This document shows, one piece after another, positions 1 to 32,313 of a stretch of 32,313 nucleotides of DNA. Location: positions 1 through 32,313 of the forward strand of contig JAJZQO010000026.1 of NCBI GenBank assembly GCA_021847575.1, given 5' to 3'. The notes beneath the pieces are model-generated. The model was not told the origin of the DNA, made no database searches, and saw nothing but the letters and a program-made list of their open reading frames with translations. This DNA is from Bacillota bacterium. GTDB lineage: Bacteria > Bacillota > Sulfobacillia > JAJZYS01 > JAJYTV01. Both the position numbers and the translations under genes were made by a program. Positions within the stretch are counted from its first letter, which is position 1. Every line of letters begins with the position of its first letter.

Positions 1-62
1 AAAGCCTCCAGCGCCGAGGGTACTCGCTCCGAAAGGAGCCGGGAGAGTAGGTCGCCGCCGGG
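1..62 (+). rRNA. rrf: 5S ribosomal RNA, 3' part
   Basis: The first about 62 bases match the 3' half of bacterial 5S rRNA: the conserved AGCGCCGAGGGTACT segment, a CTCC/GGAG hairpin and then GGGAGAGTAGGTCGCCGCC. The 5' half lies before the window. The exact 3' end is inferred by comparison with Bacillus 5S from memory. A strong terminator follows at once, so this is the last gene of an rRNA operon. In Bacillus subtilis rrnA sits just upstream of csfB, as here. Confidence 0.93.
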
Positions 63-70
63 AAACCTTC

Positions 71-114
71 AGCCCCCCGCACCAGCTCGCGCTGTGCGGG
101 GGGCTCCGCTTTTT
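71..114 (+). terminator. Rho-independent terminator of the rRNA operon
   Basis: A perfect 12-bp stem, AGCCCCCCGCAC (71-82) with GTGCGGGGGGCT (94-105), has an 11-nt loop and is followed by a run of five T at 110-114. This is a textbook intrinsic terminator ending the rRNA transcript. From 115 to 269 I see no gene. Confidence 0.95.
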
Positions 115-269
115 GCTGGGCATTGGCGGGAGGTGTGAGCGCCGGTAGTACTTTGACCCTGTCCGGAACCCAGCGTCGGCCCTGGAGTGCGCGAGCCCCG
201 GTAGCAGGGTACCCGTATATGGCGACCCAGGAGGCACCGTGCACTCGCTCGCCCTTTGCAGTGAACCTA

Positions 270-575
270 TCAGCGCAGGCTGAATGGCGGGTACACGTCC
301 GTCAGACCGTAGAGCCAAGCGTACGCGCGGGTCTGCCAACGGAGCACGCCTGTCAGAAAGCCGTGGAGGCCCGCCGGCATCCTGCCGGTGAAGAGTACTA
401 CCCAGTAGCCTATCCATGCCAGGATTGACGCCGCGACGGCGAGGAACCAGAGCACGATTACGCTCGGCAGCAGAATGATTGCCTTGAGAAAGAAGAGAAT
501 ACCGAGTAGGGCCAGGATCCTGGAACTCCTTTGCGGTACCTCGATCGCGACTCGGACCGGATACTCGTCGTTCAT
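270..575 (-). CDS. DUF4389 family membrane protein
   Basis: A protein of 101 residues that I recognise as DUF4389. It has the hallmark start YPVRVAIEVPQRSSRIL, two hydrophobic segments (about residues 20-42 and 44-62) and the signature FTGRMPAGLHGFLTGVLRW followed by LTDVYPPFSL at the C-terminus. The family is integral to the membrane and its function is unknown. I chose ATG 575 over longer in-frame starts because GGAGGG (revcomp of 581-590) sits about 8 nt upstream and the family motif begins directly after it. It is transcribed toward the rRNA terminator. The length is close to one family domain, so it looks intact. Confidence 0.88.
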   Translation of the reverse strand: MNDEYPVRVAIEVPQRSSRILALLGILFFLKAIILLPSVIVLWFLAVAASILAWIGYWVVLFTGRMPAGLHGFLTGVLRWQTRAYAWLYGLTDVYPPFSLR

Positions 576-671
576 GCCGATCCCTCCTGCAACGAGGATA
601 TGCCATAATTGTGCATGTACGTCCTTGTTTCGTCTGTGAAGAGACTCAACGAGGTTCGCGGGGCGGTCAGC

Positions 672-723
672 TGTCAACGCCGTTTGCAACTGACCCCATT
701 GGCGTCGTTTCGGAACTGACCCA
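672..723. mobile_element. Remnant of an IS21-like element end
   Basis: Two imperfect direct repeats lie here: GTTTGCAACTGACCCC (682-697) and GTTTCGGAACTGACCCA (707-723), preceded by TGTCAAC at 672. Tandem copies of a GAAACTGACCCA-type repeat starting with TG are typical of IS21-family termini. No istA or istB gene is present in the window, so this would be a scar. The orientation is unclear. It lies directly upstream of a histidine kinase missing its front, which fits damage by an insertion followed by a deletion. The family assignment is from memory of IS21 ends, not from a search. Confidence 0.45.
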
Positions 724-742
724 CCCGAGGCCCACCTAAGCA

Positions 743-779
743 CACCAAGGTCACCTGCACAGTGCAGGCGGCCTTGGTG
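743..779. repeat. Near-perfect 18-bp inverted repeat
   Basis: CACCAAGGTCACCTGCAC (743-760) faces GTGCAGGCGGCCTTGGTG (762-779), with 16 of 18 pairs complementary and a single base between the arms. There is no T-run on either side. It lies between the IS-like scar and the truncated kinase and could be a bidirectional terminator or part of the lost mobile element. Confidence 0.6.
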
Positions 780-780
780 A

Positions 781-1206
781 TGTTGCCGGGACAAGCTAAC
801 GGCGCAAGATCTCACTCAGCCTCTGGTAGTCGCCACGGCCCCGCGGGAACAGATACTGGTGCGGGGCGACAGAGGTCGACTGCGTCAGGTCTTCCTCAAC
901 CTCCTGGCGAACGCCCTGCACTACACGCCCACTGGCGGGCAGGTGGAGATCGAGGTCTGGCGTGAGGACGAGCGAGCCATCGTGCGGGTGAGCGACACGG
1001 GACAGGGCATCTCGGCGAGCGACCTTGCGCACATCTTCGACCGCTTCTACCGCGCTGACCGAAGCAGATCTCGCGAGACCGGAGGTTCCGGGCTTGGGCT
1101 CGCGATCGCACGCAGCATTGTGCAAATGCATGGCGGGACGATCACGGCCACCTCGACCCTCGGCGAGGGCAGCGCCTTTACCGTCGCGCTGCAGTCAGAG
1201 CGCTAG
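781..1206 (+). pseudogene. Sensor histidine kinase, C-terminal ATPase remnant
   Basis: The open frame holds only the HATPase_c domain of a two-component sensor kinase. Visible are the N box (NLLANALHYTP), G1 box (DTGQGIS), F box (FDRFYRAD) and G2 box (GSGLGLAI), ending normally at the TAG at 1204-1206. The frame is closed upstream by TGA at 778-780. The sensor region, HAMP and the phospho-accepting His (H box) are all missing. A start at GTG 859 would give 115 residues beginning inside the ATPase domain. Kinase-like residues continue upstream of that GTG (VVATAPREQILVRGD), so the gene was truncated from its 5' side. The IS-like scar 60 bases upstream suggests how. No response regulator is nearby. 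I infer a non-functional remnant. Confidence 0.8.
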
Positions 1207-1293
1207 GGTAGCGCCAGTCAAGGCTGATACTTTCTGTTCATGTGCTCCGGCCAGGCGCCACTGTAGTGCGGCAGTCCCGACTTAGCGCCTGGA

Positions 1294-1323
1294 GCGGGCC
1301 GCCGGCATTTGGAGGCGGCCCGC
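1294..1323. repeat. 10-bp GC hairpin in intergenic region
   Basis: GCGGGCCGCC (1294-1303) pairs perfectly with GGCGGCCCGC (1314-1323) around a 10-nt loop. It lies between the convergent kinase remnant and the minus-strand gene ending at 1347. It may act as a bidirectional terminator, but there is no T-run. Confidence 0.45.
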
Positions 1324-1346
1324 GCAGACGGGATGCGGACAAGGGC

Positions 1347-2240
1347 TCAGAAGCCGGGCGCCAAGCCCCCCGCGGCGAAACGCCACCAGTTGAAGGCGGT
1401 AACCGGCTCGCTGACTGCGATCATCGGCACGCCGACGATGGTGGTGCGCAAGTGGCGGTTGACGAGCTCCTTCAGGGTAGGTTGCCAAAGGTAGTAGGTG
1501 TAGCCGCCCGCCAGGGGAGGGGTCACCACGGTCGCATGTATGGCGCCAACCCTGTCGCAGGCTATCGTCTTCGCCTTCAGCCCCCCCTGCAAGAGCTTTG
1601 TAGCAAGAGAGCGGTTGAAGACCGGGATACAGCGAGCAGCAAGCCAGGGTGTGGTCTCTGGGGCGGGCGACGAGATTGCGGCGACGTCCGGGTGCTTGGC
1701 GAGGTCGAGCGTGATACCAGGTTGCGCGCCGCCTCCCAGCCTTGGAGCCCAGATCATTCGGGCTCCGCTAGCTTTTGCGTCGCTCGCACGAGCGGTAATC
1801 CAAAGCGACGACTCCTCCGCGGACGCCGAGCCCCCCGGCCACTGCAGGACGATGCCGAGGACTTGCGTCGGGGCGATCCGCGGCAGACCGCCAAGTTGCA
1901 GGTCCACAGGCACGATGCGACCGCGAAAGCCGAGCCCGACCTTGGCTCGTGCCGGCACGGTGATTTTCTGGTCGCCAGGCAGAAGCCATGTTACCCGCAG
2001 GTCCGGCGGACTTGTCTGCCATGGCCAGGATCGTACCCAGATGGCGGGAAGCGTATCGGGAAGCGTTGCGACGCTGCCTTCGATGGTGGGCATAAGGTAA
2101 CCGGAAGGTACGCGGGCGGGAAGCCACCAGATCAAGAAGAGGACGAGGAAAGCGGCCAGGATGTAGCCGGCTGTTGCCGTGCGGTCAAGAAAGGCCCACA
2201 ACCTGGCCCTTGCGCGAATCTTTTCCGGCTGTTCTTCCAT
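1347..2240 (-). CDS. Unknown membrane-anchored protein
   Basis: 297 residues. A short basic N-terminus (about 1-21) precedes one strong hydrophobic segment (about 24-42, GYILAAFLVLFLIWWL), and the remaining roughly 250 residues look extracytoplasmic: rich in beta-forming residues, Pro and Gly, without a recognisable catalytic motif. The topology of one anchor plus an outside domain is inferred. I do not recognise a family. The minus frame is preferred over the long plus-strand frame across it because of the clean transmembrane anchor and sensible protein composition. There is no strong ribosome binding site before ATG 2240. Neighbours give no functional hint. Confidence 0.7.
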   Translation of the reverse strand: MEEQPEKIRARARLWAFLDRTATAGYILAAFLVLFLIWWLPARVPSGYLMPTIEGSVATLPDTLPAIWVRSWPWQTSPPDLRVTWLLPGDQKITVPARAKVGLGFRGRIVPVDLQLGGLPRIAPTQVLGIVLQWPGGSASAEESSLWITARASDAKASGARMIWAPRLGGGAQPGITLDLAKHPDVAAISSPAPETTPWLAARCIPVFNRSLATKLLQGGLKAKTIACDRVGAIHATVVTPPLAGGYTYYLWQPTLKELVNRHLRTTIVGVPMIAVSEPVTAFNWWRFAAGGLAPGF

Positions 2241-2696
2241 GCGAACAAAGTAACACAGTTCGCGGTTCAGGGGGTGGCGCCCGGCGACGTATTTCGACAG
2301 CCCGACCTCCTCGGGAAGGTACCCCGCACTTTTTGCCGTTCGGGTCTATGTGCCTTCGACACGCCCATCTTGACGCGGCCGGGGATCCTGGACGGCTCCC
2401 CGGCCACCCTCCGCCGGTCGCGTCGGTGCCCCGCAACCGGGCTCAAGCGATGCCTGGCGCTTACTTCGAGGCAGGTCATCGGCCGGATCCAGGCCTTGGC
2501 CGTATGCGCGAGTCGATCGCTCGGGTCGAAAATCGAAGAAGAACCTCTGGTGAGGCGTCGCAAGGCCGAGCAGTGGCGCGTAGCCTTAACAGGCGCTTTC
2601 ACCTCGTGCTCTGCGGCAATACTGACTGGCGGAAGAGAGGCAGGAATCCCCTTCAGGGGAACCGAATGGCCTGTCCTGCAACGGGAGGTGGGCGAC
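2241..2696. other. Non-coding stretch with one hairpin
   Basis: About 450 bases with no convincing gene on either strand. Open frames here have irregular codon usage. A 9-bp stem, GGCCGGGGA (2377-2385) with TCCCCGGCC (2397-2405) and an 11-nt loop, is present without a T-run. The promoter for the csfB-rsmI operon probably lies here, but I cannot place it with confidence. Confidence 0.5.
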
Positions 2697-2870
2697 TTGC
2701 ACGCGGAGCGACGGCAGATTGAGAATGAGGCCCTGCGGCTCTTCGAGTTCGACACCGACGAGGAGTTCCGCACGCGCGGCAACGTCGTGCTGGACTCGAG
2801 CCTGGGTCTCATGCCGCAGCCACGGAAGAATCGGCGCGCACGGCGGAACGGTTTGGGGCAAAAGCACTGA
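2697..2870 (+). CDS. Small unknown protein upstream of csfB
   Basis: 57 residues if it starts at TTG 2697, which has GGGAGG (2683-2688) 8 nt upstream. The codons are strongly GC at the third position, as in the neighbouring real genes, while the same frame upstream of about 2690 is not. The protein is charged and soluble: an acidic middle (LFEFDTDEEFRTRG) and a basic C-terminal tail (RKNRRARRNGLGQKH). I do not recognise a family. It ends 20 bases before csfB, with the csfB ribosome binding site in the gap, so the two are probably co-transcribed. Confidence 0.45.
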   Translation: MHAERRQIENEALRLFEFDTDEEFRTRGNVVLDSSLGLMPQPRKNRRARRNGLGQKH

Positions 2871-2890
2871 ACAGGCAGGAGGACTCCCTC

Positions 2891-3064
2891 GTGGAACGTT
2901 GCCATGTATGCGGCCGCCCGGACGACGGCAGGGCGATAACGGTCGACGGCAAGCATCTCTGCCCTGTCTGCGAGCGCATCACCGTGCGGCTCGAGCCGCA
3001 GCACCCGCTCTACCCGTTCTGGGTGCACATGATGCATGGATTTGCGGGGGCTGCCACGGATTGA
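2891..3064 (+). CDS. csfB: Anti-sigma factor Gin (CsfB)
   Basis: 57 residues with two Cys pairs, CHVC (4-7) and CPVC (24-27), that should bind one zinc. A C-terminal PLYPFWVHMM helix resembles the DPDYAFYVKKL of Bacillus CsfB. In Bacillus, Gin binds and inhibits sigma-G (and sigma-E) to keep compartment-specific sporulation transcription in order. GTG 2891 has a perfect AGGAGG at 2877-2882, 8 nt upstream. The stop overlaps the TTG start of the decarboxylase by 4 bases (TTGA). Its place between an rRNA operon and the decarboxylase-tmk genes matches B. subtilis. It is direct evidence that the host lineage forms, or formed, endospores. Confidence 0.88.
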   Translation: MERCHVCGRPDDGRAITVDGKHLCPVCERITVRLEPQHPLYPFWVHMMHGFAGAATD

Positions 3065-4416
3065 GTGACACACCCCTGACCGATGCGATCAGACGCTACC
3101 GGGCGACGGTGGCTGCACGTCTCCATGTTCCCAGCCATGGCGGCGGCCCGGGCAGTCCAGGACTCGAAGCCCTTTGGCCTGACCTCATGGGCTGGGACGT
3201 GACCGAACAGCCGGAACTCGATGACCTGTCTCACCCCGACGGCCCTATCGCCAGCGCGCAAGCCTTGGCGGCCGACTTTTTCGGCGCAGAGCGGGCCTTC
3301 TTTTTGACGGGCGGCGCGACGCTGGGTGTCCACGCCGCCGTATTCGCCGCCCTCGAAAGGGGCGGGGCCCTGCTTGCGGCTCGTGACAGCCATCGCAGCC
3401 TCCTGGGTGCGGCCGCCGTGCGCGGCTGCGAGGTGGTCCTGGTGGACCCGGAGCGGGATCTCTCGAGCGGTGCCTCGACCGGACCGAGCGCTGCCGCCGT
3501 GGCGGACACCATCGGTCGCTGGCCCGATGTCCGTGCGGTGCTTGTCAACTACCCGAGCTACCTTGGCGTCGCGCCTGACCTCAAGGGAATCGCCATGGCC
3601 GCGCATGCGGCGGGGGCGCTGGTCATAGCCGATACCGCCCACGGTGCGCATTTCGGCCTGCATCCGCAACTGCCGCCCGCGGCTCTCGCAGAAGGAGCGG
3701 ATTTTGTGGTCGCGGGCATGCACAAGACAGGTGGTGCCCTGACGCAGGCCGCCATCCTGCTGCTCGGACCCGCGGCCGCGCCGCGAGCCGGCTCTGTCGA
3801 GCTCGCCCTCGGTCTGCTTGCCACATCGTCGCCTTCGTACCTGCTGCTGGTCTCGCTTGAACAGGCGGTCCACGATCTGCGCACGTCGATCCCGGGTCTG
3901 CTTCACACGTCGATCCAGGCGGCAGTCGCGGTGCAAGGACCCGCCCGAATCAAGGTCCAGAGGCCGCAGGACCCCTTGCGCATAGCGTGGCGGTCGGACG
4001 CGGCGGGCAAGTTGGCGGATTTCCTTGCATTGAAAGGCGTTCGCGGCGAATATGTGGACGGTGACACGGCGCTCTACTGCGTGCCGTTCGGGGCGGGCGC
4101 CCAAGACCTCGAACCATTGAGGGAGACCCTGGCGGAACTGCCGCCGCCACCGCCGCCGCCAGTGGTCCCGCCAAGAGGACCTCAACGCATCGCACCGCGC
4201 GCCGCGCTTCTTGCGCGACGGCGGCGCACAGCCCTGGAGAACGCGGTGGGAACCATCGCCGCAGACGTGGTCGCGCCAGTGCCCCCCGGTATTCCTGCGC
4301 TCTGGCCTGGGGAGAGGATCACGCGCGAGGTGGCTGGTTACCTGGAATCCGAGGCTGCGCAGGGCCGACGCATCATGGGAATCGATCACGAACAGGTTTG
4401 GGTGGTGGCGGAGTGA
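3061..4416 (+). CDS. Orn/Lys/Arg decarboxylase family protein (YaaO-like)
   Basis: 451 residues, a fold-type I PLP enzyme of the Orn/Lys/Arg decarboxylase family, homologous in position to B. subtilis YaaO. Visible are the N-terminal MGWDVTEQPELDDLSHPDGPI region, the AFFLTGGATLG turn, DTAHGAHF (PLP-ring site; the usual motif is DEAHGAHF, so Glu is replaced by Thr), the PLP lysine in AGMHKTGGALTQA and the SSPSYLLLVSLE segment. The C-terminal third carries a run of eight prolines broken by Glu and Leu. TTG 3061 is chosen because it overlaps the csfB stop by 4 bases and directly precedes the conserved N-terminus. The substrate (arginine, lysine or ornithine) cannot be read from the sequence. It overlaps tmk by 4 bases. 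Confidence 0.88.
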   Translation: MSDTPLTDAIRRYRATVAARLHVPSHGGGPGSPGLEALWPDLMGWDVTEQPELDDLSHPDGPIASAQALAADFFGAERAFFLTGGATLGVHAAVFAALERGGALLAARDSHRSLLGAAAVRGCEVVLVDPERDLSSGASTGPSAAAVADTIGRWPDVRAVLVNYPSYLGVAPDLKGIAMAAHAAGALVIADTAHGAHFGLHPQLPPAALAEGADFVVAGMHKTGGALTQAAILLLGPAAAPRAGSVELALGLLATSSPSYLLLVSLEQAVHDLRTSIPGLLHTSIQAAVAVQGPARIKVQRPQDPLRIAWRSDAAGKLADFLALKGVRGEYVDGDTALYCVPFGAGAQDLEPLRETLAELPPPPPPPVVPPRGPQRIAPRAALLARRRRTALENAVGTIAADVVAPVPPGIPALWPGERITREVAGYLESEAAQGRRIMGIDHEQVWVVAE

Positions 4417-5030
4417 GGGGACTCTACGTCGCGCTCGAGGGAGCCGACCGGGTCGGCAAGTCGACCCAGATGCAGAAGCTAGTCAAGCGACTCAAGGCGC
4501 TTGAGCTCCAGGTCGTCGAGACGCAGGAGCCGGGCGGCACCACGCTTGGCCAGGAATTGCGCCGTCTCCTGCTGCACGAAGGAACGAAGTCTCCAACCGC
4601 AGAATTGCTTATGTTCCTCGCTGATCGCGCCGAGCACCAGGAACGCGTCATCGAGCCGGCCCTGCGTCGCGGGGCGGTGGTCGTGTCGGACCGTAGCGCA
4701 TACTCTACCTTTGCCTACCAGGGTATCCGCCGAGGGCTTGGCCTTGACCTGATGCTGCGTCTGCACGACGACCTTGGCCTGCTCCTGCCTGATATCGCCG
4801 TGGTGCTCGATATGCCGGAAGACGGCGAGCGTTGGCAGGATCGCGAGCCCGACGCCGTCGAAGCACAAGGGGACCATGAGGAACTCAGGCAGGCCTATCG
4901 CGAGATCGCCCGTCGCTTCCCGGAACACGTCCGGCTGGTCGACGCCGACGGTTCGGCGCGAGATGTGGCACAGGAGATCTGGCAGGAGGTTTGGCAGGTC
5001 GTGATGGAGTGGAGGGAGAGGCGAGTATGA
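4413..5030 (+). CDS. tmk: Thymidylate kinase
   Basis: 205 residues. It phosphorylates dTMP to dTDP with ATP. The P-loop is EGADRVGKST (about 9-18). The dTMP-binding QEPGGTTLGQ segment, the DRSAYSTFAYQG motif and a LID-like region with Arg (RWQDREPDAVE) follow in the normal order. The P-loop has DRVGKS rather than the usual bacterial DGxGKS, which resembles the DRxGKS of eukaryotic enzymes. GTG 4413 overlaps the preceding TGA by 4 bases (GTGA). A longer ATG start at 4398 is possible but adds only Gly-rich residues. Its stop overlaps darA by 4 bases. Confidence 0.94.
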   Translation: MRGLYVALEGADRVGKSTQMQKLVKRLKALELQVVETQEPGGTTLGQELRRLLLHEGTKSPTAELLMFLADRAEHQERVIEPALRRGAVVVSDRSAYSTFAYQGIRRGLGLDLMLRLHDDLGLLLPDIAVVLDMPEDGERWQDREPDAVEAQGDHEELRQAYREIARRFPEHVRLVDADGSARDVAQEIWQEVWQVVMEWRERRV

Positions 5031-5356
5031 AGCTCGTTGTGGCGATCGTCCAAGACAAGGATGCCAGCCGCATCCTGCAGGCCCTTGTTAAGAAGGATTT
5101 TCGGGCCACTCGTCTCGCCAGCACCGGTGGGTTCCTGCGCGAGGGCAACACGACTCTCCTCCTCGGTGTCGAGGAGGACCAGGTGCAAGAGGTCATCGAT
5201 CTGATCGGTGAGCTTGGCTGCTCGCGCGAGAAGCTGGTCACGCCTCTTTCTGCGGTTGGCGGCCCGATGGACTCCTACGTGCCCTACCCGGTCGAGGTGA
5301 CTGTCGGTGGGGCAACGATCTTCGTGCTGCCCGTCGAGCAGTACCACCGCTTCTAG
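5027..5356 (+). CDS. darA: Cyclic di-AMP receptor DarA (PII-like, YaaQ)
   Basis: 109 residues, the normal length for DarA/PstA (formerly YaaQ, DUF970), a PII-like trimer that binds cyclic di-AMP. The conserved KLVVAIVQDKDASRI start, the FRATRLASTGGFLREGNTTL stretch (nucleotide-binding loop) and the VGGATIFVLPVEQYHRF end are all present. ATG 5027 overlaps the tmk stop by 4 bases. In B. subtilis the gene also sits between tmk and holB. Here yaaR, which normally intervenes, is absent. The target of the receptor is not known in this organism. Confidence 0.94.
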   Translation: MKLVVAIVQDKDASRILQALVKKDFRATRLASTGGFLREGNTTLLLGVEEDQVQEVIDLIGELGCSREKLVTPLSAVGGPMDSYVPYPVEVTVGGATIFVLPVEQYHRF

Positions 5357-5358
5357 TC

Positions 5359-6174
5359 ATGCTGCACGCTTGGCTGGTGACTGGGCCTGCAGGGCCGGAA
5401 CGCCGCGCCGAAAGCCGCCGGCTTGCCGCCGATCTCATCGACGCTACCGGCTCAGAGGCTCTCGTGTTGGATGGTCGCCATCCGGATGTCCGCGAATATC
5501 CGGATCCGCTGCGCATCGATGACGTGCGAGAGATCGCGTCGTCTCTCGCGCGCCCTCCGCTTCTGGGCGGAGGGCGCGCTCTGCTCCTCGGGGGGCTCGC
5601 CCATGCGACGCCAGAGGCGCAGAATGCTCTACTGCGCATGATCGAGGAACCACCGCCTGATCTCTACTTCGTGACCGAGGCCGAGACTCCGCAGCAGGTC
5701 CTGCCCACACTGCGCTCGCGCCTCGGCATGCACCCGCTGCCACGCCTGCAGGCAGACGAGATCGCCCCGCGACTCCTGGCCGAACGCCCTGATGCATCTG
5801 GGGAAGCAGCAAACGAAGCGGCCCTAGCCGCGGATGGCCACATCGACCGAGCGCGCGACATTTTGGAGGCCCTTTTGGCCCTTGACGAGGCCTTGCCGGA
5901 GGAAGATGGTCGGGAGGACTGGTTCGTACGCGCCGCCGCCGCACTGGACGCAAAGCCGCAAACGTGGCTGGTTGGCCTGACGGGGCGTTTGGCTGTACGC
6001 TGGCGCGCGACGCGCGACCCACGCTATCTGGAAGCTTGGCGGATTGCGGACGAGACGCGTCTATTACTGGCGCGCAACGCAAACCCTCGCTTGGCTGTCG
6101 AGGTGCTTTTCGCGGAACTTGCGCATCTGGGAGTGTTGCGCCGTGGCGCAGGCCGTGGGAATAAGGTTCCGTAG
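5359..6174 (+). CDS. holB: DNA polymerase III delta' subunit
   Basis: 271 residues. This is the clamp-loader delta' subunit, which opens and loads the sliding clamp with delta and tau/gamma. Typical features are RIDDVREIASSLARPPLLGG, ATPEAQNALLRMIEEPPPDLYFVTE and the LPTLRSRL segment. As usual for delta' there is no functional Walker A: the N-terminus reads VTGPAGPERRAE. The Cys residues that form a zinc module in many delta' proteins are missing. It begins 2 nt after the darA stop and overlaps ricT by 32 bases. At 271 residues it is shorter than the common 310-330, mainly at the C-terminal collar domain. Confidence 0.9.
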   Translation: MLHAWLVTGPAGPERRAESRRLAADLIDATGSEALVLDGRHPDVREYPDPLRIDDVREIASSLARPPLLGGGRALLLGGLAHATPEAQNALLRMIEEPPPDLYFVTEAETPQQVLPTLRSRLGMHPLPRLQADEIAPRLLAERPDASGEAANEAALAADGHIDRARDILEALLALDEALPEEDGREDWFVRAAAALDAKPQTWLVGLTGRLAVRWRATRDPRYLEAWRIADETRLLLARNANPRLAVEVLFAELAHLGVLRRGAGRGNKVP

Positions 6175-6811
6175 TGCCGGTAAGATCTACGATTTCGACC
6201 CCGCGGGATTCGTCGTCTCTGTCGGGGACGCGGTGGTCGTGAGTACGGTGCGCGGGCAGGAGTACGGCATCGTGGCGCGTGAGGCGGGCGAGGTGGAGAC
6301 TCCGGACAGCCAGTTGCGGCCCGTTCTTCGCTTGGCGGACTATGCCGACGCCGAGCAGCATGCGCGCATGCACGATCTGGGGACGCAGGCCTTCGCCGTC
6401 GCCCACGCGGCCATAGAGCGGCTGCGCCTCGACATGGACCTCGTGGAGTGCGAGTACACCTTTGATGGTCACCACGTGACCTGTTTCTTCACGGCAGAGG
6501 AGCGCGTCGACTTCCGCGAGCTGGTGCGCGATCTGCAGAACCGGCTCGGCTGCCGCGTGGAAATGCGCCAGGTGGGCGTGCGCGATGAGGCGAAGATCCT
6601 TGGTGGACTAGGTCTGTGCGGGCGGCCGATGTGCTGCACCTCGTTCCTGACAGAGTTCCAGTCGGTCTCGATCCGCATGGCCAAGGATCAGGGGCTTTCC
6701 CTGAACCCTTCGCGTATCACCGGCAACTGCGGCCGGCTGCTCTGCTGCCTGCGCTTCGAGCAGGTCGAAAGTGGTCGCACAACCAAGGCGGCGGTGACGA
6801 GTGGAGCCTGA
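6143..6811 (+). CDS. ricT: PSP1-domain protein RicT (YaaT)
   Basis: 222 residues with the PSP1 C-terminal domain. In Bacillus, RicT works with RicA (YmcA) and RicF (YlbF) as an iron-sulfur complex that promotes RNase Y mRNA processing, sporulation and competence. The family signatures are GIRFRSAGKIYDFDP near the start, LCGRPMCC (about 158-165) and NCGRLLCC (about 185-192), whose Cys residues bind the clusters. I chose GTG 6143 to match the family N-terminus; GGGAG lies about 10 nt upstream. The start lies inside holB. The C-terminal tail is shorter than in B. subtilis (about 275 residues). Confidence 0.92.
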   Translation: MAQAVGIRFRSAGKIYDFDPAGFVVSVGDAVVVSTVRGQEYGIVAREAGEVETPDSQLRPVLRLADYADAEQHARMHDLGTQAFAVAHAAIERLRLDMDLVECEYTFDGHHVTCFFTAEERVDFRELVRDLQNRLGCRVEMRQVGVRDEAKILGGLGLCGRPMCCTSFLTEFQSVSIRMAKDQGLSLNPSRITGNCGRLLCCLRFEQVESGRTTKAAVTSGA

Positions 6812-7067
6812 CAGGCCCCATTACGTATATCTCTTGCGGTGTGGCGACGGTACCTACTATTGCGGTTACACGAGGGATCTCGACCGTCGCGTTGCTACCC
6901 ATCGGGCGGGCAAGGGGGCACGCTACACGCGTGGCCGTGGCCCACTGGAACTTGTCTACAGTGAAGTCTGCCGGGACCGGTCCGAGGCCTTGCGCCGTGA
7001 GAGCGAGATCAAGCGGCAGCGACGCACGCAGAAGATCGCGCTGGTTGGCAAGAGCCATGGCACCTAG
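6801..7067 (+). CDS. GIY-YIG nuclease-domain protein (YazA-like)
   Basis: 88 residues, a stand-alone GIY-YIG domain of the UPF0213/YazA group. Visible are YVYLLRCGDGTYYCGYTRDLDRRVATH, the catalytic Arg of that segment, GARYTRGRGPLELVYSE and ALRRESEIKR with the metal-binding Glu. The fold cuts DNA in other families; the role of this small group is unknown. GTG 6801 overlaps the ricT stop by 11 bases, and its own stop overlaps rsmI by 11. In B. subtilis yabA and yabB stand between yaaT and yazA; both are missing here. Confidence 0.9.
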   Translation: MEPDRPHYVYLLRCGDGTYYCGYTRDLDRRVATHRAGKGARYTRGRGPLELVYSEVCRDRSEALRRESEIKRQRRTQKIALVGKSHGT

Positions 7068-7896
7068 GCTGTTGGTCGTTCCTACTCCGATCGGCAATCT
7101 GGGCGACATCACGGCCAGGGCACTGGAATCTCTGCGGGAGGCCGACGTGATCTACGTCGAGGACACCCGGCGGAGCGGCATGCTGTTGCAGCACTTCGGC
7201 ATCAAGAAGCCCATGAAGTCGCTCTTCAAAGGAAACGAAAAGGCGCGCAGCATGGCTGCGCTCGACGAGTTGCGGCAGGGACGCACGGTAGCCCTGGTGT
7301 CGGATGCCGGCACACCGGGCATCTCCGATCCAGGAGCCTTTCTCATCGAGTCCGCCATCTCGGAGGGTTTCGCGGTGGAAGCGCTGCCCGGTGCGCAGGC
7401 GATTCTGCCGGCATTGCTGCTGTCTGGCCTGCCGCCTACGCCGTTCACCTTCTTCGGCTTTTTGCCGCGCACCACCGCCGCCCGCAGGGCCGCTCTCCAG
7501 AAACTCGCGGGCATTGCGTGGACGCTGGTCTTCTACGAGGCGCCCCACCGCCTCGCCGCCATGCTCGCCGATGCGCAAACCGTGCTTGGCGAGCGACCGG
7601 CTGCTGTCGTACGGGAAATCAGCAAGCTGCACGAAGAGACCCGCCGCTCCAAACTCGGGGAGCTTGCGCAGTGGGCGCGCGAGGTGCAGGTGCGCGGCGA
7701 GATCGTCGTGGTCGTGGGAGGTATGTCCCAGCCGCCCAATGTTACAGCGGTTCCTCTCGCCGAGTTCGTCGCAGACCGACTCGCGCAGGGCGACAGTCCC
7801 GCGGCGACCGCGCGGCAAGCCAAGGCCGCTGGCTACGCACGGCAAGAAGCCTATCAGGAGGCCTTGCAGCAAAAAGGCAAAGCGCCGGAATCCTGA
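7057..7896 (+). CDS. rsmI: 16S rRNA (cytidine-1402-2'-O)-methyltransferase
   Basis: 279 residues, normal for RsmI. It methylates the ribose of C1402 in the 16S decoding centre using S-adenosylmethionine. N-terminal LLVVPTPIGNLGDITARALE, YVEDTRRSGMLL, ALVSDAGTPGISDPG and FYEAPHRL are family signatures of the tetrapyrrole-methylase fold. The C-terminal SPAATARQAKAAGYARQEAYQ helix-turn region is also typical. ATG 7057 overlaps the previous stop by 11 bases. It is the last gene of the csfB operon; no strong terminator is visible before the abrB promoter. Confidence 0.95.
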   Translation: MAPRLLVVPTPIGNLGDITARALESLREADVIYVEDTRRSGMLLQHFGIKKPMKSLFKGNEKARSMAALDELRQGRTVALVSDAGTPGISDPGAFLIESAISEGFAVEALPGAQAILPALLLSGLPPTPFTFFGFLPRTTAARRAALQKLAGIAWTLVFYEAPHRLAAMLADAQTVLGERPAAVVREISKLHEETRRSKLGELAQWAREVQVRGEIVVVVGGMSQPPNVTAVPLAEFVADRLAQGDSPAATARQAKAAGYARQEAYQEALQQKGKAPES

Positions 7897-8018
7897 AAGC
7901 CACGTGAGCAGGCAAGGAAATCAGCTCTGCGCACGGGCCATTTCCCGGTCGCTGCAACAGCACGACACGGCTGTTTCTCCGGCACTTGAAGAATCTGCTT
8001 TGGGAGGTCTTCCAGGCG

Positions 8019-8048
8019 TTGACTTCCCAGGCAGCCTATCGTTATGAT
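8019..8048 (+). promoter_or_regulatory. Sigma-A-type promoter of abrB
   Basis: TTGACT (8019-8024) and TATGAT (8043-8048) are separated by 18 nt, a close match to the vegetative consensus TTGACA-N17-TATAAT. The predicted transcript starts near 8055, about 40 nt before the gene. The ribosome binding site AGGTGA is at 8084-8089. Confidence 0.8.
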
Positions 8049-8095
8049 CGCATGGTAACGCGTGAAAGCGTAAAGAGAAAACGAGGTGAAGCATT

Positions 8096-8350
8096 GTGAT
8101 GAAGTCTACCGGGATCGTGCGCAAGGTAGACGACCTTGGCCGAGTTGTACTTCCGATCGAGCTGCGTCGCACGCTCGACATCGCTGAAAAGGACTCGCTC
8201 GAGATCTACGTCGACGGCGAGAAGATCATCCTGCGCAAGTACGAGCCAGCCTGCGTCTTTTGCGGCAACGCTGGCGACGTGACGAATTTCCGCGGCAAGA
8301 ACATTTGCAGCGCCTGCGCGGCAGAGATCGGAACCAGCCAGGCGGTCTGA
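8096..8350 (+). CDS. abrB: AbrB/SpoVT-family transition-state regulator with zinc ribbon
   Basis: 84 residues. The N-terminal swapped-hairpin DNA-binding domain MKSTGIVRKVDDLGRVVLP continues with IELRRTLDIAEKDSLEIYVDGEKI and is nearly identical to Bacillus AbrB, a global repressor of post-exponential genes (competence, biofilm, sporulation). The C-terminal half differs: two Cys pairs, CVFC (53-56) and CSAC (71-74), should form a zinc ribbon instead of the Bacillus oligomerisation domain. The start is GTG 8096 or ATG 8099, both within reach of AGGTGA at 8084-8089. It is monocistronic, between its own promoter and terminator. The position at the end of the csfB-rsmI series matches B. subtilis. 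Confidence 0.92.
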   Translation: MMKSTGIVRKVDDLGRVVLPIELRRTLDIAEKDSLEIYVDGEKIILRKYEPACVFCGNAGDVTNFRGKNICSACAAEIGTSQAV

Positions 8351-8351
8351 G

Positions 8352-8380
8352 AACCCGCACGCTAGTCGGTGCGGGTTGTT
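8352..8380 (+). terminator. Terminator of abrB
   Basis: AACCCGCAC (8352-8360) pairs perfectly with GTGCGGGTT (8369-8377) around an 8-nt loop. The stem ends in TT and is followed by GTT, a weak T-run. It starts 2 nt after the abrB stop. Confidence 0.8.
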
Positions 8381-8421
8381 CGAGCTGCCAGCGCTGTAGT
8401 CCGCGAAAGTATCGTGCTCAG

Positions 8422-8460
8422 GACATGGCAGCCGCTCCTGCGTGGAGCGGCTGCCATGTC
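8422..8460. repeat. Perfect 17-bp hairpin
   Basis: GACATGGCAGCCGCTCC (8422-8438) and GGAGCGGCTGCCATGTC (8444-8460) are exact reverse complements with a 5-nt loop, TGCGT. No T-run follows on either strand. It lies between the abrB terminator and the transglycosylase. It is far stronger than needed for a terminator; see the findings. Confidence 0.9.
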
Positions 8461-8493
8461 ATAGCCGTAGGGTGGCGGGCGTAGGTTCGGACG

Positions 8494-9000
8494 ATGCGCA
8501 TGACAGTTTGGACACTCGGTTTGCGCCGCGTACCCCCGGGACGCCTGCTCGGTTTCGCCGCGCTCCTCCTTCTCGCGGCCAGCATCGCCTCGTTCTTGCG
8601 GAGCCCACGGCAAGAGGCGCTCTGGCCGCTCGAGGTGCGAGCGGCCAGGCGTCACGGCCTTCCTCCTGCGCTCGTGGCGGCCGTTGTCGAGGCGGAGAGC
8701 GGCGGCAAGCGGTATGCCGTGAGTGCCCGTGGCGCCCTCGGCCTTATGCAGGCGACGCGGAACAAGTTCCAGCCCACGCAGAATCCGTTCGATGCGGAGA
8801 CCAACCTCGATGTCGGAGCGCAGTACCTGGCGGAGCAGCTCAAGGCGTTCCACGGCAATCTCACCCTGGCCCTTGCCGCATACAACGCCGGGCCGGCAGC
8901 CGTCCATCGCTACCGCGGCGTGCCGCCGTACCCTGAGACCAAGGCGTACATTCGGACCGTTTTGCGGATCTACCACCGCTGGCGGCACCGGCCGGGTTAG
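8494..9000 (+). CDS. Membrane-anchored lytic transglycosylase (SLT domain)
   Basis: 168 residues. An N-terminal transmembrane segment (about 17-35) is followed by a single SLT (goose-lysozyme-like) domain that cleaves peptidoglycan glycan strands. Catalytic Glu is E68 in VVEAESGG. GALGLMQ, NPFDAETNLDVGAQYL, LALAAYNAGP and GVPPYPETKAYIRTV are the other family motifs, all present. It should act on the outer face of the membrane. ATG 8494 is used; ATG 8500 is also possible. It converges, with a 4-base overlap, on the pilin operon. A small cell-wall hydrolase next to pilus or type IV secretion genes fits a VirB1-like role, but generic wall turnover is equally possible. Confidence 0.88.
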   Translation: MRMTVWTLGLRRVPPGRLLGFAALLLLAASIASFLRSPRQEALWPLEVRAARRHGLPPALVAAVVEAESGGKRYAVSARGALGLMQATRNKFQPTQNPFDAETNLDVGAQYLAEQLKAFHGNLTLALAAYNAGPAAVHRYRGVPPYPETKAYIRTVLRIYHRWRHRPG

Positions 9001-9644
9001 CCGCTTGTCCAGATGGCCAGTCGGTCGGTTCCGGCGACGTCGATAGAAGTGGAGAGCGTCTTTTGTTGGCCGCCTTGCGTCCAGCCGACGGAAAGGACGT
9101 ACGAGCCGTCCGCAGGGCTTCGCGCCGTCCACGGCACCCATACGGTGGTGGTGAAGCCGTCTCCTGAAGCGGTGAACTGGCCAACGTTCACCTTTGCGTA
9201 GTCGATGGCGCCGGCGGGCAGGGCCACTGTCTGGAGGAAGGCAGATGGCAGGTACAGGCGGATGTTCTCTGCCCCGGGAGCATTCGCTAGTTCGACAGTG
9301 AAGCTGTCTCCCCGGCGCACGCGCGTTTTCGACAGTTCGAGCGCTGCCGAGGGCACTGCGGGCGGTCGCGTGGTTGCCACAACCACGATCGTTCGGCTTG
9401 TGCTGGCGGTGAGTCCTCGATCGTCCTCGACGAACAGGGTGACCCGATAGCTGCCGGGTGTTGCAAAGGTCGACTGGCGACCGATCCAGATCTCGAGCGT
9501 GATGCGATGACCAGGCGCCGGATCGTAGGAATGGTCAACGTATGTGACAAGCGATCCCGTATGCACGACGGCAGGGGCGGAGAACGCAGCCACGGGGCCG
9601 GATACCGCCGCTGCAAAAAGAACCGGACTCAGTGCGGCAACCAC
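8997..9644 (-). CDS. Secreted Ig/PKD-like protein of the pilin operon
   Basis: 215 residues. The N-terminus is a hydrophobic, signal-like stretch (about 1-25) without the usual basic residues. It is followed by a beta-rich region resembling a PKD/CARDB-type domain (TFATPGSYRVTLFVEDDRGLTASTSRTIVVVA) and a second beta-rich region ending in a Thr/Ser-rich part. I recognise the fold type only, not a named family. GTG 9644 overlaps the upstream TadG-like gene by 16 bases, so it is translated as the last gene of the pilin operon. A pilus-associated or surface protein is the natural inference. Its stop overlaps the convergent transglycosylase by 4 bases. Confidence 0.75.
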   Translation of the reverse strand: MVAALSPVLFAAAVSGPVAAFSAPAVVHTGSLVTYVDHSYDPAPGHRITLEIWIGRQSTFATPGSYRVTLFVEDDRGLTASTSRTIVVVATTRPPAVPSAALELSKTRVRRGDSFTVELANAPGAENIRLYLPSAFLQTVALPAGAIDYAKVNVGQFTASGDGFTTTVWVPWTARSPADGSYVLSVGWTQGGQQKTLSTSIDVAGTDRLAIWTSG

Positions 9645-10069
9645 CCGATCGCCTCCTCGGCATGGACCGGAAACGTAACTTCGCCGATCAATGCCGGCAT
9701 GGGGGCGGTCACCAGGACGGTAGCGGCGATGGCGGCGGGAGGGCCACTTTGGACGCTGGGCGCGCCCTCCCAGGCGAAGCCGACGCCGCCCGGAAGCGAG
9801 GCGCGCAGGATTGGCGCGGCGGCCGCTTCCGCGGCCGCGGCATCGAGCAGAGGAACTCCAGACGGAATGGATGACGGGGCGACTTGGTGTGCTGCACCGC
9901 GCAAAGCGGCGTCTAGCGCGGCTTGGACATCGGAGTGGGCACTGGCGACGGCGGCGAAGTCGAGCGCGAGGGCCAGGGCGGCCAGCAGCACCGCGGCTGT
10001 GCCGGCGGCGGCGAGGATGCCCCAGACGCCGTCCTCACATGCCGTTCGGCGGACGGTCGCTGGATCCAC
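9629..10069 (-). CDS. TadG/TadE-like pseudopilin
   Basis: 146 residues with a short charged N-terminus, then one long hydrophobic helix (about 16-40, VWGILAAAGTAAVLLAALALALDFAAVASAHSD) and an outside domain. This is the layout of TadE/TadG minor pseudopilins. ALDAALRGAAHQV after the helix resembles the region in TadG-type proteins where secreted residues form an amphipathic helix. GTG 10069 has AGGAGGG (revcomp of 10077-10084) about 7 nt upstream, a very strong site. It overlaps the upstream TadE-like gene by 35 bases. The family is inferred from architecture and context. Confidence 0.7.
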   Translation of the reverse strand: MDPATVRRTACEDGVWGILAAAGTAAVLLAALALALDFAAVASAHSDVQAALDAALRGAAHQVAPSSIPSGVPLLDAAAAEAAAAPILRASLPGGVGFAWEGAPSVQSGPPAAIAATVLVTAPMPALIGEVTFPVHAEEAIGWLPH

Positions 10070-10451
10070 AGAAAGTCCCTCCTAGATTGACGACAAGTGC
10101 GGTGCCGGGCCAATTGACCGAAACCGGCGCTTCCGCGGTAAGGCAGACCTGGGCGCCCCACGGTTGGGGCGGGGGTGTACCGACTACGGTCGCGTTGCTG
10201 GTGCCCGCCCAGGCGTCGATTTCGGTCGCGAGGTCGTTGGCGATGGTGGACGTTACTCCGCCCGCCATCTCCGCGCTACGCAGGCTTGCGTAGGCTTGTC
10301 CCACCAGAAGGGAACGGAGCCCGATCAGGTGCGCTGTCTCCGCGCCGCCGAAGGCAAGCAGGAGCAGAAGCGGCATGAGCATGGCCACGGCCAGGAATGC
10401 GCTCAGATCGCCCCGTGCGTCCGTCAGCTGCTGATGGGCACGGCGAGCCAC
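10035..10451 (-). CDS. TadE-like pseudopilin
   Basis: 138 residues from GTG 10451. The processing-type sequence TDARG-DLSAFLAVAMLMP, followed by LLLLLAFGGAETAHLIGLRS, matches TadE-like minor pilins: a short leader, a cleavage Gly and a hydrophobic helix with Glu beyond it. The leader motif ARGDLSAF echoes ERGDLSTY in the upstream Flp-like pilin, suggesting the same prepilin peptidase. The C-terminal outside domain has two Cys, which could form a disulfide. The start is uncertain: no good ribosome binding site is visible before GTG 10451, and translation may be coupled to the Flp-like gene, which it overlaps by 28 bases. Confidence 0.72.
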   Translation of the reverse strand: MARRAHQQLTDARGDLSAFLAVAMLMPLLLLLAFGGAETAHLIGLRSLLVGQAYASLRSAEMAGGVTSTIANDLATEIDAWAGTSNATVVGTPPPQPWGAQVCLTAEAPVSVNWPGTALVVNLGGTFCGSSDRPPNGM

Positions 10452-10624
10452 TGGTTGACGATGTCGCTGAGCTTCGTGCCGGCACCCGTGAAGGCGACCA
10501 TCACGACACCGGTAAGGGAGAGCGCGGCCAGTGCCAGGATGCCTTGGGCGAGGTAGGTCGAGAGATCTCCGCGCTCGTCTTTGAGAATTGCAGCAAGCTT
10601 GACCCGCAGGAACGTGTACCACAT
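10424..10624 (-). CDS. flp: Flp-type major pilin candidate
   Basis: 66 residues. After a basic leader (MWYTFLRVKLAAILKDERG), a predicted prepilin cleavage after Gly gives DLSTYLAQGILALAALSLTG, a hydrophobic helix, and then a short polar tail. Flp pilins read G-xxxxEY; here the Tyr at +5 of the mature sequence is kept but the Glu is Thr. ATG 10624 has AAAGGGG (revcomp of 10633-10639) 8 nt upstream. It is the first gene of the operon and has the shared promoter motif at 10666-10704. The Tad assembly genes are encoded 12 kb away at 22486-27860. No prepilin peptidase is in the window. Confidence 0.72.
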   Translation of the reverse strand: MWYTFLRVKLAAILKDERGDLSTYLAQGILALAALSLTGVVMVAFTGAGTKLSDIVNQWLAVPISS

Positions 10625-10665
10625 TCGGACTGCCCCTTTCTCGTCGCGTCGGCGACGGACTAGAA

Positions 10666-10704
10666 GTTCGAGCAGCAACATCCATATCCTACCAACGGGT
10701 GTTC
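10666..10704 (-). promoter_or_regulatory. Shared GAACA-N4-TTGG-N-AGGA promoter, pilin operon
   Basis: Read on the minus strand, GAACACCCGTTGGTAGGA (revcomp of 10687-10704) is one of three copies of the same motif in the window. AGGATAT (10684-10690) resembles the -35 of sigma-H promoters and CTCGAAC (10666-10672), 11 nt further, resembles its GAAT-type -10. The start codon is 42 nt downstream of the -10. The other copies are at 27944-27982 and 31227-31266, each before a related operon. Confidence 0.65.
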
Positions 10705-11084
10705 TGGAGCATCAGTTCTTTTGCACGGCGTTGCCATAGTGGATGGGGGACGGACAGACGAACGGGAACGTCCCAGACGCTCTTCCGGGCCGTGTGTGGG
10801 CGAGTCGAGGAGATGGGTTGGACAAGGCGTGCTTCCGACGCTCAGGTGTTACGCGCTGCAAGAGTCGACGCAGGACATCCCTACGTCATCGCGAGAACGA
10901 GTGTTGCGGAAACGGAGGTTGCCGTGCCGTAGGGATATGACAAGATGCGCTGCATCCTCGTCGACGCAGTGCCTGAGTTCCTTGGCGAACGTCGCTCTTT
11001 GCGGCGCCAGCACGGAATGATCTATCAGAATTCTGCGGCCGCGACTCGGAAAGATGAGGCTCCTGCCGCAACTCGTCGCCAGAT
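10705..11084. other. Intergenic stretch without a convincing gene
   Basis: Some 380 bases between the pilin promoter and the next minus-strand gene. Short open frames exist on both strands (for example 10813-10932 plus), but none combines a good ribosome binding site, regular codon usage and a recognisable protein. I see no RNA gene. Confidence 0.5.
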
Positions 11085-11414
11085 TCAGGGCCCGTCTCTC
11101 CCCACGGATCGGGGCTCGAGGGTGCACCACGCGATGACGGCCAGCTGTGGCGATCCGTCGGGTGACGGCACCGTTTGGCACACGTAGACGGGCACCGATC
11201 TGCCGTCCGCCTCCCAGGGCCATGCGCTCGCCAAGCGGGGGACAAGCACGACCGTTGCCACCTTGTCCGAACCGATACCCGTCGGAAGCGGGGGCGATAC
11301 CCTGGCCGCCAGGAGGTTGTCGCGTCCGAGAGCGGCGACCCGCCCCTCGATGTGGCACGCGATGGGTTCCTTGGCGCCGTTGCAAAGCAGAACGAATTCC
11401 GCTGGAGTTGCCAT
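11085..11414 (-). CDS. Unknown small protein
   Basis: 109 residues. The protein looks globular and beta-rich (MATPAEFVLLCNGAKEPIAC; SVPVYVCQTVPSPDG; LAVIAWCTLEP), with four Cys residues spread along it and no membrane segment or signal peptide. I do not recognise a family. Third-codon positions are GC-rich as in real genes of this window, and a purine-rich AAGGGGG lies just upstream of ATG 11414. It is divergent from tldD. The neighbours suggest no function. Confidence 0.55.
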   Translation of the reverse strand: MATPAEFVLLCNGAKEPIACHIEGRVAALGRDNLLAARVSPPLPTGIGSDKVATVVLVPRLASAWPWEADGRSVPVYVCQTVPSPDGSPQLAVIAWCTLEPRSVGRDGP

Positions 11415-11505
11415 GCCCCGCCCCCTTCCGTCACTCCTCCCTGCATACGCTCGGGGAAGTCGATCGGTGCTGGCGCGATCGTGCCCGCTCTGCCCTGATC
11501 CGCAG

Positions 11506-11525
11506 TGGCCGTTGGGCCAATTTTT
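11506..11525 (+). terminator. Weak terminator-like hairpin upstream of tldD
   Basis: TGGCC (11506-11510) and GGCCA (11515-11519) around GTTG are followed by A and five T (11521-11525). The stem is short, so this is a weak candidate for a terminator or leader attenuator on the plus strand. A second hairpin, CTCCGCCC/GGGCGGAG (11588-11605), lies further downstream. Confidence 0.3.
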
Positions 11526-11650
11526 GTAAGACGCTGCAGGCGCGGTGGACCTTCTCGCGGAAGATACAGGTGTTGCTTGAACAGCATCTCCGCCCTGGGG
11601 CGGAGGGAAAATGGCACCTCAGTTCGGGGCGCCGGAGGGAGTGACGTAAG

Positions 11651-12946
11651 ATGGAGGCCGGCAGAGTTCTGCTCGAAAGGGCTGCAGAAGGGGCCACGCG
11701 CGGCCGCTGGGTCTCCATGTCGCGCGCCAAGGGCCTGGCGATCACCGCGATGGGCCCGACGGTGGAGATCAGGCAGGATCCACCACGCGAGGGTACCGTA
11801 GTGCGCGAGGTGCGGGACGGCGTCCAGCGGGAATGGGCCACCCCTGGCTGGCGGCCGGATTGGGCCCAAGGCGGCGCACCCGTGGAGACGTTCGAGTGGA
11901 CCGGGCAGCGGCCAGTAGAGGATGTCACGCTGGAGGAGAAACTTCAGGCGGTCACTCGCCTGCGGGACCGCCTGCAAGGCCGCGATCCGCGCATCGTCCA
12001 GGTGATGGTGCGCTATCAGGAACTCGTCGAGGAGAATCGCGTCTCCACCGAGGCGTTCGATCGGCGCAGCCGCGTAGGACGGGTGCACTTTGTCGCGCAC
12101 CTCGTCGTTCACCAGGATGGCCACAGCGAGTATGACTACATGGGCCGTGGCGAAATAGGCGGCTTCGAACTGGCCGCCTTTGAGGACGCCCAGATCGACC
12201 GGTTGGTCGAGCAGGCTCTGCGCCTCTTGGAGGCCAAGCCGATCGAGCCCGGCACCTACAAGGTCGTGACGCACCCCGAGGTTTCCGGCGTGTTGGCGCA
12301 CGAGGCCTTCGGCCACGGCGTCGAGATGGATCTCTTTCTGTCCGATCGTGCCCGCGCGCAGCGTTACATCGACCAGCGTGTCGGCAGCGAATTCGCCACC
12401 ATCATCGACGACCCCACACTGCCGGGTGGCTTCGGCGGCTATCCGTTCGATGACGACGGCATGCTGGCCGGCCCGCATGTCATCCTCGACCACGGCATCC
12501 TCAAGGGAGGACTTGCCGACGCCGACGCGGCCATGGCCCTGCATGTCCCTTCCGGCAACGGCCGGCGTCAAGACTACAGCCGCAAGGTTTATCCCCGCAT
12601 GTCCAACACCTACTTCCAGCCGGGTACGAGCAGTCCTGAAGATTTGATCGCAGGGGTCGAGCGCGGCGTCTACCTCCAGCGCGTGGAGTCAGGCATGGAG
12701 GATCCCCGGAACTGGGGTCTGCAGGTCACCTGCCACTACGGGGAGGAGATCAGGGACGGACGTCTCACGGGCAAGCTTTACCGCACGCTCGGCATGACGG
12801 GCTACGTGCCCGAAGTGCTGCACAGCATCGACGGCGCCGCCAGCGACTTTGCGATGTGGCCGGGCCACTGCGGGAAGGGGTGGAAGGAATGGCTGACCAA
12901 CGGAACGGGCGGACCGCACCTCCGCATGACGGCGAGGCTCGGATGA
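11651..12946 (+). CDS. tldD: TldD-family metalloprotease subunit
   Basis: 431 residues of the TldD/PmbA family. The zinc-binding HEAFGHGVE motif (about 217-225) is the HExxxH site of TldD. GSEFATIIDDPTLPGGFGGYPFDDDG and the RMSNTYFQPG segment are further signatures. TldD and TldE form a heterodimeric protease that digests unfolded peptides; in several bacteria it matures peptide natural products or degrades antitoxins. ATG 11651 has GGAGGG 11634-11639 upstream at a rather long 11-nt distance. It overlaps the next gene by 4 bases (ATGA), the classic tldD-tldE pairing. Confidence 0.92.
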   Translation: MEAGRVLLERAAEGATRGRWVSMSRAKGLAITAMGPTVEIRQDPPREGTVVREVRDGVQREWATPGWRPDWAQGGAPVETFEWTGQRPVEDVTLEEKLQAVTRLRDRLQGRDPRIVQVMVRYQELVEENRVSTEAFDRRSRVGRVHFVAHLVVHQDGHSEYDYMGRGEIGGFELAAFEDAQIDRLVEQALRLLEAKPIEPGTYKVVTHPEVSGVLAHEAFGHGVEMDLFLSDRARAQRYIDQRVGSEFATIIDDPTLPGGFGGYPFDDDGMLAGPHVILDHGILKGGLADADAAMALHVPSGNGRRQDYSRKVYPRMSNTYFQPGTSSPEDLIAGVERGVYLQRVESGMEDPRNWGLQVTCHYGEEIRDGRLTGKLYRTLGMTGYVPEVLHSIDGAASDFAMWPGHCGKGWKEWLTNGTGGPHLRMTARLG

Positions 12947-14205
12947 GCGTCGCGATGCCCAGGGAGGCGGCGGAGGCCTCCGAGTGGGTCCTGACCAGTA
13001 CCAGCGGCGTTGAGACGCAGCTTTACTGGCGACTGGGTGCCCTCCACGCCGAGCGCGAGGTCGCGACGATCACCCATGAACTCGTGCTCTATCGGGATAT
13101 GGACGGAAAGCGGGGATCAGCTTCAGCCCAACTCGCCGGTGACGTCGGCGACGGCGGGCGGGTGCGCACGGCCCTGACAGCTGCAGGCCTCGCCCTCAAT
13201 CCGCCGTACCACCTGCCACATGGTCCGGCAAGTTACCCCGAGATCCCGTTGGGCGGGGAGGAGATGCCAGGGCGCCAGGCACTGGAGGCTTGGCAGGTGG
13301 AGGTTCTGCGCCAAATCGGGCGTGCCGGGGCCAAGGCCTCGCATCTCGAACTGTTTGCGGGACGCCACGAGACCAACGTCCAGTCGTCGAACGGGCGAGG
13401 CCACGGGTGGCAGGGCGATCGCTTCCTCGTGGACCTGGTCGTGGCCTCGGGCGAAGGGGACGCCTCCAGCGAGTTCCGTCTGATGCGTGAGGGAAGGATC
13501 TTGCAGCAACTCCTGCCCGACGCCGCCCTCGACCGGGCGCTGCAGGCTGTCCGGGACCGTGCGCGGGCAGTCCTGCCCCCAACCGGCCGCATGCCTGTCG
13601 TCCTGCCGGCGAGCGAGCTCGAGACCCTGCTCTTCGCGGTGAACATGCACACGAACGCCCAGTTCCTCGTCACGGGCATGCTTCAGAAGAAGGTTGGGGA
13701 CGCGTTGATCGAGACCGAGGGCGATGCCATCCGCATCGCGAGCGATCCGCTGCGTCCCTTCGGCGTCGCCTCCGCCCCGACAGACGGCTCCACGGTACCG
13801 GCGAGACGGCTTGAGCTGCTCGACGACGGCGTGATTCGCAACATGCATGCCGACGTGCAGTTCGGCGCCTATCTCGGGACCGAGCCGACAGGGCCCGTGG
13901 GCACACTGGTTTGGCAGCCCGGTACCGCGCCAGCTGCCGATCTGCTCTCAGACGGACCGGTGCTCGAGGTGCTGGCATTCTCGGCGCTCATGCCCGATCC
14001 CATGACGGGCTCCTTTGCGGCCGAGATCAAGATGGGCTACCTGCACCGCAACGGCGAACGCATTCCAGTCGCGCAGGGCAGCGTGACGGGCAATGTCTTC
14101 GAGGCTCTGGCACGCTGCCGGTTGTCGCGCGAGACGGAGGAGGGCAAGGGCTATTTTGGGCCTGCGCAGGTTCGTTTCGAGCAGCTTCAGGTGGCGGGCG
14201 CGTGA
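12943..14205 (+). CDS. tldE: TldE/PmbA-family partner protein
   Basis: 420 residues from ATG 12943. It has the TldD/PmbA fold but no HExxxH motif, as expected of the TldE (PmbA) partner that completes the active site of TldD. LFAGRHETNVQSSNGRG, ELETLLFAVNMHTNAQFLVTGML, IRIASDPLRPFG and MGYLHRNGERIPVAQGSVTGNVFEAL are family-like segments. The start codon overlaps the tldD stop by 4 bases, ensuring equal production. No precursor peptide or antitoxin gene is recognisable next to the pair, so the natural substrate is unknown. Confidence 0.9.
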   Translation: MSVAMPREAAEASEWVLTSTSGVETQLYWRLGALHAEREVATITHELVLYRDMDGKRGSASAQLAGDVGDGGRVRTALTAAGLALNPPYHLPHGPASYPEIPLGGEEMPGRQALEAWQVEVLRQIGRAGAKASHLELFAGRHETNVQSSNGRGHGWQGDRFLVDLVVASGEGDASSEFRLMREGRILQQLLPDAALDRALQAVRDRARAVLPPTGRMPVVLPASELETLLFAVNMHTNAQFLVTGMLQKKVGDALIETEGDAIRIASDPLRPFGVASAPTDGSTVPARRLELLDDGVIRNMHADVQFGAYLGTEPTGPVGTLVWQPGTAPAADLLSDGPVLEVLAFSALMPDPMTGSFAAEIKMGYLHRNGERIPVAQGSVTGNVFEALARCRLSRETEEGKGYFGPAQVRFEQLQVAGA

Positions 14206-14373
14206 ATAGGGCGGGGCGCTGAGAAGAGCGCCGAACTGCGCTTACGGGAGAGATTTTGCCGGCAATGCGCGAAGCGGGGATGTGGGAGTGTCCTTGACCG
14301 GAGTCCTCGTCGGGCACGGGGCCGTGTCCACCGTACGTCCATGACGGGGAGCCAGCGAAAGGGGGAGGCAATA

Positions 14374-15483
14374 ATGCCCGACGGGAAGCGGCCCAAAGGC
14401 TCATGTCTCGCAGTACAGGTGACGCCGGGACAGGCGCACAGCGCCAGGATCGGCTACGAGCCCCGGCAGGAGCCGGGCCAGGGAGAAGTGGCCCTCACAG
14501 TGCTCGAGTGTGGCATCTGCGGTACCGACGCGGAGATCGAACAAGGACTCTACGGTGCCGCGCCGCCAGGCGAAGACCACCTGGTGCCGGGACACGAGTC
14601 GCTCTGCGAAGTGGCGGCTCTGGGACCGGGCGTGACCGGCTTCTCACCCGGCGACCTTGCGGTGCCCATCGTGCGGCGGCCCTGCCCGGAGAACTGCGAT
14701 CCCTGCAGTCGTGGGCGATGGGACATGTGCCTCACGGGCCACTACGCGGAGCGTGGCATCTCGCGCCTGCACGGCATGCTGCGCGAATGCCTGACCGACG
14801 AGGCGGCCCGCTGCGTGCAGGTGCCCAAGGACCTTCGTGGGGTAGGAGTACTCGTTGAGCCGCTTAGCATCGTGGAGAAGGCGATCGGCGAGACGATGCT
14901 GATCCAGGAGCGCAGGGGTGTCCGGCCGTTGCGGGCGCTCGTCACGGGAGCCGGGCCGATCGGACTGCTCGCGACGCTGTGCTTGCGCAGCCGAGGTCTT
15001 GAGGTCACCGTGCTTGACCAGCGACCGCAGGCAAGCCCCAAGGCTCGCATCGCGACGGCGGCCGGGGCCCGCTACATAGATGACCTGCAAGAGCCTCTCG
15101 AGCGCGCGACAGCTGGCGAGGCGTTCGACCTGGTGCTTGAGGCAAGCGGTTTCGCGCCGCTTGTGTTTCGTGCGCTGCGCCGTCTCGGGCGCAACGGCGC
15201 CATGGTGCTGACAGGTGTCACGGCGGGCCACCACACCATCCCGATCGATGTCGATGCCATGAACCAGGAGATGGTCCTTGAGAACCAGGTGCTGTTCGGC
15301 TCGGTAAATGCGGCAAGGCAGCACTACGAGTCCGCCGTTCAGGACCTGCTCGCCTGGGAGACGGATTTCCCGGGCCTCGCCGGGCAGCTCATCACCGCCC
15401 GCCATCCGCTTGGGTCGTTCCAGGAGGCGCTCTCGAAGGACTCGGATGGCATCAAGTCGGTGGTGGAGGTGACGGGCTCGTGA
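14374..15483 (+). CDS. Zinc-dependent glucose (aldose) dehydrogenase
   Basis: 369 residues, a medium-chain dehydrogenase of the glucose dehydrogenase group known from Sulfolobus, Thermoplasma and Haloferax. It oxidises glucose or galactose to the lactone with NAD(P). Catalytic-zinc ligands are C46 (CGICGTD) and H74-E75 (GHE). A structural-zinc set of four Cys is at about 104, 108, 111 and 119. The Rossmann motif GAGPIGLLA is at about 202-210. ATG 14374 is preferred over an upstream ATG at 14341 because GGGAGG lies at 14363-14368. It overlaps the GH15 gene by 4 bases, a pairing that suggests released glucose is oxidised by the non-phosphorylated Entner-Doudoroff route. Cofactor preference cannot be read. 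Confidence 0.9.
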   Translation: MPDGKRPKGSCLAVQVTPGQAHSARIGYEPRQEPGQGEVALTVLECGICGTDAEIEQGLYGAAPPGEDHLVPGHESLCEVAALGPGVTGFSPGDLAVPIVRRPCPENCDPCSRGRWDMCLTGHYAERGISRLHGMLRECLTDEAARCVQVPKDLRGVGVLVEPLSIVEKAIGETMLIQERRGVRPLRALVTGAGPIGLLATLCLRSRGLEVTVLDQRPQASPKARIATAAGARYIDDLQEPLERATAGEAFDLVLEASGFAPLVFRALRRLGRNGAMVLTGVTAGHHTIPIDVDAMNQEMVLENQVLFGSVNAARQHYESAVQDLLAWETDFPGLAGQLITARHPLGSFQEALSKDSDGIKSVVEVTGS

Positions 15484-17306
15484 AGTTCTACGGCTTTATC
15501 TCGAACGGCAGCACCGCGGCCCTCATCGACCCTTACGGGTCCGTGGACTGGCTGCCATTGCCGCGCTTCGACAGCCCTTCCGTCTTCACGCGTCTTCTCG
15601 GCGGCGATGACGCGGGCATGTGCTCGATCGTGCCAACCGAAGCCTGCACGGCGAGCCAGGCCTACGTCGAGGGAACGAACATCCTGCGTACCACCCTCTC
15701 GTGCGGGAATGGGCGCCTGGAGATTACGGACTTCCTGTCCGTGGGGAGGTCAGAACTCAGGCGACTCGTGCGCAGCGACGTGCCGTTCGAAGTACACCTT
15801 AGGCCGCGCTTCGGCTATGGTCTCGTGGCGCCCGCCGTATCACCCGACAACCGAGGGGTCCTCTTTCGGAACCCCCTTGGCGAGGAGGCCCTCCTCTTTA
15901 CCATCGGCAGCCACAGTGGAACGCAGGTGTTGTTTGAGGACGCTCTTTCGGGAATGTGGCGTCTGCCGAAGGGAAGCTACGATATCATCCTGCGCTACGT
16001 CGGCGACAGCCGCCGCGATCTCACGGAAACAGCCCAAGCGGTCGCCCAGGAGGCTTTGCAGGCGGAAGAGGACCTGGCCGCGGAAAGGGAGCACCGCACC
16101 TACCAAAACAACCTGCGGTACTGGCGCAACACCACGCGCCTGAACTACGACGGTCCCTTCCGCAAGGCTGTCGAGCGTTCGCTGCTGGTGCTGCGGGGCC
16201 TTACCTATCGCACCACCGGCGCGCTCATCGCCGCTCCGACAACATCCCTGCCTGAACTGCCCGGAGGTAGCCGGCAGTGGGACTACCGCTTCGCCTGGAT
16301 CAGGGACGGCGCCTATAGCGCCGAGGCTCTGCTGTCGGCAGGCGACCGCGCGGCGACGCGGCGCTTCATCGCCTTCATGCTGGAGTGCGTCGACCTGCAG
16401 GGCAAGCCGTTCCAGGCGCCTTTCTTCCATGTCGACGGCACCCTGATCCGCGGCGAGCGCGATCTCGACTGGCTGCGGGGCTTTCTCGACTCGCGGCCCT
16501 GCCGCGAGGGCAACGCCGCGACAGGACAGCTGCAGTTGGACATCGAGGGCGATTTCCTCTGGGTCGTCTACCGCTACATCAAAGAGTCCGGTGACAAGGA
16601 GAGCCTTTCGGCCTGGTGGCAACTGATCAGGGCGATCGTCGACTGGGTTGCGGAGAACTGGCAAGTAGCCGATGCGAGCCTTTGGGAGTTCAGGGGCCAG
16701 GACGCCCAGTACACCCATTCGAAGCTGATGTGCTGGGTGGCGCTGCACTACGGGGCCGAACTGGCCACCATGGCTTCCGAAGACGCGCTCGCCCTCGCCC
16801 GCAAGTGGCAGGCGACGGCGGAGCAGGTGCGCCGGGCAATCGAGGAGAGGGGTTTCGACCACAGGTCCGGCCACTATACGCAGGCGTTCGGGGACGGCGG
16901 CAAACTCGATGCGGCCCTTCTCATGCTGCCGCTCTACGGCTACTGCGACGCCCGGGAGGAGCGCTTCGAGTCGACGCTCGCCGCGATCGAGCGCGAACTC
17001 GTACACGGCCACTGGGTCTACCGCTACGCCTCCGACATGCTCGGCGCGGCCGCCTTTCCCTTCGTGCTCTCGACCTCGCACCTAGCAAGGGTCCACATCC
17101 TGCGCGGAGAGCTTGATCGCGCGGAGGAGCTGTTGCGCGGCCTGATCGGCAGCGCCACAGACCTCGGCCTCCTGGCCGAGCATTGCGATATGGAATCCGG
17201 CAACCCGCGCGGCAACTTCCCCCAGGCGTTCTCACACCTCGGCATTGTCATGGCCGCCGTAGAACTTGACGCTGCGCGCCAAAGGCTACGGATGGAACGC
17301 AAATAG
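15480..17306 (+). CDS. Glycoside hydrolase family 15 (glucoamylase/trehalase)
   Basis: 608 residues, full length for the bacterial and archaeal GH15 group, with an N-terminal beta-sandwich (GFISNGSTAALIDPYGSVDWLPLPRFDSPSVFTRLL) and a C-terminal alpha/alpha barrel. Active-site regions are SRQWDYRFAWIRDGAYS (about 263-280), LWEFRGQDAQYTHSKLMCW (about 401-419, likely acid Glu at about 402) and MESGNPRGNFPQAFSHLG (about 570-587, likely base Glu). There is no signal peptide, so it acts inside the cell on trehalose, maltodextrin or a similar glucoside. GTG 15480 overlaps the dehydrogenase stop by 4 bases. The exact substrate is not decided by the sequence; several enzymes with this layout are trehalases. 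Confidence 0.92.
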   Translation: MKFYGFISNGSTAALIDPYGSVDWLPLPRFDSPSVFTRLLGGDDAGMCSIVPTEACTASQAYVEGTNILRTTLSCGNGRLEITDFLSVGRSELRRLVRSDVPFEVHLRPRFGYGLVAPAVSPDNRGVLFRNPLGEEALLFTIGSHSGTQVLFEDALSGMWRLPKGSYDIILRYVGDSRRDLTETAQAVAQEALQAEEDLAAEREHRTYQNNLRYWRNTTRLNYDGPFRKAVERSLLVLRGLTYRTTGALIAAPTTSLPELPGGSRQWDYRFAWIRDGAYSAEALLSAGDRAATRRFIAFMLECVDLQGKPFQAPFFHVDGTLIRGERDLDWLRGFLDSRPCREGNAATGQLQLDIEGDFLWVVYRYIKESGDKESLSAWWQLIRAIVDWVAENWQVADASLWEFRGQDAQYTHSKLMCWVALHYGAELATMASEDALALARKWQATAEQVRRAIEERGFDHRSGHYTQAFGDGGKLDAALLMLPLYGYCDAREERFESTLAAIERELVHGHWVYRYASDMLGAAAFPFVLSTSHLARVHILRGELDRAEELLRGLIGSATDLGLLAEHCDMESGNPRGNFPQAFSHLGIVMAAVELDAARQRLRMERK

Positions 17307-17361
17307 GCTTTTTGCCAACCGCGCAGGTACGTCTGACACACCAATACGGGCAAGTGTAGCG

Positions 17362-17390
17362 TTCCGCAATCAAGGTGGCTCTTCTATACT
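17362..17390 (+). promoter_or_regulatory. Possible promoter before the phosphodiester glycosidase
   Basis: TATACT (17385-17390) is a good -10 box. TTCCGC (17362-17367), 17 nt upstream, is a poor -35. The predicted start would leave a leader of about 90 nt before 17489. Confidence 0.4.
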
Positions 17391-17488
17391 GTGGGGGCCT
17401 CCTCATGTCTCCCTGGGAAACGTGGGATAGCATCGAGAGTAGCCCCGCAACAAGCTGACTCGGCGGGCGTTCACGTAAAGGCGGGAAG

Positions 17489-19180
17489 TTGGTGCCGAGA
17501 CATCTATCGCGGCGCGGAAGGCATCGCGCGCCACTGAGGGTCGCGGTTCCTATGGTGCTGGCACTTGGTGGGCTGGCCCTCTTGTTGCGCCCGATCCTCG
17601 CGTCAGCGAACACCGTCTCGCTCAATTCAGCATTGCCCGGGGAAGTGGCGCACCTCCTCCCGCAGGGCGTCACGATCCTGCGTTCCCGGACACTTCCGCT
17701 TGTCGTCGCGCTCGCTGCCGGCTATGAGCCCCAAGCGGCGCTGATGGACGCGAGCGTCAAGGGAGCGCCGCCTCGCGTCTACCCCCTGTCCCTCGCCTGG
17801 AGTGGCGGCAGGCTTGGCTCTGTGCTCATCGGCAAGCCGCGTGCCGCCGCGGGCTCCGCGGATTACGGGCTCGGCGCATCGGATGGGTATGCATACTACG
17901 CCACGGCGGTTGGGCGTCAGTTTCAGACCGTCACACTGACCAGAGGCGGTACGCAGGACTGGCTTTTCGCTTTGGGTGACCCCGCTGAGGAAGTGCGGCT
18001 GACACCGGGGAAGAACGCTCTGCAGGTTGCCTACCTCGTGGGACGCCAATGGCGGCAGGGCGTCATAAGCCTTGGTCAAGCCGGCCCCCGCAGCGCGTCC
18101 AAAGCCTTGCGAGCCGTCGAAACCAGCACCGCGAGCGGGAACTCTGTGTTCATACGCCTGGTCGAAAGTGTTCGGCAGCATTTGGGCAGCGGCATCGTAG
18201 CCGCGATCGAGGACCTCTACTACAATCTTGCGGACAGCGCGCAGCGCATCGTCTTCCACTTGAGCGGACAGCGTGCCGGCACTCCGACCCTGGCGGCCTT
18301 GCCTGGCAAGCCTGCCGGCCACTCGGAGGCCGTCCCCGACCTGCCGAAAAACATCACTCTGCCCGCAGGCTGGCCGGCCGCCGCTGGAGAGGGAGTCTGG
18401 CACGGCGTCGGGCCCCTCGTCCACGGTCACCCCGCGATGGAGGAGACGTTCCTGCACCCTGATCCCCAGCGGCCCTGGGCGACTTCCTACCTCGTGTGGA
18501 TCGACCCACGTCTGCTCACGGTGCACTACCAGACAGGTCTCCACGAGCCTGTTGCGGCTTCAGGCGTTCATGGCCCCGGCCTTCTGCCGACCGATCCGGC
18601 CGAACTGCGCCACGTGGTCGCGGCCTTCAACTCGGGTTTCAAGACAGGCGCAACGCCCTTCGGCGCGATGCTGGACGGCGAACTGCTCGACCCGCCCGTC
18701 AACGGCGTAGCGACATTCGCCATCTACCGAGGCGGCAGAGTCGCCCTTGGCGCGTGGGGAAGTGCTTCGGTGCCCCGCAAGGGCATCGTCTCGTTCCGGC
18801 AGAACCTGCCGCTGATCGAGGCGGGCGGCGTCGCCAGCCCGTTGCTCGGCGACCCGAGCGCTTGGGGTGTCGTCGTGGGAAACTCCACCTATGTTTGGCG
18901 CTCCGGCCTCGGCATCACACCCGCTGGCGATCTGATCTACGTGGCGGGCAATCCACTTTCCGCCTATACGCTCGCGAACACCTTCGTTGCGGCCGGTGCG
19001 GTGCGGGCCATGCAGCTCGACATCAATGCCTACTGGGCGACGTTCAACTTCTACAGGTGGGTTGGCCGGAACAGTTCGGGCCATCTCGTCGGCACCAAGC
19101 TCACCCCCGCGATCGAGCGGTCGGCAGACCGCTACCTTACGCCAGACACCCGCGACTTCTTCTACCTTACGCTGCCATGA
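17489..19180 (+). CDS. Exported phosphodiester glycosidase (NAGPA domain) protein
   Basis: 563 residues. A basic N-terminus is followed by a signal anchor (about 16-40) ending in ASA. The C-terminal half (about 300-563) is a NAGPA/DUF2233 domain: VVAAFNSGFKTGATPFGAML, NGVATFAIYRGGRVALGAWG, GLGITPAGDLIYVAGNPLS and AMQLDINAYWATFNFY are its typical blocks. Such enzymes cleave GlcNAc-phosphodiesters, in bacteria probably exopolysaccharide or wall-linked sugars. The first 300 residues are not recognised; they contain a helical, possibly amphipathic segment around 215-255. The start is TTG 17489 or GTG 17492, with AAAGGCGGG upstream. The stop overlaps an ATG (ATGA) of a short unconvincing frame. 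Confidence 0.85.
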   Translation: MVPRHLSRRGRHRAPLRVAVPMVLALGGLALLLRPILASANTVSLNSALPGEVAHLLPQGVTILRSRTLPLVVALAAGYEPQAALMDASVKGAPPRVYPLSLAWSGGRLGSVLIGKPRAAAGSADYGLGASDGYAYYATAVGRQFQTVTLTRGGTQDWLFALGDPAEEVRLTPGKNALQVAYLVGRQWRQGVISLGQAGPRSASKALRAVETSTASGNSVFIRLVESVRQHLGSGIVAAIEDLYYNLADSAQRIVFHLSGQRAGTPTLAALPGKPAGHSEAVPDLPKNITLPAGWPAAAGEGVWHGVGPLVHGHPAMEETFLHPDPQRPWATSYLVWIDPRLLTVHYQTGLHEPVAASGVHGPGLLPTDPAELRHVVAAFNSGFKTGATPFGAMLDGELLDPPVNGVATFAIYRGGRVALGAWGSASVPRKGIVSFRQNLPLIEAGGVASPLLGDPSAWGVVVGNSTYVWRSGLGITPAGDLIYVAGNPLSAYTLANTFVAAGAVRAMQLDINAYWATFNFYRWVGRNSSGHLVGTKLTPAIERSADRYLTPDTRDFFYLTLP

Positions 19181-19500
19181 CGCGTCCAGGCAGGGAGGCG
19201 GCGCAGCCGTTGCCGCATGAGGCGGGACGGATGCTCGACTTCGCAGGCTGGGGACAGGCCGTGGTCAGCATGCGGAGGTGTTGCGGCCTGAACGGCAACG
19301 CTGTCTCGAGGCGGGTTTGGCGGGCTTGGGCATGCCGCGCGTCGGGTCGGGGCAGGTGAGCTGGATGCCGAAAGGGAAGATCGCCACCCCTAGGGCTACG
19401 CGCGTGCACGTTCTGGCGATGCGGCCGGTGATGCTTTCGCTGCGGCTTTTGCCCGAGTTTGCATTCAACCGCCTGGACATCTAGGGAGGAGACGACGGGC
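19181..19500. other. Possible decayed small gene between glycosidase and UbiA
   Basis: About 320 bases with two overlapping short frames on the plus strand: 19177-19359 (60 residues, starting with an ATGA overlap) and 19278-19484 (68 residues, ending 16 bases before the next start). The second has GC-rich third positions and could be the tail of a gene whose front is in the other frame, which would imply a frameshift near 19270-19290. Neither part is recognised. The strong AGGGAGGAG before ATG 19501 belongs to the next gene. Confidence 0.3.
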
Positions 19501-20055
19501 ATGGCCTACCCCATCCCCGGCATCGCCCGGCAAGCGACGCAGCCAGCGCCCGCTTTGGCGCTTTGGCGCCTGAGGCGGCCCAGGCAGTGGGTCAAGAACC
19601 TGCTCGTCTTTGCCCCGCTGATCTTCGCCGAGGACTTTCTCCACCTCTCGACATGGCCCCCGACCATATACGCGTTCGCGGCGTTCTGCCTGCCGTCGAG
19701 CGCCATCTATACCGCGAACGACTGGCACGACAGGGAGGAGGACGGACGCCACCCAAAGAAGCGCTCGCGCCCGCTCGCAAGCGGACAGGCGTCCCTCAGG
19801 GCGGCCGCTTGGCTGCCGGGCCTGCTGCTTGCCCTGGGCCTTGCGCTCGCCTACCCCAGCAGCCCGACTGTCATGCTGACGATCCCTTTCGTCATCTACG
19901 GCCTCTTCCGCTACCTCTACCTGCTGAGCGCGAACGACCGTGCCGAAAATCCGGACGAGCTGCTCGTCGCCGATTGGCCGACGCTCCTCAATCTTGGTCT
20001 TTGGGGGATCACTGTCGTCATCATGTTCGTCCTTGATCGGCAGGGGATGCTGTGA
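19501..20055 (+). CDS. UbiA-family prenyltransferase, internally deleted
   Basis: 184 residues against roughly 290 for the family. The front matches decaprenyl-phosphate phosphoribosyltransferase-type UbiA proteins: LRRPRQWVKNLLVFAPLIFA, then the Asp-rich YTANDWHDREEDGRHPKKR (about 70-88) and RPLASGQASLRAA. From residue about 120 it jumps straight to the family's C-terminal end, TIPFVIYGLFRYLYLL then DELLVADWPTLLNLGLWGI. About 100 middle residues, including the second Asp motif, are missing without loss of frame. The junction is near 19855-19875. ATG 19501 has AGGGAGGAG upstream. With one Asp motif gone the protein should not be a normal prenyltransferase; it may be dead or reassigned. Confidence 0.8.
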   Translation: MAYPIPGIARQATQPAPALALWRLRRPRQWVKNLLVFAPLIFAEDFLHLSTWPPTIYAFAAFCLPSSAIYTANDWHDREEDGRHPKKRSRPLASGQASLRAAAWLPGLLLALGLALAYPSSPTVMLTIPFVIYGLFRYLYLLSANDRAENPDELLVADWPTLLNLGLWGITVVIMFVLDRQGML

Positions 20056-20543
20056 GGCCCATCCAGGCGGTTCGCGGGATCCAAGACCTGCCGCTCGAAC
20101 AACTCCGGGGTGCGGGTGTCGTCGGCTTCATACTCGACCTTGACAACACGCTCGTTCCGCCAGGCAGCGACGAGGTGCCAGGCGAGACGCGGCGCTTCCT
20201 CGCAGACCTTCGTCGTCTGGGCCTCCTTTCGGTCATCGTTTCGAACGCCCGCAGCGAGCGCGCTGATCGGATGGGCCAAGCGCTGGGCCTGCCTGTCGTG
20301 AGCCGGGCGCGGAAACCTTTCGGCCGCGGCTACCGCAGGGCCCTCGGGCTCATGCGGCTGCCCGCAGCCAAGGTGGTTGCGGTCGGCGACCAGCTTCTCA
20401 CGGATGGCGCCGGCGCATGGCGACAAGGCATACCCCTATATCTTGTCGATCCCCTGTCGCACAGGGAAGCGTTCCTGCCCAGACTTGCCAGGCCCTTCGA
20501 CCGCGTCCTGCGCCGCCTCCTGTTCGGGCGCCGGGAGGTCTAG
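20052..20543 (+). CDS. YqeG-family HAD-IIIA phosphatase
   Basis: 163 residues, usual for YqeG. HAD motif I is DLDNTLVPPG (about 29-38). Motif II is IVSNARSERA, the motif III Lys is in SRARKPFGRGYRRAL and motif IV is VAVGDQLLTDG. YqeG proteins are related to phosphatidylglycerophosphate phosphatase GEP4, and the physiological substrate in bacteria is not settled. GTG 20052 overlaps the UbiA-like stop by 4 bases, so the pair is translationally coupled. It converges on the minus-strand methyltransferase with only 15 bases between; no terminator hairpin is visible in that gap. Confidence 0.9.
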   Translation: MRPIQAVRGIQDLPLEQLRGAGVVGFILDLDNTLVPPGSDEVPGETRRFLADLRRLGLLSVIVSNARSERADRMGQALGLPVVSRARKPFGRGYRRALGLMRLPAAKVVAVGDQLLTDGAGAWRQGIPLYLVDPLSHREAFLPRLARPFDRVLRRLLFGRREV

Positions 20544-20558
20544 AGGCGGCGCAAAGCC

Positions 20559-21365
20559 TCAGGCGGAAGCGCTCGCGAGGAAGAGCGGCAGCACGAGGCA
20601 GAGTCGGCCCGCGGCGGCGCGTGCTGCCTGCTCCTTGAGCCATGCGTCCACCTGGGACGGGGTCGCCATCCCCGCCGTGACCGCGGCTTTGGCTGCAGCC
20701 TCGAGCATTGGCTCCGCCTGGGGGTAGTCGGTGAGAATGTGCGTATGCACCGTGACATGGACATCGGCAAAGCCGACGTCGCGCATGAGGGCGTAGAACC
20801 GCCTGCCGATCAACGGGGACGCCACCGTCCCGGCCATCGCCTGCTTGAAGGCACTGGTCAGTCGGACGTCGTCCGCGTCGACGGCCCATAGCTCGTAATC
20901 CATGTCGAGAAGGGCGATACGGCCGCCGGGCCGCAGTACCCGCCTCGCCTCCCGCAAAGCCGCCAAGGGATCATGCAGGTGTTCGTAGACGCGCTCCGCG
21001 CGGTAACCGTCCTGGCTGTGGTCCGGGAAAGGGAGCGACGCGGCGGCAGCCTGGCAGAACTCGGCCTGCGGCACCTTTAACCTGGCGTGCTCGACCATGC
21101 TGCGGCTGGCGTCGACGCCGACGGCCGCGATGCCACGTTGCCGCAACAGATCCACCGCCGTCCCCGGGCCGCACCCGACTTCGATCATGGCCTGGCCTGC
21201 GGCAAGGCCTAGACGGGCGAAGGATTCCTCACGCATGGTCTGCAGCCAGGGAAGCTGTTCCACGCGTTCGAGAAACGCGATGAAGTGCCGGGGATCAGCC
21301 GCCGCATCGATGTCGCTGAACTGGTGGATGTCCACCGAGTTGCCGTCGCCGGTGGCGTCGAGCAA
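20559..21365 (-). CDS. Class I SAM-dependent methyltransferase
   Basis: 268 residues. The SAM-binding motif I is MIEVGCGPGTAVDLL (about 60-74), followed by VGVDASRSMVEHAR, the FPDHSQDGYRAERVYEHLHDP post-motif II/III region and RVLRPGGRIALLD. This is a UbiE/Methyltransf_11-type fold, and the substrate cannot be predicted. TTG 21365 is used because GAGGT lies 7 nt upstream. The gene begins 5 nt after the tag stop, so the two are co-transcribed. GTG 21335 (before DIHQF) is a possible alternative start. Confidence 0.88.
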   Translation of the reverse strand: MLDATGDGNSVDIHQFSDIDAAADPRHFIAFLERVEQLPWLQTMREESFARLGLAAGQAMIEVGCGPGTAVDLLRQRGIAAVGVDASRSMVEHARLKVPQAEFCQAAAASLPFPDHSQDGYRAERVYEHLHDPLAALREARRVLRPGGRIALLDMDYELWAVDADDVRLTSAFKQAMAGTVASPLIGRRFYALMRDVGFADVHVTVHTHILTDYPQAEPMLEAAAKAAVTAGMATPSQVDAWLKEQAARAAAGRLCLVLPLFLASASA

Positions 21366-21370
21366 AGGAG

Positions 21371-21955
21371 CTACCTCGCTTTCTTCCCGTATGCTGCGAG
21401 TTCGTCATGGCGGAAGCACTCGACGACATGGTCCATCACCATGCCGGTCGCTTGCATGAAGCTGTAGCAGATTGTCGGGCCGACGAAGCTGAAACCGTCC
21501 TGGCGCAGAGTTCGGCTCATCGCTTTCGCCTCGTCGCTCTCGGCGGGCAACTCCGCGAGGGCGCGCCAGCGGTTCACCCGCGGCCGACCGTCGACGAAGC
21601 GCCAGAGGTAATCCGAGAGCGATCCCGTCCTCTCCTGGATCGCAAGCACCTGTCGGGCGTTGACGATCGCCGAGCGGACCTTTAGGCGGTTGCGCACGAT
21701 GCCGGGATCTGCCAGCAGGCGTGCGACGTCCCTGTCCGTGAACCCTGCCACCAGCTCCGGCGCGAAACCCGCGAAAGCCCGCCGGTAGTGTTCCCGGCGG
21801 TGCAGGATGGTGCGCCAGCTGAGGCCGGCCTGCGCACCCTCCAGACAGAGGTATTCGAACAGCAGCCTGTCGCTATGCACCGGCACGCCCCACTCGCTGT
21901 CGTGGTAGGCGACGTAGAGCGGGTCGTCCTCAGGTACCCAGGCGCATCGCGTCAA
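21371..21955 (-). CDS. tag: DNA-3-methyladenine glycosylase I
   Basis: 194 residues, normal for Tag. It removes 3-methyladenine from alkylated DNA. RCAWVPEDDPLYVAYHDSEWG contains the conserved Cys and His of the zinc site and the YHDxEWG signature. LCLEGAQAGLSWRTILHRRE, FSFVGPTICYSFMQATGMV and the C-terminal zinc residues (DHVVECFRH) follow. The start is TTG 21955 with GGGGGAG about 7 nt upstream. It is the first gene of a two-gene unit with the methyltransferase; its promoter must lie in the 22-kb intergenic region. Confidence 0.93.
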   Translation of the reverse strand: MTRCAWVPEDDPLYVAYHDSEWGVPVHSDRLLFEYLCLEGAQAGLSWRTILHRREHYRRAFAGFAPELVAGFTDRDVARLLADPGIVRNRLKVRSAIVNARQVLAIQERTGSLSDYLWRFVDGRPRVNRWRALAELPAESDEAKAMSRTLRQDGFSFVGPTICYSFMQATGMVMDHVVECFRHDELAAYGKKAR

Positions 21956-22038
21956 AATGGACTCCCCCGGGAACTCAAATTCGTACCATTTTGCCGTTTA
22001 CCTGCGCAAAGCGGCAGGCACCGGGCCGGATCCCGGCG

Positions 22039-22075
22039 GGCGCCGAGCTCTCGCGTCCCAGGGGAACTCGGCGCC
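22039..22075. repeat. 9-bp perfect inverted repeat
   Basis: GGCGCCGAG (22039-22047) and CTCGGCGCC (22067-22075) are exact complements, separated by 19 nt. It is in the upstream region of tag. It could be an operator or a hairpin. Confidence 0.6.
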
Positions 22076-22217
22076 TCCAGGCATGCGGTGCGACCGATCC
22101 GGTCATAAGCTTCAGCAGTCCGGGCGGGTCCGGCGTCCGGGCAAGCCGAAGTCCCGCGTAAGGTTGCCGAGTTCGGGGCGATGGACGCGTGCCATCCGCC
22201 CTGAAGCACAGTGAGGC

Positions 22218-22245
22218 GCGCGCGGCGCCCCAAGGCGCCGCGCGC
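22218..22245. repeat. 12-bp perfect GC hairpin
   Basis: GCGCGCGGCGCC (22218-22229) pairs perfectly with GGCGCCGCGCGC (22234-22245) around CCAA. There is no T-run on either side. It is possibly a terminator between the minus-strand secretion operon ending at 22486 and the tag promoter. Confidence 0.7.
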
Positions 22246-22485
22246 TGCGATGGCGGGTACGATGCCAGGGCTGGCCGTGGTGGCCACCGGACCGGACGCG
22301 ACGGCGATGCGTCCCGTCCGCTTCTCACCGCCTCTGCCAACCAAGTCGCGTGGAGCGGGACCTGCTGCATCAAGCGGGAGGGTCCGGCGGGAAGGCTGCC
22401 CAAAGCAAGTTGAAGATAGCGCCGGAGCAGGGACCGCGCATCGTCCGTAAGCCCTTTTTCGCGGCCGCTGGGCCCCGTCCCGATG

Positions 22486-23124
22486 TCAGAGAACGGACCG
22501 CCACAGTGACAGCAGCCAGGGAACCGCGATCAGCGCTACACCTTCCAGAAGGAGGATGCCGGCGAGCGTCGTGAAGACGTAAGGCAGGTAGGCCGCGGAA
22601 CGGCGCAACTCCTTGCGCAGGTCGCCGAGCGCGCCCCGCCGGTAGCGCGCGACGGAATCCCCGAGCGGCAAGCCGAGCTGCGCGTCACGGGACAGCAGGC
22701 CGACCAGCCGGTCCGTTTCCGGCGTCTCGAGCGCGATGCGGAGGGACTCGAGCGCAGCGGCGACGCTGGCTCCCCCACGCACCTGACTTTGGAAGGCGGC
22801 CAGGACGGGCTCGAGCGGTCCTTCCGCCCAGAGCCCCGCGTAGTGCAGGGCCGAGTGCAGCGGCTGGCCCGCCGCAGCCGCCATGGCGAGATCGGTCAGT
22901 AGGCCTGGCACCGCCTTGCGGACCTGCTCCCGGGCCGCGCTGCGCCTGAACTGCCGTGCGATGACCCCGGCGATCAGGCGGATTGGGGCGGTGAGCGACG
23001 CAAGCACCAGGCCCCATGGCCCCAAGAGCCCGGCCAGGAGCCACAAGGGGAGGGCCCGTGTGGGCCGGCGGCCGAAGTGCCACAGCGCGACGGACAGCAC
23101 AAGCCAGATGAAGCGCCCGCTCAC
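22486..23124 (-). CDS. tadC: TadC-like pilus assembly membrane protein
   Basis: 212 residues with a T2SSF (GspF-type) domain. An N-terminal hydrophobic hairpin (about 5-50) leads to a cytoplasmic helical domain with AAAAGQPLHSALHYAGLW and RGGASVAAALESLRIALETPETDRLV, and the protein ends in a hydrophobic helix. In Tad systems TadB and TadC form the inner-membrane platform that couples the TadA motor to pilin extraction. GTG 23124 overlaps the tadB stop by 4 bases (GTGA). It is the last gene of the operon; no prepilin peptidase follows. Confidence 0.82.
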   Translation of the reverse strand: MSGRFIWLVLSVALWHFGRRPTRALPLWLLAGLLGPWGLVLASLTAPIRLIAGVIARQFRRSAAREQVRKAVPGLLTDLAMAAAAGQPLHSALHYAGLWAEGPLEPVLAAFQSQVRGGASVAAALESLRIALETPETDRLVGLLSRDAQLGLPLGDSVARYRRGALGDLRKELRRSAAYLPYVFTTLAGILLLEGVALIAVPWLLSLWRSVL

Positions 23125-23828
23125 GGCAGAAGCGCCGCGGCAAGCAGCGGCACGCCACCTCCCGTCACGAGCCCTGCGCAGACGAGCCAGGGCAGGGCGG
23201 GGTCGCCACGCAAGGCCAGCCACAGCCCCAGGACGAGCAGCCCTGTCGCCATCAAGCTTGTGACGACGAAGTAGGGCAGGGTTTCACCCTCGACGGCTGC
23301 CATCTCGCGCCGATCGTCGGCGGCATCTTCGAGCAGGACCGCGAGGTGACGGTCGAGCGGGGAGCCGGTGTGGCGGCTGAGGGCAAGAGCGCGTGCGAGG
23401 CGGACGAGCAGCGGGATGGCCGACTCCCGTCCCAGCCTTGCGAATGCCGCCTCGCTCGTACCGCCGCGCAGCCAGTCGGCGAGAGCGGCCTGCCAGAGCG
23501 GGCGGAGGCCTGCGTTGCACGCAGGCAGGGCGGCCAGAGCGCACAGCTCCGCACTGCCGTAGAGCGACGCCTGCTCGAACATCGCCTGGATGGGCTCCTC
23601 TGCAGCGGCTCGCAAGGCCTGCAGGCGACGGTGGGCGAGATACCGGCCGACGCCGGACTGCCAGAGTCCGACGGCCAGGCCCGCGGCGAGCGCGACGAGG
23701 GCGCCCGACGGACGTGCCGCCACGCTCGCCGCCACAGGGGGGAGCCAGCGCAGGAGCGCCTTCGGCCCACCTGTCGCGAGGCCGCTGGCAAGAGCGGCGG
23801 TTGCGGCCACCAGCCAAAGCGCCATCAT
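23121..23828 (-). CDS. tadB: TadB-like pilus assembly membrane protein
   Basis: 235 residues. N-terminal hydrophobic segments (about 1-20 and 43-60) lead to a T2SSF-type helical domain (FEQASLYGSAELCALAAL; LARALALSRHTGSPLDRHLA) and two C-terminal membrane helices (FVVTSLMATGLLVLGLWLAL; LPWLVCAGLVTGGGVPLL). It pairs with TadC to make the platform for the pilus. ATG 23828 overlaps the tadA stop by 4 bases (ATGA). Sequence similarity to named TadB is recognised from layout and context more than from exact motifs. Confidence 0.8.
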   Translation of the reverse strand: MMALWLVAATAALASGLATGGPKALLRWLPPVAASVAARPSGALVALAAGLAVGLWQSGVGRYLAHRRLQALRAAAEEPIQAMFEQASLYGSAELCALAALPACNAGLRPLWQAALADWLRGGTSEAAFARLGRESAIPLLVRLARALALSRHTGSPLDRHLAVLLEDAADDRREMAAVEGETLPYFVVTSLMATGLLVLGLWLALRGDPALPWLVCAGLVTGGGVPLLAAALLP

Positions 23829-24760
23829 GGCCAAACCTGTTGGCCGAGGCCGTCTTCGTACTGCAGGAGAGCCGTCGGCAGCCTGGCGCCGGCCGGGTTG
23901 CGCTCGAGGTGAACGATGCCGCCGATGAGCTGGCGCAGCCGCGACCGCATGAGGCGTGGCGGCAAGCTGCGCGCGGGGGCGGCCGCGAGCAGCAGGCGCT
24001 CGGTTACGTCGCGGGCGGAGGTGGCGTGGAGGGTTGTGATGCTGCCACGGTGGCCGGTATCGAGCGCCGCGAGCCAGGCAACCGCCTCGCGGCCGCGGAT
24101 CTCGCCCACGATGATGCGGTCCGGGCGCATGTGCAGCGCGAGCCGAAGCAGGTCGTCGAGATCGATCGCGTAGAGACCGGCACGGTTCGGTGAGCGCGTC
24201 TCGAGCGCGACCACATGCGGATGAATGCGGCCGAGTTCGAGCTCTCGCGTCTCCTCAAGGGTGAGGACGCGCTCCGCCGGGTCGATCGCCTCCGCCAGCA
24301 GGCGGACGAGCGACGTCTTGCCGGTACCCGCCGCACCCGATATCACGATGTTCCGTCGGCCACGCACCCAAGAGCGCAGGATGCGCAGGGGCCGGTCGTC
24401 GCCCGCCAAAGCCTCCAGCCACTGCCTCTCGAGGTCGATCCGCGACACCTTGCGGATCGTAAGCGTGGGCGCAGGCGTGAGCGGCGGCATGGTGGCGGTG
24501 AAGCGCACACCGTCGCCCAGCCTGCCGTCGGCGTAGGGGGAGGCCTGGGTCAGCTCGCGGCCGAGCGGCAGGAGCAGCCGTTCGATCAGCTCCTGCAGAG
24601 CGCGCCGGTCGCCGAAGGAGGCCTGTTCTCTCGCGATCCGGCCCTGGCGCTCGACGAACACGCGGTCGAAGTCGAGCACCATGATCTCGCTGACCTGCTC
24701 GTCGCGGAATGCGGGCTCCAGGGGGCCGAGCCAGTAGCCAAGGTGCGTTTCAGCGGCCAT
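23825..24760 (-). CDS. tadA: TadA/CpaF secretion ATPase (VirB11-like)
   Basis: 311 residues. This hexameric secretion ATPase shows Walker A GAAGTGKTS (about 142-150), an Asp box (ERVLTLEETRELEL), Walker B MRPDRIIVGEIRG (about 211-223) and the His box TGHRGSITTLHATSARD (about 235-251), which are the TadA/CpaF/VirB11 signatures. The N-terminal domain is short compared with typical CpaF (over 400 residues), lacking most of the leading region. ATG 24760 has GAGGAGG about 8 nt upstream and lies inside the end of the TadZ-like gene. It powers pilus assembly or, as a VirB11 relative, a T4SS-type machine. Confidence 0.92.
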   Translation of the reverse strand: MAAETHLGYWLGPLEPAFRDEQVSEIMVLDFDRVFVERQGRIAREQASFGDRRALQELIERLLLPLGRELTQASPYADGRLGDGVRFTATMPPLTPAPTLTIRKVSRIDLERQWLEALAGDDRPLRILRSWVRGRRNIVISGAAGTGKTSLVRLLAEAIDPAERVLTLEETRELELGRIHPHVVALETRSPNRAGLYAIDLDDLLRLALHMRPDRIIVGEIRGREAVAWLAALDTGHRGSITTLHATSARDVTERLLLAAAPARSLPPRLMRSRLRQLIGGIVHLERNPAGARLPTALLQYEDGLGQQVWP

Positions 24761-25625
24761 CGCTCTGGGCCTCCTCGCGCCAGCGCCAGATCTGCGCTCC
24801 GTGGCGGGCCAACAGTGGCAGGCGAAGAGGCAGGCGGCCCGGCGGCACGCGAGTCACCCGGGCCCTGGGCGCAAGGCCTTGCAGCCAGCGTGTGTAGTCC
24901 GCCTCGTCCAGCGCGGCGGCCAGCACAATGTCGCTGGCCCTGGCCAGGGCGGCGATCAGGCCGCGGTCGGCAAGGTTCGCGCTGGCCCGCACGACGACGG
25001 CGGCGGAGGTCTGGGCCAGCTCGAGGCGGTCCACAAGCGGCTGCATGCCTGCCGTGAGCAGGAGTTCGGGCTGCGCCGGCGCCGGCACAATCCTCAGGCG
25101 CCTTGGCCAGTGGGGCGGCTCAAGGGAACTGCCCTCGGCCATGTACTCCGAAAGGCAGGGCACGAGGTGCAGTCGCCGCGCGTAGATCGGCTCCGTGGTG
25201 TCTGTCTCCACCAGCAGGGTCTCGCGGCCCCTGGCGAGGTGGAGGGCGACGGCCAGCGCGACAGCGGCGCCCTGGCGGGCATCGCCGGGCGCCACCACCG
25301 CCGCCAGCACTCTTTGCCCCTGACGATTCTCGCCGCGCAGTTCGGCCGCCAGATCGTCGATGGCCAGGTCCCCGCGGCTCGGAAAGCGACCACGCAGCCA
25401 GGCGATCTCCGCATCGGGGTGGATGACCTCTATCCTGCGCAGAGCCCGCTGCTCCTCGGCGGAACGGACCAGGCCAGGGTCGATCACGATGCGCGGGAAC
25501 GGCTCTTGCAGCATCCGGTCTTCCGTCTCGGCCAGCGAGAGCGTGAGGGGTTGCCCATAGACGGCCGCACCGCGCTCATGCAGTTGCAGCACCGTCTCAG
25601 GATGCAGGGCGTAGAGCGAGCGCAC
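24750..25625 (-). CDS. TadZ/CpaE-like protein with degenerate P-loop
   Basis: 291 residues. The front half is a receiver-like or uncharacterised region. The second half has the layout of a MinD/ParA-type protein: VLAAVVAPGDARQGAAVALAVALHLARGRETLLVETDT, then a set of alternating beta and alpha elements. In TadZ/CpaE this position holds a deviant Walker A (KGGxGxT/S). Here it reads APGDARQGAAV with no Lys, so ATP binding may be lost. TadZ proteins localise Tad pili to cell sites. GTG 25625 has GGAGGG (revcomp of 25631-25638) 6-7 nt upstream. It overlaps tadA by 11 bases. Family assignment rests on this layout and on gene order. Confidence 0.6.
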   Translation of the reverse strand: MRSLYALHPETVLQLHERGAAVYGQPLTLSLAETEDRMLQEPFPRIVIDPGLVRSAEEQRALRRIEVIHPDAEIAWLRGRFPSRGDLAIDDLAAELRGENRQGQRVLAAVVAPGDARQGAAVALAVALHLARGRETLLVETDTTEPIYARRLHLVPCLSEYMAEGSSLEPPHWPRRLRIVPAPAQPELLLTAGMQPLVDRLELAQTSAAVVVRASANLADRGLIAALARASDIVLAAALDEADYTRWLQGLAPRARVTRVPPGRLPLRLPLLARHGAQIWRWREEAQSDGR

Positions 25626-25636
25626 GGCGATCCCTC

Positions 25637-26209
25637 CTATTCGGCATCCGCTGGTGAGGCGGTGATGATCAGGTGCCCGGCTGCAATGCCGGTGAGAAGC
25701 GCCCGGAGTTCCTTCGAGGGTACGCTTAGGGCGATGTCGCCGGCAGTCCCCGACGCGACGCTGCCTGTGGGCACGAGGCGCTCGGGTGGCAGCCCCGTCT
25801 GTGCGATGTAAACGGAGACAATCTCCCCCACTGCAAGCGGCGGCGCACTGAGCAGGGAGGAGGCGGGCAGGCCCACCACCTCCCTGGCGGTGGCTGCCGA
25901 GGCGCCATGCGCGGAGACCGCCGAACGCAGAATGGGCATGCCAGCGGCGAGAGGCACGAGAAGACGCCCCTCTGGCCGCTTTAGGACGGGGCTGGGCAAC
26001 GGACCCGACCAGCGCACCGTGCGCACGACGGCTCCTGTGAGAGAACTGCCAGATGGCAGGTTCCGGCCCGCCACCAGCACGGCGTGGCCTGACGTCAGAC
26101 TGGCCGCCTCGAAGGCGAGCACGGCGCAGCACGCGCTCAGGAGCGGCAGCCAGAGAGGGTCGCGCAAGCGGCTAGCGATAGCGCGCAAACGAGGGACGCG
26201 TGTCAACAA
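25637..26209 (-). CDS. CpaB/RcpC-like SAF-domain protein
   Basis: 190 residues. A hydrophobic anchor (about 17-40) is followed by a SAF-type region: SGHAVLVAGRNLPSGSSLTGAVVRTVRWSG, then LVPLAAGMPILRSAV and the GEIVSVYI/GDIALSVPSKELRALLTGI segments, as in CpaB/RcpC. In Tad systems CpaB is a periplasmic or outer-face accessory protein. TTG 26209 (or 26206) has AGGAGG at 26219-26224 about 9 nt upstream and overlaps virB4 by 38 bases. The gene is short relative to CpaB of diderms, which suits a monoderm. Confidence 0.75.
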   Translation of the reverse strand: MLTRVPRLRAIASRLRDPLWLPLLSACCAVLAFEAASLTSGHAVLVAGRNLPSGSSLTGAVVRTVRWSGPLPSPVLKRPEGRLLVPLAAGMPILRSAVSAHGASAATAREVVGLPASSLLSAPPLAVGEIVSVYIAQTGLPPERLVPTGSVASGTAGDIALSVPSKELRALLTGIAAGHLIITASPADAE

Positions 26210-27860
26210 GGCGCAATTCCTCCTCGTCCAGGGTGAGACGCAGCGGTATGGTGCCGTGCTCGTCCACGAGCAGGGCCTCGCCAGGGCGGCAGCCGCGCAG
26301 GAATTCGAGAGAGCGATCCGAGAGGCCGAGCACCTCCCTGAGGCGGGGGAGGTCGGTGGCTTGCTGGTGGAAAAGCGTCAAACGGCCGGCGTTGGCGAGG
26401 ATGAGCTGCCCACCGGGGGAGCGCAGGAAGTCTCCGACGTTTTGGCTGACGATCGTGACGATCAGGCCTCGCTTGCGCGCACGCTTGGCGAGGTCAACGA
26501 GGGCATCTTCGGCACCGGCGGGCCCCAGCCAGAGATGGCCCTCGTCCAGCGTCAGCCAGTACGGCTCCTCCAGGGCGATGGCCTGCGCCGCCAGCGTTGC
26601 GTGCAGGGCGGCCTCCCTCAGCAGGGCGGGCCATTTGGTCTCGGGCACCTCGCGCAAGGAGAGATCGAGGAGTCCCGTCGCCGCGGCTGGCGGCAGGCAT
26701 GCCGCCGTGCGGCCGCCCAGGTGTCCCACGACCGGCCCGTATTCGCCCTCCGGGTCGACCACGAGCAGGTGTCGGGGCTTCTGGCGCAGGAGTTCCGCCT
26801 TGACAAAGGCGGACTTGCCATGTCCGGGGCTTCCGAGCACGACCGCCATGGGGTTCGCCGCATGCAGCCGGTCCCGCAAGACGGCGGTCCCATCCAGGAT
26901 ATGGACGCCGAGTTGGTCACCCGTCGCAATCGGCTCCGCCCCTGGGGTGAGGTCCAAGCAAGACAGGGCGGACGCCGTGAGCAGGCGCGCTGGCGCTTCG
27001 CTTTGGGCGGGCCGCGGCAGGAGCCAGTCCTGCTGCCGGTTTTGCAGGCCGAGCTGAACCTGCAGCAGCAAACCCATTTCGGCGAACGTCGTCCGGAGAA
27101 GCGACGCCTGCGACTCGCAGGCGGTCCGGTCGGGTCCTTCCCCCGAAACGAGCATTGCGGCAGCATAGAGCCGCTCGCGTCCGTCGACGATCACCTCGCG
27201 CAGCCTGAGCGCGTCGGCTTGAGCCTTCTCCGCCTCGGTGTCTGGCAGACGGTCCCGCTGCCGGCGCAGGAACGAGCTGGCGTGCAGCTGCTGCAGGCGG
27301 TGCTCCAGCCGCGACCTGGCCTGCGTGGTGGAAAGCGGAGTCATGCGCAAGGCCACGATCGCACTCTGCTGGAACGACCACAGGCGTTCGAGGCTTAGCT
27401 CGTGCAGCTCTTCCGGGTAGGCCTCGACGGCGAGAAGCTGACGGTAGCCGGTGCCCGCCTCGAGCCAGCGCACGCGAGCGCGCGGGGCGGTCCGGCCAAA
27501 GCCGGCGCGCACCGGGACCGGCCGCACGGGAATCCGGCCCGGAAGCTGCCGACGCGGCGGCAGGGCAGGATTGGCGACGGCCCACGCGAGATCCGCGGGA
27601 TTCTCCGGCCCGAGGCTCCGTGCGGGGACGCCGAGATCGCGCAGTGCCTGGAAGTTGCCGGGGTCGTCCTGCAGCCAGAGATAAAGATGCCGTTCGCCGC
27701 CCTGCAGCGACAGGGTCCAGAACAGGGGGCCTTTTGCCGCCAGAAGGAAGTCGCGCAGCGCGGCCTGGTGTGCATCGCGCTCCGGTGGAGTGAGCCACGC
27801 ATACTCCCTGCGTCCGAGTTCGTAGACGGTGCCGGCGGGCTGCCTTACGGCGCCGCTCAT
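26172..27860 (-). CDS. VirB4/TraC-type T4SS ATPase
   Basis: 562 residues from ATG 27860. The C-terminal ATPase domain has Walker A GSPGHGKSAFVK (about 341-352), VVDPEGEYGPVV and Walker B YWLTLDEGHLWLG (about 433-445), a SQNVGDFL sensor region and LRLTLDEEE at the end, matching VirB4/TraC-type AAA+ motors of type IV secretion. The N-terminal half is a VirB4-like helical region (LERLWSFQQSAIVALRMTPL). It is slightly shorter than usual (600-800). No clear ribosome binding site precedes ATG 27860. It begins a transcription unit: a terminator-like hairpin lies upstream at 28046-28082 and a promoter motif at 27944-27982. It is followed by CpaB and Tad genes, an unusual order. Confidence 0.85.
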   Translation of the reverse strand: MSGAVRQPAGTVYELGRREYAWLTPPERDAHQAALRDFLLAAKGPLFWTLSLQGGERHLYLWLQDDPGNFQALRDLGVPARSLGPENPADLAWAVANPALPPRRQLPGRIPVRPVPVRAGFGRTAPRARVRWLEAGTGYRQLLAVEAYPEELHELSLERLWSFQQSAIVALRMTPLSTTQARSRLEHRLQQLHASSFLRRQRDRLPDTEAEKAQADALRLREVIVDGRERLYAAAMLVSGEGPDRTACESQASLLRTTFAEMGLLLQVQLGLQNRQQDWLLPRPAQSEAPARLLTASALSCLDLTPGAEPIATGDQLGVHILDGTAVLRDRLHAANPMAVVLGSPGHGKSAFVKAELLRQKPRHLLVVDPEGEYGPVVGHLGGRTAACLPPAAATGLLDLSLREVPETKWPALLREAALHATLAAQAIALEEPYWLTLDEGHLWLGPAGAEDALVDLAKRARKRGLIVTIVSQNVGDFLRSPGGQLILANAGRLTLFHQQATDLPRLREVLGLSDRSLEFLRGCRPGEALLVDEHGTIPLRLTLDEEELRLVDTRPSFARYR

Positions 27861-27943
27861 GACGCGGTGCGGGAACCGTAGCCCGAATCTGGGGGGTGCA
27901 CGCTCAGAACAACCACGACCTTCCGAGAAGGAATGAAGTCGGG

Positions 27944-27982
27944 GTTCCAGGCAACCTTGGCACTTCCTGCCAAAATATGTTC
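27944..27982 (-). promoter_or_regulatory. Shared GAACA-N4-TTGG-N-AGGA promoter, virB4-tad operon
   Basis: GAACATATTTTGGCAGGA (revcomp of 27965-27982) matches the motif before flp and ssb. AGGAAGT (27962-27968) and, after an 11-nt spacer, CTGGAAC (27944-27950) form the sigma-H-like pair. The start codon of virB4 is about 83 nt downstream of the -10 element. Upstream lies a terminator-like hairpin, so the promoter is needed to start the virB4-tadC unit. Confidence 0.65.
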
Positions 27983-28045
27983 GCTTATACCAGAACATGG
28001 CGAGCACTGTCGCCGCTGACGCTGTGAGACAAGCTGCCGCGAAAA

Positions 28046-28082
28046 CGCCGGGGCGGCGCCGCCCTGCATGGCTGCGCCGCCC
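28046..28082 (-). terminator. Terminator-like hairpin after the GNAT gene
   Basis: GGGCGGCGC (28051-28059) pairs perfectly with GCGCCGCCC (28074-28082) around a 14-nt loop. On the minus strand the stem is followed by CGGCGTTTTC, a weak T-run. It lies 16 bases after the GNAT stop, and so separates the ssb-GNAT unit from the virB4-tad unit. Confidence 0.6.
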
Positions 28083-28097
28083 GAATGGCGGATTCTC

Positions 28098-28574
28098 CTA
28101 GAGGTCCAATGCCATCTCGAGTTCAGGAAGAGGGGGATCGCGGGGGACGAGCTTGTGGCGACCGGTGGGCCGGAACCCCGTTCGCGCGTACAGGCGCTGG
28201 GCTCCATCATTTTCGTCCACCACCCAGAGCAGCAGTCGCCGAGCTCCCTGCAGGCGCGCCCACCCGATGACGGCCTCGACCAGCAGGCGTGCAAGGCCCC
28301 TGCCCCTGTGGCCCGGGTCCACCCAAAGCGAGATCAGCTCCCGCTCGTCCGGCCGGTCCGCATCGCGCCCTGCGACGATCCCGCAGGGCTGCCCGCCGTC
28401 GAGAGCCATGAACCACCTGCTCGCCCCGAGCCGGGAACACCAGGTTTCCTGGTCGTAGCCCTGTTCGCGATCGAGCGTCGAACCGAAGGCCCCGGGATCA
28501 TGCTTCAAGGCGGCCAGGCGGATCTCTCTGAGAGTCGCCCAGTCCTCCTCGCGGAGCGGAATCACACGCTCCAT
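28098..28574 (-). CDS. GNAT family N-acetyltransferase
   Basis: 158 residues of the GNAT (RimI-like) acetyltransferase fold. The acetyl-CoA-binding motif A is LWVDPGHRGRGLARLLVEAV, with the RxGxG/A signature. The next strand RRLLLWVVDENDGAQRLYARTGFRPTG is typical of the family. The start ATG 28574 has AGGTG about 6 nt upstream. The substrate is unknown. It lies 103 bases downstream of dapB in the same direction, followed by a terminator-like hairpin, so it ends the ssb-led unit. Confidence 0.88.
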   Translation of the reverse strand: MERVIPLREEDWATLREIRLAALKHDPGAFGSTLDREQGYDQETWCSRLGASRWFMALDGGQPCGIVAGRDADRPDERELISLWVDPGHRGRGLARLLVEAVIGWARLQGARRLLLWVVDENDGAQRLYARTGFRPTGRHKLVPRDPPLPELEMALDL

Positions 28575-28677
28575 CGCCGCACCTGCAGGCAACATTGCCG
28601 GTTCGGCTGTACGCGCTGCAGGCGAATGGCGGCGCCACCGCCTTGGCGTGGGGCCGCCGACACTGTTCGGTTGTCGC

Positions 28678-29478
28678 TCATGCGAACAGCAGGCGGTCGA
28701 GCCCGCGTACGAGGCCCTGCACGCGCAGCACCTCTTTGGCCGCCAGCAGCGTGCCGGCGACGTATGGGTCCGCTCCCGTCCCTGCGTCATGGCGGATCGA
28801 AAGGCGCTCGTTGGGCAGTCCGAAGACGGTCTCGAACGCAATCACGTAGCTCGGCAGGCGGAGCGAGTGGACATGCGTGCCTTCGATCTCCGCGCCGCGC
28901 GCGTCGGGCCGGCCATGCACCTGGCTTGTCGGCAACTCCTCGCGGGGCCTTGCCACCTGCCCCAACTCCTCCGCGAGCTCCTGCACGGTTCCGCTTGGAG
29001 CGTCCGCCTTGCGCGCGTCCGCGTAGTCGATGATCTCCCAGGACGGCAGATACTTTGCGGCGAGCAGTGCGAAGTGCTTGGCGAGAGCCGCCGTTATGGA
29101 GAAGTTGCCCGCAGCGATCACACCGAGCCCCTTCGATGTGGCGATGGTGGCGATCTCCTCGAAGTCCATCGCCGTCAGGCCCGACGTGCCGATGACGACC
29201 CGCACGCCTCTTTCGAGGGCCGTCATGGCATGGCGCTTGACGATGGCCGGCGATGTATAGTCGATCAGCACGTCGGTCGGCTCGGCGAGGGCGGTCTCGA
29301 GATCCGGGGAGATCGTGAGACCGACCGGCGGACCGCCGAGGACGGTGCCGAGATCCTTGCCGGCCGTCTGCCGTGCCACAGCGCCAGTCAGGTGGAACCC
29401 CTCGGACGAAAGGATCTGCCGGGCCACGGCGCCTCCCGTCCAGCCGGTGGCGCCCGCGACGCACACGCGAATGGTCAT
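28678..29478 (-). CDS. DapB-like dihydrodipicolinate reductase family protein
   Basis: 266 residues, the DapB length. The N-terminal Rossmann motif is GATGWTGGAVARQ (about 9-21). FSITAALAKHFALLA, DYADARKADAPSGT (about 151-164) and the C-terminal beta segment follow as in DapB. In DapB the sequence before KxDAPSGT carries a catalytic His pair (HHxxKxDAPSGT). Here it is AD in the same place, while the Lys and DAPSGT remain. So the usual acid is missing and this may be a DapB-related dehydrogenase with another substrate. I start at ATG 29478; ATG 29493 is also possible. No other lysine-pathway gene is near. It sits inside the T4SS gene row. Confidence 0.8.
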   Translation of the reverse strand: MTIRVCVAGATGWTGGAVARQILSSEGFHLTGAVARQTAGKDLGTVLGGPPVGLTISPDLETALAEPTDVLIDYTSPAIVKRHAMTALERGVRVVIGTSGLTAMDFEEIATIATSKGLGVIAAGNFSITAALAKHFALLAAKYLPSWEIIDYADARKADAPSGTVQELAEELGQVARPREELPTSQVHGRPDARGAEIEGTHVHSLRLPSYVIAFETVFGLPNERLSIRHDAGTGADPYVAGTLLAAKEVLRVQGLVRGLDRLLFA

Positions 29479-29551
29479 TGTCACCCGCTCCATGCCGAAT
29501 TCGCCGCCGAAGTCGCGGCAGTGGCGCTACGCTTCGCCTGAGGCCGAGGCG

Positions 29552-29914
29552 TTACCTGCCGTGCCGCGCCTTATCTGCTAGACAATGCAGCGCCAGGCCC
29601 ATCCGATGCGGTATTCCGTCGTTGTCGGCCTCGAGCCAGAGCGTCGCGTCAAGATCCTCCGCAGGCTTCTGCCGGCGTATGCCGTGCATGATGCGCGGCG
29701 CCAGACGACGCACAGGTTGACCGTCCAGATCGACGAGGGCATATCCGGCCAGGGCCCCGGCCACCAGGACCGCTTCAGGGAGGGGAAGATGGCCCGCGAG
29801 GGCCGCGAGGGCCGCTACGCCCGCGCCGAACAGGCAGATGGCTTGACTTGTCTCGAGGTCACCCCAAATGCGCGGTTCGACGCGCAGGAGGTCGACAGGG
29901 ACGTGGCACTTCAA
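29552..29914 (-). CDS. PrgI family protein (VirB3-like)
   Basis: 120 residues starting at TTG 29914, which overlaps the upstream stop by 4 bases (TTGA). The N-terminus KCHVPVDLLRVEPRIWGDLETSQAICLFGAGVAALA has the PrgI pattern: a short VPVDL-type start, then a conserved turn and two closely spaced membrane helices (about 28-46 and 48-62). LVDLDGQPVRRLAPRIM follows. PrgI takes the VirB3 place in Gram-positive type IV secretion systems and usually lies directly before virB4. Here a DapB-like gene and a GNAT separate the two. A polar C-terminal extension of about 40 residues is not explained. Confidence 0.68.
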   Translation of the reverse strand: MKCHVPVDLLRVEPRIWGDLETSQAICLFGAGVAALAALAGHLPLPEAVLVAGALAGYALVDLDGQPVRRLAPRIMHGIRRQKPAEDLDATLWLEADNDGIPHRMGLALHCLADKARHGR

Positions 29915-30615
29915 GGCACGAGGCGCCGCCCGACGCCCAGAAGCGTGAACGGGAGCCGCAGCATGAAGAAGAGCAGAACAAGGCTCAGCAGCATATCGGA
30001 CGCGGGAACGGCGACCGAGAGTTCGCCTGCAAGCCCGCGCACGGCGACAAGAACAAAGGCTTCGGCCGCGGGCAGGATTGACCAGGCTACCAACTGCCAG
30101 AGCCAAAGCGCCGGCAGGCGCGCGAAGGATCGGTGGATGCCGCCGAGCACCGCGATGGGCGCGATGGCGGAGAGCAGGGCCAGAGCGGCCAGACGCGCCA
30201 GAAGCAATCCGGCCAGGAAGACCAGCATGAGGAGATACGGCAGACCGAACACGAGGAGATCGAGGAGCGACCCGCCGAAGCCGGGCGACGGTACCGGCAC
30301 GGAACCGGCCACCTGCGCGATCGTGGCCACGAGGGCACCGTTCAGCTGCCAGAGCCACGAGACGACGGTGTGGCTGACGAGGACGCCGACCACGCCCAGG
30401 AAGAGCCGCGTCAGAGCGGTCGCAGCCCGGCCTGCGGCCGCCTCGAGCATGAAGAGCGGCACCGCGAGCGCTCCCCCGGCGATCAGTGCGATGTGACCAA
30501 GCTCCGTGACGACAGGTGCGGCAGGAGGGAAGCCGTGCGCCCAGAGCAGCGTTCCCACCCATCCGTACGCCCGCTGCAGGGCCGGTGTCAGAGCGGAGCT
30601 GAAAGTCCAGCCCAT
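29911..30615 (-). CDS. VirB6/TrbL-like polytopic membrane protein
   Basis: 234 residues with about six hydrophobic segments: about 16-35, 43-60, 70-100, 120-155, 165-180 and 205-222. The core (LGHIALIAGGALAVPLFMLEAA; LLVFGLPYLLMLVFLAGLLLARLAALALLSAIAPIAVLGG) resembles VirB6/TrbL family channel proteins of type IV secretion. Family identity is inferred from topology and context because VirB6 proteins vary widely. ATG 30615 lies inside the end of the VirB2-like gene (28-base overlap). The 3' end overlaps prgI by 4 bases. Confidence 0.68.
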   Translation of the reverse strand: MGWTFSSALTPALQRAYGWVGTLLWAHGFPPAAPVVTELGHIALIAGGALAVPLFMLEAAAGRAATALTRLFLGVVGVLVSHTVVSWLWQLNGALVATIAQVAGSVPVPSPGFGGSLLDLLVFGLPYLLMLVFLAGLLLARLAALALLSAIAPIAVLGGIHRSFARLPALWLWQLVAWSILPAAEAFVLVAVRGLAGELSVAVPASDMLLSLVLLFFMLRLPFTLLGVGRRLVP

Positions 30616-30830
30616 TGGAAGATCACCCGGACGATGTCCTTGGCGAAGATGACCAAGACGAGCCCTGCAGCCACCGAGTACAGATGACTCCACGCCCGCG
30701 TGCGACCGTGTGGGTTGTCACCGCTGGTCCAGAGCAGATAGGCGCCGTAGAGCAGGGCGAGGACAGCGAAGCCTGCGAACCAGCCCTGCAACGTCGTGAT
30801 GGCGTTGAGGACGAACTGCTGAATGGGCAT
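30588..30830 (-). CDS. VirB2/TrbC-like small membrane protein (possible pilin)
   Basis: 80 residues with two membrane helices (about 15-35 and 48-68). The middle YLLWTSGDNPHGRTRAWSHLYSVAAGLVLVIFA is the pattern of TrbC/VirB2-like proteins, where a helix, a GDN-type polar loop and a second helix alternate. In type IV systems these are pilus subunits or channel proteins. There is no signal peptide with a cleavage site that I can place. ATG 30830 is 3 bases beyond the ssb stop, so translation is probably coupled to ssb. Confidence 0.65.
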   Translation of the reverse strand: MPIQQFVLNAITTLQGWFAGFAVLALLYGAYLLWTSGDNPHGRTRAWSHLYSVAAGLVLVIFAKDIVRVIFQWAGLSAPL

Positions 30831-30833
30831 CGG

Positions 30834-31193
30834 CTAGCCCTGCGAAGGCTGGGACGCGGTCTCGCGCTGCTCGATCTCCTCGCCGAGAACCAGCGGGGGG
30901 TCGAGGAAGCGCAGGCGATCCGCCACGATCTCGATCACCCGGCGAGGCTCGCCATCGTTCGTGTCGAGCGTGCGGCTGGCGAGACGGCCCTCGATGCCCA
31001 CGAGACGGCCCTTGCGCAGGTAGCGCCAGGTGGCCTCGGCAAGCCGGCGGAAGACCACCACAGGCATGAAGTCGGACCCGGTCTCGCCGCGGCCGATGGC
31101 CAGGGAGAAGGCAGATATGGCGAGCCCGTCGCGCGAGTAGCGGAATACCGAATCGGTTGCGAGCCGGCCGACCAGCACAACCCTGTTGATCAT
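30834..31193 (-). CDS. ssb: Single-stranded DNA-binding protein, short SsbB-like
   Basis: 119 residues from ATG 31193. The OB-fold is visible: MINRVVLVGRLATDSVFRYS, then AFSLAIGRG, ETGSDFMPVVVFRRLAEATW, YLRKGRLVGIEGRLASRTLD and VIEIVADRLRFLD. The protein ends soon after the OB-fold in a polar tail (GEEIEQRETASQPSQG) and has no acidic DDDxPF-like tip, the part that recruits repair proteins in housekeeping SSB. B. subtilis SsbB, induced in competence, is short in the same way. AAAGGGGAC (revcomp of 31201-31210) is 7-9 nt upstream. It opens the operon and has the shared promoter motif. It is not near rpsF/rpsR, where the housekeeping ssb usually lies. Confidence 0.9.
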   Translation of the reverse strand: MINRVVLVGRLATDSVFRYSRDGLAISAFSLAIGRGETGSDFMPVVVFRRLAEATWRYLRKGRLVGIEGRLASRTLDTNDGEPRRVIEIVADRLRFLDPPLVLGEEIEQRETASQPSQG

Positions 31194-31214
31194 GGAACAT
31201 GTCCCCTTTCTTGT

Positions 31215-31299
31215 AATAACCGCCCGATTCGCGCTGTCGAATGGAACATCCTGCCAACGGATGTTCGACAATGCCTAGCGAATAACCAGACGATTCGCG
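31215..31299. repeat. Pair of 19-bp direct repeats in the ssb intergenic region
   Basis: AATAACC-N3-CGATTCGCG occurs twice, at 31215-31233 and 31281-31299, in the same orientation and 66 bases apart; 16 of 19 positions are identical. The first copy covers the -10 element of the ssb promoter. Paired sites flanking a promoter in a divergent intergenic region suggest binding of a regulator to two operators with looping, or the footprint of an old duplication. Confidence 0.6.
31227..31266 (-). promoter_or_regulatory. Shared GAACA-N4-TTGG-N-AGGA promoter, ssb operon
   Basis: GAACATCCGTTGGCAGGA (revcomp of 31249-31266) is the third copy of the motif and extends into a perfect inverted repeat: GAACATCC (31244-31251) and GGATGTTC (31259-31266) with 7 nt between. 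AGGATGT (31246-31252) and CGCGAAT (31227-31233), 12 nt apart, give the best sigma-H-like promoter of the three. Transcription would start near 31220, about 27 nt before the gene. Confidence 0.68.
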
Positions 31300-31323
31300 A
31301 CCAGCCGGAAGGGGGACTTTTGG

Positions 31324-32013
31324 GTGATGGAAGAGACCTGGCGTGAGACCGATCGCTTCATCTGCGGTCTGCTGGTGCCGAGCGATCCCGCGCTTGAGGA
31401 GGCGCTTCGCTCGAGTGCGGCCGCAGGGCTGCCTGACATTCAGGTCGCGCCCAACCAAGGAATGCTGCTGCACCTCCTGGCCATGGCAATAGGTGCGCGG
31501 CGAATTCTCGAAGTTGGCACTCTTGGTGGCTACAGCGCCATCTGTTTCGGCAGGGCCCTGCCCCAGGGGGGGCACATGGTGACGATCGAGGCGGACCCCC
31601 ACCATGCCCGCGTGGCCAGGCAGAACATCGCGTCCGCGGGGCTTGCCGATGTCGTCGAGGTGCGCGAGGGGCTCGCGGCCGATGTCCTGGCGCAGATCGG
31701 GGCTGAGGCGACGGGGGCGTACGACCTCGTCTTCATCGATGCGGACAAGCGCAATGCCCCGCTTTACTTCGCGTGGGCCCTGCGGCTGACCCACCCCGGC
31801 AGCCTGATCGTCGTCGACAATGTCGTGCGCCGCGGCGCCCTCGTCGACGCGGCTTCGGAGGATCCAGACGTGCAGGGCATGCAGACGCTCATGCGAGATC
31901 TGGGGTCCGAAGCGCGCGTGAAGGCGACGGCGATCCAGACCGTAGGTCTCAAGGGATACGACGGCTTCGCGATCGCGCTCGTGCGGCACGATGTGGACGG
32001 AAAAGCCGGCTGA
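31324..32013 (+). CDS. O-methyltransferase (CCoAOMT/YrrM-like)
   Basis: 229 residues. The class I SAM fold of the O-methyltransferase family 3 type (catechol and caffeoyl-CoA O-methyltransferase group; YrrM in Bacillus). LEVGTLGGYSAICFGRALPQGG is motif I, TIEADPHHARVARQNI motif II, and YDLVFIDADKRNAPLYFAWAL holds the divalent-metal Asp residues, followed by VVDNVVRRGAL. The start is GTG 31324 or ATG 31327, with GGAAGGGGG at about 31307-31315. The methyl acceptor is not known; tRNA hydroxyuridine is one candidate for YrrM (TrmR). It is divergent from ssb. Confidence 0.9.
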   Translation: MMEETWRETDRFICGLLVPSDPALEEALRSSAAAGLPDIQVAPNQGMLLHLLAMAIGARRILEVGTLGGYSAICFGRALPQGGHMVTIEADPHHARVARQNIASAGLADVVEVREGLAADVLAQIGAEATGAYDLVFIDADKRNAPLYFAWALRLTHPGSLIVVDNVVRRGALVDAASEDPDVQGMQTLMRDLGSEARVKATAIQTVGLKGYDGFAIALVRHDVDGKAG

Positions 32014-32132
32014 TTCGGGTGGCCAAGGTTTCTGTTGGCCGGCGTGGGCAGCGAAAGAAGTGACGGGGACCTCACCCCCGGGAGCGGCAGTGTTTGGTTG
32101 GTTCCAGGAAGGGAGAACGGTTCTCGTCAGAA

Positions 32133-32152
32133 GGGCAGGCGTTGTCCTGCCC
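32133..32152 (+). terminator. Hairpin downstream of the O-methyltransferase
   Basis: GGGCAGG (32133-32139) pairs with CCTGCCC (32146-32152) around a 6-nt loop. There is no T-run after it. A palindrome GAGAAC-G-GTTCTC lies just upstream (32113-32125). Confidence 0.4.
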
Positions 32153-32214
32153 AGAGATGGAGACGCAGTCCTTGGACGAGGGTAGGACGCTCTGCGTGGC
32201 GGCAGCCCTGACGC

Positions 32215-32313
32215 ATGAGTAAGCAGGGCCGCGTGCGGAGCAGGTTTGGGGGTACAGGCGGCAAAAGTTCACGAAATTTGGTCCTGGACAAGTCGGCGGC
32301 CATGTTGGAAGAT
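32215..32313 (+). CDS. Start of a small ORF at the window edge (possible SASP)
   Basis: 33 codons are open from ATG 32215 to the window end without a stop; GTG 32233 is another possible start. The basic N-terminus (MSKQGRVRSRFGGTGG) is followed by SSRNLVLDKSAAMLED. This layout loosely resembles the front of alpha/beta-type small acid-soluble spore proteins, where a basic or polar start precedes LVPEAxxALDxxKYEVA. That would suit a spore former, but the deciding C-terminal part is beyond the window. No good ribosome binding site is visible. The assignment is weak. Confidence 0.25.
   Translation, partial: MSKQGRVRSRFGGTGGKSSRNLVLDKSAAMLED

Follow-up and report, generated by a model that had tools for sequence, protein, structure and literature searches.

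A chromosomal locus of Sulfobacillia that links VirB-type secretion genes with Tad-type motor genes in genomes lacking ComEC

In archaea, the Ced and Ted systems import DNA through domesticated VirB2/4/6 machinery and work with Ups pili (PMC9905601, PMC11868833). In bacteria, type IV secretion genes and Tad-like genes occur together on conjugative elements of Sulfobacillus thermotolerans (pL15, pY0017, and the Kr1 integrated plasmid) (PMC6803676) and on linear plasmids of Cutibacterium acnes (PMC5696575). Because conjugative elements that combine VirB4 with TadABC have already been described, both as conjugative plasmids and as integrative conjugative elements (ICEs), the pairing itself is not new, and our literature search found no paper joining VirB4, TadA, TadB, and PrgI together. 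What is new here is that ComEC is missing alongside a chromosomal VirB4 type.

The window, the whole stretch of DNA that we analyzed, is 32,313 nucleotides long. Between positions 22486 and 31193, its minus strand encodes SSB, VirB2, VirB6, PrgI/VirB3-like, VirB4, CpaB/SAF, TadZ, TadA, TadB, and TadC, and every gene named in a preliminary description of this block was found at the position and on the strand given there. That description was incomplete in its list of parts, having overlooked the Flp/TadE-like pilins and the SLT transglycosylase at 8494 to 10624. The features, with profile matches in parentheses, are as follows.

31248..31267, minus strand: conserved upstream element CGAACATCCGTTGGCAGGAT, a possible operator or promoter
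30834..31193, minus strand: ssb, 119-aa single-strand DNA-binding protein (PF00436, 1.8e-23)
30588..30830, minus strand: virB2-like type IV secretion pilin, 80 aa (PF18895 T4SS_pilin, 1.5e-8, and PF04956 TrbC, 7.6e-7, both above the curated cut-off)
29911..30615, minus strand: virB6-like polytopic channel protein, 234 aa (AlphaFold model compared with R388 VirB6/TrwI)
29552..29914, minus strand: prgI/virB3-like membrane protein (PF12666 PrgI, 0.0015, below cut-off)
26172..27860, minus strand: virB4-like ATPase, 562 aa (NCBIfam CD1110-family VirB4, 1.7e-36, under the equivalog cut-off)
25637..26209, minus strand: cpaB/SAF-domain protein overlapping virB4 (PF08666 SAF, 4.2e-5, above cut-off; CpaB TIGR03177, 0.0031)
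24750..25625, minus strand: tadZ-like gene (ParA/MinD fold in the AlphaFold model)
23825..24760, minus strand: tadA, VirB11/GspE-type ATPase, a system-specific paralogue (TIGR03819, 8.7e-66)
23121..23834, minus strand: tadB, GspF-like platform protein (T2SSF, 0.0063, below cut-off; placed by position and synteny)
22486..23124, minus strand: tadC, GspF-like platform protein (T2SSF, 3.1e-6, above cut-off; synteny)
10424..10624, minus strand: Flp-like pilin of the hybrid system, 66 aa, ~12 kb from tadC
10035..10451, minus strand: TadE-like pseudopilin (TadE, 0.028, below cut-off)
9629..10069, minus strand: third pilin-like membrane protein, adjoining tadE (no Pfam match)
8494..9000, plus strand: SLT lytic transglycosylase, VirB1-like (PF01464, 2.9e-22)

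Profile searches placed SSB, VirB2, SAF, and TadC above the cut-off and PrgI, VirB4, and TadB below it. The VirB2-like pilin is 77 to 94% identical within the family, and the locus of family f4 has a PrgI match at the same position (0.0091, also below cut-off). VirB4 matches only DUF87 in Pfam (0.0013); its alignment has intact Walker A and Walker B motifs with a shortened intervening stretch. Its 38-base overlap with cpaB, pointed out previously, is real and is kept in three other genomes (G001, G002, and G006). For the VirB6-like and TadZ-like proteins, profile searches gave no sequence family, and the families first proposed for them are instead upheld by predicted fold. The nine best Foldseek hits of the VirB6 model are all R388 VirB6, with a Z score of 10.8 over 217 residues, and the best unrelated chain scores 7.4; no Foldseek E-value against the PDB is <0.001, and the assignment rests on these nine hits and the gap in Z score. 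As judged from the model, a VirB6-type channel is present, and its closest fold is VirB6 of plasmid R388. The TadZ-like protein is predicted to have a ParA/MinD fold without a canonical P-loop, with Foldseek hits to ParA, MinD, and Soj. The DapB-like and GNAT genes, previously listed with the system, fared differently: dapB is inside the block in the window's genus only, and a GNAT gene was not seen in the block of other genomes. These two genes are later insertions and lie outside the system.

The motor genes have their own history. In a tree, the canonical Tad TadA proteins fall outside the hybrid TadA lineages found in the same genomes, and hybrid TadA copies located 24 to 30 kb away or on another contig still group with the hybrid lineages. 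The window's genome has a second, separate, complete canonical Tad locus (G000:C25). The Flp-like pilin, for which the Pfam search gave no match, is 56 to 63% identical to the gene directly 3' of tadC in f4; the Flp-like gene adjoins tadC there and lies ~12 kb off in the window and in G006 (89% identity in the latter). A gene similar to the TadE-like one follows flp in f4 (33%) and in G006 (50%), and the third pilin-like protein is 46% identical in G006, where the gene order is kept. In sequence, the hybrid pilin-like proteins have no glutamate at its usual place following the cleavage site. In G006, too, the SLT transglycosylase gene (64% identity) lies beside those for the pilins; the protein is probably an accessory part of the machine.

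Homologous loci are found in eleven families of the class, Sulfobacillus among them, and Tad genes are linked in most; in f44, we looked for Tad genes near virB4 and found none. A profile scan of genome contigs recovered four metagenome-assembled genomes of the window's family and two distant VirB4s. Where contigs are long enough, the block is syntenic in two genera of the family, and a related gene order occurs in other families. All family genomes examined carry the block with intact frames, except for one in-frame stop reported in G008. Chromosomal flanks are conserved around the locus in f1, in f10/f46/f47, and in f44, and abrB-rsmI are neighbors common to the f1, f2, f4, and f20 loci. The hosts are acid-loving bacteria in which the locus sits at fixed chromosomal sites. 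Synteny in two genera, like gene order in further families, and a TadA lineage of its own support the original proposal of a single linked VirB and Tad system without a relaxase.

In both genera of the family, the block is led by ssb, and an ssb lies downstream of virB4 in f35, f43, and f44 as well, so that four families (f1, f35, f43, and f44) have a locus-borne ssb; the gene is absent from the loci of f2, f4, f10, f46, and f47. SSB has no acidic tip at its tail, as had been noticed, and the same holds in relatives; the likeness to competence SsbB drawn from this is, however, doubtful, since the window's genome lacks both ComEC and DprA. In the element upstream of ssb, CGAACATnnGTTGG is invariant across seven genomes and resembles a LexA-type palindrome without matching one. 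We examined it as a possible sign of induction by DNA damage, a trait expected of a Ced/Ted-type importer. The motif GAACATnnGTT occurs in 4 to 11 copies in four genomes, compared with 3 to 9 in the reversed control, which is no genome-wide enrichment; therefore, no LexA/SOS regulon is shown. A true-looking palindrome, GAACAAATGTTC, precedes a weakly IMS-like gene (0.034) in three genomes and is a possible lead; the ssb site differs from it.

ComEC is the standard DNA-uptake channel of bacteria. It is present in none of the 62 genomes with the chromosomal VirB4 type and in 80 of 92 others, and the genomes that combine this VirB4 type with its absence belong to two or three separate lineages at the least. 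Neither ComEC (PF03772) nor DprA (PF02481) was found in the window's genome, which is 99.4% complete, or in the genomes of its order that were examined. The ComEC-less lineages are not a single clade on the rpoB tree, on which a correlated-evolution model fits the ComEC/VirB4 pattern better (LR 33.7), with the independent ComEC-loss events being small in number and counted on this single-gene tree. DprA is found in 8 of the 62 genomes; since it is mostly missing, any import must reach RecA by another route. Because relatives with the VirB core have no ComEC, the machine may serve them as a way of their own to pass DNA from cell to cell.

On the best reading of these results, the machine is chromosomal and vertically inherited and consists of a monoderm type IV secretion core with a dedicated Tad-type motor. 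We give nearly an even chance to the fuller explanation that the locus is a domesticated VirB-Tad machine for DNA exchange, most probably import of single-stranded DNA, that replaces ComEC. VirB6, PrgI/VirB3, and the VirB4 ATPase would form a membrane pore, with VirB2 as a conjugation-type pilin, and TadZ-TadA-TadB-TadC-CpaB with the Flp/TadE-like pilins would build a retractable type IV filament. The filament would draw a partner cell or DNA to the cell surface, VirB4 would power passage of single-stranded DNA via the VirB6 pore, and the SSB of the locus would coat the incoming strand for recombination; the machine would thereby take the place of ComEC. Support comes from gene content, the VirB6 and TadZ folds, synteny, chromosomal anchoring, the separate TadA lineage, and the finding that genomes with the VirB core have no ComEC. 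We infer that the parts assemble jointly and that the substrate is DNA, single-stranded, and moved inward. The idea of a DNA-uptake or DNA-release machine, raised in the preliminary description, is plausible as a predicted function, and the ComEC anti-correlation adds support to it. Several observations run against import: an unlinked VirD4-like protein beside a Replic_Relax protein would suit export, ssb is missing from the loci of several families and f44 has no Tad genes near virB4, and competence lost for unrelated reasons would produce the same ComEC pattern. It is possible, although we hold this more hesitantly, that several lineages independently swapped ComEC for a domesticated conjugation machine and a Tad filament motor, convergent with Ced/Ted and Ups.

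An unlikely but serious alternative is that the machine transports no DNA and serves in contact or adhesion or in protein secretion; the VirB core and Tad motor would then extend and retract pili or else deliver proteins, and the loss of ComEC would be coincidental. Adhesion is the canonical role of Tad pili, VirB2-like and Flp-like pilins are both encoded, DprA is mostly absent, and the relaxase-free chromosomal type IV secretion systems of Patescibacteria are needed for epibiotic growth and not for competence (PMC12102498, PMC12857230). However, this leaves the ComEC anti-correlation unexplained, as well as the presence of ssb in the locus in four families; the block has no conserved effector candidates, and a separate, complete canonical Tad locus is available for adhesion.

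We consider it rather improbable that the machine is a DNA donor that, like the gonococcal GGI, exports chromosomal DNA to partner cells or to the medium. Bacterial VirB4/VirB6 systems normally export, and the nearest mobile relatives are conjugative. No VirD4-type coupling protein is encoded in the locus, as first reported, but this does not extend to the genome, in which one VirD4-like protein (C54) is paired with a Replic_Relax protein; a similar pair is present in an ICE-like locus of G053, and for a donor these proteins would prepare the substrate. The pair is, however, unlinked to the locus, no relaxase was recognized in the block or in the flanks examined, and export alone leaves the missing ComEC unexplained.

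Although intact conjugative elements with VirB4, Tad genes, relaxase, and coupling protein exist in the class (G141), it is very improbable that the locus is a decayed or resident ICE, given its conserved chromosomal flanks, its intact frames in all examined family genomes save for the G008 stop, and VirB4 and TadA lineages apart from the ICE copies in G001, G002, and G141. An ordinary ICE was rejected on the strength of the flanks, the presence in all family members, and the trees, and the preliminary description was right to set this possibility aside, since relaxase and coupling protein are absent from the locus. The G141 element (L079) has VirB2-VirB6-PrgI-VirB4, TadABC, and pilin-like genes together with a coupling protein (PF02534, 8.5e-70) and a MobL relaxase (5.2e-7), and G123 carries both types: the chromosomal virB4 is at 1.74 Mb, with the hybrid tadA at 1.77 Mb, and another virB4 is at 0.11 Mb. 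Plasmid relatives were also rejected: the plasmid VirB4 matches all cover less than 80% of the query, with identities <60% throughout. No annotated Tad genes were found near VirB4 in the Pontibacillus and Miltoncostaea megaplasmid regions.

If several lineages did exchange ComEC for this machine, bacteria would have a second way, independent of ComEC, to import chromosomal DNA. A machine that moves DNA would be a bacterial case of its kind and would explain possible recombination in lineages without ComEC and mostly without DprA, and the cultured genus Sulfobacillus is at hand for its study. PAPI-1 and similar chimeric systems have prompted the question of how type IV filaments become combined with conjugation machines (PMC12857230), and the locus is relevant to it as well.

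Compared with conjugative plasmids and ICEs, the locus has the same association of VirB4 with TadA, TadB/TadC, and MinD-like genes, but those elements are mobile and carry a relaxase and a coupling protein, whereas the chromosomal type has neither in the locus. With the canonical Tad pilus (G000:C25), it shares TadZ, TadA, TadB, TadC, CpaB, and putative Flp/TadE-type proteins; it differs in its TadA lineage, in its VirB linkage, and in pilin-like proteins without the post-cleavage glutamate. ComB of Helicobacter pylori is likewise a type IV secretion system without VirD4 and serves DNA uptake, but at the inner membrane its DNA is taken over by ComEC (PMC12857230), while the window's genome has no ComEC. 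The Patescibacteria systems are similarly chromosomal, widespread in their group, and mostly without relaxase, with a monoderm VirB set and VirB2-like pilins, but a Tad module is unmentioned in PMC12102498, a cultured Patescibacterium retains ComEC, and the role is in epibiotic growth. Ced and Ted have a chromosomal VirB2/VirB4/VirB6 core without relaxase and a type IV filament partner (Ups, with ATPase UpsE and platform UpsF), and Ted also has a ParA/MinD-like protein, all of which resemble the present locus. In contrast to them, this locus is bacterial, includes a PrgI/VirB3-like protein, a type reported absent in archaea, and has a VirB4 that fits the CD1110 family (1.7e-36, under the equivalog cut-off) and the CedB model only at 0.051; its filament motor is Tad-type and lies inside the same gene block, together with ssb.

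The hybrid block lies on the minus strand, where all of the genes from ssb to tadC listed in the preliminary description were found:

22486-31193, minus strand: ssb, virB2, virB6, prgI (dapB, GNAT), virB4, cpaB/SAF, tadZ, tadA, tadB, tadC

Profile searches firmly assign SSB, VirB2, SAF, TadA, and TadC. PrgI and TadB have matches below cut-off only, VirB4 is matched via the NCBIfam CD1110 model (1.7e-36, which is below that model's cut-off), and VirB6 and TadZ have no match in these searches. The nine top Foldseek matches of a VirB6 AlphaFold model (16 sequences as input; mean pLDDT 72) are R388 VirB6 chains, with a best E-value of 0.006, and the model aligns with R388 VirB6 at Z 10.8 across 217 of 234 residues (best unrelated chain, 7.4). 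Because these Foldseek E-values are modest and the protein is helical, the predicted fold is good but not final evidence of VirB6 identity. The TadZ model resembles ParA, MinD, and Soj. In the VirB4 of the window's family, f1 (26172-27860), the two Walker motifs, A and B, stand much closer together than is the case elsewhere among VirB4s, giving the impression of a lost all-alpha domain.

By tblastn, the order of the block is the same, within contig reach, in the genus's other genomes and in a second genus of the family (G006-G009), and the 38-base virB4/cpaB overlap reported earlier is kept in relatives. The dapB gene (28678-29493; above the equivalog cut-off) is inside the block in the window's genus only, and the GNAT gene was seen in the window only; since they are so restricted, neither is core to the system. 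An upstream O-methyltransferase is kept in both genera. The downstream flank is kept within the genus: tagI and a methyltransferase come first, and an HAD phosphatase and a UbiA-type gene lie beyond them. A further conserved element precedes the block:

31248-31267: CGAACATnnGTTGG, ~60 bases before ssb and also upstream of ssb in six relatives

This element resembles a LexA half-site but is no clear LexA site, and it has no genome-wide enrichment, so that induction of the system by DNA damage is at most a possibility. Similar sequences occur at other places in G006 and G007 (stretches L166 and L171). Separately, a palindrome, GAACAAATGTTC, lies 30 bases before a conserved ~377-aa gene (L177, L182, and L167) that matches IMS (Y-family polymerase) only weakly, at 0.034.

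Two further features of the window had been overlooked:

8494-9000: SLT transglycosylase, adjoining the pilin-like genes
9629-10624: three small pilin-like membrane proteins

Their order is unchanged in G006. One of the proteins, of 66 aa, is 56-63% identical to the product of the gene immediately after tadC in family f4, and the three look like pilins of the hybrid system, displaced in f1 by ~12 kb from tadC; the transglycosylase probably belongs with them. The sequences of the pilin-like proteins are missing the glutamate that is usual in Flp pilins.

The expected linkage of the two gene sets holds in several families of the same class. In f4, Flp- and TadE-like genes come after virB2-virB6-prgI-virB4-SAF-tadZ-tadA-tadB-tadC; f46 and Sulfobacillus (f10) keep this order, with a separate gene for the VirB4 N-terminal part. 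In f10, tadABC is adjacent, split off by an intervening ABC cassette (G109), or ~30 kb away (G123). Downstream of virB4, f2 and f3 have SAF and TadZ-like genes, and f35 has virB4-ssb-tadZ-tadA-tadB-tadC. The order virB2-virB6-virB4-ssb is shared by f43 and f44; in f44, Tad genes were not seen near virB4, and in f43, just one TadZ-like gene was seen before the contig ends. The f10/f46/f47 families have flanks in common, as do the f44 genomes, and these flanks are not the same from one group to another. The abrB-rsmI-holB region adjoins parts of the system in f1, f2, f4, and f20, which suggests an ancient common location. In individual genomes, a reverse-transcriptase-like gene (G045, L051) or an ABC efflux cassette (G109, L077) is inserted between TadZ and TadA, and G104 (L062), on a single contig, carries the cluster twice at a distance of ~13 kb; tadA and virB6 are nearly the same in the two copies, and one virB4 is apparently fragmented.

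Besides the hybrid block, the source genome encodes a canonical Tad locus, which is complete:

L190 (contig C25): Flp, TadE, TadG-like, CpaB, TadZ, TadA, TadB, TadC

In the TadA tree, hybrid TadAs stand apart from canonical TadAs of the same genomes and form the groups f1+f2+f4 (support, 0.95) and f10+f46+f47 (0.999). Displaced tadA copies, 24-30 kb off or on another contig (G122, G123, and G020), fall inside the hybrid group. The VirB4 tree again has both groups, plus f20/f35/f43/f44, and ICE VirB4 copies of the same genomes branch elsewhere. We conclude that this is a real conserved system, a variant of the T4SS and Tad kinds.

No relaxase or coupling protein was recognized in the block, as described previously, which speaks against simple conjugation, although this does not extend to the whole genome, which has one unlinked VirD4-like protein:

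L189 (contig C54), 11843-14009: VirD4-like protein (PF02534, 5.4e-6; TraG-D_C, 9.4e-5), followed directly by a Replic_Relax protein

This pair may be left over from a mobile element, or it may belong to the hybrid system as a remote part. In contrast to the block, conjugative plasmids from Sulfobacillus thermotolerans, and the plasmid integrated in strain Kr1, were described as carrying a relaxase and coupling protein together with T4SS genes and CpaF/TadA and TadB/TadC-like genes (PMC6803676). Because these plasmids, and linear plasmids of C. acnes with VirB4 plus a tad locus (PMC5696575), are already described, the VirB4-Tad pairing as such is not new; our literature search found no report of the chromosomal relaxase-free type or of its relation to ComEC.

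ComEC (PF03772) is present in 80 of 154 genomes of the class and 10 of 14 control genomes. It occurs in 0/62 genomes with the chromosomal VirB4 type versus 80/92 others, where family and a strong VirB4 match decided which genomes made up the 62, under a rule fixed after both result lists were known, and five genomes of these families with no clear match were scored as lacking the type. DprA is found in 8/62 versus 77/92. In an rpoB tree of 80 genomes (f35 left out), the ComEC-less lineages are scattered: f1, f4, f10, f46, and f47 group together (0.97), f43+f44 elsewhere (0.99), and f20 and f2+f3 are placed with weak support. Correlated evolution fits better than independence (LR 33.7, 4 d.f., p ~8e-7), in a test that is over-confident with few events. 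VirB4 of ComEC-positive genomes was inspected in two cases and looks mobile in both; G053 has ParA/ParB-like genes and Replic_Relax, and G141 has a conjugative element:

L079, 884000-903999: VirB2-VirB6-PrgI-VirB4, M23 peptidase, TadABC, pilin-like, actin-like ParM-type, coupling protein, MobL relaxase

G123 carries both the chromosomal and the conjugative VirB4 type. The link of the system to ComEC absence is unexpected and testable.

The SSB is suggestive of a DNA function, but just four families have ssb within the locus. Adhesion or protein transport instead of DNA exchange is a less likely alternative, and DNA export is less likely again. The single reading that we favor, tentatively, is exchange of DNA, with import as its most likely form. 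The nearest functional parallel is the archaeal Ced/Ted systems, domesticated VirB2/4/6 machines that work alongside Ups type IV pili to bring DNA into the cell.
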